DNA from: Protonemura montana
Taxonomy: Eukaryota > Arthropoda > Insecta > Plecoptera > Nemouridae
DNA: 64,000 bases
Assembly: GCA_947568835.1 (NCBI GenBank)
Contig: OX387610.1
Coordinates: 4,380,001 to 4,444,000, forward strand
Direction of reading: 5' to 3'
The position numbers and the translations under genes were made by a program. Within the stretch, counting starts at the first letter, position 1, and each line of letters begins with the position of its first letter. This document shows positions 1 through 64,000 of the stretch, one piece after another. The notes beneath the pieces are model-generated. The model was not told where the DNA came from and ran no database searches. It was given only the letters and a program-made list of their open reading frames with translations.

Positions 1-2800
1 GGTGCAAACCAAATTTGTTTTCACTCTTCTAAACGTGTTTATGTGTATGTTTACGAACCCATCTTGTTCAAGTTTCTCGAGTTTCTTATTTTATGACTGT
101 CTGCACAATATTTCATGTTTTTTAAGACAATAAATCAAAATAAAAATAAATAAAAATATCGGACTGAGAACGAATGTTTAACAGTTCAATAAAATATGGA
201 CTCAGGTCGAAGGAGGTTTTCTTTTACTCCAACCAAAGTTTGGTCCGCGTACCCCTTGAGCTACGGGAAGAGTTTAGCGGGGATAGCCATGTGCTGCATT
301 GTTTTTAAAGCTTCACAAAACTGCTGGACACTTTTTAGAAATGGATATTTTATAATTTTAAGCACAAGCCACCCCACGAATTGAATGTTTATGAGTTCAT
401 GATTTTGCCACCTGTAATTAGCCCTACTTTTCTCAGCTTTCAATAGTGTTTAAATTTGTTTACTATCTTTAACAGGTCATGAGATTAAAATAAAAATCTG
501 TTTTTGGACTACATCATTTATTTGCTAGCAGTTTTGAAGATTTCAATTTGTTGAGGTTATGCCAGTTTCTGTTTTATTTTGATTTGATGTCGAAAGACCC
601 AATTGCGATATACCTATACACAGGTTTCATATATATATCTATAAGAGTATACACATTCAAGGGTACTCGGTGTTACCAAAATTATAGAAAGGTACACAGG
701 TGTCGAAAGTTTGGGAAACACTGGTTTAAGACACTGGATAGGAAACACTGATTAAACACTGCTGCTGAAAGAAAGATATTTACTATGTCAAGTCGACCCA
801 TGGCATTTATGGCATTTTGCCATAAACCGAACTCTTCTAACTCTCCTGATCGAGTACGCGCGCAGCTCCTTGATAGCATCACAGAGAATCATAGACTAAC
901 CAATAGATTGGCGAAGTGGTTCAGAGCCGTGTTTTTAACGGTTTTGCTCTGTTGAAAATTACTTGCGGTTCTAAAACAAAAACCCTTCAAAGTCGACGTT
1001 TTGTCAGCGTTGGCGGCGACATCTTCAGGAGTCTTCAGGACCTCTTCTTGATTCCTGAAGGTGTCAGCGCCAGCGCCGACGAAACGAAAACCACCTAGGT
1101 CCTTTTCAAGTCAAGCTCAACAGACAGAGCAAACCAGCTAAACACACAACGAAAATATCCAAACTTTACTTCTAGTTTGATAAAACGTTACTTCTTTGCT
1201 GAAAGGTTTTCGACAAAACGCGTCTATATTAGCATATTCATGGGCTTTCATCGTGAACAGCACCCAAAGAGTAGCACGGTCAGATGACCGCAAGGTAGCC
1301 CATTCAACACTTCATTTGAACTATAGTAACTTAATCAGTTGTCTCAACATAACTCTTTTTATGTCTCTGCCAAACCAGGGTGATGTAACGCTAATTTTAC
1401 CAAAAGCTTAAATAAATATTACATGGTGCTTCTCACTGCCAGTCATTCCCTTCGACTTCAACTAAACTGGTTTAAAATAAAAGTCATTGGGTGCTTACAA
1501 AACTTTTCGAATCCATCTGGGATTTTCCGAGTCGACATGGTGATGATGCGTAGGTGCTGAGTTCACAAGTTGCGTTACTTCACTGAGTGGTTGTGTTCAT
1601 GTTTATCTTCACTCGCTTGCTGGTTTGTAGCATGAATAACGGAGGTCGAAACAGGTGGGAATTTTGAATTTGCACACACACCATTAAACGTCAAATCACA
1701 CGATTCTTTCAATTTAAAAACTACCATCTGTGTCAGTTACCAACTGCAGTCGTGACTGGCACTAGCGCGCAGCCGCGCGTGAAAACGCCAGAATTTGGTG
1801 GTTCCAAGCATCATTTGAAGTTAAAACAAACGGTCGTAACATATCGAAAAATAGCGGTATCTATGGAAATATTAACACTGACAAAAGTAAATAATTTTAG
1901 AGGCAAATTTTCGCAACTCATTATTTAAAAAAAAAAAACGTAATTTTGTGGTTTGAACTCAGCGTTGGGAATTGGTTGGACGTGTTAAAATTTTGACACC
2001 ACTAAAAGCATGGACGTGAATCGAACTTTCTAGAAAATTAGGAAACACGAATGTTCATTTTAATTTTACGGCCGCTTCCAGACTTAAAGACTCTCCAGGC
2101 CTGCTAGGACTTAAAGAAAATAACCTTCATCGGTCGCGTGTTCGGTCTAATTGTTTTGCAATTAGTTAAAATAACATTATAATAATAATATTATATATTA
2201 AAAGACAAATTCTCGGGGGTATAAGTAATCGATCTATGGTTCGATCTAATTCCATCACATGATCATGGACACTCATCATGAGCAGCACCCAAACGCAGGT
2301 CAGCCCTTCCCATTTTCCAAACGTGTACACTGCTCTGCATTATTGTAATATAAATAAACATACCTTTACCATAGAAGCATTTAGAAGAAAGATTACATCT
2401 ACGGTTTCTTTATATTCTTCATATAGCTGTGCTGGACTTTCATTCATATTAGCATGACCCTTTGAACACAAACTAATCTAGGTTAAAATAAAAATCGCTG
2501 CTAGCAGACTGTATTTTCCGAATGCTTCTCACTCACCCAACGGGTAGAAGGTACTGATGCAAGTAACCCAACCTCCCACGGCAGGAGTTTGTAACTAAAA
2601 TCGCTGCTACTCGGCTTGGTTATGGACAGAGTCCTCATAATTATGTGCATCATTTAACGTCACGGTCTTGTGTGACCTTGTGACCTGACTGCAATACCCT
2701 TGGTCAAAGATCCCCTCGGTTGAACTTGGCGGAGAATTCTTTCAAGTATCGACCGATTGCAGTATATCTCTTGTTTATGTGACAATTACTCTGTTTCTCC
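1..2800. other. Gene-poor AT-rich flank
   Basis: I find no exon series, conserved protein motif or RNA gene here. The short open frames show no recognisable similarity and lie in low-complexity AT-rich DNA. The only clear structure is the inverted repeat near 995-1092, listed separately. Confidence 0.5.
995..1092. repeat. Imperfect inverted repeat, ~45-bp arms
   Basis: The left arm (about 995-1040) and right arm (about 1048-1092) are near reverse complements. Both carry a GC-rich core of the type GTCAGCGTTGGCGGCGAC / GTCAGCGCCAGCGCCGAC next to a CTTCAGG-type segment, with a short loop between. This looks like a fold-back element or the remnant of a transposon end. No target duplication was identified. 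Confidence 0.55.
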
Positions 2801-2814
2801 GAAGGTATTGATTG

Positions 2815-3430
2815 ATTTGTGGTGTTTTACGACGCACTGTTTTGACATTAAGGCCCTGGTGGTGCTGGTATTTAGAAGTCACTGAATGTGGAGATGATGA
2901 TAAGTTTGATGAACCAAACTTGAACCAAATCACTGGGCAGTGAGCATTGAATAAAGATAGTTTTAACTCCTGTCAAAGAGCACCAAGCGGACCACCGGCT
3001 TAACATCCCGTCCGATTTCCAGGTAGCACGAAACCAAAGGTTCTGTTATCGATGACGAAACCTTTGAGTGTATAACGAAACTTTTGCAGAAAACTGGAAC
3101 TTGGGTATGTACTATGAAACATGCAGTGAGATAAATACCGTCATCTGAAAGTAATGCTGCATCTCCATCGATAAGTACAAATAGCGTGGTGAAAACTTGT
3201 CCTCAAAACAAAACTTAATTCAGGCTCGTCCAATTTTTATCCTTTTTCCAGAAATTCCTGGATTTTGGGACAATTCAAGAACTACCCAAGACAAGGGATA
3301 CCAAGTTTTAAGGCAAAACTTTCCAAGTCTGCTAGCCCCACGTCTGTAGGACGATAACGCGATCATTGATCAAGCAGAATTTCGCCACAAATCCATGCTG
3401 TCAAGAGGTTAATACTCAATGTGAGAACCT
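2815..3430 (-). repeat. Degraded 5S-derived SINE copy
   Basis: Two blocks match the reverse complement of the better-preserved SINE at 23455-23880. One holds the 3' end (GACGCACTGTTTTGACAT near 2830 and a CCGGCTTAACATCCCGTCC block near 3000). The other is near 3380-3420 (CCACAAATCCATGCTGTC). The copy is strongly diverged and interrupted, so its limits are approximate. Confidence 0.5.
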
Positions 3431-3944
3431 ACTGTTACCTCGTGTCGTCGGCTCATCTGCTCAGCAGAAAGTTTAACATTAATGCTGGCACTCTTCCTGT
3501 ACTACCTGTAATCTGAATGCTGCTACTAATAAGATCTTTGGTGCAATAGATTTTAGAGGAAAGAAGGGTTTTTCTTAGGTATCTTACAGCCACAACAGGA
3601 TATTTTTCTCCAAAATTAAGGAGGAAACTGAATCGATGCCCTTTGTCAATGACTTTTGGTCAATGGTACTAGGAATACCAATACGGCCCTGGGTACTAAT
3701 AGTAATTATTTGAATAGAAAAAATGAAGTCATAGTCAACATGAAAACAGATTTATTATTCACACAAATTTGCTACTGTGTTGCCGTCGATATAAAATCTT
3801 GGCATTAACCACACATAACTAATGAGGTGGTCATGTGCCTTGGTTGTCTACGCTAAACCTAAACACACTACTAGAAGTGCTACAACTTTCAACGTTGCCA
3901 ATCGATAGGCAGTTAAATGAAAACCATCTGTGAATCTTACTTGC

Positions 3945-4196
3945 TTTTGAGACTTTTCACGCACAAAAAATCTCCATCAATGTTTACCGCAATGATTGAT
4001 ATACACGTAACGATATTCAAAAGCAAGTAACCTACGAGAAATATCTAAATTAAATTTCATAGGACAGTGGCGCTACTTAACGGGGTGTTCCGGTACTCTG
4101 CATTTTTGTCGGTAAGGTAGTCATTTAGGTGGCCACCTTTCACGCAGAAACTGTAACGTTAATGTTCTGCCTCTACCTATAACCTGCACACTCAAC
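3945..4196. mobile_element. Partial copy of a fold-back MITE
   Basis: The stretch from the CTTTTGAGACTTTTCACGC block to the CTACCTATAACCTGCACACT end matches the right half of the palindromic element at 24040-24471. It shares the GTTCCGGTACTCTGCATTTT and GGTAAGGTAGTCATTT blocks. The left arm is missing or too diverged to follow. No coding capacity. Confidence 0.6.
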
Positions 4197-4814
4197 GGTG
4201 GAATGGAATGAAATAGGCAATTGTTTTGTAAGCTAAAAAAGTGACAAATGAAGGCTACTCATACCATTTCATTCCTTTCATCTAAACAAAAGCTACAGAA
4301 TCACCCTCATCAGCTCAGGGTAGCGATCAGAGATCCCGCACTTTAACTCGGTAAATTCCGGGGTCAATACACGTTATTTGAAGAGATTACGAGCGGGAAT
4401 CTGTAACGAAAAAGTGACACGATCGATACCCAGATCAGAGTTGACCAAACATTACATTCATCGTCAGAATGTCCTTTCTTGTTGTGATGCAACTCGTCTT
4501 GAATAATGCCACTTGTTTTAAGTGATTTGGATAAACGTTGGGCGTTTGCTTTTAGTAAACTGATTTCAAACGAACTCTGAAAGAGCACGATTGAGTAATG
4601 GAGCGGAAAAAATCAACGCGGCCGAACAAAGCAGTTCAGGTTCCATTTTTAGCTGACAGAAAGTAACTTAAAGCACTCATTCGTTATATTTAAGTTGTCC
4701 AAATTTATCATTCCTTGAAAAAAGCAAATCATTTATGCAGAAGATATACACGGTCAGGAAGGCAAGGTTACTGGGGTCGTTAGCACTGTTAATCATTCGA
4801 TATAATTGACCGAT

Positions 4815-6716
4815 CTACGCCGGCGAAGTGGCTGACATCCTGTCCCTTGTCATCATAGCAGCCAGCAGTTCTCGTGCCGTCCAATGCTCCTCGGTTAACG
4901 CCTCACGTTCTGTAAAAACACCGTGCGTAGTTCGATGCAGCGCCGTCACGTGCGCGGCGCTGCCCAGCGCTGAAACATAACAGTAATCTTACGACCCGCT
5001 TTGCAGTGTTTGCAGAGTCTAAACACTAGAAAACAAAAGAAAAAGAAAGGCAGATTTATGCTTTTTTTCAGAGTATTGAGAGGGAACTTAATAAGAAGAT
5101 TGAACAAGACAAAAGAAAAAATGTTTTTTTTTAAGAATTATGGAACTATAAGGATGAAACTCTTTAGAAGAGAATAACGTGAATAAAGAAAAAATGGCAT
5201 TGACAAATTTGGAACACTTTTAGACTGAAACAAAAGCCAGAATATTTTATTGGTTTGCTAACAGGCTGGTCACAAGCTGCATTAACAAAATTGAATGCCT
5301 AAAGTATTTAAAGGTCGACTATTTAGGATAGGGTGCCAATAGGCTACACCTCTGCTGCGCTAAACGAAGCACAAGACTTGCGTACCGATTCCAAGGTCGT
5401 GGACGAGACTACGCACGTAGAAGCCAGGCCCACACGAGAGTGCCAGCTGAAAGTCAGGAGGCTGGAAGGCAGTGCATCGTACGTTCGTACAGACCACGGG
5501 CCGACCCTCCATCGTCACCTTATGTCCTGCTCTGAGAAGAACATTCTTGGGTTGGCAGCTATTTTGTGCCTCCAGCCCTTTATACTGCCTCGCTATATTG
5601 TGTTCATGTCAATAAAATGTTTCGCCCCGTTACAAATATTTGCAATTTAAATCTAATTTCACAGAATAACATTTATATAACGTACGTCAAATTGGAGTTA
5701 CTCCAGATTAAATGGATGTGAGGTGGTTTAGTGTCATTAAAACAGTGTGACTTTAAGTATTCTCAGCCTCATGTTTCTGCTCCTTGGGGATCTGTCATTC
5801 TAAACAAAAGCACTTCAATTCTCTCAAAAGGGCGATGTCCAAGTAGCTCAATTGGCTAGAGCAACTACCACAGCATGACATTTTCAGGACCAAAGATGCT
5901 AGTGTATCACCTTTGGGTTTAGGACAGTCCTGAAATGAGGTCCAAAAGTCAAACAGCACAAACGTCAACCACATCACCACCAGACCGCGGTTTAAACCAA
6001 TTTTCCGTTCCATTCCAAGCAGTGTATTACCGAGCAAGATCCGCTGTTCTAATTCCACCTCGTTTGAGTGCTGAGTAGACCGGAGGTGTTTGGATGATCC
6101 TGCCTTCAAATTGCTTCAGCTTTGCCTCTAACATTTCTAGTGTGATGTGATCTGAAACGGATTAAATACAATGTATGTGTCTTGAACAAGTCAGTTCTCA
6201 TATCTAGAAATAAATCAGTTGCTGGTAGTTCATATGGACTGTACCCCAGTAAAGCTAGGATAAGACTTTGTCTGTTTTTATTTGTTACCATAACTAGCTT
6301 CTTGCGTGACAGAACCCGTTTCATTGTAAGTGTCAGTTGCGGCACCCAGTTTTCCTGTCACAGTATAGCTTTTCCTGCCGTGTAGTAGGCCTGACAATGC
6401 TTTGCAGCCGTATCCTGTACCAACCACTATAAAATCCAAAGAGCACTCGTTAGTAATGGGCAAATAACTTACTTGTAATGTTGCTTGGGTAGTTGCTTAA
6501 GGGAAAGAGCTTACCAAGAACCCCAGTAGCAGTTTCGTCGAGGGTACCGCCATGACCAAATTTGAGAGGATCAGGACGATATTTCGGTGCAACTGCCTTA
6601 ATGAAAACATCCTTAAGAATTTCAAGCACAGCAGCAGATGACAAGCCCTTAACCTTGTTCACAGCAAATACACTGTTGGAGAGTAGCTTTAAAGTCTTTG
6701 TGTTATTTACGGTCAT
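4815..6716 (-). CDS. TRUB1: tRNA/mRNA pseudouridine synthase, TruB family (TRUB1 type), five exons
   Basis: TruB-family enzymes convert uridine to pseudouridine, classically U55 in the T-loop of tRNA; animal TRUB1 also acts on mRNA. The exons (minus strand) are 6716-6515, 6426-6289, 6151-6031, 5531-5386 and 4969-4815. All junctions are GT-AG and phases 1,1,2,1 match, giving 254 codons ending in TAG. Exon 1 has the VFAVNKVKG strand and the catalytic block GHGGTLDETATGVL, with the nucleophile Asp near residue 60. Exon 2 gives the GYGCKALSGLLHGRKSYT segment. Exon 3 has GRIIQTPPVYSALKRGG. Exon 4 has the C-terminal core motif GPGFYVRSLVHDLG. Exon 5 gives HRTTHGVFTEREALTEEHW. I chose ATG at 6716; the upstream in-frame codons are not ATG. 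It is shorter than human TRUB1 because it lacks the long N-terminal extension. TRUB1 fits better than TRUB2. The model comes from homology and splice phase, with no transcript evidence. Confidence 0.9.
5690..5905 (+). repeat. tRNA-like SINE (family A), degraded, in TRUB1 intron 3
   Basis: The copy begins with a GTCAAATTGGAGTTACTCCA-type block. It continues through an internal CAGCCTCATG...TCTGCTCCTTGG segment to a tRNA-like box A (TAGCTCAATTGGCTAGAGCA) near 5850. This matches the fuller copy at 33245-33545. The box B half is not recognisable. Confidence 0.55.
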
Positions 6717-6866
6717 TTTCTTAACCACACTTTTCAGGACTCAGTGATGAAAAAATTTACGTATACAGCATTTCACATGCTTTTAAATTATAAGAGGTAA
6801 CTGTTGGTTACGTCAGTGGATTACTAATGCAGAGATTTTCACTGTTATTTAAGTTCTCTCGGAGAT

Positions 6867-6889
6867 AATCTGTCAGGTGCGCACGTGGG
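6867..6889 (+). promoter_or_regulatory. Candidate E-box promoter element upstream of TRUB1
   Basis: The motif CTGTCAGGTGCGCACGTGGG, preceded by AAT, lies about 150 bp upstream of the TRUB1 start codon and contains the palindromic E-box CACGTG. The same 23 bases recur in the copied TRUB1 upstream region (9428-9450) and about 350 bp upstream of the WDR11 ATG (18896-18918). A promoter role is inferred. A shared fragment of a repeat is the alternative. Confidence 0.4.
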
Positions 6890-6934
6890 GTGGGATTGGA
6901 TTCAACGGTACAATACTATCGTTGTGCTAATACA

Positions 6935-7095
6935 ATGTGGTCGGTGAGATAAGGTTAGAAAACGAGTAAACAACATAATTACCCAACATATATATTCGTT
7001 CATATAATTTTTATCATTCGGTTTTGCATTCTGCTTGGGGAGAGCAATACAAATCTTTATATGTAGGATAACCATCTTCAATCACGACGTGTTAA
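6935..7095 (+). repeat. Fragment of the ZNF-unit 5' flank
   Basis: This stretch is about 85-90% similar by eye to 11920-12060, and to the reverse complements of 41225-41375 and 55310-55450, which lie upstream of the zinc-finger copies. Shared blocks include TTCGGTTTTGCATTCTG and GAGCAATACAAATCTTTATA. It is an isolated piece with no finger exon nearby. Confidence 0.6.
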
Positions 7096-7099
7096 AATA

Positions 7100-8010
7100 A
7101 AAAATCACTCCTAGGTATTTCATTAAATTAACAGTGTCAATATCCATGCCATTTATAGTTAAATTATTTATGTAGACGTTATTACCATTATCTCTTAAAG
7201 TTGCAAAATTGGCAAATGTGGCAAAATTTCAGCTTGATATAACACTGTGGTAACAAACTTATTTATTTTATGACTTTTTGCCTTTAGTGACTTTGCTTAT
7301 AAGTTGATAAATTGAACTTGAGAAATCAACTTTACATAAATTGAGGTAAGGCTCATGTCCTTCATGCGCAGATATCCATCTTGTCATTTAAAAAAAGCAT
7401 GTGTGCAATTTCCAGACGAAGACATCGCACTACCCGCGGATCTGATGCTCATGAACAATTCAGGTGATATGTACGCTGGTCCGGAGGAAGATGTAGTGGG
7501 CGTACCCGACGAGCAATTGTGTTGCTGATGTTTGGGCTACAGGCGGACAGTAATGTTTCTGCCCTGCAGGCACTTCATAACCTGCAGTACTTGCACCCAA
7601 TTTAACAATACTCGGTACGTACCACCCGTGCTTTGCCTGCAGGCAGAGTGCATACAGTCTGCTTACGCCCTTGACGTGAGGTACAACCATGATTACTGAA
7701 TTATAATAACATTTTAAGTTTAATCTTGGAGTTGGTGAGATAGTATTTTATTCTGTTTCTGCAATCACATTAAAAAAAAGGTAGCATCGAATGTAATTTA
7801 AGCAACATCTTTACACAGCACTGCCTAATTTATGATGCATTTATTATTTACTGCATATTTTATGACCATCGTGGATCATGAAAGCAAAGCCATCGTCATA
7901 GTCTCGCTCTAAAAAGGCGCCAGGCGCTGCGTTAGCGGCAGGCTCTGCACAACCATTAGCGGTGGGCTCTGCAGGATCGTTAACAGCAGCTCGGACACCT
8001 CCTCGGCGAC
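7100..8010. other. No confident gene; possible small exon
   Basis: Mostly AT-rich. Around 7415-7525, after a TTTCCAG acceptor-like site, one plus-strand frame reads about 37 residues ending in a stop (…DLMLMNNSGDMYAGPEED…). It has no recognisable homology and no partner exon, so I do not call it a gene. Confidence 0.25.
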
Positions 8011-8014
8011 CTCG

Positions 8015-8988
8015 TCAATCACCTCCAGCCCCAACTCCTGGTGCGAGGTGGGATTGCACATCCGGTGCAACGTGTTGGACGATCGCTGAGTTGACGGGGT
8101 CGTCATCTTCTTCGTCCTGAACTCCAGCCAGCAGATTCTGGGCGGCTAACTGGACTTCGAGCCTTGAAAACCTGGAGTCGAAAGCGTGCGCCATCCTCGA
8201 TGGGAATGCCACCAATATCTATGCAACGATTCCATGTAGTTATTTGAGCATTTATTCAGACCGAACACTGACAGGCGCTCCACGCCCACGACACCGATCC
8301 AATACCAATCCAAGTAGCGTACTAACTGCCGAAGCATCGGTCGCAAGACCGCAGGCTCCTGGGCATCTATGGTTGCCTGAAACGAATTTGCAGAAGAACC
8401 GTAATATCGGTGAAAACTTTAGTAAAATTGAATCAATTCTAACGAGCGTAGCGAGGAAAGCAAGTCTTCCTTAACATTACCCCTAAAATAAACACCGCGG
8501 AGATGTTTTATTATTATGATTTATTTTAATGTTCATACCTCCAGAACTCGCACAACTTCGACAATTCTACCAGCAGAAAGGAGAGGCAAAGCGATCACTT
8601 GTTTTACAAATTTTCTGGCATCACAAACATCGGCATTGGCCATATTGTGGTAATGAGGTGCCAATCCTATTCTCTGGCATTTGTGCCATATGGCTTGGCC
8701 GTAGTGAAAGAAGCAGCCGTGAATATAAGCTGCCGGTAAAGCCACCGCCAGGGAATTCTGCAGCGCCCTTTCGAAGTCGCAGACGACCGTGGCGACCATG
8801 TTGACGGCCAGCTCAAACAGCCTCGCGTATGCTGCTTGCGTCTTTTTGCCCATAAGGGCATATACTGCTGGAAACGACTGAAGAGAAAAGCATGTTTTCG
8901 ATCAAAATTTTGTGATATTTAAATCATACAGTGAATAAATGAAACAGGAAATTTGTATTTCTTACCTGTTTGTCCACGATGACATGAA
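8015..8988 (-). pseudogene. MULE-type transposase remnant, spliced structure
   Basis: Three minus-strand segments join in phase: 8988-8966, 8877-8539 (113 codons) and 8376 to about 8180. The middle one contains the MULE DDE core, with FPAVYALMGKKTQAAYARLF, then VVCDFERALQNS (an acidic catalytic-type block), then the C/H signature IHGCFFHYGQAIWHKCQ. The third has YLDWYWIG followed by NNYMESLHR, the C-terminal MULE signature. After LHR the frame is disturbed: three frames remain open in turn and none continues the family pattern. The N-terminal half (FLYWCH or similar DNA-binding part) and terminal repeats were not found. This is most likely a decayed element; a domesticated fragment is less likely. 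Confidence 0.7.
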
Positions 8989-9070
8989 CTGTCAGCAGTT
9001 AACTTACCTGGGGCGTTCGCGGCACTACCTACAAAACGACCAACAAAATCTTAAAAGGCAAAGATATTAC

Positions 9071-9450
9071 GAAGAACCCCAGTAGCGGTTTCGTCGAGGG
9101 TACCGCATTGACCAACTTTGAGAGGATCAGGACGATATTTCGGTGCAACTGCCTAAATGAAAACATCCTTAAAAATTTCAAGCACAGCAGCAGATGACGA
9201 GCCCTTAACCTTGTTCACAGCAAATACACTGTTGGAGGGTCGCTTTAAAGTCCTTGTGTTACTAACGGCGGTTAGGGTCATTTTCTTAACCACACTTTTC
9301 AGGATTCAGCGATGAAAAAGGTTACATATATTTCACATGCTTTTAAATTTTAAGAGGTCACTGTAACTTACGTGGGTGTATAATTAATGCAGAGATTTTG
9401 ACAGTTATTTAAGTTCTTTCAGAGAATAATCTGTCAGGTGCGCACGTGGG
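9071..9450 (-). pseudogene. Duplicated, broken TRUB1 exon 1 plus upstream region
   Basis: The segment copies 6515-6889 of TRUB1, including the coding exon (ATG at 9281) and about 170 bp upstream with the E-box element. Divergence is roughly 10%. The copied exon has a TAG in place of a lysine codon just after the KDVFI block, and the catalytic block GHGGTLD has become GQCGTLD. The other four exons are not present downstream. It cannot make an enzyme. Confidence 0.85.
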
Positions 9451-9664
9451 TTTGGATTCAATGTACTAGTGGATACTTAGCTCGCAAAATCTAAAACGTC
9501 ATCTCACGGCACCAACTCAACATAGCGCAACGAGAAAACAGCCTACAAAACTCATAAGCGCTAGCCTTCAAAAACACGCGATGCACTGAACGAAACAGGC
9601 TAACAATAAAAAAAATTTGGTTTTCATTTATTTGCGCGAAAATGAAGGGGGGGGGGGGGTACTC

Positions 9665-11462
9665 CCTTGAAATTTTTACAGATGATAGAGTACGTGACGG
9701 GCTTTCGATCCGTGATAGTCTTAATTTTTTAGCCCAGCCCTGGACAAAAAAAGGCTAACTTTTACAAAAATTTTGTTATCATATATTTTTACCAAAATTT
9801 GCCTTTCATTTATTTGCGCAAAAATGAAGGTGGGTAGCTGTATACAACAACCAGTGGGATCTGGGTTATACGTACGTCTGTTCTGATGGACTCGGGACGG
9901 CTTGCGGGAGCGCATTTTAGTTGTCTGAGAGTTTTATTTGGCTATTCTGCTCATCATCGCTGAATGAGCTGCCCGCATGGACAACGGCACACTCAACACC
10001 TGCGGCAGGTATATATTTTTTTCCCTCAACTAATCATTGCATTTAGATGAGGATTCCAATCCAATCGTGAGTCAATTGAGCTTATGTGAACAGCCATGAC
10101 GTCATACTCACAAGCAGGCTTACTTAGTCGCGAGCTTAGCAGCTGCGATATATCATTTCGGGGAAATTTTTGCAAATTGCAGATTTAGCATTACAATTGT
10201 TTTACATGTCCAGCATACGTACATCCCCGGGCCCGCTAATACTGGCACATGTCGACGCCGGACGATAAGCAGCACTCAAAACCCAAGGTTGCACAAGGCG
10301 TGTGAATGCTCACTATGCATATACTAAAAATAATAATACCCTGGCGAATCGCCCCCTGGTCAAATATTGCTTTTGTTATCTTCAAAGCACCGACAAAGTT
10401 CAACTGTGAATCGTAACTCTATTTCGCAAAAACTAATATAAAATAATATTTTTCTAGTTCTGAGTACCTAACAGTGATGTATTGGTCAATGCACGCGGGT
10501 GTACCCAGTCCACCCACTATTAATTTTATTTTTGGCCGTACCCCCACTTTGAATTTTTGAGGGAACGCAGGTGAACGCACGGGAAAGCAGTATTAAATTA
10601 TGATTATTCGGAATATCCTGCACTTCTTTATTTTCAAGGCGAAAATATCCCAGTTACGGGTTTTATTTCTAATAATCCACTTACTTAAAAATAGACCTAG
10701 CAAGAATGTCACTGTATGCGAACGTGCTAAGAGTAGGTAGACAGGAATTATGTCGGCGTCGTGACTTGCAACAAAGGGGTTAGTTGGAACCATATTACTG
10801 TTATCACGTAGGGAAGTCGGTAGCCGCTTTCGCGGCGTCGCACGGCGGTGCAAGCTCTCAGAAGCAAGCCCGCTTCAAATAATAAGAATTCGCAGGAAAG
10901 ACAAAAATACAAACAATAACCAAAATGCCACATACGAGCCACACTGGACGAGTTAGTTCAATTCAAGATGCAGAAGAGGAAGCAAGTGGATTTGCATTCC
11001 CTTTGGGGCCTTGCTCCTCCTAAAAAACCAAAATTTGGTTTGGGAGAAGTTGAAGACACCACCAACGTCGCATCACGCAGCAGCAAGGAGCTTAATGAAA
11101 AAGAGTCATTGTGGAAACTGATGTAATCTCGTCAACGCGAAAGTACGCGCGTATCTATGGGTAGTTTCAACAAAAATTAAAACCAGTATCCGATTAAAAT
11201 GATTGACTTTCTTTTACCAGATTCCCGAATCCCCACCAAATTTAAAGACTGCAACAATGTGGGAAGGTGGAGACATGAGAGGGCGGCATTAATTTAATTT
11301 TCTCAAAATCATTACGTAATTAAAAATGCAGTTCTGACCATGTCATTCCAAGCCCAATTTCATCGTAAACTCGTAGATTGACTCCAAAAGAAACCTTAGA
11401 ATAAAAATTCACTTGGAGCTGCGCCCGAATATTTCCACTCTTTCGGTGCATTCGCCTTGGGT

Positions 11463-11494
<32 letters not shown>

Positions 11495-11735
11495 CCCCCA
11501 CCACCCCGCCCGCCGACACAAAAAAAATGGGTCATTTTTGCGTACCCCCACTAAAAATTTTACGAATACATCACTGGTACCTAATGAAGTTAGGTATAAG
11601 AATACGCCTTATCGCCAATAATAAACTAAATTTTGTAAAAGTTTGCCTTTTTTTGTCCAGGGCTGGGCCAAAAATTTAGACTATCACGGATCGAAAGCTT
11701 GTCACTTACTCTATCATCTGTTAAAAATGCAATGA
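9665..11735. mobile_element. Candidate non-autonomous element bounded by inverted repeats
   Basis: About 110 bp at 9670-9775 is the reverse complement of 11628-11730, at about 85% by eye. Shared blocks include CTTTCGATCCGTGATAGTCT and GCCCAGCCCTGGACAAAAAA. The 1.9 kb between holds no recognisable protein. It may be one transposon with terminal inverted repeats or two opposed copies of a short repeat. No clear target duplication was seen. Confidence 0.45.
11463..11503 (+). repeat. (TCC)n followed by poly-C tract
   Basis: A simple TCC run is followed by a run of C. It creates artefactual serine/proline or glycine reading frames on the two strands. Confidence 0.9.
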
Positions 11736-12550
11736 TGTTACTATTTGCTTTCATGCGTTATTAAGGGTGGAATATTTATATGCTGTTCCTTTTGTATACA
11801 CTATTTTTACTGCGGTTTGTTCACATAGTCTGCGTAGCAATTCCGAGCTATTGGAGGCGAAGGCTGAGGTCTAACTTCCCATCAACACTGTATTGCTATA
11901 ATATTCTCCATGTTCAATCTGGTCGGTGAGAAAAGGTTTGAAAACGAGTAAACACAACATATTTCTTCGTTCATATAATTTTTATCGTTCGGTTTTGCAT
12001 TCTGTTTAGGCTGAGCAATACAAATCTTTATATCTAGGAGTACTATCTTTAATCAAAACGTTGATAAAATCAGAGATAAAATGTATTTGGCAACATTTGA
12101 ACTTTACATACATGTACTGATGTAGGAGTTCTGGTAGTAGCTATGGTAGTAGCATAGTCCTTTTTCTGCAGTAGAAGCGTTGGTAGAAGCTAAGAATATA
12201 GATTGGAGCACGAATTTCCTTGAAATCTATGTTGACGTCGGATAGAATTTACAATTAGGTTACCTAATCATTGTTCTATGGTACATCTCAATAGTGCGGA
12301 CAAACAAGTCCCCTTGGTTTCTATTTCTAATCAAACTCGTAGTGGAAGTGGCATAGCTAGATTCAGATGGCTGGAGCACATAGTCCACACATATTGTCAA
12401 TACTTTGATAAAATTGTACATGTCACTTAAGAAAAAAATACCACTCTTCTACTGAAACAAGACTGAGCCATTTAGCAATAGGTACAGATCTAAAAAAAAA
12501 CTGATCAAAAAAATGTACTTATAACATATCGAGTTTTTCTTTGCCAAGAA

Positions 12551-15500
12551 ATGAATTCCCTTGCAGAAGAGGCAAATATGGTATGTAAAACAAATCTGTG
12601 CATGCAGAGTTTTTGGTTTTTCTGGTGTTGGCAATAGAGAGCTGAAACCAGCAAGCAAAGGATGGAAAGAAAACTACTGGAAAAATTTGCAGCCAAACCA
12701 AAATGGATCTCTTGAGCAGATCCTTTATCCCACTCCGCAAAAGCTGGAATGTTTGCCTGGATAGCTCAGTTGGTAAAGCTCTCGATCGGCAATTGGGAGG
12801 TACCAGATTTGTATCCCGGTTCGGTTGCATATTTTTCCAATCTAGCTTTCTTTCCATGATTTTTGAAGTAATTTGCTGTAACTAGTACCTATGGCAGGCA
12901 AATAGCAAGTGGTTAAACACCTTTATGCTAGCCTTGTAATAGATTGACTGGAATCATTTCAGAAATCTTTCCCAGTTTGGAAACCTAAATTTAATCAAAT
13001 AGGCTCCCTGTAGATGACACTACACTACGTTACTATCTGCCAGGGATTAAACTTATTTTCTGTTGTAAAGGAGCTATGAGAATTTTCAATACAATTACAA
13101 TAATGGTAATATGGGTAATAATGGGTAAACATGTACAGTGAGCAGAAAGGCAATATACAATTAAAAAAAATATATATAAATCAATTAAAATATTCCTTGA
13201 TCGAGTGAGGCGTAATTGTTATGAGATGGTTTTCAAGGGTCTGTTAAATATGAATTATATGTATAAGATATATATGCAACTAGATTTTACTTCAAACTTA
13301 AAAATGAATTGAGTGCTGAATTATGTTCTATGACAGAAAATACTTGCTCTCTCCCTAATGTGTTTGATTTTATAGATGGCTGACCCACTCCCACTCGATA
13401 TAAAACTGGAATTTCAGTCGGATGACAGTTGTCATGGCGGTAGGTTTCCTTCTTATACCTGTAGTCATCTACTTGTATTTCCTGCATCTGAAAATTTATT
13501 TTTAAAATATTTTTTTTCCAACAGATCATGATGAGAAACCCAAATTGCCAATCTGTCTCAAGGTTGAGACAGATGACCTCTTCAGTAAGGAAAAGCAGCT
13601 TAGTTATTTTTCTTGTAAGCTATTGAATGTTGATTCTAGTTGCTTTTTTGGTTCCTCCATTGCCTAATCCGCTTGTCTACAATGTGGTGTACTCTACCAA
13701 AACAAAGTGACTTCCTGAGTTCATTCTCGTCACATTACACATTACGTCACGTTACATTTGTTCTCGTCATTAATAAGTAGCTAGCTGGTACGGCATGGGT
13801 GCAATTTTTCTGTCTTGAGGGAAACCTACGTTGATTGTGATTTCATTTGAGTAGTGTAATTTGTTGTCTGATCTTTGATCCACATTACATGTATAACTGT
13901 AAGTCTTTTAACTCCCAGTTATGTTGTTACCTAGATATTGTAATACTGGACTTAAATGAACTTATACAGAGCAGTTTACTTTGATTATTCCTCTTAATCA
14001 TGTAAACAGTAATGAGCAGTGGTGTACCTAGGTATCCCTAGGTAGTTTACGAGTTTACGTTTTGTTTAGCCCCCCCCCCCTCCACACTAAAGAAGGGGTC
14101 TGAAAAAATTACCAGTCTAATTTTTCTGTATTGCACACATTTGTAAATGTCCACTTGCGACTTGCGAGTGCAGAAAAAGATACAAACAATAAGTATTTTT
14201 TCTGTCAGCAAATAGCCAACACAGTTGACAATACACGACATCAAGTACAGTTGATTAGCCAAGCCCCGTTTTGGATTCAGTTTCTTAGTAGCTAGCAGAA
14301 AATCTTCGTTTTGACTCAGTACAAATAGGAAAAGACAACGAAGTACGACACAAGCCCTTATCAACAAGGAAATATTTCGTACGGGCAACAACGATGTCCA
14401 GGTCATGCTTGCGAGGAGTTCAATTATTAATTATTTCTGCGTGTCGGGAACTTTGGGCAGTTCTGACATGACGAGAACCCAAATATTTCAGTCTCGTAAG
14501 CGTTCTGAGACAACTGAAAGATAGCGTTATCAAACTTAATATGCAGTGATATTCACATCGAAGTGATGACAGATTGAGAAAGTATGATAGATTTACGATC
14601 CCAGGGACCGCAAACTAAAATTTATATGGGAGGAAATAAACCAAGGCATCTTGCGCCAAATTTGATTGAAAATAACTGAAACTGGGATTATTATTAATTA
14701 ACCCCCGCCATATGTAAGTATAATTTAATATATTCTCACCAAATTATCTCGTAGTAAATGTCAGACTTACGGGAAAACTTGAACCAGTAGACACGAAAAA
14801 GCTGCCGGTTTTAGAAAGTTTTTTTCACTGTCTTGTTAAATTGTCACATTTCATACGCCTTCTTTGACCTAGCGATGTCCCCGCAGTGACTGCCGTCAGC
14901 CACCGTAGCCCAGTGAACAGTAACTACTCAACTACTTACTGTATTGTGTAAAAGCATTTTTTTCCCACAATTGGTACAAATAAGTTACCTATACCCGCAA
15001 AAATAACGCAAATTCGGTCTTTTGCGCCGACAAAGAGTAAGTCAGTAGCGTTGGTGTGTAGCCTACGCACTCAGCGGCAGTAACAACGTAGTTACTATGT
15101 TACCATTACCAGGAGTAGGCAAGTCCCACAGCCTCAATGGGGTAGTGAGAGTGCCTGAAATGTAACTTTTAACTTAAAGATTATTTTGGCAAACACATCA
15201 AATAAATTTAACGTGGGTCGTGGGCACGGTCTCGTCGGCCGGCCTGATTACGGAACGTGTCCAATTTTTCCCTTTTGGTGGGCCCCCCTTTCAGGGAAAA
15301 ACTTCTGGGCCCGGGGCGGTCGCCTCGCCTGCCCTGCCAGTAGTTGCGCCACTGGTAATCAGGTTACCATCTGTAAGGTATGACGCAATATAACCCATTA
15401 ATGTTTCATACGTTTTCGACACGAGTCTTTGTATACTTATCGACCTTTAGTTTTTTTATCCTCTTTTTAACCTCTTCATTCTTTTATATTGATATCTTAA

Positions 15501-17284
15501 GTGCTTTAAGAAAGCATGCTTAAAGATGCTTAACCATGCTCTTTGGTTGTTTTAGTTGACTGTTGAATTGTGTGAATCGAGGCATTTTCACACATGGACA
15601 TTGTCCTCTTATACATGGTTTATTTCCCATTCAATAAGTTTTGCAACCAACTGACCTCAAATATTTTAGGCATGGTTATAACCTAAAAAAATTGTACATG
15701 CTCTTTATGTTTTATGGAAGATTGGGTATTTATGTGGTATACTGCCGCACGGCTAATTCTGGTCGGATTGCTTTTTTGTTGGTAATTGTCTGTGCATCCT
15801 GTGTGATTAATGCATTTATTTGTTGAACAATTTGTTGTTCTTCTCAAAGTATGGCTGACGCAATGTGTAAGTCTGTTTTATCTTTCACAGATTCTGCGGA
15901 CGAAGAAAAGCCAGAGAGACCTGCGTGTGGCACAGATTTGTTTCAGTGCAAAGTGTGCCTGTCTAATTTTAGTGACAGAAAGTGTTTTGTAGTGCATGAA
16001 GCAAGTGACTGTGTGAAATGTCTGGTGCCCTCACTGTATGCCCTTGAAATGCCCTTGTCGATGACTCTTTTTGAGTGTGACTCATGCCAGAAGCTATTTG
16101 CCACCAAGAGTGGGTTGGAAGCCCACTTGCATTCAAACCTGCACTCGAAACCAAACACAGGAAAAATTTGCGACAGGAAATTCAACAACCAAAACGACCA
16201 CCCTGCATTCAAAGGCACAATCTGCAAAAAAAGTTTCAAGGGAAAGGACTCCTGTGCAAAGGAGTTTGCTCGGGAGGGTCATCTCAAGTGCAGTATATTG
16301 TTCATTTCATTGCAGTCTCGCATTGCAGTTCACACAGGATTGAAACTGTTTAAATGTAAACATTGTGGGGAAAGCTTTACTAAGAAGTGTAACCTCACGG
16401 CTCACATGAAAGTCCACGTTGGAGTAAAAGCTCACAAATGTCAAAATTGTGGGAAGCAATTTGCATTGAAAAATTATCTTAAAACTCACATGGCTGTGCA
16501 CAGTGGATTGAGACCTTATAAATGTGCAACTTGTGGGAAGGACTTTACTAGGAAAAATCAACTCACGGCTCACATGACAGTCCACACTGGAGTAAAAGCT
16601 CACAAATGTAACTCTTGTGGGAAGGAATTTGCATCCAAAGGGGTCCTCAAAACCCACATGGCTGTGCACACTGGATTGAAACCTTATAAATGTGAACATT
16701 GTAGGAAAGACTTTATTCAGAAGGGTCATCTCACGGCTCACATGAAAGTCCATACTGGAGTAGAAGCTCACAAATGTCGAATTTGTGCCAAGGAATTTGT
16801 ATCGAAATGGGTCCTCAAAACTCACATGGCTGTGCACAATGGGTTGAAACCTTATAAATGTGAACATTGTTCAAAGGGATTTTCTTACAAGAGTAATCTA
16901 ACGGCTCACATGAAAGTCCATACTGGAGTAGAAGCTCACAAATGTAACGTTTGTGGGAAAGAATTTGCATCCAAAGGGGTCCTCAAAACCCACATGGCTG
17001 TGCACACTGGGTTGAAACCTTATAAATGTGAACATTGTGGGAAAGACTTTATTCAGAAAGGTCAACTCACGGCTCACATGAAAGTCCATACTGGAGTAGA
17101 AGCTCACAAATGTAACGTTTGTGGGAAAGAACTTGCATCCAAAGGGGTCCTCAAAACCCACATGGCTGTGCACACTGGGTTGAAACCTTATAAATGTGAA
17201 CATTGTGGGAAAGACTTTATTCAGAAAGGTCAACTCACGGCTCACATGAAAGTCCACACTGAAGTAAAAGCTCACAAATGTTAA
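12551..17284 (+). CDS. C2H2 zinc-finger protein, copy 1, truncated by nonsense codons
   Basis: A probable nuclear DNA-binding protein; its target is unknown. Exons: 12551-12580 (MNSLAEEANM), 13376-13439 (MADPLPLDIKLEF…), 13525-13584 (…KPKLPICLKVETDDLF) and 15891-17284, joined in phase for 515 codons plus stop. The leader has short acidic ΨKxE-like patches. The finger exon has two atypical Cys/His segments and then about 12 regular C2H2 fingers. Linkers are TGVKAHKC and TGLKPYKC instead of TGEKP. Two-finger blocks of 168 bp are nearly identical (about 16917-17252), showing recent internal expansion. The ORF ends at a TAA inside a finger (HKC-stop), and further finger sequence follows. The 78-nt exon present in copies 2 and 3 is missing here, which keeps the frame. 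The ATG at 15851 is probably intronic, because a strong TTTATCTTTCACAG acceptor follows it and only that site fits the phase. Confidence 0.75.
12755..12840 (+). repeat. tRNA-like sequence (family B) in ZNF copy 1 5' intron
   Basis: Contains a box A (TAGCTCAGTTGGTAAAGCTC) and a box B-like ATTTGTATCCC around an anticodon-arm-sized spacer. A homologous copy lies at 40665-40740 in ZNF copy 2. It is probably a tRNA pseudogene or SINE head, since the box B is degenerate. Confidence 0.6.
14000..15400. other. Copy-1-specific insert within the ZNF leader intron
   Basis: The homologous introns of copies 2 and 3 run straight from the block matching 13990 to the block matching 15400. The 1.4 kb here is therefore an insertion, or was deleted in the common ancestor of the others. 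It has a poly-C tract at about 14070-14080 and no recognisable coding sequence. Confidence 0.5.
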
Positions 17285-17668
17285 ACTTGTGCCAAGGAAT
17301 TTGTATCGAAATAGGTCCTCAAAACTCACATGGCTGTGCACACAGGAGTTAAAGCTCACAAATGTCAAAATTGTGCGAAGAAATATGCTCGGAAGGGTCA
17401 ACTTATCAAACACATGTTTGTGCATTCTTTAGTAAAACGTCACAAATGTCAAACTTGTCCCAAGAAATTTGCATATAAAGCTTATCTCAAAACTTACATA
17501 GCTGTGCACACCGGTTTGATACCATATAAATGTGAAACATGTTCAAAGGAATTTTCTCGCATGAGGGGACTCTTGGAGCACGTGGCTGCCGTCCACTCAA
17601 GATTAAAACCTCACAAATGTCAAACTTGTGAAACTATAAACCATGGAACATGTAAAAGAGTAACCTAA
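17285..17668 (+). pseudogene. Dead 3' finger sequence of ZNF copy 1
   Basis: In the same frame after the TAA at 17282, finger sequence continues, with a second stop (TAG at a TGG-type codon near 17312). About four more fingers follow, one with a His-to-Tyr change in its second half (LKTYIAVH). The frame ends in TCKRVT, similar to the end of copy 2. Both stops fit single C-to-T or G-to-A transitions from the sister-copy codons. Confidence 0.85.
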
Positions 17669-18180
17669 TTCAAAAAAGGATATGCACAGATTGCCTAGCC
17701 TATGACATCTTGCATTTTTTAAGGGGGTGAATAATCCCCTATTTATTTATGTATTCATTATTTAGCATTTATTTTATGGTAAGGCATTAACAAAAAAAAA
17801 CCTCAAATTCAGTCAAAACAAAAAGTTGGAAGATTGGGTTTTGTTAAGGGGTTAAAAATAAAATAGTTGTGTTAAGAATAAAACAATTGGTTTGAGAGGG
17901 GAATAAAGCAGTTCTAAAAGTATGCAGGAAACGCGGTTTACACTTTACTCGTCGCTCCTTTGAATAAAAGTCTGCTGCCGAATTTACGCATCTAGATCTT
18001 TTAATTTTTTTCCTAATTGCCAAAGAGTAGCTCTTTAGAATGGTACTAATAACAATTGGTGGAAATCAAAAATGCATCTACCACAACTTACTTTGGAGTG
18101 AGTGCTTAGTTTTGTGCATTTTTTGGTCTATTTTTCTCGTGATTTGACTATCAAAAAAACAAAAGTTAGGAAATTGTATT

Positions 18181-19264
18181 ATTTTTTATTTATTTATTAA
18201 AATTATTCAGCTTAGGCATGAAGAAAATGTCTGATGGCTGAAGCAATACAAGTGGAGCAATACAATAAATGAAATACAATGGTCAAGGGGAGAGTTTGAT
18301 CTCTAATTAGTAATTGAGAAGCATCAGGTAAGGTCTCCATCTTCTCTGCAGGCAGTCGGGTCCAGAGTAACCGGTTCTATATAACTATCAAACAGGGATC
18401 GAAGAAAATTTCCATTTCCGTTACTGATTATTTTAGCAACTAAACTCATGACCGTGGGCACACAATTTCTAAAGACGCATGCCGAAAATTAACTGAATCA
18501 ACAATTAACCAAGACCCACTACGTCATGAGTTTTGAATGACGAGTTTGAGCTTGAGATGATGAGTTTTGAAATTTGAGTTTTGAAATGCAAGATATAAAT
18601 GTGCTGCTCATTGTGTAGTTTCGCATTTTTATCTAATTTGTAAATGCCAGTAAAAGTTTGGGTAATTAACTGCAGACTTAGGACCGCCCTTTTTCTAAAC
18701 CTAAATAAATGCCTCTGTTGGTCCATGTTACGGTGGTCACAAATTGAAATAACTGTAACGCAACTCACCGACACAAGAGGTCTGACATAATTATCAAAAA
18801 ATTTGCCTCCGGGGAAAAAAGCCGGAAAAGACAAATCGAAAGACCGGCAATTGTACATGTGAGACCTTTGTGTGAGCCCGGTACGTTCTGTCAAGAATCT
18901 GTCAGGTGCGCACGTGGGCTTGGGTCCAGAAAAGAGGGCGTCCACCTTCACTTCATTCGCTAAATGTCAGCCTCGATTTTTCACATTAGTTCCTTTGCAG
19001 TTCAAGACATCAGGAATTGTATTCACATACTAAAATCTAATTTAGCAATCGTTCGGTGAAATTCAAACTTTTACACACTATGTAATTGATGATTAATTTA
19101 ATATTTATGTTTGAAATGTCAAAAAATAGCACTCATTAACCTAACTTAACTATCTACTTATTTACATTTTCTGATGTAGCTTCTAGAATCGTCGGATATT
19201 ATTGAGATAGGTCACTGGAGAAAATAAAAACGAGCGAGTAAGTTTAGATCTGATTTGAGGAGAG
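18181..19264. other. WDR11 upstream region
   Basis: Upstream of the WDR11 start. It holds the CTGTCAGGTGCGCACGTGGG element at 18896-18918. A 148-codon minus-strand open frame (18951-18505) has no family I recognise and no splice partners. The first part (about 18180-18300) is AT-rich and resembles a retroelement 3' tail. Confidence 0.4.
18896..18918 (+). promoter_or_regulatory. Candidate E-box element upstream of WDR11
   Basis: This carries the same 23-base sequence found upstream of TRUB1, including CACGTG, about 350 bp before the WDR11 ATG. Sequence on either side is only weakly shared. A regulatory role is inferred. Confidence 0.4.
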
Positions 19265-22200
19265 ATGGCAGACATAGAAAACGACCTGCTGTCGCCAACC
19301 ACAGACTTTCCTGTCAGTGTAACGGACTCGCCAGTGCCCGACGAAGGTGGTGATCAGAAACCGGTTGTCGTTCACATCCCAAGAGTCGCTGCTCGTACTA
19401 TCACTGGCCCTGCAAATGTTCAGAACCAGGGAGCTATTGATTGGTAAGCAACTGATTCAAATATTTGGCAATAGGTATCAATGGTATTATCTTGGACGGA
19501 TCATATTGTGTCAGGTGTTGTTCAAGCTCTTACACTTATTCTCACCGTGCTGCATGTTTTTAATTTCAGGGGCTACCATGGACTTTTGGCATATGGGTCC
19601 AACTATGCTGTTGTCATAATCGACACTAAGAATATTCAGCCAATACAATGTTTGGACAGGCACAAGTCTATGGTGAACAAGGTAGGGTTTCTACTACTGG
19701 AAAAATCCTTCAATAAACTCTCTTTGAGTTTTGTGTTGGCCAAAGTTTCTACAGGCGGTGTTTGAGGAAATTTATTGATGGTGCACTTTCTTCACTGTTC
19801 AAATATTGAATATATTAACACCGAATTGTATCGGATTTTTCTATGAAGCAACATTGCAAAAATTAGTTTTTAAAATGGAGAATTTTGAATTTGATATCTG
19901 GAAAATGGGGCTGCACATTGCAAGAGTGCCGTGGTTTCCATATTAAGAGGGATCTTGTACAGTGTTAAAGAGGTCCTAGGAAATCAGCTTCGAACAGTTG
20001 ATCAATCTTGATCAAACTTGAATTCAAGAAGGTTTTCGACAAATATTGCTGCAAGTATTGTATTTGGGAACGCACGCAGGTTTTGTGGCAACGGGAGACG
20101 CCTGGCAATGCAGTTGGTCTTGCGTCGAGCGATACTTCGGGCCACATAGTCGTGTGGGATGTGGCCGCAGCTGAGCCGGGAGTCGTGCTGCAAGATGGAA
20201 CAAAGCCCATTCTCGGTAGGAATGCTGCGTGACTGGAACTCAATCAACCAGCGGGGGAACTCTAAGGAGAAATGTGAAACTCCCAGCACCTTGTACCGTT
20301 GCTAGTACAGTGGACTGCTAGGAAAAACATGGCCCATAAGAATAACACAGAGACATTTTTCAACCCCTAGCACCTAGTAAATTGAACTGCTTGGAAAAAC
20401 AGGGCCCTTAAGAATAACACAGAGACATTTTTCAACCCCTAGCACCTAGTTCATTGGACTGCTAGGAAAAACATGGCCCATAAGAATAACACAGAGACAT
20501 TTTTCAACCGCTAGCACCTAGTACATTGGACTGCTTGGAAAAACATGACCCATAAGAATAACACAGAGACATTTTTCAACCACTAGCACCTAGTACATTG
20601 GACTGCTTGGAAAAACATGGCCCATAAGAATAACACAGAGACATTTTTCAACCCCTTGCACCTAGTTCATTGGACTGCTTGGAAAAACATGGCCCTTAAG
20701 AATAACACAGAGATATTTTAACTCAACATTTAAACTTCACTTTAGGAATTAAAATCCCGTTCAACTTGGTGACCCACCCAACGTCTGACTGTATACATAA
20801 TTGCTTAACCTCTATGTTCCTTGCAGATATGTCCTGGCTATCAGGGTACGACGTAGGGGTTCACATGCTGGCCGCCATCCACCCTCCAAACACACTGGTC
20901 GTGTGGGATACGAGGTCAGGTACTAAGGTCTGGAAGAAGATGTACGCAGAGGTGTTGCTTTCGTTTGATCTCGATCCCTTCAGCCCAACCAACATTGCAT
21001 GTAAGTTTACTTATTTATTAGATGTTTATCATACATTTTTTAATTCTTAGTAATAAAATTGTCAAGTTTGTGTGTTTGGCTCACATATTTAATGGTACTT
21101 TTTGCCCTGGCAGCTTGACAGGTTCACTTTCTAGGAAACAAAATTTTTCCAGATTTCAGTGCCTTTAATTAGAACATTTTTAATTCTCAAAAACCACACC
21201 TGTCGCCACAATCCCGACTATTCAAAACAAAACTGGAAACTCTCGCTTTTTGTGTTCAAGTTCTCTAGGCTTACAACTTGGCTTAAGGACTTCAGGGTCA
21301 TATAATTATATATGTGGCAGGTGGAGGTCAGGGTTCGCGTCCCCGTTTGGGCATCTATTTTTGAGACAGTAGCAGCGTTGAGTGTCATAAAAATAAAATA
21401 CTCTGCGCATTGCAAGCGTGGATATTTGTTGTTGCGAAGGAGAGGGAGCGCAACCTACTAGAGAAGAAAATCGGCCTCGCGTGTCGTTCATGTCAAGAAA
21501 TTTCTAGAATTTCCAAGAATTTTGACGTTTCGTCAAAAGATCTTGTTTTCGTTTGGGATATTATGCGATAACCTAAAATATTGTGACATAATAGCATAAC
21601 ATCTCTAGCTAGCAGTGCCTTCTTGATTCAATAACACATACGAACTTAAATTTCTGTATTAATTTGGCAATTTTTGTGTGCAAAATATCAATATATCACA
21701 GCTTTTAAGCCTTTAAGACTTATTAAACACAAATCATGAAAAATTAACATGACCTTTATTTATTTGAAATATTTTTTTATTATCTTGGATACAGTACAGG
21801 CATCAGTTGCCATTACAGAAACGACACAGGTTTGATTTTATTGATCAAATTGAAGCCAACCTCATCTCAATATCGATAAAACCGTTGTGATTCTCTCAAC
21901 ATTATCCTCCTTGCTTGCAGTCCTGTGCCCCGACTGCATCCTGATAGCAGAGGACGTGACTTTGACGCGGCCGCCCCCCTCTCTCGGCCGCAAGTTCTAC
22001 GTTTCCAGCCCTCGAGGGGCGGGGCCAGGGGCAGCAGGGGAGGAGCGACAGCGCACAGCGGACAGGCTCCGCAGGCTAATGCGAGACCTCACAGTCGCGG
22101 AGACTAAGCCCAGGTGGGAGTCGTCACAGAGTGCCATTGGGACAAAACGTTCCTTTGGGAAGATGAAAGAAACCAGCATCTCAAAATGTTGTTTTATGTC

Positions 22201-25200
22201 TGGTTATTGCCTGATTTATAATGTGCCTGCAATGCACGGCCATCTAGCAATATATGCAACATTCCATAAGCAGGAGTTCCAACCACATAAAAACCTTTTG
22301 AATTGATCAAAATATGCAAAGGTACTCGGAAATGTCTGGAAAATCTGTCTGGTTTTTCTGAAGAGGTTACTCAATATTGACAAGATTTCCAGGTCAACTG
22401 ACTACTAAACGGGCTGCAAAATTCAAGATTTAATCATTCTTTATAGGACAACTTTTGCACCTCACGTTCCATCACTCAAGAGGTTCAACAAGTTCGTCTA
22501 AGTTATCGGTTTTTGCGTTGGTAGTGACGTATTCGTCGGGCGGTGTTTGGTCGTCCTGTTGATATTTTCGTAGATTTTGACAGAATCATCTGTAAGGATT
22601 TCATTGCAAGATCGTCAATGTTGAACTGCTATCACCCTTGATTTAGTATTGCAAAAATTGCAATAAATTCAATAAGTTGCAAAAAGGCTGGAAAATAAGT
22701 TTGATCTTTACATAGCATTAAAAAATCAATCTGTATATATATTTTTTAAATAATGCCAAGTTCAGATAAAGTAGGAATAAGTCCAAAAACCAAAATGTTC
22801 ATCTTGCTCATTCTGCAGCTCAACCAAATTGTAAATTATGTGAAACCTGATTTAAATTGCAAACGCTTGTAATGCGAGGAGTATTTTATTATGATGAACA
22901 CTACTAACCTCTCAAAAATTGATGCCCAAACAAGGACTCGAACTCCGATCTCCACCTATCCCGGGTGTTGCTCTAACCAATTGAGCTACTTAGACACATA
23001 ATTTTTGAGAGGATTTTAGTGCATTTGATGAGAATGACGGATCTCCAAGGAGTAGAACCATGAGGCTGTGAATACTCACAGTCACTTTGATAGGTGGCAA
23101 TCAGGATTCGATTCCCCGTTTGAGCATCAATTTTTGAGAGGTTATTAGTGTTCCTAATCATAAAATTGTACATTGTTGTAAATTGTTTCTCTCAGCATAA
23201 TGTCCAAATAATTATATGTTTATTGTCTGCGCAGACCTGACGACACGGTAAGCGCCGGGGACTGCCTGCAGTTGCGCTACCACCGCAGTGCCCGGCACCA
23301 CTTGCTGGCGTTGTTTGCCCGGGAACTCGTTGTGCTGGACCTGCACATAGGCCAGGCGGTCGCGGTGGTACCCCTGGAAAAGACAGCGTCACCATTCTTA
23401 CAGGTACAACTTTGTACTACTTAAAACAATATCTCCAAATCGTACTCATAATCGAACGGTTTGGCATGTCGCTACCAACGGTTTTTGTGAGATCACAGAA
23501 GTTAAGCAACACTGTGCTGAGTCAGGGGATGGGTGACCATCGTAGATACACATGATCAGTTCTGTTCAGGAGAGAGGCTGGAGGGATGAGCTTTAGTACA
23601 GTAACTTCACTCGCCTTACTTATCAACCTCTCGACAGCATGAATTTGTGGAGGAATCCTGTTGTTCTCGTTTTACCGTCCTTCAGAAGGGACGTTAAGCC
23701 GGTGGTCCCCTTCGGTCTTCGACAGAAGCAGGCTACGTGCCGACACTAGGTTTCTCCTCCTCCCTTCTAGGCTAGGCTAGGTTCATCATCATCCACTCAT
23801 TCACCGAAGCCAGTAGACCAGTGCCACATGGTCAGATGTCAAAACAGTGCGTCGTTAAACTCCACAAATCAATCAAGTCTCGTGCTGATTGCAGGTGATT
23901 TCGGCTCGTCAACGGGACGTCTTGTATTGCTTGCACGAGTCGGGAAGTGTTAGCGCCAAGCTGCGTCGTCGAGCCAATGCCGGGGCTGCATCACCGATGG
24001 ACGCTGCTCCCGGCAGCGTCTCCAGTCTAGGTACATTACCGTCGAGTGTAGGTTATAGGTATAGAAACAACGTCAATGTTACAGTCTCTGCGTGAAAGAT
24101 GGCCGCCAAATGACTACCTTACCGAAAAAAATGCAGAGTACCGGAACGACACGTTAAGTGGAGCCACTGTCGTATGAAATTTCATTTCGATATTTTTGGT
24201 AGGTTACTCGCTTTTTAATATCGTTGTGTGTATATCAATCGTTGAGGTAAACATTGATGGAGATTTTTTGAGCATGAAAAGTCTCAAAAGCGAGTTAACC
24301 TACGAGAAATACCGAAATTAAAATTCATACGACAGTGGCTCCACTTAACGTGATGTTCCGGTACTCTGCATTTTTGTCGGTAAGGTAGTCATTTGGCGGC
24401 CATCTTTCACGCAGAGACTGTAACATTGACGTTGAAACTCTACCTATAACCTACACTCAACGACGTTACTATCACTGCCCACAAGGTTTTTTATTTAATT
24501 GTAAATAAATGGCTTATGTGAATATTTTTGGGCAGCTCATCGCATCTCATTGCTAAGGAAATGTGTGAACTTAATGACTCTCCACAAAGCACCTGGATCC
24601 CTTAAACCCAAAATCTCTCTGTGGACGTACCCTAGTGCTGTATTAGGATGAAATCTTATTTAAATTGCAAACGCTTGCAATGCGCGGGGTATTTTATTAT
24701 TAACAACACTATAACCGTTTTGGCATCAATTTTTGAGACGGTTATAGTGTTGTTAATAATAAAGTACCCTATTGCTGTTTGCTAATGCTGATTTTCTCTC
24801 ATTTTTGGCTGCTGAATGCCAATTATCTCCAATTTCTTATCGTTTTTAGACTCATATCGCCTTTATCTAACCTTAACACTTGTATTCAAAAATGCTATTT
24901 ACAACAGATGTTTTGAAAGCTAAGAAAATTACAGCTTATTTTCCTGATATATGCCTGTTACTTCATCAAGGGTGACGGCAATGTTGATACCCTGCATTTA
25001 AAAACCCAGTTGGAAGTAATTTTTCTTTTCGTCGCCTTGTCCTGGTTGCTGAATGCCGATCTTGCTGCTGTATTGCATTTGCTTCAAATGTATTCATATT
25101 GTATACTTGTATTGATTTCTATTGTATTTGTCTTCTCTGAATTGCAGATGCAGCATTCTCAGACGACGCCCTAATGGAGTGTGGTTACGAGCAGCGTTGT

Positions 25201-28200
25201 GTCAGCGAAGTAGTACGCCTGGCCAAGGGCTGCCGCGTGCTGGGCATGGCCTTGAACCCATGCACTGAACGCCACGTTGGTGAGTCTGGCAATACAGCAC
25301 CTGCTATCATTTAACCGTTTCGTCGATGATTTTTCTTGTTTTTGCGGTTTCTGCACTTTTGTTAAGTTGGGAAGCAAAGTCTTTTTTAAAACTGTAAACC
25401 AATGTTTCCAATGTTTGATTGCAGCGCTGGTGGCCAGCACGGGTAAGCTGGTGTTCGTTGAGTTGGTGCCGGCCAACGCCGCCCCTCCACCCCTCTGGGC
25501 CGAATCACTGGACACGCCCCCTGCCCCCACGGCACCGCCCCCTGGGGAAGGAGATGCCCTTGAGGACCTCTTCGGGCCTCTCACTTGGGTACGAACCAGG
25601 AGCCATGCCTAGAGCAGCCACTTTGGTAACCCTGGTATTACTGTCAGTAACACCGTGCTAACTAGCACCACCATAGCACCAAGCAGTAACTGCGATCTAA
25701 AACGGCAGTATTAATTAGCACCATTTTTAGTGACTAAGATATTTTTGTAATGCATCGTAGCATTGGTTGCTTTGTCCTAATTGCACTGTGATGATCAACT
25801 GAAATCCAGTTCACCTTCTTGATAATGCTACTGTCATATCGCCTCCGTAATACCGATTGCTAGTAGTGCTGGAATCAACAAACTCTAGCTTTGTTGAAAA
25901 GTGGTGCCAAAAATCCGGGTTAAATAATACCACCGGTCGCATTATGTAGCACCATGGTAGCACCGCCAAAAGACCGCTCTAGGTCGGGGTTATATAATAC
26001 CACCGGTCGTATTATGTAGCACCATGGTAGTACCGCCAAAAGACCGCTCTAGGTCGAGGTTATATAATACTACCGGTTGTATTATGTAGCTCCATGGTAG
26101 CACTGCCAAAAGACTGCTCTAGGTCGAGGTTATATAATACTACCGGTTGTATTATGTAGTCCCATGGTATCGCTGCCAAATGGCTGTTCTAGTTTGGGTT
26201 TATATAATACCACCGGTTTCAATTTGGAGCAGTTTCCAGGTCAAAGTGATTACAGAGAGTTCAGGTGACGACCTTCTTAACTTGATTTCTTGCAGGAAGG
26301 CAGTCTCCCGGCACCCTCCCTACGCATGCCTGTTGTGGGCATGCTTTGCGGAGCCGCCGCCCCTCTCACCGCCCTGCGGATGTGCCCCCCGCTGACGACA
26401 CGCAACTGGCTGCGTTACCGCCCCCTAATGGCAGCCGCTACCGCGACGGGAATCGTGCAGATCTACGACATGGCCGCAGGGGTCGTACACAAAGAGCTGG
26501 CGGTACATTCCTGCGTCGTACGCGGTCAGTTGGCTTTATTTGAGTTCATTGCAAAGTGCTGTTTGCCATGTAAAAGCTCTACCCAGAATTGACATACCAA
26601 TAAGCACAAGTACTAGCATATAGACAACAACCTCCTATGCTAGACCATGATATACCCGTGGTAACATAAGATGGCAGGATTGGGAAGCTCTGTCAGGAGA
26701 TTTCAGCATCTCCATGGCTACCAAACGTTAAATCTACCATTGAACCTCCTATGCTAGGTCATGATATACCCGCGGTAACATAAGATAGCAGAATTGAGAA
26801 GCTCTGTCAGGTGATCTCAGCATCTCCATAGCCACCAAAAGTTGAATCTACCATTGAACCTCATATGCTGGGCCATGATATACCCGTGGTAACATAAGAT
26901 AGCAGAATTAAGAAGCTCTGTCAGGCGATCTCAGCATCTCCATGGCTACCAAACGTTAATATAATATTTTTTTGTTTTCAAAGTTGACTACAAAATGGAC
27001 TATATTAATAACTGTCATTTTATTCCTTCTTACACATTCAAACACATCATCGTGCTGGGATTCCAGGCATTGAGTGGACCGGACTGCACAGCTTCCTGTC
27101 TCATGGCCACGCAGCTGTCACCGGGGGGCAACTGTTGGTACGCAACGAACTCATGCTCACCAACACGCTGACGGGAAATTCGGTGCCGTTGAGACTGAAC
27201 AAGGGGGACGAGCCACCCATCGAGATGCTGCGGGTGTCTACTCTTAAGTCAGTACTAGCCAGATCGCAATTACAAACATGAAAACTCCATTCACATGTTC
27301 AAACTCCATGTTTATTTGTTTAAGCAGATTGGCTCAACATGCCTGATAGTGTCTGAGTTCCTTAACTTTGCATGTCCAAAACTTGATGTGATACTGATTT
27401 GTTTTCTTTTAATCACTCTTTGTAACTTTTTTCCATCTTTGATAATTTCTGAGCCAGTTTCAGTCGGTTTCATACTCTTTACCAAAATCCCTATATGCCT
27501 TAATTCTTTTTCTTCGTGTTTTTTTTAAACTTGTGGCCGTTCTAGCACATACATTTTGCCTCCTTTAATCTTTAACCCTCCGTTCACTCCATTCTGTTTG
27601 TGAAAGATTTCACTCCATTCTGAAAGATTTGTTTATTTACATAATTAACTCTTTCATTTCTCTTGTACTTTTTCCCAATTCTTTGATTCTACTACATTTC
27701 AATATTTCTAATAACTAATAGTAATAAGCTACTTATTTCTTTGACAGCTTACTATTTCTCATTTTATCCTTTTAATATTTCTAGTTCCTCTTACTCTTCT
27801 TTCTCCTCCTCCTTCCTATTCTTCGTATTCATTTTGTTCTTCTTTGAGAAAGACTTAAGAAGCTTGTCTGTTTTTTTTTTTGTTTGTTTTTTGTAAGTCG
27901 TTAGCAGCCTTATGGCTGTTTTGATTTGATTTTGTAACATATTTTCAACTCAGATGGTCGAATCTCAAGCTATTTTCAAAGCAAACTTGACAATTTGCTC
28001 GGCAAGTTTTCACCTGTGTTCTAACATTGCAGGCAGTACTTCATCGTGATACAAAAGGACGGCCCATTTGAGTTGTGGGATCTACGCAAGCTTTGCATGC
28101 TTCGTACGATGCCCAAGAAGTTTCCAAACGTCGTTGCCTTGGTGAGTGGAACCCAGGGACCGTTGAAAGACCTTGTCAAGTAGTTCCATATGTTTAGCAT

Positions 28201-31200
28201 TTTTAAGTTGCGGTGCCTATGGTGTAGCTCTAGTTTTTCTCTCACGAGAGGACGTTTTTGGCTATAAATTTAGATTATGTAGATTTATTTAGGGAAAGTT
28301 TGGTTGTGGAATATAGTTCATTTTCTAGTCTGGTATCAGTTGCTGGTGACTCGACATCAGAATAGCATGTGATGAAACTAACCTGACTTCTAATGGCAAA
28401 GCAACCTGTTTCCAGAAAGTCAACTTCTATTATGTAGGTACCAAATTCTTCCTGATAAAGAAGGAAAATATGAAAATTTTGGTTCATTCATTTTCAGTTC
28501 TTTATTCTTGACTCATCATTTCAGAATAAGTAGAGCGATATTTAAACCGCTGACGTGGGATAAAAACTCGTGAGATGGAGCGATTTAAATTGCTGCTTTT
28601 AATCTTGTATTATATATCATTTCTCCCTAAACTGAAAGGAAAGTCACCTCACTCTAGGCCACCAGCGAATAATGTTCATCTTATACTAAAAAAAAAAAAA
28701 AGTTTAATTTTTGGCACCAGAAAATGAAAATGCAAAGAACAGGGCAGCTTTTTACTCAAAAAAATAGGACCATGCAAAAAAGATAGATGAAATAAACAGA
28801 GTCTTCTGCTAAACCGTGATCTGACGATTGCTGCGCAGGAATGGTCACCGATACACAACCTGAAGTCGAGCAAGAAGCGCACCTCGGCGCTGGCGTCGGA
28901 CTCCGAAGTCGGCGCAGGCGATGGCGCAAGCGACGGCACAGACCGTTTGCTGTCAACACGCGAGCACTTTGTGTTCAGCGACGTGGAGAGCCAACTCTAC
29001 CACTTCTCTGTCGAAGGTAGGGCTGGCAAAAGCGTATAATAGTACCACCACAGCATATATGTTATCTGTCTCCGCAAAAAACGACCTCGCAACGTTACCG
29101 TGCAGCTTTACTTGAGCTAGCTGGATCCTATGCTCTATCCAGGTTATTTGTGATCAGCTGGCTAGATCTTATGCTCTTTCCAGGTTATTTGAGATCAGCT
29201 GGCTGGATCCTATGCTCTATCCAGGTTATTTGAGATCAGTTGGCTGGATCCTATGCTCTATCCAGGTTATTTGAGATTAGCTGGCTCGATCCTATGCTCT
29301 ATCCAGGTTATTTGAGATTAGCTGGCTAGATCCTATGTTCTATCCAGGTTATTTGAGATCAGCTGGGTGGATCCAATGCTATATCCAGGTTATTTGATAT
29401 CAGCTGGGTGGATCCAATGCTCTATCCAGGTTATTTGAGATCAGCTGGCTGGATCCTATGCTAGACCTACGTATTTAATAACATTGGCTTGTTTGGTTGT
29501 AGGCAATACATTTCGCGATGGCATCAAGATCCCGCCCGAGGCTGGAGTTGGTGCTGTGACGTGCCTGGCGTTCAAGAACGACCAGATTGTGCAGGCCGAC
29601 GCTGACGGCTCGCTCAACATGTGGGACCTTCGTGCTCGCACGTCACGCAACGTCAATACAGGGCGTGGTGCGGTAAGCACGCTTTACAACACGCAGGCAA
29701 TGTCATGTGCCCGGTGTTAAATAAATTGTCAATAGCTTTGGATAAGCAGTGTCAGAGTTGACTGTGACTTTTGAGTTGAGTCTTAAGCTGGTAGATCTCC
29801 GGCAGATATTGTGAAACCGATCGTTAGTCTGATGTTGGTGAAATCAGACATAAAAACATCGGTCACAGGCAAAAACAAATTTTTCGTCTGAAAATTCATT
29901 TTTGGAAGGCTTGAGTGGTTGAAAAATAACAGTATAAATTCAGCTCTTTGGCCAAAAACTGGCAATATTGATAAATATTTCTTGGGGCTTGGAGAAAAGA
30001 GTATTTAACGGTCTATTTTACCAAAGTCATTGAAAAAGCTTTTAAACGACCTTTAGGGGTGATTTTAATGGGGACAGTAATTTGCTTCAACTATGATATT
30101 TTAATAATTTAAAACCAAAAAATTGAGACTACACTAAAAAAAACCAGGAAGGTTGTTTTAACAATCTGTTTTCTTCAAAACGAAATATTGGGTGACATGA
30201 TTATACACGCAGAGCATCGATAGGACCTCTTACTTTGACCTCCAAATGACAGTTTAAAAGTGAAATCCTCATCCTTCCAGGTTCAAATATTAAACGGCGA
30301 TTAGGGGAGACAGAAATCAGTGACGGCTGTGAAAAGATTTTTTTTTATGTGGCAGGACAAAGCCTTCCTGAACCGTCATCAAATTCAAAATGAAATTAAT
30401 ATTTTTTTGTTTATTTGTCTAAATATCCTTAATCCAATATTTTGTAAATGTTGGCTAAACAGGTTATATCAATTTTTCCCCTAGATCAAGAAGATGCGTT
30501 TTGCTCCTGGCAAGGGCAACCTGAAGCTGCTGATCCTGTACAACGATGGTGTAGACGTCGTGGACCTCAAGCACCACTTCGATCGCATTGCACAGCTGCG
30601 TACTCCCAAGGACATGGTCAAGGTCGGTAGCGTACAATGAGTTCTGAAGCACCTAATTAAGACAGCATTATGAAAATAACTATTTAAACTGAGTTTCGAA
30701 TGCAAAGTAAAGAACAACCAATTTTTGCCGACGTTTCGCAACGTGTACTTGTTACCTTATCAAGGGTGAAAGCAGTAAGCAGCTTTAAGAAAACCAAAAT
30801 AACGATAGCATCTTCGCTGCCACAGTCCTAGGTTTGAACCCATAAGAAAGCTCTCGGAATTACCAGCTAGCTACTGGTTTCAATGGTTATCCATCGAGGT
30901 AAAACTCGGATATTTAATTATAGGTGAGGTGAAATGAAGACAGTCAAATTAGTTGTAAGTTCAGATAGTAATTTGTAATTTGTAATTTCAGTTCTTTATT
31001 GTTTATGGCTCTTTTGCCTTTTTACAATATATTTACCGTACATTACATTATTTATTCATTTATTTATATTCATTTATTATAATAACTCGCATTGTTTAGA
31101 TGTCGTTCTACTGGCACAAGGTCCAAGCTTGGAATGTCCTGGCCTTCAATATCAGGCACCCTAGAGAATGGCAATGTCCAAGTTGTATACCCTTCAAACA

Positions 31201-34200
31201 CCAACTGGTTTCCTATTTGGTGCAGAGTAAAGGTGGCTAGGTCACTGACCAATGGAGCAGAATTTAGAAAGGGTTTGATTTTATGAAATATTCCAAAGAT
31301 TCTTAATATAAAAAACCGTTTAAGGTTTAATAGTAATTGGCTCTAGTACCTGACCAACTGAGAATGTGATTTTCATGGCTATCTGAGTTGGGTCTTCTGC
31401 TTTATGAACTTAATAAATGAATACTTCATACTTTACGTAAGAAAATCTTCAGGAATAATAATGAGAATGAAGCCTTCCTGTTTGAGCATGGATAGCGTAG
31501 AGAATGAGCCCCATATGCTGAGTATATGAGTATTGAGTCCCGGTTTTCTGTTTTTGCAGATCCTTGACATCGACTGGGCTGCCTCAGACAAACCGGTGCT
31601 GGCAACACAAGACGGATGTCTGCGCATCATGGACATGGGCCTCACCTCAAGCTCCTCCCCCATCGGAGATTACGAGTTCCAAGGTACACCTGTCTAATGA
31701 TGAAACATGCACAGATATTACTTCCTTTTGGGGCAAAAACTAACACAAGTAAAGTTTACACAGATATTACATTCTTATGAGGCAAAGTCTACTACGGATA
31801 AAGTTTACACAGCAACCCTATCCTTGAAAGGCAATAGATACACACCAAATCCTGAGAGGGTGCTAACTTTTTCAAAACAATAAGATACTTTGCATTTGGC
31901 AAAAATAGCAAACTATGTAATAATGTATAAAAACAGAGCTTGGTGTGTTTCAGAGCCCGTTTTCTGCCCAGCGTTGCTTGCTCCGCCAACTGCGGAGCTG
32001 CTTCAGCTGTTATTGTCATGGCAACCAACGCAGGAACATTACAGCCTGGTATTTAGTCTCGCAGATGGATTCACCAGCGATCAGCTGCATGGTAATCATT
32101 TTTGTTGTTTGATATAAAAGACAGTCCTTGTGCTGGTATCTTCTCTCACAGGCTAGACTGTAGCAATTCTGGGGACAGTACTTGTGCTGGTATCTTCTCT
32201 CACAGGCTAGACTGTAGCAATTCAGGGGACAGTACTTGTGCTGGTATCTTCTCTCACGGGCTTGACTGTAGCAATGCAGGGGACAGTCCTTGTGCTGGTA
32301 TCTTCTCTCATGGGCTAGACTGTAGCAATGCAGGGGACAGTCCTTGTGCTGGTATCTTCTCTCATGGGCTAGACTGTAGCAATGCAGGGGACAGTTCCTG
32401 TGTTGGTATCTTCTCTCATGGGCTAGACTGTAGCAATGCAGGGGACAGTCCTTGTGCTGGTATCTTCTCTCATGGGCTAGACTGTAGCAATGCAGGGGAC
32501 AGTCCTTGTGCTGGTATCTTCTCTCATGGGCTAGACTGTAGCAATGCAGGGACAGTCCTTGAGCTGATATCATCTCTCACAGGCTAGGCTGCAGTTATTA
32601 TAAATCTTCCCTAAGAAACTACCCCCCCCCCCCCCCCTTCTTTCAGCTGTAGAGCAGCAGCTCAGTCAACTGGACGACTCTCAGCGCCAAGCGTTCGTTT
32701 GCGCCAACCTTGGCACGGCCCGGCGCAGCCTGCTGGCGGCGCGGCTTATGGGTGATGCCCCCGGTGCTGAATTCTGGGGAATTGCACTTTACTATCTACG
32801 AGCGGCAAAGGAGGTGCCGTTCGCGGCCAAACCTGCCGATCGGTAAGTCATTGATGAGAGATAATCGATGATAAGGTATTGAGTGATTGTTTGCTAATAG
32901 CAGCTGGTTGGATCTTGTGAGATAGATTCTTTTGCAAGTAATTTACTTATTCCATACCTTTACATTTCATGGAAAAAGGATTCCAAGAGCCTGGATATTT
33001 GTTGCGGTGAAGAAGGAAAGAGAGAAATGTGCCAGAGAAGAAAATTGACATCGCATAGTGAACTTATCAGAAATTTGTAGACACGCCGAGAATTTAGACA
33101 TTTAGAAGACTTGCCTTCAAAGGCAATGACAAATGTCATTGTTAGAGATCTCATCAACACGGCACTTTGCTAAAATGTAGAAATTCTTGGGAATTTTAGA
33201 AATTTCTCGATAAGTGCACCATGTGACACCAATTTACTTTATTTGGATGAAATCTTATTCATCCTATATGAATCCATCGTCAAATTGGAGTTATTCGAGT
33301 TTGACAGGTTGTGACGTGATATAGCGTCACTAGAATCAGAGTGACTGTGAGTATTCACAGCCTCATGGTTCTACTCCTTGGAGAACTGTCATTCTCATCA
33401 AATAGACTAAAATCGTCTCAAAAAGCCAGTGTCCAAATAGCTAAATGGGTTAGAGCAACACCCGCGATAGGTGGAGATCGGGGTTCGAGTCCGCGTTTGG
33501 GCATCGAATTTTTGAGACGGTTATAGTGTTGTTAATGATAAAATACCAATTTTCTTCTTCGGTAAGTTGCGGTTTTTCTCTCTTTCCTTCTCCACCACAA
33601 ATATCTAGCCTCTTGGCACTTTATTTCCATTAGAGAAATAGTGACTTTCGTGCAAAAGAATCTATCTCACAAAAACAATTATACTGCTGAAAAGTTGTCA
33701 GGGTCATTTATCGCACTCAATTTCTACGGCAAGAAGTTGCATTTCCTGCTTTCACCAAGGGGACCACTGGCCTAACGTCCCTTCCGAAGGACGGTACAAC
33801 GCGAACAACGGGATTCCTCCACAAATCCATGCTGTCGAGAGGTTGATAAGCAAGGCGAGTGAAGTTGCTGTACTAACTTTCATCCCTCTAGCCTCTCTCC
33901 CGAACAGAACTGTTCATGTGTATGATGGTCACCCATCCAATACCTGACCCAGCGCAGTGTTGCTTAACTTTGGTGATGTCACTAGAACCTTTGTTTCCAA
34001 CTTGCCAATCCTGTAATTTTGAATGCTAAGAGAATTCTTAGTTACTCACCTTGTGTTTTCCACAAAACAGTTCAAACCAGCAAGATTTGGATTTGCAAGA
34101 TTTGGTTGGATAGGGATTTGGATTTGAAGCAATCTAGGGAAAATGTGCAACTTGAATACAAACCTACCGAACTACCCAGGCACACAGACTTAAGTCTTGC

Positions 34201-37200
34201 ATGGTGGGATAAGGGATCCGCAGAACGAGAAAAGGTCAGGGCACCAATACTTTTGCCCAGTTTTACTATTTTTGTTAACTCCTTGATAAAGTGGAAGTTT
34301 TATCAATTGCCATGGCAACTACCAATTACAGGCAGTAAAAGTCAGCTGTTTCTGAGAGTTAAAAGCTCAACTCTGGAAAATATTTTAATACCGAGCCTTA
34401 GCCACTCGCAATGTGCGTGTCCTAAGTAATCAGGAGGTCCCCAGTTTGTAACCCGGTTCTGTTTCAAGCTGAGTCCCTATTGTTTCCGGTCAGCCTGGCC
34501 CCGCTTGACACCGGACGCGACGTGTTCGCGGACGGCGTGTGGTTCACCCGGCGGCAACTAGAGCGAGCCGGCGTGCACGAATCCAAGCGCCGAGACCACG
34601 CCCAGACGCGGCGGGTCGTAGAACAGCTGGTGTTGCTCGGGGAATCTGATCGCGCCGTGCGTCTTCTGCTCGAGACCGACATCGCACACCCAGCTTACTA
34701 TGCAGACGCAGTCAAGTGAGTTTGTCTTTGCACGAGTTTCACATTTGTAAGGTTTTACTCGTGTGTTGATAGATATGTGGCTTGATAGAAAATTGAAACG
34801 GCAGTCAAGTGAGTGCCGTAAGAAAACACACGAAAACATGTGTCACATGGAAAGGAAAATGATAAATAAACATGTAAAATAGGGTCGTTAGGTTTACTGG
34901 TGTATCCTGAGTCCAGTACTGTCAAATTGACTTTTTGGAATAGAGATTCTGACCAATCAACTACTTGACCTACGAAAATTCGTTATATTTTTCTACAACT
35001 AAGACTCAATTTTTACTGTTGGGATGTTTCAGATGTTTCATTAAATACTACAAATGCGTGATTGACGATTGTTCAAAGGGTTTAATCAAGTTTAATACTC
35101 TTCACACCTACTATTGTGCAATGGCAATAAACAAGGATAAAGTGAGCTTGGGGCTTATTGGTTAAGTCAGAATTTTAGCCCAAATGTTTAACGCCCTGAC
35201 ATTGGGATAATGTTAAAATGTTTTAAATTTTTCTTGTCCATGTGGACTGGTATTTCTTTCGGTCAATACCTAAAATTTCACAATATTTTCTTATTACTTC
35301 ACATTTTAAAGCATCGTTACTAAAATCGACACTAAATACAAAACAAAATTACCTGACAAGATTCTAACCTTCAAAACTATTGACAAATAAACAAAGGAAT
35401 TTCATTATTAGGATAATAATTAATGCCCAAACGTGGACTCAAACCCCTATCTTCACCTGCAGCAAGTGTATCTCTAGCCCACTGAGTTTCGAACCCATTG
35501 AGAGAAAGTAAGTTGTAAGTAAGTACTTACTTATTTAAGTAAGTAGTTCAATTGGTTAAAGCAACACCCGCAATAGGTGAAGATCGGGTTTGTGTAATTG
35601 TTTGGGCATCAATTTTTAAGAGGGTAGTAGTGTTCCTAATAAAAAAATACCCCGTGCATTGCTAGTGTTTGCAATTTAAATCAGATTTCACAAATAAAAT
35701 AATCTCGGGCAGAATAAAACTAGTTTTTCAAAATTTTATCTTCCACCGTTTATGCACAGAAGCCAAAAACACAGTTTTAAGTTTACTCACCTGGATTATG
35801 GGGAGGTTATGTTCTGAATTACGTCGCCCGATTTAGACTTTCAACTTGGGCACAGAATACACACTCCAGAGCATAGAAAACATGGGCACATAGCATGGTA
35901 TCCTCACCAAATCAGCAAATCAGTTTAGAATGAGAATAAATGCCAATAAGGAAAATGTTAAAGATGGGTAGAGAGAGGCTAGAAAAAATCTACAAAAACT
36001 GCACAAGATAAATGAGTAATGACTATTGTCAAAAATTAATACATATGTTGCGAGTAAGTGCCAAATAGCATGTCATGCTCATTCCTGTTGGTTGCAATTT
36101 CAAAGACGGACACAAAGATATGTCACAAAGATGGTATGAAATCAAATTGCCATGGAATATTAGCATACAATTAAATTACAATGCTTAAAAAAGAACTAAT
36201 TGATTCACAATATTAGACAGAACAGGAAACAGAAATCGGAGTTTTGATTATACCTGAGATTCTCACATTGTTGTATATTATTGTTGTAATATTGAAGGAC
36301 ATAGTGCAGCATTACTCATTTGCATAAAAGAGAACACTTTAATGTTTTTATAAATAAATAATTAGTAATGTATAACCAAGATTACAAGAAGGCAAGGAGA
36401 CATCAATTTTTGGATTTCTCAAGTTCAATTTTTCAATTTATAGGCAAGGTCACTAGAAGCAAATGCCATAAAATAAATAAGTTTGTTACCACTGAGGTAT
36501 ATAAAGTTGAAATTTGACCACTTGTTCGGAACACCACAGGAGGCACTCGCTGTAAAATACCATCGAGATACCAACCCGAGAACAACCCCTACAAAATTAC
36601 CAAAGTCAAAATTTGACAAAAAAAATCAAAATGTTTTTCTTAAGTACAGCAAATGCAGATTAATCAAATGACTTCTAATACCTCTCAGGTACATCACAAA
36701 ATGTGGTTTGCAAGAATAGATATAAAATGTCCTAACTTTTGTGTTTTTGCACGAAAAGGGAATGCTCACATTTTGCAAGATGCATTTTTGGTTTCAGCAA
36801 ATGTTTTTTCGTACCATTCGCAAGTCCGCCTCTTAGGCTCTTAGGAAAAAATTAAAAGATCTCAAAACTTATATTCGACAGCACATATTTGTCCAAGGGA
36901 GAGGCGAGTGAGTAGCAACTTAAATGCGTTTCCTGCGTATTTTTAGACCTGCTTTAATCCGCTCCCAAACCAATAAATCTGTCACATTTTTTTACACCTC
37001 TTAACACAACTATTTTATTCGTATCTCCTGAACTTCCAATTTTCAATTTTTGACCCAAATCGCGAGTTTTTAATTTGTTATCGACTTGCCGTAAAATAAA
37101 CACTAAATAATGAATAAATAAATAAATAGGGGATGAATCACCCCCTTTATATATGTAAGATGTCGAGACTAGGCAATTTTTGTTTGCAAAGCGAGCTAGG

Positions 37201-40200
37201 AGAAGGAACATGGGATTTCTAACATAAGAGCCTCGTAAGCAACGACATAACTTTTACAAGAAACTTCCTTTGCACAAATTCGATATTTTAAAACTTTTGA
37301 GCCAGTGTGCATTTCCTTTTTTTGAATTAGGTTACTCTTTTATTTGTACTATTGTTAGCTAAATACTTCAAAGCACATTTTTTATGGACAGCTAGATGGC
37401 GCTTGAGACTCTCTTTAACAGCAAATTCCTTTGCACAATTTTCACATTTGTGAGGTTTTAATCCTGAGTGGAAGGAAGCCGTGTGATCCAAGAGTCGATA
37501 CTTGCGAGAAAATTCCTTTGAACATGTTTCACATTTGTACGGTTTTAATCCAGTGTGCACAACCATGTGAGCTTTGAGATTACGTTTTGATGCAAAATCA
37601 TTCCCACAAGCGTTACATTTATGAGCTTTTACTCCAGTGTGGACTGTCATGTGGTCCGTTAGATTACTTTGGCAAGAAAATTCCTTCGCACAATTTTGAC
37701 ATTTATAGTTTTTCAATTTAGTGTGCACAGCCATGTGAATTTTGAGAGGAGTTTTTGAGTGAAAAGAAGCCACGTGATCCAAGAGTCCTCTCTTGAAAGA
37801 AAATTCCTTCAAACATGTTTCACATTTGTACGGTTTCAATCTAGTGTGCAAAGCCATGTGAGTTGTGAGATTACTTTTCGATACGAAATCCTTCCCACAA
37901 GAGTTACATTTGTGAGCTTTTACTCCAGTGTGGACTGTCATGTGAGCCCTGAGATGACTCTTGCAAGAAAATCCCTTTGCACAATTTTGACAGTTATATT
38001 GTTTCAATCCAGTGTGCACAGCCATGTGAATTTTAAGATAATTTTTCAATGCAAATTGCTTCCCACAAGCATTACATTTGTGTGCTTTTACTCCAGTGTG
38101 GATTGTCATGTGAGCCGTGAGGTTACCCTTATGAGTAAAGTCCTTCCCACAAGTTTCACATTTCAACAGTTTAGATCCTGTGTGAACTGTAATGCGAGAC
38201 TTGACGTGACTCTTTCGAGCAAATTCCTTTGCACAGGTGTCCTTTCCGTTAAAACTTTTTTTGCAGATTGTGCCATGATATGCAGGGTAGTCGTTTTGGT
38301 TGTTAAATTTCCTGGCGCAAATTTTTCCTGTGTTTGGTTTCGAGTGCAGGTTTGAATGCAAGTGGGCATCCAACCCACTCTTGGTGGCAAATAGCTTCTG
38401 GCATGAGTCACAATCAAAAAGATTCATCGACAAGGGCATTTCAAGGGCATACAGTGAGGGCACCAGACATTTCACACAGTCACTTGCTTCATGCACCATT
38501 AAACACTTTCTGTCACTGAAATTAGACAGGCACACTTTGCACTGAAACAAATCTGTGCCACACGCAGGTCTCTCTGGCTTTTCTTCGTCCCCAGAATCTG
38601 TGAAAGATAAAACAGACTTACACATTGCGTCAGCCATACTTTGAGAAGAACAACAAATTATTCAACAAATAAATGCATTAATCACACATGATGCAGAGAC
38701 TGAATAAGGAATGTAATTACTGAACAAGCAGTTTACCTTCAGCACGTGCAGCTGCTGTCAGTAAGTGACATAAGATTGCAGTCAGTTGTGTTGATGTACT
38801 TGAGATTCATTTGCCAAAAATTATATTTCATTTAATTCCTCTTAATACAAGCAATGCTGCTACCAAATGTGAGACACAAATTTTACAGCAAACTCTTAAA
38901 AGTTTTCCATATTCCAGCAAATTTCTTGGGAAAAAAAGTAGGCACACCCAGGTATACCCAGGACTAAACCACTGGTTGCAACAGAACAAATGCAGGTCTA
39001 CTGATATCTATCCCGGATGCCTTGAACATTGGTTCTTCAAATTAGAGAAACTAACTTGCATCAGAGCCCGCGACTAAAAATTCAACAAAAAAAATGTCTT
39101 AGACATTTTAATGCGTCTATTTAAATTGGATAAAAATGTTCAGCTTAATGCAGAAACCAACTTGCCCCAGCAAATAGTCGTTAATGAGATAACACTTAAT
39201 TTTTAATTGATAGTAAATAAACTGGATTACAGTACCCTGGCGCACTCGGGCAGCCAGTCATAACGTCATCAAGACCACAAAATCGAATGAGCTTGCACTT
39301 ACTGTAGAGCACTTCATTGTGAGACCCGGGATGGGTTGACAATTCTGGTTTCACATCAGCCATTAGACAGGGATCTGGTGCTGCAAAATAATTAATGGAT
39401 TGGCATAGCAAGTAAAGTAGACTTATGCTGACTTATAAATTAAAAAAAGAAACTCTATCTAGTGAACAAACTTCTATGAAATATAAAAAGCATGTATATT
39501 TTTTTAAGTTGACCATGCCTAAAATGTAGATGGTTTGAGGTCATTAGGTTGCAAAACTCATTGAATTGGAAAGAATTCTCCAGTCACACACTATAACTAA
39601 TAACTAATAACTAACACAACCAATGAATCATTTCTGTAAGCATGCTTTCATAAAGCACTTAAGATGTCAATACACAAAAAAGAGGGGGTTTGAACACAGA
39701 TTAGAACTACAGGTCGATAAGTATACAAAGACTCGTGTCCAAAACTTATGAAAAATTAACGGGAGATAGAACAGGAGGTTTACTCGATTTAGAAACATCA
39801 ACTTAAACTGCTCTGTATAAGTTCATTTAGGTCCAGTATTACAATGTTACATAATTATAATTACATTACATACAACGACATAACTGGGAGTTAAAGGACT
39901 TATACATGTCGTGTGGATCAAAGATCAGACAACAAATTACACTACTCAAATGAAATCATAATCAAAGTAGGTTTCCCCCAAGACAGGAAAATTGCACCCA
40001 TAGTATACCAGCAACTTTTTAATGACAAGAACAAATGTCCCATCAGGAAGTCACTTTGTTTTGGTAGAGTACACCACATCGTGGACAAGTGGCTTAGGCA
40101 ATGGAGGAACCAAAATAAAACTAGAATCAACATTCGATAGCCATAAAATTAAAATAAAGCAGTTTTTACTTACTGAAGAGGTCTTCTTGCTCAACCTTGG

Positions 40201-43200
40201 GGCAGATTGACAATTTGGGTTTCTCATCATAATCTGTTGGAAAAAATTGGTTAAAAAAGAAATATTCAGATGTAGGAAATACAACAGATGACTACAGGTA
40301 CAACAAGGAAACTTACCGCCATGACAACTGTCATCCGACTGAAATTCCAGTTTTATATCGAGAGCGAGTGGATCAGCCATCTATAAAATCAAACACATTA
40401 GGGAGAGAGCAAGTAAAATCCAGTCGCATATATATCTAAAAAAAAATAGTGGCAGATAGCAATTACAGAACTAATTTAGATTTACACGGACCCTAATTAT
40501 ATTAAATTTAGGCTTCCAAACTGGGAAAGATTTCTGAAATGATTCCAGTCAATCATTAACAAGGCAAGCATGAAAGTGCTTAAACCCTTGCAATTGGCCT
40601 GACATGCAAGACACAGAAAATTCTATAAACATCATGAAAAAGAAGCTAGCCTGGAAAAATCAGCAACCGAACCGGGATACAAACCCGGGCCCTCCCAATT
40701 ACCGGTAGAGTGCTCTACCAACTGAGTTATTCGGGCTCACATTCCAGCTTTTGCGGGATGGGATAAAGGATCTCCTCTAGGATCACCTCGAGGGATCCAT
40801 TTTGATTCGGTTGCACATTTTTCCAGTCTAGCGCCCTTTCCATCCATTGCTTGCTGGTTTCAGCGCTACAGTAAAAACACCTAACGAACCAAAACATCTG
40901 CATACACAGCACTTTTATACATACCATATTAACCTCTTCAGCAAAGGAATCCATTTATTGGCACAGAAAGACTTGTTATAAATAATAAGTAAATTTTCTT
41001 GATCATGTATTCCGAGATAAATGGCTTAGTCTTGCTTTAGTAGAAGGGTAATATTTATTTCTTAACTGACTTACACTATTTAATCAAAGTATTTGACAAT
41101 ATTCGTGGACAATGTGCTCCAGTCAAGCTGAATCTAGCATTGCCACTTCCACATGAGTACATGTATGCAAATTTGAAATGTTACCAAATACATTTAATCT
41201 ACAGGTTAACGATATAATTTTACAACACCGTGATTGAAGATGTTTATCCTAGATATAAATATTTGTATTGTTTGGCCTAAGCAAAATGCAAAACCGAACC
41301 ATACGAACTCTATGAACGAAGAAAAATGTTGTGTTTACTCGATTCCTAACCTTATCTCTCCATAGCTAGCGACGCCTGCACCATCTAGTGGCAAAGTTGC
41401 AAGTTCCTTAGTAAGGGAACGTGTATTCAAATTTCCTCCGTTAGACTTATTTATTGTTCAGCCCTAATAATAATTATACGATGTAGACCAAAGAACATTT
41501 TAATTTTTTAAGTGGAACGTTCACTTTGCACAAAATTTTTTAAAGTTTACACAAATTTTTTTCTCCAATTTATTCATATATAATTGAAGCTTAGTAATTC
41601 TCACTAGTTCTGTATGCAGAATTATTTGGCAACACATCTGTGCTTTGATTCTATAAATAAAGGTACAATTTTTACAGATTTTTACAGAATATCCGATCTC
41701 ATGCCTAAACTGAGCGTAAGCTAAGTTAAGCCTGTTGTTGGTGACATAAGAAAGCAACTAGGTAAAGTCACCGTCGTTTCGATTGCGAAGCGTTGTAATT
41801 TCGTTATTTCTTGCAGATTACTTGCATTTGAAACTGGTTCAGGCTCAATTCATCTATATCATTGCAAACCTCAAAATTAGTATTCATGCTTTAATATTAT
41901 GAATCGCAATAATTTAATTGTGTTGATGTTCGCTAAAAAGAACGGCAGCAAGCACCATAGGGTGTTTGTTACCTACAGTTACTACGTGTTGCCGGCCTTG
42001 TTTTCTCAGAAGGAAGTTTTACATTCACACCGGCTCTGTTAAGATACATACGGAATCGCGGTTTGGCTTTAAACTTTCAGCATTTCTAACTGCTTTTCAA
42101 TCCATTCTCCAGGGCATGCCTAGTAGCCACCATCCAAGCCAGTGGCGCCGCTCAAAGCACTATCAAGCTGGTTGCTACCAACCTGATTGCCAACGGTTCA
42201 GTACCCGAGGGTGTTCAGCTGCTATGTCTCATTGGTAAAGGGTTGGACGCTAGTCGTTACCTCCTATCCTACGCCATGTGGGACCCTGCCGTATGGCTGG
42301 CCAAGGTAATCCATCCTAAAAATAATCCAGTTAATAAGTTAGGTATTTTAAATGGTTCAATTTTGATGTAGTACGTTTTTTGTGTCTCATTTGAATGTGT
42401 GTACTTCTTATTTCTCAAAAATAGTATCAGACACGTAATGATCTGGAAACTGATGCGCCTATTAACCCAACTGTTCATTCATTCAAGGTCGCCTTGCCGG
42501 CACAGGACGCCAACGAGGTTTTGAGGAAGTGGGCTGAGCATCTCTGGACCACCGGACAGAAGGTGAGATACCGATGAAGAAAATATAGTTGATGTTTCAT
42601 TTTGGAGCTTGTGATTAAATATGAAAAGTCAAGTGTGAGAAAAAACATTAATACTGTAAAAAATATTATCAAAAAGATACTGTTTGGAGAGAATTTTAAA
42701 ATTATCTGCATTTTTAGCCGCTTTGATTTCAGTAGGTAGTGCATTGAACAGGCGTCGGCCAGTTTTGATGACACAGGTGGTTGTGGTTTTCAGCCGGCAA
42801 AACTCAAAGGCTAGTGTGTCAGATCCCCTCGTCTGGTGCTAGTGAATAGTCTTGGACTTGGTGAAATAGCTAAGGTTTGAGTAGGTGAAGGAGCAGACAG
42901 CTAGAATGTACAGACAAGGTAGCGGTAAGATCTTGAGGTCCCGGAACGGTTGCCTGCACAAAGCCTTGTTGCTGATTCCCAGCATGGACCTGATTATCCT
43001 TTTCTGAGCCCTGAAGATTCTTATGCTCTCAGACGCACCTTCTTAGAAGATCAGACCGTACAGTAGCAGTGAAAGGGCACTTGCAAAGTAGACCACCCTG
43101 ACTGACAGGTGGTTTATGTTTCGGGCCAAGGTACGGAACATGAAAATCAATTTCGCAAGCTTGAAAAGCAGGCTTATGATGTGAAGGGACCATGAAAGCT

Positions 43201-43609
43201 GATGGTCAACCGTGATGGTTGGTTTGTTCCAGATAAAATTTATTTTCACTATTTATTTTTTAACTTCCCACGATTCTTATACAAAAGTAAAAGAACCAAA
43301 ACAAAAACTAATGGACCTAATGAAATTGAAAGTCATTTTATGATTTACCAATGATTTATCTAGTTCGAAGCATAGTTTGGCCCTAGTTTCTAACCCCTTT
43401 GTTTCATGCAGGAGAAGGCTGTGCTCGCAGCGTTGACTTCAGGACGCCCACATCGCGTCTTAGAGATGTTGGTAGCCCTGGGTCTGCGCACCCGAGCCAC
43501 ACTTTACCGAGCTGCACTACAAGACTTTGGCATTGCCGTCGACGACGCGGATGATATCCTTTACAAGCCCCGTCCTGCTACCACTGTTAGATGTGTTCCT
43601 GACTTATAA
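19265..43609 (+). CDS. WDR11: WD repeat-containing protein 11 orthologue, 22 exons
   Basis: WDR11 is a two-propeller protein with a C-terminal helical region. In vertebrates it works with FAM91A1 in tethering AP-1 vesicles at the trans-Golgi and affects Hedgehog signalling and cilia. Exons: 19265-19443, 19570-19681, 20080-20215, 20827-21000, 21921-22113, 23235-23403, 23895-24030, 25148-25279, 25425-25588, 26296-26524, 27067-27247, 28033-28141, 28839-29016, 29503-29672, 30485-30622, 31560-31683, 31954-32091, 32647-32842, 34494-34715, 42113-42305, 42488-42562, 43412-43609. Every junction is GT-AG with matching phase, giving 1181 codons plus stop (human about 1224). Landmarks: GHIVVWDVA (~120), LVVWDTRSGTKVWKK (~170), LRMCPPLTTRN (~490), FELWDLRKL (~615), STREHFVFSD (~680), LNMWDLRAR (~740), RFAPGKGN (~760), STIKLVATNLIANG (~1045). 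The last ~20 residues do not match the vertebrate end. Exons are clearly more GC-rich than introns. Exons 20-22 also exist in a second copy at 56193-56928. Confidence 0.95.
20284..20722 (+). repeat. 72-bp minisatellite, about 6 copies (WDR11 intron 3)
   Basis: The block AATAACACAGAGACATTTTT recurs at 20341, 20413, 20485, 20557, 20629 and 20701, a period of exactly 72 bp. Units differ at a few sites. Confidence 0.95.
21285..21420 (+). repeat. tRNA-like SINE (family A), 3' part
   Basis: It has a box B-like GGGTTCGCGTCC, the GTTTGGGCATC junction and the tail leading to GCATTGCAAGCG. It is diverged and lies in WDR11 intron 4. Confidence 0.6.
22850..23165 (-). repeat. tRNA-like SINE (family A) with an opposed 3' fragment
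   Basis: A minus-strand copy (about 22850-23095) carries the tail, GATGCCCAAAC, box B and box A (AGCTCAATTGGTTAGAGC in reverse). It is followed at once by a plus-strand fragment (about 23085-23165) of the same family. The pair forms an inverted arrangement in WDR11 intron 5. Confidence 0.7.
23455..23880 (+). repeat. 5S rRNA-derived SINE (SINE3-like)
   Basis: The head carries GATCACAGAAGTTAAGCAAC and GGGATGGGTGACCATC, which correspond to the middle and 3' half of 5S rRNA, including the internal promoter region. A body follows with CCTCTCGACAGCATGAATTTG, then ACCGTCCTTCAGAAGGGACG and TTAAGCCGGTGG. The 3' end is GTGCGTCGTTAAAC. Related copies lie at 33715-34005 (minus), 63785-64000 (plus) and, degraded, at 2815-3430. 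It is in WDR11 intron 6, next to exon 7. Confidence 0.75.
24040..24471. mobile_element. Palindromic MITE (~430 bp) next to the exon 7 splice donor
   Basis: The left end GTGTAGGTTATAGGTA… and right end …TACCTATAACCTACAC are near-perfect inverted repeats. The similarity extends ~160 bp inward (GCGTGAAAGATGGCCGCCAA on one side and its complement on the other), so the whole element can fold back. It has no ORF. It starts about 10 bp after the exon 7 donor at 24031. A related partial copy is at 3945-4196. The target duplication is not clear. Confidence 0.75.
24633..24765 (-). repeat. Fold-back copy of SINE family A
   Basis: A minus-strand SINE tail runs into TTATTAACAACACTATAACCG. After a short GGCATCAATTTTTGAGA link it is followed by the reverse complement of the same segment. 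The insertion is bracketed by near-identical 14-15 bp direct repeats (TACCCTAGTGCTGT / TACCCTATTGCTGT), typical of LINE-mobilised insertion. Confidence 0.7.
25905..26225 (+). repeat. 70-bp minisatellite, about 4.5 copies (WDR11 intron 9)
   Basis: The block GGTTATATAATACCACCGGT recurs every 70 bp (about 25981, 26051, 26121) with AGGTCG before it. The last units are more diverged. Confidence 0.9.
26629..26960 (+). repeat. ~115-bp minisatellite, 3 copies (WDR11 intron 10)
   Basis: Three successive units carry CCATGATATACCC, GTAACATAAGAT, GAAGCTCTGTCAGG and CAGCATCTCCAT in the same order. Confidence 0.9.
29115..29470 (+). repeat. 41-bp minisatellite, about 8.5 copies (WDR11 intron 13)
   Basis: Units contain GGATCCTATGCTCTATCC and AGGTTATTTGAGATCAGC. 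The period is 41 bp with scattered substitutions. It ends about 35 bp before exon 14. Confidence 0.92.
32120..32590 (+). repeat. 54-bp minisatellite, about 8.5 copies (WDR11 intron 17)
   Basis: The unit carries GGGGACAGTCCTTGTGCTGG and TATCTTCTCTCATGGGCTAG and repeats every 54 bp (18 codons). Because 54 is a multiple of three, long open frames appear on both strands. These are repeat artefacts lying between exons 17 and 18. Confidence 0.93.
33245..33545 (+). repeat. tRNA-like SINE (family A), nearly full length
   Basis: The best copy. It has a GTCAAATTGGAGTTATTCGA start, the CAGCCTCATGGTTCTACTCC body, box A-like TAGCTAAATGGGTTAGAGCA, box B GGTTCGAGTCC, the GTTTGGGCATC junction, and TTTTGAGACGGTTATAGTGT to the tail. 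It lies in WDR11 intron 18. Confidence 0.75.
33715..34005 (-). repeat. 5S rRNA-derived SINE, minus-strand copy
   Basis: The reverse complement carries the same order as the 23455 copy: a 5S-like head (CACCAAAGTTAAGCAACACT), GGGTGACCATCATACACATG, CTCGACAGCATGGATTTGTG, and CCGTCCTTCGGAAGGGACGT. It lacks the extreme 3' end. Confidence 0.7.
35400..35692. repeat. Opposed pair of SINE family A fragments
   Basis: A minus fragment (about 35400-35480, with GATTGATGCCC-type junction and box B) and a plus fragment (about 35545-35692, box A to tail) face each other. They lie either side of a palindromic GTAAGTACTTAC stretch, giving another fold-back arrangement. Confidence 0.6.
35700..36480. other. WDR11 intron 19, no gene seen
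   Basis: AT-rich intronic sequence before the duplicated unit. No exon-like stretch, tandem repeat or RNA gene recognised. Confidence 0.4.
37327..40954 (-). CDS. C2H2 zinc-finger protein, copy 2 (intact), nested antisense in WDR11 intron 19
   Basis: A probable nuclear DNA-binding regulator; target unknown. Exons (minus): 40954-40925 (MDSFAEEVNM), 40380-40317 (MADPLALDIKLEF…), 40233-40174 (…KPKLSICPKVEQEDLF), 39380-39303 (…CLMADVKPELSTHPGS…) and 38597-37327. Phases 0,1,1,1 all fit, giving 500 codons plus stop. The acidic leader has three ΨKxE-like sites, candidate SUMO acceptors. The finger exon has two atypical N-terminal Cys/His segments, one half-finger (CAKEFARKSHVKSRITVH) and about nine complete C2H2 fingers. 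One more has lost its Cys half (KTPLKIHMAVH). It is the only one of the three copies without a disabling lesion. The ATG at 38637 lies upstream of the acceptor that fits the phase, so I treat it as intronic. The first, 30-nt exon is the least certain; without it translation could start at 40380. Confidence 0.8.
40665..40740 (-). repeat. tRNA-like sequence (family B) in ZNF copy 2
   Basis: The reverse strand has ATAACTCAGTTGGTAGAGCA (box A) and GGGTTTGTATCCCGG (box B-like). It is homologous to 12755-12840. The corresponding segment is deleted in ZNF copy 3. Confidence 0.65.
42577..43340 (-). mobile_element. Non-LTR retrotransposon (LINE) 3' fragment in WDR11 intron 21, copy A only
   Basis: The minus strand reads an RT C-terminal segment: VDHQLSWSLHI, then KLAKLIFMFRTLAR, then LLLYGLIF (about 43249-43043). 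A frame follows with RAQKRIIRSMLGI and then a segment resembling LFNALPTEIK. This is the region after the RT domain in Jockey/CR1-like elements. It is broken by frame changes and 5' truncated. The sister intron at 56643-56730 lacks it and joins the same flanks directly, so it was probably inserted after the duplication. Confidence 0.75.
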
Positions 43610-43709
43610 CCTGTGTTAAGGATTCAGGTTTTTGCAAATTAAGTACGTAGTTTATTCTGATTGCAAATTTTAAACGTTTTTTATGTTAATTTAGCAATAA
43701 CAGTCTTAA

Positions 43710-43715
43710 AATAAA
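43710..43715 (+). terminator. Poly(A) signal for WDR11, copy A 3' end
   Basis: AATAAA lies about 100 bp after the exon 22 stop, in CTTAAAATAAAGC. It is conserved in copy B at 57030. Confidence 0.6.
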
Positions 43716-43734
43716 GCAAGATGACAACCTACGT

Positions 43735-43890
43735 GAAATCTTATTTAAATTGCAAACGTTTGCTATGTGCGGGGTATTTTATCATAAGTAACACTACTAT
43801 CCTTTCAAAAATTGATGCCCAAACGTGGACTTGAACCCCTATCTCCACCTGTCGCAGGTGTTGCTCTAACCAATTGAGTAGTGTTCCTAA
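43735..43890 (-). repeat. tRNA-like SINE (family A), copy A
   Basis: The minus-strand copy carries the tail, ATTGATGCCCAAACGTGG, box B region and box A (CTCTAACCAATTGAG). It is duplicated with the unit at 57055-57210. Confidence 0.75.
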
Positions 43891-43899
43891 AAATAAGAT

Positions 43900-45400
43900 G
43901 AAAACCCCTTTACAACCTGTTACAAAATTTTACAACACCTACTTTGCTTGTTGCAAGAGAATGCAATAGGAATAACCTCGACTCTAGAACTTTTAGGGTT
44001 GGGTTAATTCTTTCGTCGCTAAACTGGGCCCGGTGTACGCCATAGTGGTAAAGATGTTTATTTCCTCTCAAAAGTCTCTAATGCCGTACGACCAAGAAAG
44101 GCATATTGTATTTTCTTATTAGAAACACTAATAAATAGCCTCTCAAAAATGGGTCTCAACAAAGGACTTCATAAGTCATAAAAGGAACTTTTTGAATTTG
44201 ATGAGAAAAGCTTTTGCAATTAAAATCAGATTTTATGATTACAGTATTGAATTTATTAATTTTTAGCAGCTTCCTAGCTTGGTTACAATATGCTTGCATT
44301 TGATCTCTATTCCTAGCTTTAACAATTTTCTTCATTTTATTTATTCTAATTCTTAACTGATTTGCTGTTTCTGGCTAAAGATCGACCGCTTCTTTTTCTA
44401 GCAGATTCCATTCGGAAGTTGTTTTTTCGTTTGTACAGTTTTTATTTAGCCAGAAGCTCTTAGGTACATTACAATTTCTTACTTTAGCTTCCGATTAGAA
44501 TTCTGTTTGTGTTGAATTCCATCTTTAGGTATTTAAAATGCAATTATACAAACTAGTGCTTGCAGGTTTGGCACAAAGCAAGCCAAATCCAACAAGAAAA
44601 CAACATTTATATTTTTTTTACTGGAATTAAGTAAAAAAAAAAAAAATCCTGCAAGTAAACCAAGTCAAAATTTTGATGTTGCAAGCATATTGGCAAACCT
44701 GAACCAGAATTGTTATCGATTTTGTTTCGTATCCTTGGTGGCATGGTTATAATGGTGGTCAGATCAACTATTTAAACCAGTAGAGCTACAGCTAGAATGG
44801 AATTAAGATACAAACCATGGACCTCCCATGCCCGGTTGGGTGCTCTACTAATTAAGCTATCCGTGCAGACTGTTTTTAGTTTAGCAGGGTTGTGAGTCTA
44901 GCTCCCTTTCGATTCTTCCATAGCTAGTTTCAGCTCCCTTGTGGAATCACTAGAAAAACAACTGAGAACTGTTTTATGTTTTTGTGGATCCATTTCTCTC
45001 GATTTTATTCCTTGATGAAGCACACAGCCCGTGACAGCGCAGCAGGAATTCGCTCGAGTTCTCTCTGCGCTCGGAGTTCAGGATCCTGCTCTGGCAGAGT
45101 CAGCTGGGCTGGCCACAGAAACATCATAATTGCATTATGGACAACAGTGCACTGAAATTGGCTTAACCGAGTTCGTGACCTCGAGAAGAAATCGCTCAAG
45201 ATTTCTCTGTCATTTGGTGATAAAATAATTTAGTTTTTGTTTTGTGATTCATTCATTGTATGCATTTTTGTTATTTGTACAACAATTTTATTTAGATGTT
45301 GCTTACATTCCTTTACAGCTTTACGTAAAATAAAATAAACGTATGTTGTATGTTTAAAGTGATGAACTATTTAGATATATGTAAATTTGCATCTAAGGTT
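43900..45400. other. Duplicated tract without a confident gene
   Basis: Shared with 57215-58740. The minus strand near 44220-44470 has a stretch that reads like decayed coding DNA (MKKIVKARNRDQMQAYCNQA, interrupted by a stop further 5'). Another 64-codon frame is at 45199-45005 (…AQLTLPEQDPELRAQREL…) with no ATG. A tRNA-like minus-strand sequence is at about 44815-44885. I recognise no family and no consistent exon set. Confidence 0.35.
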
Positions 45401-45597
45401 AGGCTATAGGGATTAGCTGAAATGTTTACCACTTGTTCAGACCACTACAGAGGCAATCACTGTAAATTACAACGAAGATAACAACCCAGGATCAACCACA
45501 AAAAAATTAACAAAAGTCAAAATTTTACAAAAAAAATCGTAACGTTTTTGTTAAGTACAGCAAATAAAGATATTTCAAAGGATTGCAAATACCAGTC

Positions 45598-45830
45598 AGG
45601 TTGTTGTTGTTGTTTATTGGCTGCTGACAAGTACATTGTAGTTTTATGGGCCTTAATATTCTAAGATAGATTTTTATATGTAGGTAACATAGTAATATTG
45701 TGCCGTTTACATCATGAAAAAGTAAATAAAGGTGATCAAATAGTAATAATGGTAGAGTTGTATATAGGTACTAAAATAAAATTATAAATATATTAGTGGT
45801 ATTAATGGTCAAGATAGTGGCTTAATGGTC
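45598..45830. repeat. ~230-bp insertion specific to unit B
   Basis: The sister sequence joins CTCAGGTACATCACAAAATG directly. Here the flanks are separated by a TTGTTGTTGTTGTTTATTGG-led AT-rich block that resembles a retroelement 3' tail. No ORF. Confidence 0.5.
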
Positions 45831-46566
45831 ACAACATGTGGTTTGCAAGATTAGATACAACATTTTCTAACTTTTGTGTTTCTGATTGTCAGAACATGAA
45901 AAAAAGACTAAAAATTGAACAAAAAGTGAATACTTACTCCAATATAAATTGTGCAAGATGCATTTTTAATTTCCGCAAATTTTTATTCGTACCATTGGCA
46001 ACACCAGCCCTTAGGCTACTAAGAAAAAAAATGAAAAATGAAAACATAAATTCGACAGCAGAGATTTGTTCAAAGGAGAGGCGAGTGATGCGTAAAATGC
46101 ATTTCCTGCATACTTTTAGACCTGCTTTAATCCGCTCCCAAACCAATAAATCTGACCTATTATGGTTTAAATCACTTCAGGTCACATTATATTACACCTC
46201 TAAACATGACTATTTTATTTGTGTCTCCTGAACTACCAATTTTTTATTTTTGACAAAAATCATACATTTTTTCTTTGTTATTGACTTACTATAAAAGAAA
46301 TGCTTAATAATAAATAAATAAATAAATAGAGGAGGATAACCCCCTTTAAATATTTAAGATGTCGTTGGCTAGGCAATTTTTGAATGCAAAGCTAGCAAGG
46401 AGAAGAAACATGAGATTTCTAACCTTTGAACCACATGTTTACGACATAACTTTTACAAGAAACTTCCTTTGCACCAATTTAATATTTTTAAGATTTTGAG
46501 CCAGTGTGCATTTCCTTTTTTTGATTCAGGTTACTCTTTTATTTGTGCTATTGTTAACTAAATTAA

Positions 46567-48349
46567 TCAAAGCAAATATTTTGAATTTTTATGGACAGCT
46601 AGATGTTTCTTGAGACCCTCTTTTAAAGCAAATTCCTTTGCACAAGTTTGACATTTGTGAGGTTTTAATCCTGAGTGGACGGAAGCCATATGATCCGATA
46701 GTCTACACTTGTGAGAAAATTTCTTCGAACATGTTTGACATTTGTAAGGTTTCAATGTCTTTGGTTTCAATCCAGTGTGTACAGCCATGTGGGTTTTGAG
46801 ATATTTTTTAAATGCAAATTTCTTCCCACAAACGTTACATTCGCAAGCTTTAACTCCAGTGTGGACTGTCATGTGGTCTGTTAGATTATTCTTGCAAGAA
46901 AATCCCTTTGCACAATTTTGACATTTATAGTTTTTCAATCTAGTGTGCACAGCCATGTGACTTCTGAGGGTAGTTTTTGATGCAAATTCCTTGGCACAAG
47001 TTTGACATTTGTGAGGTTTTAATCCTGAGTGGACTGCCATGTGAGCTTTGAGATATTTTTTCGTTGCAAATTTCTTCCCACAAACGTTACATTCGCAAGC
47101 TTTAACTCCAGTGTGGACTGTCATGTGGTCTGTTAGATTATTCTTGCAAGAAAATCCCTTTGCACAATTTTGACATTTATAGTTTTTCAATCTAGTGTGC
47201 ACAGCCATGTGACTTCTGAGGGTAGTTTTTGATGCAAATTCCTTGGCACAAGTTTGACATTTGTGAGGTTTTAATCCTGAGTGGACTGTCATGTGAGCTT
47301 TGAGATATTTTTTCGTTGCAAATTTCTTCCCACAAGCGTTACATTTGCAAGCTTTAACTCCTATGTGGACTATCATGTGAGCCGTGAGATTTCTCTTGCA
47401 AGAAAATGCCTTTGCACAATTTTGACATTTATAGTTTTTCAATCTAGTGTGCACAACCAAGTGAGCTTTGAAGGTAGTTTTCAAAGCAAATTGCTTGGCA
47501 CAAGTTTGACATTTGTGAGGTTTTAATCCTGAGTGGACGGCAGCCACATGATTCAAGACTCCTCTCTTGCGAGAAAATTCCATCGAACATGTTTCACATT
47601 TATAAGGTTTTAATCCAGTGTGCACAGCCATGTGGGTTTTAAGGACCCATTTGGATGCAAAATCCTTCCCACAAGCGTTACATTTGTGAGCTTCTACTTC
47701 AGTATGGACTTTCATGTGAGCCGTGAGTTGACCCTTATGAATAAAGTCTTTCCCACAATGTTCACATTTATAAGGTTTCAATCCAGTGTGCACAGCCATG
47801 TGGGTTTTGAGGACCCATTTGGATGGAAATTCCTTCCCACAAGCGTTACATTTGGGAGCGTTTACTCCATTGTGGACTGTCATGTGAGCCGTTAGATTAC
47901 TCTTGCAGGAAAATGCCTTTGCACAATTTTGACATTTATAGTTTTTCAATCTAGTGTGAATGTCCATGTGAATTTTGAGTGTAGTTTCCGATGCAAATTT
48001 CTTGGAACAACTTAGACATTTGTGAGGTTTTAATCCTGAGTGGAAGTCAGCTACGTGATCCAAGAGTCGACTCTTGCAAGAAAATCCCTTTGCACAATTT
48101 TGACAGTTATATTGTTTCAATCCTGTGTGTACAGCCATGTGGGTTTTGAGATATCTTTTCAATGCAAATTGCTTTCCACAAGAGTTACATTTGTGAGCTT
48201 TTACTCCAGTGTGGATTGTCATGTGAGCCGTGAGGTTACACTTATGAGTAAAGTCCTTCCCACAAGTTTCACATTTAAACAGTTTAGATCCTGTGTGAAC
48301 TGTAATGCGAGACTTGACGTGACTCTTTCGAGAAAATTTCTTTGCACAG
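46567..48349 (-). pseudogene. ZNF copy 3, 3' part (about 20 fingers), cut off by transposon
   Basis: The frame is open from the transposon junction to the stop at 46567 and encodes the half-finger CAKKFSRKSHVKSRITVH and then about 20 C2H2 fingers, twice as many as copy 2. A three-finger block (HKCQTCAKEFASKTTLRSH …, 84 residues, 252 bp) is repeated almost exactly, so the array has expanded recently. One linker has an extra KPKTL. There is no ATG at the 5' edge: the open frame enters from transposon sequence through a GTG. Confidence 0.85.
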
Positions 48350-48837
48350 GGGTCATTCCATGTGTAATCACTCACTTTTAATTAAATTTCACTTTGACCG
48401 ACCCAGATTTTGATGAAAATTGGTATACTTGTTAAGTTTGTTGACTTAGGGGCTATTATTTTTTTTTTTTTTTTTTGGTCCAACCGTTCGGATATTACAA
48501 GGGGGGGAAGTTGGGGTCATTTTGCCCCCCGGGCGTGTAGTGACCACCCTTTCTACGCAATATCTAGGGTTCTATGGGAGCTACAGAGCTGGGAAAAAAA
48601 TCATCTGAAAGGTAATTTCATACCCTACCTGAATATGGAAACAAAAATGACGATATGTTAATACGAATTTAATTGTGATTTTACACATCTGCATTTTCCA
48701 AAATGACCATATCGCTGATGAGTCATTTTTGATTTGCCTGATTTTTTTTCTATATATACAGAACATACATATGATCATGTGTTCCAAAAATCAAGATGGG
48801 TGTTTTACCACTTTCCAAGAAAAAAAATTTTTTCTAT
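48350..48837 (+). repeat. Left terminal inverted repeat
   Basis: About 488 bp matching the reverse complement of 51982-52460. It contains a poly-T tract and a GGGGGGGAAGTTGGGGTCAT block shared with the other end. It carries a 7-bp excess (TTTTAATTAAATTTC against CTCAAAC) about 27 bp from the terminus. Confidence 0.9.
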
Positions 48838-48940
48838 AAAAAAGTGCCTTTTTGCCAGTAGAACAGCATTTTGATCACAATTATTGTGATCAGAGCACTG
48901 GCATATATTTTATATTAAAGTTGATTTTTGTTTGCACAGT

Positions 48941-49190
48941 TGCATGTTCTTGAAATGTTATTCTCTACAATACAAATCGATTGTTTGCCATATTCCTGTA
49001 AATCATGGATCAAGTTGAAACAGTTCATAGAAGTCAAAAGTTTGTTCATTTCTTGTCTGGACTTGCATCTACAAGAATCTTAAAATGGTATTCCCTAGAA
49101 TACAACTATAGATTGTTTGTCATGCTCCTGAATCATGGATCAAGTTGTAACAGGTTACAAGTAAAAAGTTTGGTAATTTCTTGTCTGGAC
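48941..49190 (+). repeat. Tandem direct duplication (~122 bp x 2) before the transposase ORF
   Basis: Units 48941-49061 and 49062-49190 share AATCATGGATCAAGTTG and ATTTCTTGTCTGGACT in the same order. It lies between the left inverted repeat and the ORF. Confidence 0.75.
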
Positions 49191-49271
49191 TAAAGCAATC
49201 AGTCTCTGGCCTCATGTTGATGAGGATAGAAGCTAATTTGCTCTCAAGCACCTTTTATTTAGAGATTCATA

Positions 49272-51854
49272 ATGTGCTCAATTGGACTGTTCTTTGAAGA
49301 AGAATGTGGACCCATCGAAGATCTAGCGATTAAAAGCATTGAAAGTTTCAATAGTGACCAGCAGTTATCATTAGCTCTGCGTACTAAGTGTGATAATGTG
49401 AAGACCGTGTGTCATTTACATGAAAAGAAATTCCTTCGTCTGTATAGCTGTCACCACAAGTTATGCTGCGATCCGTTTCAGGCTCACTGTGGAATAGTGA
49501 AAGTTAATGGGTTAAGAGAAATTAATGCAGCATCCAGGACGAAATACTTGGAGATTGCCGACCTCATCCCTGGAAAGAAATTATGCTCAACTTGCCGTAA
49601 GCTGCTCTCGCTCAGGCTGAAGGAACTAACAACCGTTTCTGTTCTAACGCCAACTAAATCCACTGAACTTGACCTACCTTTCGTGGACATACCCTGTGAA
49701 GCAGATGCCGTGAATCAGTCTTTAGCTGCATTTGGTGTGTCACCTATTAATACCACCAAACTAAAGGGTAAATCTATGTTTTATTCGAAAAGAAAGTTCA
49801 GCGAAATAACACAAGGTGTAAAGAAGAGATTGGAACTAGTATCTCCCAGTAATGAAGAAATCAGCAAAGAAGATTTGACATCTTCAGAGGAGTGCAAGGA
49901 CAGCATCCGTGATGGGTCAGAGATAATAGCACAACTGAAAGAAAAGTTTAAGACGAGTACCAGAAGCGAGAAAATAACAATTTTATCTGTGCTTCCAAAA
50001 AGTTGGAGCATTAAGAGAATAATGCAAGAGTTCAATGCATCTAACCATTTGGTACGTAAAACCAAACAACTAGTAAAGGCCCAAGGGATACTGCCATCTG
50101 CAAATCAAAAAGCAGGAAAAACTCTTTCCCCTGATTGCATTCAACTGATTGAAGAGTTTTATGAAAATGATGATGTAAGCCGTGTCATGCCGGGTAAAAA
50201 AGATTTTGTCTCGGTTAAAGTGGGTGACAATCGAGTTCACCGCCAGAAGAGACTAGTGTTAAGCAACTTAAGTGAAGTGTATCGCAGCTTCAAAGATAAA
50301 TATCCTGACATCAAGGTTGGATTCTCGAAGTTTGCAGAGCTCAGACCCAAACATTGTGTTCTGGCAGGAGCAGCTGGGACACATTCTGTCTGTGTCTGTA
50401 CGATACACCAAAACGTTAAGTTGATGGCTTTGGGAGCAAAGCTGCCTTTGCTTTCAGACGGTACCATCAAATCATACCAACACTGCCTTGCCAGCCTCAT
50501 GTGCAACCCCCCGCTTCTCAACTGCTTTGTAGGAAAGTGTGGCAATTGTCCGGGAACCGATGAACTTCGTGAATGGCTAGAAATCTCATTCAGTGAAAAT
50601 TTCATAGACTCTGTGACTTATAAACAGTGGCTGTCAACAGACAGATGTACCCTAGAGACAATTACGAAACCTACAGATGAGTTTGTTGACTGTTTTATTG
50701 AAAAATGCATTTTATTAAGAAATCATGATTTTATTGCACGGCAGCAAGCGGCATTCATGCAGGAGAAGAAAGCCAACCTTAAACCAGGGGAAGTTTTAGT
50801 AGTGGGCGACTTCGCTGAGAATTATTCTTTTGTGCTCCAGGATGCTGCACAAGGTTACCATTGGAATAACAGCCAATGCACCCTTCACCCATTTGTGTGT
50901 TACTTTAAGCCTGAAGATCGAGACATACAACATTTAAGTTACGTTGTCATTTCTGACTCGCTAACTCATGACACCGTTACTGTGCACACTTTCCAAAAGC
51001 ACCTGATAAGACACCTGAAACAAAACATTTCGGATGTATCCCATTTAATTTACTTTTCTGATGGAGCGGCAGCCCAATATAAGAATAAGAAGAATTTTTC
51101 CAACTTGTGCCATCATGAAGTTGACTTCGAACTAACTGCTGAGTGGCATTTTTTTGCCACATCCCACGGTAAAGGACCATGCGATGGAGTTGGTGGGACT
51201 GTAAAACGAAATGCAGCACGGGCAAGTTTACAGAAACCATATGCCGACCAAATAATGACGCCGATAGACTTTTACCGGTGGGCAACAGAAAATGTGTGGA
51301 CTGTAAATTTTGTGTTTGTAGCCAATGAAGAGATTACAGCAAATGGCATCAAACTTAAAGAACGATTCAAAGAATTAAAAACTATCGTAGGCACAAGAAG
51401 CTTTCATGCGTTCTACCCAAAATCGCTAACTTCCTTACATGTGAAACACTTTTCTCTTTCTGAAGAAATCAACATTGTGAAGATTGTTGAGAAAAATGAA
51501 GAAGGAGAAGAAGAAGAAGAAGAAGAAGAGGAGGAAGCAACAGCAGCAGAAATACCCGAGTTTGAGTTCAAAGACGTGGGCAGTTTCATCACTGTAGCAT
51601 ACAACGAAGACTGGTGGCTAGCGTGTGTTCTTGAAAAATCATCACAGTCTCTTGAACTTCAAGTCAACTTTCTACACCCTCATGGACCAGCTCCATCATA
51701 TTTTTATCCCAGTGTACAAGACAAACTAATTGTAGCTTTTGCTGATGTTTTAACACTGGCCGACCCCAACACGGCAACTGGTCGAACATACTTTTTGTCG
51801 GCTACAGACACCAACAGGGCAACAGCAGGGCTTATAAAATATGTACCTCAATAA
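49272..51854 (+). CDS. Transposase-like protein of the 4.1-kb transposon
   Basis: A single uninterrupted ORF. The ATG directly follows an in-frame TAG. The N-terminus is Cys/His rich (CHLHEKKFLRLYSCHHKLCC near 47-66, CSTC near 105), probably zinc-binding. A helix-turn-helix-like stretch lies near 243-275. A conserved-looking block HCVLAGAAGTHSVCVCTIHQ is near 361-380. Acidic residues fit a DDE/D-type catalytic core: VVGDFAENYSF (~513), YFSDGAAAQYKNK (~598) and GPCDGVGG (~638). Near 742-754 there is a run of glutamates from a GAA repeat. The last ~90 residues (DVGSFITVAYNEDWWLACVL…) resemble a Tudor/chromo-like barrel, which is my inference. Intact frame and near-identical inverted repeats suggest a recently active, perhaps autonomous element. 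I recognise the type from uncharacterised invertebrate proteins but cannot name the family. Confidence 0.8.
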   Translation: MCSIGLFFEEECGPIEDLAIKSIESFNSDQQLSLALRTKCDNVKTVCHLHEKKFLRLYSCHHKLCCDPFQAHCGIVKVNGLREINAASRTKYLEIADLIPGKKLCSTCRKLLSLRLKELTTVSVLTPTKSTELDLPFVDIPCEADAVNQSLAAFGVSPINTTKLKGKSMFYSKRKFSEITQGVKKRLELVSPSNEEISKEDLTSSEECKDSIRDGSEIIAQLKEKFKTSTRSEKITILSVLPKSWSIKRIMQEFNASNHLVRKTKQLVKAQGILPSANQKAGKTLSPDCIQLIEEFYENDDVSRVMPGKKDFVSVKVGDNRVHRQKRLVLSNLSEVYRSFKDKYPDIKVGFSKFAELRPKHCVLAGAAGTHSVCVCTIHQNVKLMALGAKLPLLSDGTIKSYQHCLASLMCNPPLLNCFVGKCGNCPGTDELREWLEISFSENFIDSVTYKQWLSTDRCTLETITKPTDEFVDCFIEKCILLRNHDFIARQQAAFMQEKKANLKPGEVLVVGDFAENYSFVLQDAAQGYHWNNSQCTLHPFVCYFKPEDRDIQHLSYVVISDSLTHDTVTVHTFQKHLIRHLKQNISDVSHLIYFSDGAAAQYKNKKNFSNLCHHEVDFELTAEWHFFATSHGKGPCDGVGGTVKRNAARASLQKPYADQIMTPIDFYRWATENVWTVNFVFVANEEITANGIKLKERFKELKTIVGTRSFHAFYPKSLTSLHVKHFSLSEEINIVKIVEKNEEGEEEEEEEEEEATAAEIPEFEFKDVGSFITVAYNEDWWLACVLEKSSQSLELQVNFLHPHGPAPSYFYPSVQDKLIVAFADVLTLADPNTATGRTYFLSATDTNRATAGLIKYVPQ

Positions 51855-51981
51855 GGTAAACTACATCTCTCTTAAGATATGCAAATTTGTACTTCATAGT
51901 AGCTATGATTGTAAGTAATGATCATTTTCTTGAATGTTGTCTTAAATTCAGTTCATATTAATTTATATTATGAATGAATTT

Positions 51982-52460
51982 GCAGAAAACATTTTTTTTT
52001 CTTGGAAAGTAGTAGAACACCCATCTTGATTTTTGGAACACATGATCATATGTATGTTCTGTACATATAGAAAAAAAATCAGGCAAATCAAAAATGACTC
52101 ATCAGCGATATGGTCATTTTGGAAAATGCAGATGTGTAAAATCACAATTAAATTCGTATTAACATATCGTCATTTTTGTTTCCATATTCAGGTAGGGTAT
52201 GAAATTACCTTTCAGATGATTTTTTTCCCAGCTCTGTAGCTCCCATAGAACCCTAGATATTGCGTAGAAAGGGTGGTCACTACACGCGCGGGGGGCAAAA
52301 TGACCCCAACTTCCCCCCCTTGTAATATCCGAACGGTTGGACCAAAAAAAAAAAAATTAAAAAATAGCCCCTAAGTCAACAAACTTAACAAGTATACCAA
52401 TTTTCATCAAAATCTGGGTCGGTCAAAGTTTGAGGTGAGTGATTACACATGGAATGACCC
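51982..52460 (-). repeat. Right terminal inverted repeat
   Basis: Reverse complement of the left repeat. Homology stops where the AAAACATTTTTTTTTCTTGG tract gives way to unique DNA near 51980. Confidence 0.9.
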
Positions 52461-54645
52461 ACAGGTGTCCTTTCCGTTGACATTTTTTTTGTAGATTGTG
52501 CCTTTATATGTAGGGTAGTCGTTTTGGTTGTTGAATTTCCTGTTGCAAATTTTTCCTGTATTCGATTTGAAGTGCAGGTTTGAATGCAAGTGGGCATCCA
52601 ACCCACTCTTGGTGGCAAATAGCTTCTGGCATGAGTCACACTTAAAATGGTTCATCGACAAGGGCATTTCAAGGGCATGCAGTGAGGGCACCAGACATTT
52701 CACACAGTCACTTGCTTCATGCACCATTAAACACTTTCTGTCACTGAAATTAGACAGGCACACTTTGCACTGAAACAAATCTGTGCCACACGCAGGTCTC
52801 TCTGGCTTTTCTTCGTCCCCAGAACCTGTTAAAGATAAAACAGATTTATACTTTGTGTCAGTCATACTTTGAGAAGAACAACAAATTGTTCAACAAACAA
52901 ATGCATTTATCCACAGGATGCAGAGACTGAATAAGGAATGTAATTACTGAACAAGCAGTTTGCCTTCTGCACGTGCAGCTGCTGTCAGTAAGTGACATAA
53001 GATTGCAGTCAGTTTTGTTGATGTACTTGAGATTCATTTGCCAAAAATTATATTTCATTTAATTCCTCTTAATACAAGCAATGCTGCTACCAAATGTGAG
53101 ACACAAATTTTACAGCAAACTCTTAAAAGTTTTCCATATTCCAGCAAATTTCTTGGGAAAAAAAGTAGGCACACCCAGGTATACCCAGGACTAAACCACT
53201 GGTTGCAACAGAACAAATGCAGGTCTACTGATATCTATCCCGGATGCCTTGAACATTGGTTCTTCAAATTAGAGAAACTAACTTGCATCAGAGCCCGCGA
53301 CTAAAAATTCAACAAAAAAAATGTCTTAGACATTTTAATGCGTCTATTTAAATTGGATAAAAATGATCAGCTTAATGCAGAAACCAACTTGCCCCAGCAA
53401 ATAGTCGTTAATGAGATAACACTTAATTTTTAATTGATAGTAAATAAACTGGATTACAGTACCCTGGCGCACTCGGGCAGCCAGTCATAATGTCATCAAG
53501 ACCACAAAATCGAATGAGCTTGCACTTACTGTAGAGCACTTCATTGTGAGACCCGGGATGGGTTGACAATTCTGGTTTCACATCAGCCATTAGACAGGGA
53601 TCTGGTGCTGCAAAATAATTAATGGATTGGCATAGCAAGTAAAGTAGACTTATGCTGACTTATAAATTAAAAAAAGAAACTCTATCTAGTGAACAAACTT
53701 CTATGAAATATAAAAAGCATGTATATTTTTTTAAGTTGACCATGCCTAAAATGTAGATGGTTTGAGGTCATTAGGTTGCAAAACTCATTGAATTGGAAAG
53801 AATTCTCCAGTCACACACTATAACTAATAACTAATAACTAACACAACCAATGAATCATTTCTGTAAGCATGCTTTCATAAAGCACTTAAGATGTCAATAC
53901 ACAAAAAAGAGGGGGTTTGAACACAGATTAGAACTACAGGTCGATAAGTATACAAAGACTCGTGTCCAAAACTTATGAAAAATTAACGGGAGATAGAATG
54001 TCATAACAGATGGTAACCTCAATATTACGCTTATAGGTTTACTCGATTTAGAAACATCAACTTAAACTGCTCTGTATAAGTTCATTTAGGTCCAGTATTA
54101 CAATGTTACATAATTAGAATTACATTACATACAACAACATAACTGGGAGTTAAAAGACTTATAGTTCTACATGTAATGTGGACCAAAGATCAGACAACAA
54201 ATTACACTACTCAAATATAATCACAATCAAAGTAGGTTTCCCCAAGACAGGGAAATTGCACTAATAGTATACCAGCAACTTCTTAATGACAAGAACAAAT
54301 GTCCCATCAGGAAGTCACTTTGTTTTGGTAGAGTACACCACATCGTGGACAAGTGGCTTAGGCAATGGAGGAACCAAAAAAAAACTAGAATCAACATTCG
54401 ATAGCCATAAAATTAAAATAAAGTAGTTTTTACTTACTGAAGCGGTCTTCTTGCTCAACCTTGGGGCAGATTGACAATTTGGGTTTCTCATCATAATCTG
54501 TTGGAAAAAATTAGTTAAAAAAGAAATATTCAGATGTAGGAAATACAAGTAGATGACTACAGGTATAAGAAGGAAACCTACCGCCATGACAACTGTCATC
54601 CGACTGAAATTCCAGTTTTATATCAAGAGCGAGTGGGTCAGCCGT
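52461..54645 (-). pseudogene. ZNF copy 3, 5' exons
   Basis: Exons matching copy 2 are 54645-54582, 54497-54438, 53607-53530 and 52825 down to the transposon junction. The codon matching the ATG of the second leader exon is ACG. The segment that carries the 30-nt first exon in copies 1 and 2 is deleted (the join is near 55069), so both candidate starts are gone. Exon sequence otherwise remains open, with a Leu-to-Arg change (EQEDRF). The coding sequence stops at KDTC, where the transposon begins. With the element inserted, neither half can give the full protein. Confidence 0.85.
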
Positions 54646-56192
54646 CTATAAAATCAAACACATTAGGGAGAGAGCAAGTATTTTCTGTCATAGAACATAA
54701 TTCAGCACTCAATTCACATTTAAGTTTAAAGTAAAATCCAGTCGCATATATATCTAATAGTACATATAATTCATATTTAACAGACCCTTGAAAACCATCT
54801 CATTGATTACATCTTACTTGATCAAGGAATATTTTAAAAGATAAAAAAATTATTTTAATTTTATGTTGCCTTTCCGCTCACTGTACAGGTAAACTCATAT
54901 TACTATTATTGTAATTATATTGAAAATTCTCATAGCTCCTTTAGAGTAAAAAAAAAATTATAAAAAAAAAATAGTGGCAGATAGCAATTACAGAACTAAT
55001 TTAGATTTACACGGACCCTAATTACATTAAATTTAGGCTTCCAAACTGGGAAAGATTTCTGAAATGATTTACATTTTCTTGATCATATATTCTGAGATAA
55101 ATGGCTCAGTCTTGCTTTAGTAGAGAGGTAATATTTATTTCTTAACTGACTTACACTATTTAATCAAAGTATTTGACAATATTCGTGGACAATGTGCTCC
55201 AGTCAAGCTGAATCTAGCATTGCCACTTCCACATGAGTACATGTATGCAAATTTGAAATGTTACCAAATACATTTAATCTACAGGTTAAAGGTATAATTT
55301 TACAACGCCGTGATTGAAGATGTTTATCCCAGATATAAATATTTGTATTGTTTGGCCTAAGCAAAATGCAAAACCGAACCATACGAACTCTATGAACGAA
55401 GAAAAATGTTGTGTTTACTCGATTCCTAACCTTATCTCTCCATAGCTAGCGACGCCTGCACCATCTAGTGGCAAAGTTGCAAGCTCCTTAGTAAGGGAAC
55501 GTGTATTCAAATTTCCTCCGTTAGACTTATTTATTGTTCAGCCCTTATAATAATTATACGATGTAGAGCAAAGAACATTTTAATTTTTTAAGTGGAACGT
55601 TCACTTTGCACAACATTTTTTAAAGTTTACACAAATTTTTTTCTCCAATTTATTCATATATATTTGCAGCTTAGTAATTCTCACTAGTTCTGTATGCAGA
55701 ATTATTTGGCAACACATCTGTGCTTTGATTCTTTAAATAAAAGTAAAATTTTTACAGATTTTTATAGAATATCCGATCTCATGCCTAAACTGAGCGTAAA
55801 CTAAGTTAAGCCTGTTGTTGGAGACATAAGAAAGCAACTAGGTAAAGTCACCGTCGTTTCGATTGCGAAGAGTTGTAATTTCGTTATTTCTTGCAGATTA
55901 CTTGCATTTGAAACTGGTTCAGGCTCAATTCATCTATATCATTGCAAACCTCAAAATTGGTATTCATGCATTAATATTATGAATCGCAATAATTTAATTG
56001 TGTTGATGTTCGCTAAAAAGAACGGCAGCAAGCACCATAGGGTGTTTGTTACCTACAGTTACTACGTGTTGCCGGCCTTGTTTTCTCAGAAGGAAGTTTT
56101 ACATTCACACCGGCTCTGTTAAGATACATACGGAATCGCGGTTTGGCTTTAAACTTTCAGCATTTCTAACTGCTTTTCAATCCATTCTCCAG

Positions 56193-56928
56193 GGCATGCC
56201 TAGTAGCCACCATCCAAGCCAGTGGCGCCGCTCAAAGCACTATCAAGCTGGTTGCTACCAACCTGATTGCCAACGGTTCAGTACCCGAGGGTGTTCAGCT
56301 GCTATGTCTCATTGGTAAAGGGTTGGACGCTAGTCGTTACCTCCTATCCTACGCCATGTGGGACCCTGCCGTATGGCTGGCCAAGGTAATCCATCCTAAA
56401 AATAATCCAGTTAATAAGTTAGGTATTTTAAATGGTTCAATTTTGATGTAGTACGTTTTTTGTGTCTCATTTGAATGTGTGTACTTCTTATTTCTCAAAA
56501 ATAGTATCAGACACGTAATGATCTGGAAACTGATGCGCCTATTAACCCAACTGTTCATTCATTCAAGGTCGCCTTGCCGGCACAGGACGCCAACGAGGTT
56601 TTGAGGAAGTGGGCTGAGCATCTCTGGACCACCGGACAGAAGGTGAGATACCGATTTTATGATTTACCAATGATTTATCTAGTTCGAAGCATAGTTTGGC
56701 CCCTAGTTTCTAACCCCTTGTTTCATGCAGGAGAAGGCTGTGCTCGCAGCGTTGACTTCAGGACGCCCACATCGCGTCTTAGAGATGTTGGTAGCCCTGG
56801 GTCTGCGCACCCGAGCCACACTTTACCGAGCTGCACTACAAGACTTTGGCATCGCCGTCGACGACGCGGATGATATCCTTTACAAGCCCCGTCCTGTTAC
56901 CACTGTTAGATGTGTTCCTGACTTATAA
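56193..56928 (+). CDS. WDR11: Second copy of WDR11 exons 20-22 (alternative 3' end)
   Basis: Exons 56193-56385, 56568-56642 and 56731-56928 match 42113-43609 with intact splice sites and the same phases (2-in, 0, 0). The only protein difference I find is Ala-to-Val near the C-terminus (PATT to PVTT). Splicing from exon 19 (34715) to 56193 would give an almost identical protein across a 21.5-kb intron. There is no local promoter or upstream exons, so it is a partial duplicate unless used this way. Intron 21 here is 88 bp, lacking the LINE of copy A. Confidence 0.85.
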
Positions 56929-57029
56929 CCTGTGTAAAGGATTCAGGTTTTTGCAAATTAAGTACGTAGTTTATTCTGATTGCAAATTTTCAACGTTTTT
57001 TTATGTTAATTTAGCAATAACAGTCTTAA

Positions 57030-57035
57030 AATAAA
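57030..57035 (+). terminator. Poly(A) signal after the second WDR11 3' end
   Basis: AATAAA in CTTAAAATAAAGC, at the same distance from the stop codon as in copy A. Confidence 0.55.
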
Positions 57036-57054
57036 GCAAGATGAAAACCTACGT

Positions 57055-57210
57055 GAAATCTTATTTAAATTGCAAACGTTTGCTATGTGCGGGGTATTTT
57101 ATCATAATTAACACTACTATCCTTTCAAAAATTGATGCCCAAACGTGGACTTGAACCCCGATCTCCACCTGTCGCGGTTTTTGCTCCAACCAATTGAGTA
57201 GTGTTCCTAA
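57055..57210 (-). repeat. tRNA-like SINE (family A), copy B
   Basis: The duplicate of the 43735-43890 copy, with a few substitutions in the box B region. Confidence 0.75.
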
Positions 57211-57214
57211 AAAT

Positions 57215-58740
57215 AAGATGAAAACCCCTTTACAACCTGTTACAAAATGTTACAACACCTACTTTGCTTGTTGCAAGAGAATGCAATAGGATTAACCTCG
57301 ACTCTAGAACTTTTAGGGTTGGGTTAATTCTTTCGTCGCTAAACTGGGCCCGGTGTACGCCATAGTGGTAAAGATGTTTATTTCCTCTCAAAAGTCTCTA
57401 ATGCCGTTCGACCAAGAAAGGCATATTGTATTTTCTTAATAAAAACACTAATTTTATAGCCTCTCAAAAATGGGTCTCAACAAAGGACTTCAACCCTAAG
57501 TAAGTCATAAAAGGAACTTTTTGGATTTGATGAGAAAAGCTTTTGCAATTAAAATCAGATTTTATGATTACAGTATTGAATTTATTAATTGTTAGCAGCT
57601 TCCTAGCTTGGTTACAATATGCTTGCATTTGATCTCTATTCCTAGCTTTAACAATTTTCTTCATTTTATTTATTCTAATTCTTAACTGATTTGCTGTTTC
57701 TGGCTAAAGATCGACCGCTTCTTTTTCTAGCAGATTCCATTCGGAAGTTGTTTTTTCGTTTGTACAGTTTTTATTTAGCCAGAAGCTCTTAGGTACATTA
57801 CAATTTCTTACTTTAGCTTCCGATTAGAATTCTGTTTGTGTTGAATTCCATCTTTAGGTATTTAAAATGCAATTATACAAACTAGTGCTTGCAGGTTTGG
57901 CACAAAGCAAACCACATCCAACAAGACAACAACATTTATATTTTTTTTACTGGAATTAAGTAAAAAAAAAAAAATTCCTGCAAGTAAACCAAGTCAAAAT
58001 TTTGATGTTGCAAGCATATTGGCAAACCTGAACCAGAATTGTTATTGATTTTGGTTCGTATCCTTGGTGGCATGATTATAGTGGTGGTCAGATCAACTAT
58101 GTAAACCAGTAGAGCTACAGCTAGAATGGAACCAAGATACAAACCATGGACCTCCCATGCCCGGTTGGGTGCTCTACTAATTAAGCTATCCGTGCAGACT
58201 GTTTTTAGTTTAGCAGGGTTGTGAGTCTAGCTCCCTTTCGATTCTTCCATAGCTTGTTTCAGCTCCCTTGTGGAATCACTAGAAAAACAAAAAAAACCCT
58301 GAGAACTGTTTCAGGTTTTTGTGAATCCATTTCTCTCGATTTTATTCCTTGACGAAGCACACAGCCCGTGACAGCGCAGCAGGAATTCGCTCGAGTTCTC
58401 TCTGCGCTCGGAGTTCAGGATCCTGCTCTGGCAGAGTCAGCTGGGCTGGCCACAGAAACATCATAATTGCATTATGGACAACAGTGCACTGAAATTGGCT
58501 TAACCGAGTTCGTGACCTCGAGAAGAAATCGCTCAAGATTTCTCTGTCATTTGGTGATAAAATAATTTAGTTTTTGTTTTGTGATTCATTCATTGTATGC
58601 ATTTTTGTTATTTGTACAACAATTTTATTTAGATGTTGCTTACATTCCTTTACAGCTTTACGTAAAATAAAATAAACGTATGTTGTATGTTTAAAGTGAT
58701 GAACTATTTAGATATATGTAAATTTGCATCTAAGGTTAGG
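57215..58740. other. Second copy of the tract without a confident gene
   Basis: Homologous to 43900-45400. It has the same two minus-strand open frames (57664-57464 and 58536-58342) and the tRNA-like sequence at about 58135-58205. The copies are so similar that frame conservation says little about function. Confidence 0.35.
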
Positions 58741-58884
58741 CTATAGGGATTAGCTGAAATGTTTACCACTTGTTCAGACCACTACAGAGGCAATCACTGT
58801 AAATTACAACGAAGATAACAACCCAGGATCAACCACAAAAAAATTAACAAAAGTCAAAATTTTACAAAAAAAATCGTAACGTTT

Positions 58885-59440
58885 TGTTTAGTAAGGGAAC
58901 TTGTATTCAAAATTCCTCCGTTACATAGCCCTTAAAATAATTATACGATGTAGAGCAAAGAACATTTTTATTTGTTAAGTGAAATAATTTGCACAAAACT
59001 TCTCTACATTTTTTTTTGAAGTGCACGTAATATTTTTTTTTCTTCAATTTATTCATATGTTATAATAATTGCAGTTGACAGTAATTTCATGCTTTAGCAA
59101 AGTAATATCAAAGGATTGCAAATTCCTCTCAGGTACGTCGCAGCATGTGGTTTGCAAAATTAGATATAACATTTCCAAACTTTTGTGTTTTTGATTGTCA
59201 AAACTTGAAAAAAAAACAGACTAAAAAATGCACGAAAATTGATAATTACACAAAAGTAAGTTGTGCAAGATTTATTTTTGGTTATTTGAAAATTTTTATT
59301 TTAACCATTCGCAAGACACGGACTATTAGGAAAAAATTGTAAAGATCTGAAATCGTAAATTCGACAGCAGACATTTGTTCAAAGGAGCGGCAAGTGACGC
59401 GTCAAATTTGTTTCTACTTTTAACCGCTCCCACAACATTT
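58885..59440. repeat. Remnants of a further ZNF-unit copy
   Basis: First comes a TTAGTAAGGGAACTTGTATTC block matching 41408 and 55490 (ZNF 5' flank). Then 59100-59400 matches the ZNF 3' flank at 36680-36950 and 45830-46100. No finger exon follows. A weaker relative of the first block is at about 60605-60720. Confidence 0.55.
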
Positions 59441-59558
59441 TTCCTTAACTCTGAGATGACTTACTCTCACATAAACGTTAAAATAATAAGTTTTACAATA
59501 TTTTTCCATCTGCGAGTTAACCATTAATAGGTTTAAAAAATTAGAGCAAATATTTTCA

Positions 59559-60452
59559 ATGGTTGGTATTGTTCAACGCCTTCTATTGCTAGTGTCTTTG
59601 CTGAAAACTGCTTGTGTAAGCTGTTTCAAATATGGCGGGGGAGTGAAGAAGAAATCACAAACTACAAATTTTACTAAAGACGATGACGAGCGTTTGGTTT
59701 GTGTATGCAAGAAATATGCTCCAATTATAAAGTGTAAAAAGACTGACAAGTTTACATGGAAGCAGAAGGTAGGTACATTTAATAGCAATTTTGTGATAAA
59801 TGCAAAGAATTGAAAGTTTACAGCTTGCAATAATATGTTGGCATTCCCAATAATATTGCCTCAGGCAGTTGAAATTAATAACATTTATCACAACAGAATG
59901 AAGTATGGCTCTCTATACTTTAGTATGGCTCTACTCCCGTGCCAAGATAATCGACTGCGCTTTTTTTTATTATTAACAACACTATAACCGTCTCAAAAAT
60001 TGATGCCCAAACACAGAAATTTTTGAGACGGTTATAGTGTTGTTAATAATAAAATACCCCGCGCATTGCAAGCGTTTGTAATTTAAATAAGATTTCATCC
60101 TAATAGCGGCTGCGCTTGTTTGTTTGTTTTTTTGTTTATTATTATTTTCCCGTTGACTAGTAAATTATACAGAGTATGAGTATCGTCAGATTATAATTAG
60201 GTGCTATGGCTATACCTAAAATTTAAAAGTCTCAAGAAAGACTTTCGCAAGCAGGTAGCGCAGGAGCGCCAATCAATGTACGCTACAGGTGGAGGCCGAG
60301 GCAATGAAACAAAACCTCATCCATTGGAGCATGAGCTTGGGGAAATTCTGGCAATGTCTGCAAAAGGGCTCGTAAAATCATTTAATAGCGAAATTGTGGG
60401 TCACGGCACCAGGGAGGCTGAAGAATCTAAACCAAATGAGAATGTCGAAATG
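59559..60452 (+). pseudogene. Myb/SANT-like DNA-binding gene, broken
   Basis: Exon 59559-59768 ends in a Myb/SANT-like start (TNFTKDDDERLVCVCKKYAP, then IIKCKKTDKFTWKQK) with donor GTAGGT. A second exon begins at 59897 (NEVWLSI…YGSTPVPR), fitting the family's next helices, but it holds TAG and TAA stops. It is then interrupted at 59963 by a 147-bp SINE flanked by 8-bp CTGCGCTT repeats. The third helix continues after it (KSLKKDFRKQVAQERQSMYA, then TGGGRG…HPLEHELGEILAM) to a donor at 60452. Such domains occur in animal nuclear proteins and in Harbinger-type transposon partners. The loss of frame argues for a pseudogene. Confidence 0.7.
59963..60109 (+). repeat. Fold-back SINE (family A) inside a coding exon
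   Basis: An inverted segment (TTATTAACAACACTATAACC through GATGCCCAAAC) faces its own complement, then the normal tail ends in TTTCATCCTAATAGCGG. CTGCGCTT flanks both sides (59955-59962 and 60110-60117). Confidence 0.8.
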
Positions 60453-60499
60453 GTAGGTAAAATTTTGTCAGTTGCAAAATTTACTAGTCATTTTATTTG

Positions 60500-60970
60500 T
60501 AAGAATTTATTATAATTACAATACTAATCTGAATGACTGTGATGTCTGTGCAGACGGGATGTTTGGAATTATGTGAGAGTTAAGAAATGTTGTAAGACCA
60601 GCCTTAGTGACGGAACGTCTGTTTAAAATTCCTCCCTTAGATATTTTATTGTTTAGCCCGTAAAATATCTTGAACAAAATTGCTTTACATTGTTTTTAAG
60701 TACACTCCAATTTTTTATTTCATTTGATTTATTTATTTTTATTCATACATGTAACTTACAATCCTTTTCACCAGTAATAAAATTCGACAAACCTACGTTG
60801 TTCAAGTGATGGAATATTAATAGAAAGCTTAAGAGCTCAAAAGATAATTTGTTCAAGAAAATGTCAGATTTGTTTGGGTAAAACAGAAATTGTCAATTTG
60901 GAATTAAATGCTATACGACAACGACAGTGAAAAAAAAAACTTTAGAGTATAATGAGATAATGTGTCAGTA
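60500..60970. other. AT-rich spacer
   Basis: Contains a diverged block (60605-60720) related to the ZNF 5' flank repeat. No gene seen. Confidence 0.4.
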
Positions 60971-60974
60971 AAGT

Positions 60975-62315
60975 TATAGCGCCATGTCTGCCTTGCGTTC
61001 GAGAGGTCCCAGGTTCGATCCTGGTGGCCGGCTATCCTGGTAGTGAGAGCGCCATGTCTGCCTTACATTCGAGAGATCATAGGTTCGATCCTGGTGGCCG
61101 GCTATCCTGGTAGTAAGAGCGCCATGTCTGCCTTGCATTCGGGAGTTCCCTGGTTCGATTCTGGTGACCAGCTATCCTGGTAGTAAGAGCGCCATGTCTG
61201 CCTTGCGTTCGAGAGGTCCCAGGTTCGATCCTGGTGGCCGGCTATCCTGGCAGTGAGAGCGCCATGTTTGCCTTACATTCGAGAGATCTCAGGTTCGATC
61301 CTGGTGGCCGGCTATCCTGGTAGTGATAGCACCGCGTTTGTCTTGCATTCGGGAGGTCCCAGGTTCGATCCTGGTGGCCGGCTATCCTGGTAGTGATAGC
61401 ACCGCGTTTGTCTTGCATTCGGGAGGTCCCAGGTTCGATCCTGGTGGCCGGCTATCCTGGTAGTGATAGCACCGCGTTTGTCTTGCATTCGGGAGGTCCC
61501 AGGTTCGATCCTGGTGGCCGGCTATCCTGGCAGTGAGAGCGCCATGTTTGCCTTACATTCGAGAGATCCCAGGTTCGATCCTGGTGGCCGGCTATCCTGG
61601 CAGTGAGAGCGCCATGTTTGCCTTACATTCGAGAGATCCCAGGTTCGATCCTGGTGGCCGGCTATCCTAGCAGTGAGAGCGCCATGTTTGCCTTACATTC
61701 GAGAGATCCCAGGTTCGATCCTGGTGGCCGGCTATCCCGGTAGTGAGAGCACCGCGTTTGCCTTGCATTCGGGAGGTCCCAGGTTCGATCCTGGTGGCCG
61801 GCTATCCTGGTAGTGAGAGCACCGCGTTTGCCTTGCATTCGGGAGGTCCCAGGTTCGATCCTGGTGGCCGGCTATCCTGGCAGTGAGAGCGCCATGTTTG
61901 CCTTACATTCGAGAGATCCCAGGTTCGATCCTGGTGGCCGGCTATCCTGGCAGTGAGAGCGCCATGTTTGCCTTACATTCGAGAGATCCCAGGTTCGATC
62001 CTGGTGGCCGGCTATCCTAGCAGTGAGAGCGCCATGTTTGCCTTACATTCGAGAGATCCCAGGTTCGATCCTGGTGGCCGGCTATCCCGGTAGTGAGAGC
62101 ACCGCGTTTGCCTTGCATTCGGGAGGTCCCAGGTTCGATCCTGGTGGCCGGCTATCCTGGTAGTGAGAGCACCGCGTTTGCCTTGCATTCGGGAGGTCCC
62201 AGGTTCGATCCTGGTGGCCGGCTATCCTGGCAGTGAGAGCGCCATGTTTGCCTTACATTCGAGAGATCCCAGGTTCGATCCTGGTGGCCGGCTATCCTGG
62301 TAGTGAGAACGCCAT
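60975..62315 (+). repeat. Tandem array of ~20 tRNA-like 70-bp units
   Basis: The unit boundary CTGGTGGCCGG recurs every 70 bp from 61021 to 62281. Each unit has a box A-like TATCCTGGTAGTGAGAGCGC, a box B-like GGTTCGATCC (one base shorter than the usual GGTTCGANTCC), a perfect T-stem (CCAGG/CCTGG) and an acceptor-like GCCGGC. The D-stem is eroded. Two main types alternate: GCCATGTTTGCCTTACATTC and ACCGCGTTTGCCTTGCATTC. No canonical functional tRNA is evident, so I class it as a tRNA-derived satellite. Confidence 0.85.
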
Positions 62316-62319
62316 GTCT

Positions 62320-62860
62320 GGCCTAGGCTTACGGCCACCCCAATGAACAATCCACAGACAGGGGAGATTTACATATTTATAGCCCACAGTACTATGATGA
62401 GTTCTATTTTAAGTCTAGGTCTTGGTTCTAGCGGGTAACTGACTGTTGTCTGACCATCATAGCACACATGTCAATCGTCACTACGACATCGCCATGACAT
62501 TAAACCTTGTCGTCAATGCACTGAATTCGCGCCAGGGTCAGACCTTGACCCTGTCCAATTTGCATCTAATCTTGGTCTACGATAAGACCCCCCCTCCACC
62601 TCTGGCATGGTCTCGTGGAAACGAAGTCGCTAGCAGCTGTCTCTTTACGTCGTCGTCGACAGCTGGTGGAAGACGCACTTTTTTCTGAGCTTATAGTCGA
62701 GCGACTCTTTCGGGTGAGTTTGACAGGAACTCCGCAAGACTGTTCTGAGACGAATGTCATGGTCTGTCACTGATTACTAAACTGTTCTTTAAATTGTCTT
62801 GCATGGTCATAACAGATGACATCGCAAGCAATGTCCGAAATTCAAAGTGACATTGATCTT
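62320..62860. other. No confident gene; one exon-like frame
   Basis: On the plus strand a frame ending at about 62709, before a GTGAGT donor-like site, reads LAAVSLRRRRQLVEDALF then SELIVERLFR, which looks exon-like. I found no partner exon or family. Confidence 0.25.
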
Positions 62861-62869
62861 GGTGCTATT

Positions 62870-63025
62870 TATTATTAGGAACTCTAATGACCTCTAAAAA
62901 ATTGGTTCCCAAATGGGAACTCGGACGCCGATCGCCAACTGTTGCTGGCGTTGCTCTTACCAATTGAGATAATTGTAAATGTCGTTTTTGATAAGATTTT
63001 AGTGCATTTAGACTAAGAATGATCA
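62870..63025 (-). repeat. tRNA-like SINE (family A), degraded
   Basis: The minus copy has a junction near GGTTCCCAAATGGGAACTCG and box A near CTTACCAATTGAG. It is diverged. Confidence 0.55.
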
Positions 63026-63394
63026 CTTGTTGCCTGGTAGATAATGTATATGGGGTCGTGAGTATGTCAGGTTGCAGCCGCAGTTACAGCGGGTACATAT
63101 CATAGTTTCAGTACCTACATTTTTACTATTTAAATTGGGTTTTGAACCCTAAGTGAAGAACAGCTCATTTTTAGTTGTTCGTTACTAAGCACTAGTTTAC
63201 TTAGCACTAGGTACTTAGCACTACGTAGCACTAATTAACACTACAAATAGCACTAGTTTTGACAAACTTTAGTGTCACTAGTGTTTTGACTAACTATTTT
63301 AGAGATCAACTGGTACTAAACTTAGATAAAGTAAACATGATCTAAAAACTATATTAGTATAGCAAAGTTCTGACCAATAATATTTCCGAGACTG

Positions 63395-63592
63395 AAAAGG
63401 CAAGATCGAGACCAAGTAGGCAAGACTGAGACCAAGGAGGCAGGACCAAGACCAAGTAGGCAAGACCGAGACCAAGTAGGCAAGACCGAGACCAAGTAGG
63501 CAAGACCGAGACCAAGCAGGCAAGACCGAGACCAAGTAGGCAAGACCGAGACCAAGTAGGCAAGACCGAGACCAAGCAGGCAAGACTGATTA
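63395..63592 (+). repeat. 20-bp minisatellite, about 10 copies
   Basis: The unit GCAAGACCGAGACCAAGTAG repeats with C/T and T/C variants. Because 20 is not a multiple of three, the minus strand shows overlapping repeat ORFs in all three frames. These are not genes. Confidence 0.95.
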
Positions 63593-63784
63593 ACTAGTTT
63601 TAACTCAGATCAATATACAGACAAGTGAAAAACGAACATATTTTCATAAGGTTTTGGATTGTCAGCTTCTTTTCTGTAAAGGTGTCAGTTATCACTGACC
63701 AGTCTGTTTATCTCCTCCCACCCAGGGACCAGTTTTTGGTTCCTTGCGCTAAGCTGTGAGGATTTGTATAATCGTATTGATATC

Positions 63785-64000
63785 ACAATTAATCTTGTTG
63801 TTCGCGTTGTACCGTCCTTTGGAAGGGACTTTAAGCCGGTTTCACCTAGGTCGTCGACAGGAGTAGACTGCGTGCATGACACCAGGCTTTCCCTCCTCAC
63901 TTCTAAGCTAGGCTAGGTTCATCATCATGCACTCACTCACCGACGTCATTAGACCAGTGTCGCATGGCCTGTTGTCAAAACTGTGCGTCGTTAAAAAAAC
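63785..64000 (+). repeat. 5S-derived SINE, 3' half, reaching the window end
   Basis: Carries TTGTACCGTCCTTTGGAAGG, the TTTAAGCCGG block, AGCTAGGCTAGGTTCATCAT and the 3' end GTGCGTCGTTAAAA, in the order of the 23455 copy. The 5S-like head is missing. Confidence 0.7.

Follow-up and report, generated by a model that had tools for sequence, protein, structure and literature searches.

The window examined here, a 64,000-nt stretch of the Protonemura montana genome (contig OX387610.1, positions 4,380,001 to 4,444,000), contains a zinc-finger (ZNF) gene copy cut in two by inserted DNA, which raises the question of what kind of element split the gene, when it arrived and whether it can still move. 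Positions below are those of the window.

15851-17284, plus strand: ZNF copy 1, open 477-codon frame, unsplit site at 16252-16255
37327-38637, minus strand: ZNF copy 2, open 436-codon frame, unsplit site ACAG at 38233-38236
46567-48349, minus strand: ZNF copy 3, zinc-finger array severed from the N-terminal part
48346-48349, plus strand: left target-site duplication (TSD), ACAG
48350-52460, plus strand: transposon, 4,111 bp, delimited by its ends and by comparison with genomic copies
48350-48833, plus strand: left terminal inverted repeat (TIR), with the octamer GGGTCATT at its tip, repeated at 48514
49272-51854, plus strand: transposase frame, 860 codons, open
51987-52460, minus strand: right TIR
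52461-52464, plus strand: right TSD, ACAG
52465-52865, minus strand: ZNF copy 3, N-terminal part

The element starts with GGGTCATTCC at 48350 and finishes with GGAATGACCC at 52451-52460, each unique within the window, and both the ends and the ACAG flanks lie where a reading made from the sequence alone had put them. The two TIRs (~475 bp) pair perfectly over 26 bp, then differ by an unequal segment (15 vs 5 bp) and pair again over 443 bp at 98%, giving, gaps apart, 474 identities in 485 columns. The 860-codon frame contains no internal stop, in agreement with the intact ORF described earlier. Each TIR contains a further, internal occurrence of the tip octamer (GGGTCATT/AATGACCC), at 48514 (~164 bp from the left tip) and at 52299 (~154 bp from the right tip), perhaps a second binding site.

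Removal of the element and one ACAG from ZNF copy 3 restores KDTC-AKKF within an open 727-codon frame, which bears out the proposal that the gene was split between the codons for KDTC and AKKF. ZNF copy 2 retains a single ACAG (38233-38236, plus strand) and matches the joined flanks at 72 of 78 bases, as had also been proposed; the follow-up added the same arrangement in ZNF copy 1, absent from the sequence-only reading, with one ACAG (16252-16255, opposite strand) and 45 of 50 bases matching in an alignment that starts just 6 bp left of the ACAG. To the right of the site, an alignment of ZNF copies 2 and 3 has 61 mismatches over 2,222 columns (95.4% identity with gaps), and a stretch further out has 25 over 1,431. 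ZNF copy 3 is thus a natural gene knockout with unsplit sister genes beside it.

The window's own 258-Mb assembly was searched for further members of the same family (family A). The termini (first 22 bases, ≤2 mismatches) were found 345 times, compared with 0 for a reversed control, and exact left ends 165 times (92 + 73), while a 34-mer from the catalytic core (≤2 mismatches) gave 163 matches, the 100 listed all having 0 mismatches. The first 100 termini listed form 49 pairs, 47 of them 4,111 bp apart, one 4,110 and one 4,112, and the two unpaired termini fall at one nested place. The nearly equal counts of ends and cores, together with the end pairs, suggest that nearly all family A copies are full length. 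In a search with the transposase protein (582 first-look candidates), 53 of 53 scored matches were 100% identical and stop-free. TTAGG repeats are also plentiful in this assembly (15,571 pattern matches), as befits an arthropod.

Forty-three full-length 4,111-bp copies out of about 165, i.e. the window copy and 42 others, were read. L051 (4,114 bp, with a TSD), L039/L040 (one nested place counted twice) and L015 (without an end pair) were excluded. Letter-identical copies make up 28 of the 43, and π is 2.6e-4, with 9 singletons and 4 shared variable sites, in a set chosen via protein match or exact left end and so biased toward identical copies. Two copies (L045, L047) have one amino-acid change each, and the window copy departs from the majority by a single private substitution (element position 109). 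An exact 4-bp TSD flanks 41 of the 43 (shuffled mean 1.46, maximum 6) and all 10 additional copies checked on contigs C3, C4, C5, C11, C12 and C13, while a 5-bp duplication, tested on the same 43, fits none. The two exceptions are L016, which adjoins the TIR of another copy, and L029 (TTTT/TTAA). Target sites are varied and AT-rich (42 sites; TTAA in 1), with C before the 4 bp in 19/42 and G after in 17/42; the site in ZNF copy 3 has both. The sequence-only reading had suggested that the element may still be mobile and stated that its account would fail if the family proved to have different termini elsewhere or a TSD of a different length; the genome search that it called for found neither as a rule, in support of that suggestion.

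With 28 of 43 copies letter-identical and 41 of 43 bearing exact TSDs, the family appears to have burst very recently, long after the ZNF genes were duplicated: the 61 mismatches in 2,222 columns between ZNF copies compare with 9 singletons in 43 × 4,111 bp of element, and the earlier view that insertion followed duplication stands. That view had also drawn on the near-identical TIRs. Their similarity is real, but it fails as an argument about age, since the differences between left and right TIRs are common to the letter-identical copies; these differences therefore predate the burst, were already present in the founder, and cannot date the insertion. At an insect mutation rate near 3e-9 per site and generation, the 5.1e-5 singletons per site would correspond to an age on the scale of 17,000 generations, or fewer if some singletons are sequencing errors. 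Near identity may also owe something to homogenisation of repeats by the assembler.

Copies are unevenly distributed. Family A occurs on 11 contigs at densities of 0.15 to 1.14 per Mb (chi-square 29.2, 10 df, p = 0.0012), the contrast being between C12, C14, C15 and C16 on the one hand and C2 on the other. Ten neighbour pairs lie within 10 kb of each other, compared with 1.25 expected and a maximum of 6 in 2,000 shuffles (ends of five contigs approximated), and some copies sit inside others. Nested or abutting copies were seen at C1:22022459-22030684, C14:9237906-9242095 and C5:12180806-12181777; at the last, two left ends diverge and a second one lies 421 bp within each, which might reflect a hot spot for self-targeting or a local duplication. 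Such nesting and clustering, and TIRs long enough to undergo conversion, are what might be expected if an older family had been homogenised by gene conversion with no recent burst. We regard this as very unlikely, given that copies are spread over 11 contigs, that 51 of 53 copies checked have exact TSDs, that no intermediate divergence appears among the copies listed (100 of 163 cores, all with 0 mismatches) and that L058, which comes closest among the other relatives read, is only about 70% identical and has many stops. A separate alternative is that the unsplit ZNF sites are not ancestral, the sister copies having lost the element. An exact excision can leave one target site behind, but it would be needed in both sister copies, and the ZNF divergence long predates the element copies; we hold this explanation to be extremely improbable.

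A recent burst is thus the preferred reading, and about 165 near-identical, apparently working copies imply that the genome seems to have been caught in, or just after, a transposon outbreak; to our knowledge, such bursts are rarely caught. The central claim of the sequence-only reading was right but understated, the split gene being one event of this ~165-copy burst. Near-identical full-length copies, an open frame, TSDs and unsplit sites are together the features of a recently active autonomous cut-and-paste element, and we are highly confident that this is such a DNA transposon, with an anatomy like that of Sola, and that its expansion here is very recent. Observed directly were the termini with their 4-bp TSDs, the uninterrupted sites in the sister genes, the number of copies and how nearly identical they are, and the open frames; current activity we infer, and mobility of the element today appears likely. 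Its near-clonal, open, full-length copies single the element out as a good candidate for a DNA transposon, with long TIRs and 4-bp TSDs, that is active at present.

Searches of Pfam, NCBIfam, PHROGs and PDB sequences with the transposase gave no significant match. A low-confidence predicted model (pLDDT 45.5) has an RNase-H-like order of strands and helices, and three candidate catalytic aspartates would sit in it as they do in RNase H folds.

50808-50810, plus strand: D513, candidate catalytic residue closing predicted strand 1; conserved in family A and in family B (sister family, below); low-confidence model
51060-51062, plus strand: D597, candidate catalytic residue just past predicted strand 4 (SDGAAAQYKN); conserved in both families; low-confidence model
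51183-51185, plus strand: D638, candidate catalytic residue where a predicted helix begins (CDGVGGTVKR); conserved in both families; low-confidence model

Foldseek with this model returned nothing at E 0.001; most of the 20 best rows are RNase-H-like proteins, and the lower rows include unrelated folds. On this model the transposase is probably RNase-H-like with a DDD triad. As for the chemistry, we infer a cut-and-paste reaction: the 860-aa transposase would bind inverted ends of about 475 bp, cut the element out and join it into a 4-bp staggered break in AT-rich target DNA, C being weakly favoured before the 4 bp and G after them. One such insertion fell within the ZNF copy 3 coding frame.

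The element fits Sola (Sola1/2/3) in its anatomy, a likeness by description and not by transposase sequence. Sola elements share with it a 4-bp TSD, AT-rich as for Sola2-type elements, as well as TIR length and element size, and the three candidate aspartates would be a counterpart of the Sola DDD transposase (PMC10741241, PMC3627910). The 4-bp TSD was found here in 41/43 and 10/10 copies, and TIRs of ~475 bp and a length of 4,111 bp fall within the ranges given for Sola (TIR 11-1124 bp, element mostly 2-9 kb; PMC10741241). Ginger1 and Ginger2 resemble it in the 4-bp TSD and, putatively, in a DDE-type transposase, but are described as ending in TGTNR, with a CCGG or CCGT TSD for Ginger1 (PMC2836005). 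The window element ends in GGGTCATTCC and its 42 sites are varied and AT-rich, which sets both apart from it, as the single TTAA among those sites does the TTAA-specific Kolobok and piggyBac. As a recently expanding arthropod DNA transposon with identical copies, the element resembles Mariner-2_DF of the fire ant, whose published description gives π of 0.0051 and 30 identical copies among 857 (2.6e-4 and 28/43 here) and calls the case rare (PMC6307670); however, Tc1/mariner elements make 2-bp TA duplications (PMC10741241), and this one duplicates 4 bp.

Two kinds of relative were found in the same genome. L058 (C2:10803050-10805500) is a degraded relative of family A with the same terminal tip (GGGTCATTCCATGTG), 71% identity in the core, 68% in the TIR and many stops. 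Family B, a sister family, has 45-52% aa identity to the window transposase in L055 and L056, and tips (GGGTCATTCCAT[A/G]TC) near-identical to those of family A. Searching with 535 aa of family B gave a list of 83 matches, with 81 scored from 445 candidates. Among them are 52 that span 529 aa or more of the query at 99-100% identity, 51 of the 52 being stop-free, and 45 have the same bit score. This identity implies that family B also burst recently. In L055 (C1:9790400-9793300), a family B copy that was read, the open frame is 540 long, compared with about 702 in others. Presence of a degraded relative with the same ends, and of family B, in one genome is compatible with a burst from a lineage long resident in the host instead of horizontal transfer, but no intermediates between L058 and the clonal set occur among the matches listed; we hold long residence to be plausible, if somewhat doubtful.

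Family A has almost no derivatives that we could see, and family B has many. The first 100 of 140 places listed include 97 B-type motif matches; 58 of these are arranged as 29 divergent pairs and 39 stand alone, with no convergent pair. Pair spacings are 618 (×1), 622 (×5), 687 (×2), 991 (×6), 1106 (×8), 1203 (×6) and 1313 (×1), and these seven classes suggest several palindrome founders. L056 (C1:13656551-13659273; also L059, L060), read nearly whole, is an inverted duplicate of the 3′ half of the transposase, whose 1,173-nt arms are given as 100% complementary, with a 31-nt loop and a flanking 4-bp duplication. For 10 other divergent pairs only the predicted ends were read (L062-L081): nine have both tips and a 4-bp duplication, and the tenth lacks a right tip at the predicted place. 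Tips and duplications are accordingly present at 10 of the 11 palindromes where ends were checked, and these palindromes therefore moved as units.

A comparable structure is Mu killer of maize, in which part of a transposase gene is duplicated in inverted orientation and one terminal repeat is present twice; it silences its own transposon family (PMC3440606). Mu killer is a single locus, whereas the family B derivatives are many, with a 4-bp TSD of their own where checked. By this analogy, with families A and B both bursting, the family B palindromes could yield hairpin RNA of the transposase and thereby spread loci that silence the family itself, a mobile Mu killer, and family A would as yet be without such a response; we think this rather unlikely, but if true, the birth of transposon resistance could be watched directly. 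A genome with such palindromes could reveal the origin of derivatives and hairpin-based silencing during invasion.

Two further repeats were noted in the window. Positions 55070-56500 match 40990-42420 at 98.3% over 1,431 bp, adjoining the 95.4% stretch shared by ZNF copies 3 and 2, and this uneven divergence perhaps reflects gene conversion. Positions 44000-45557 and 57320-58893 form another pair, 97.3% identical over 1,575 columns.
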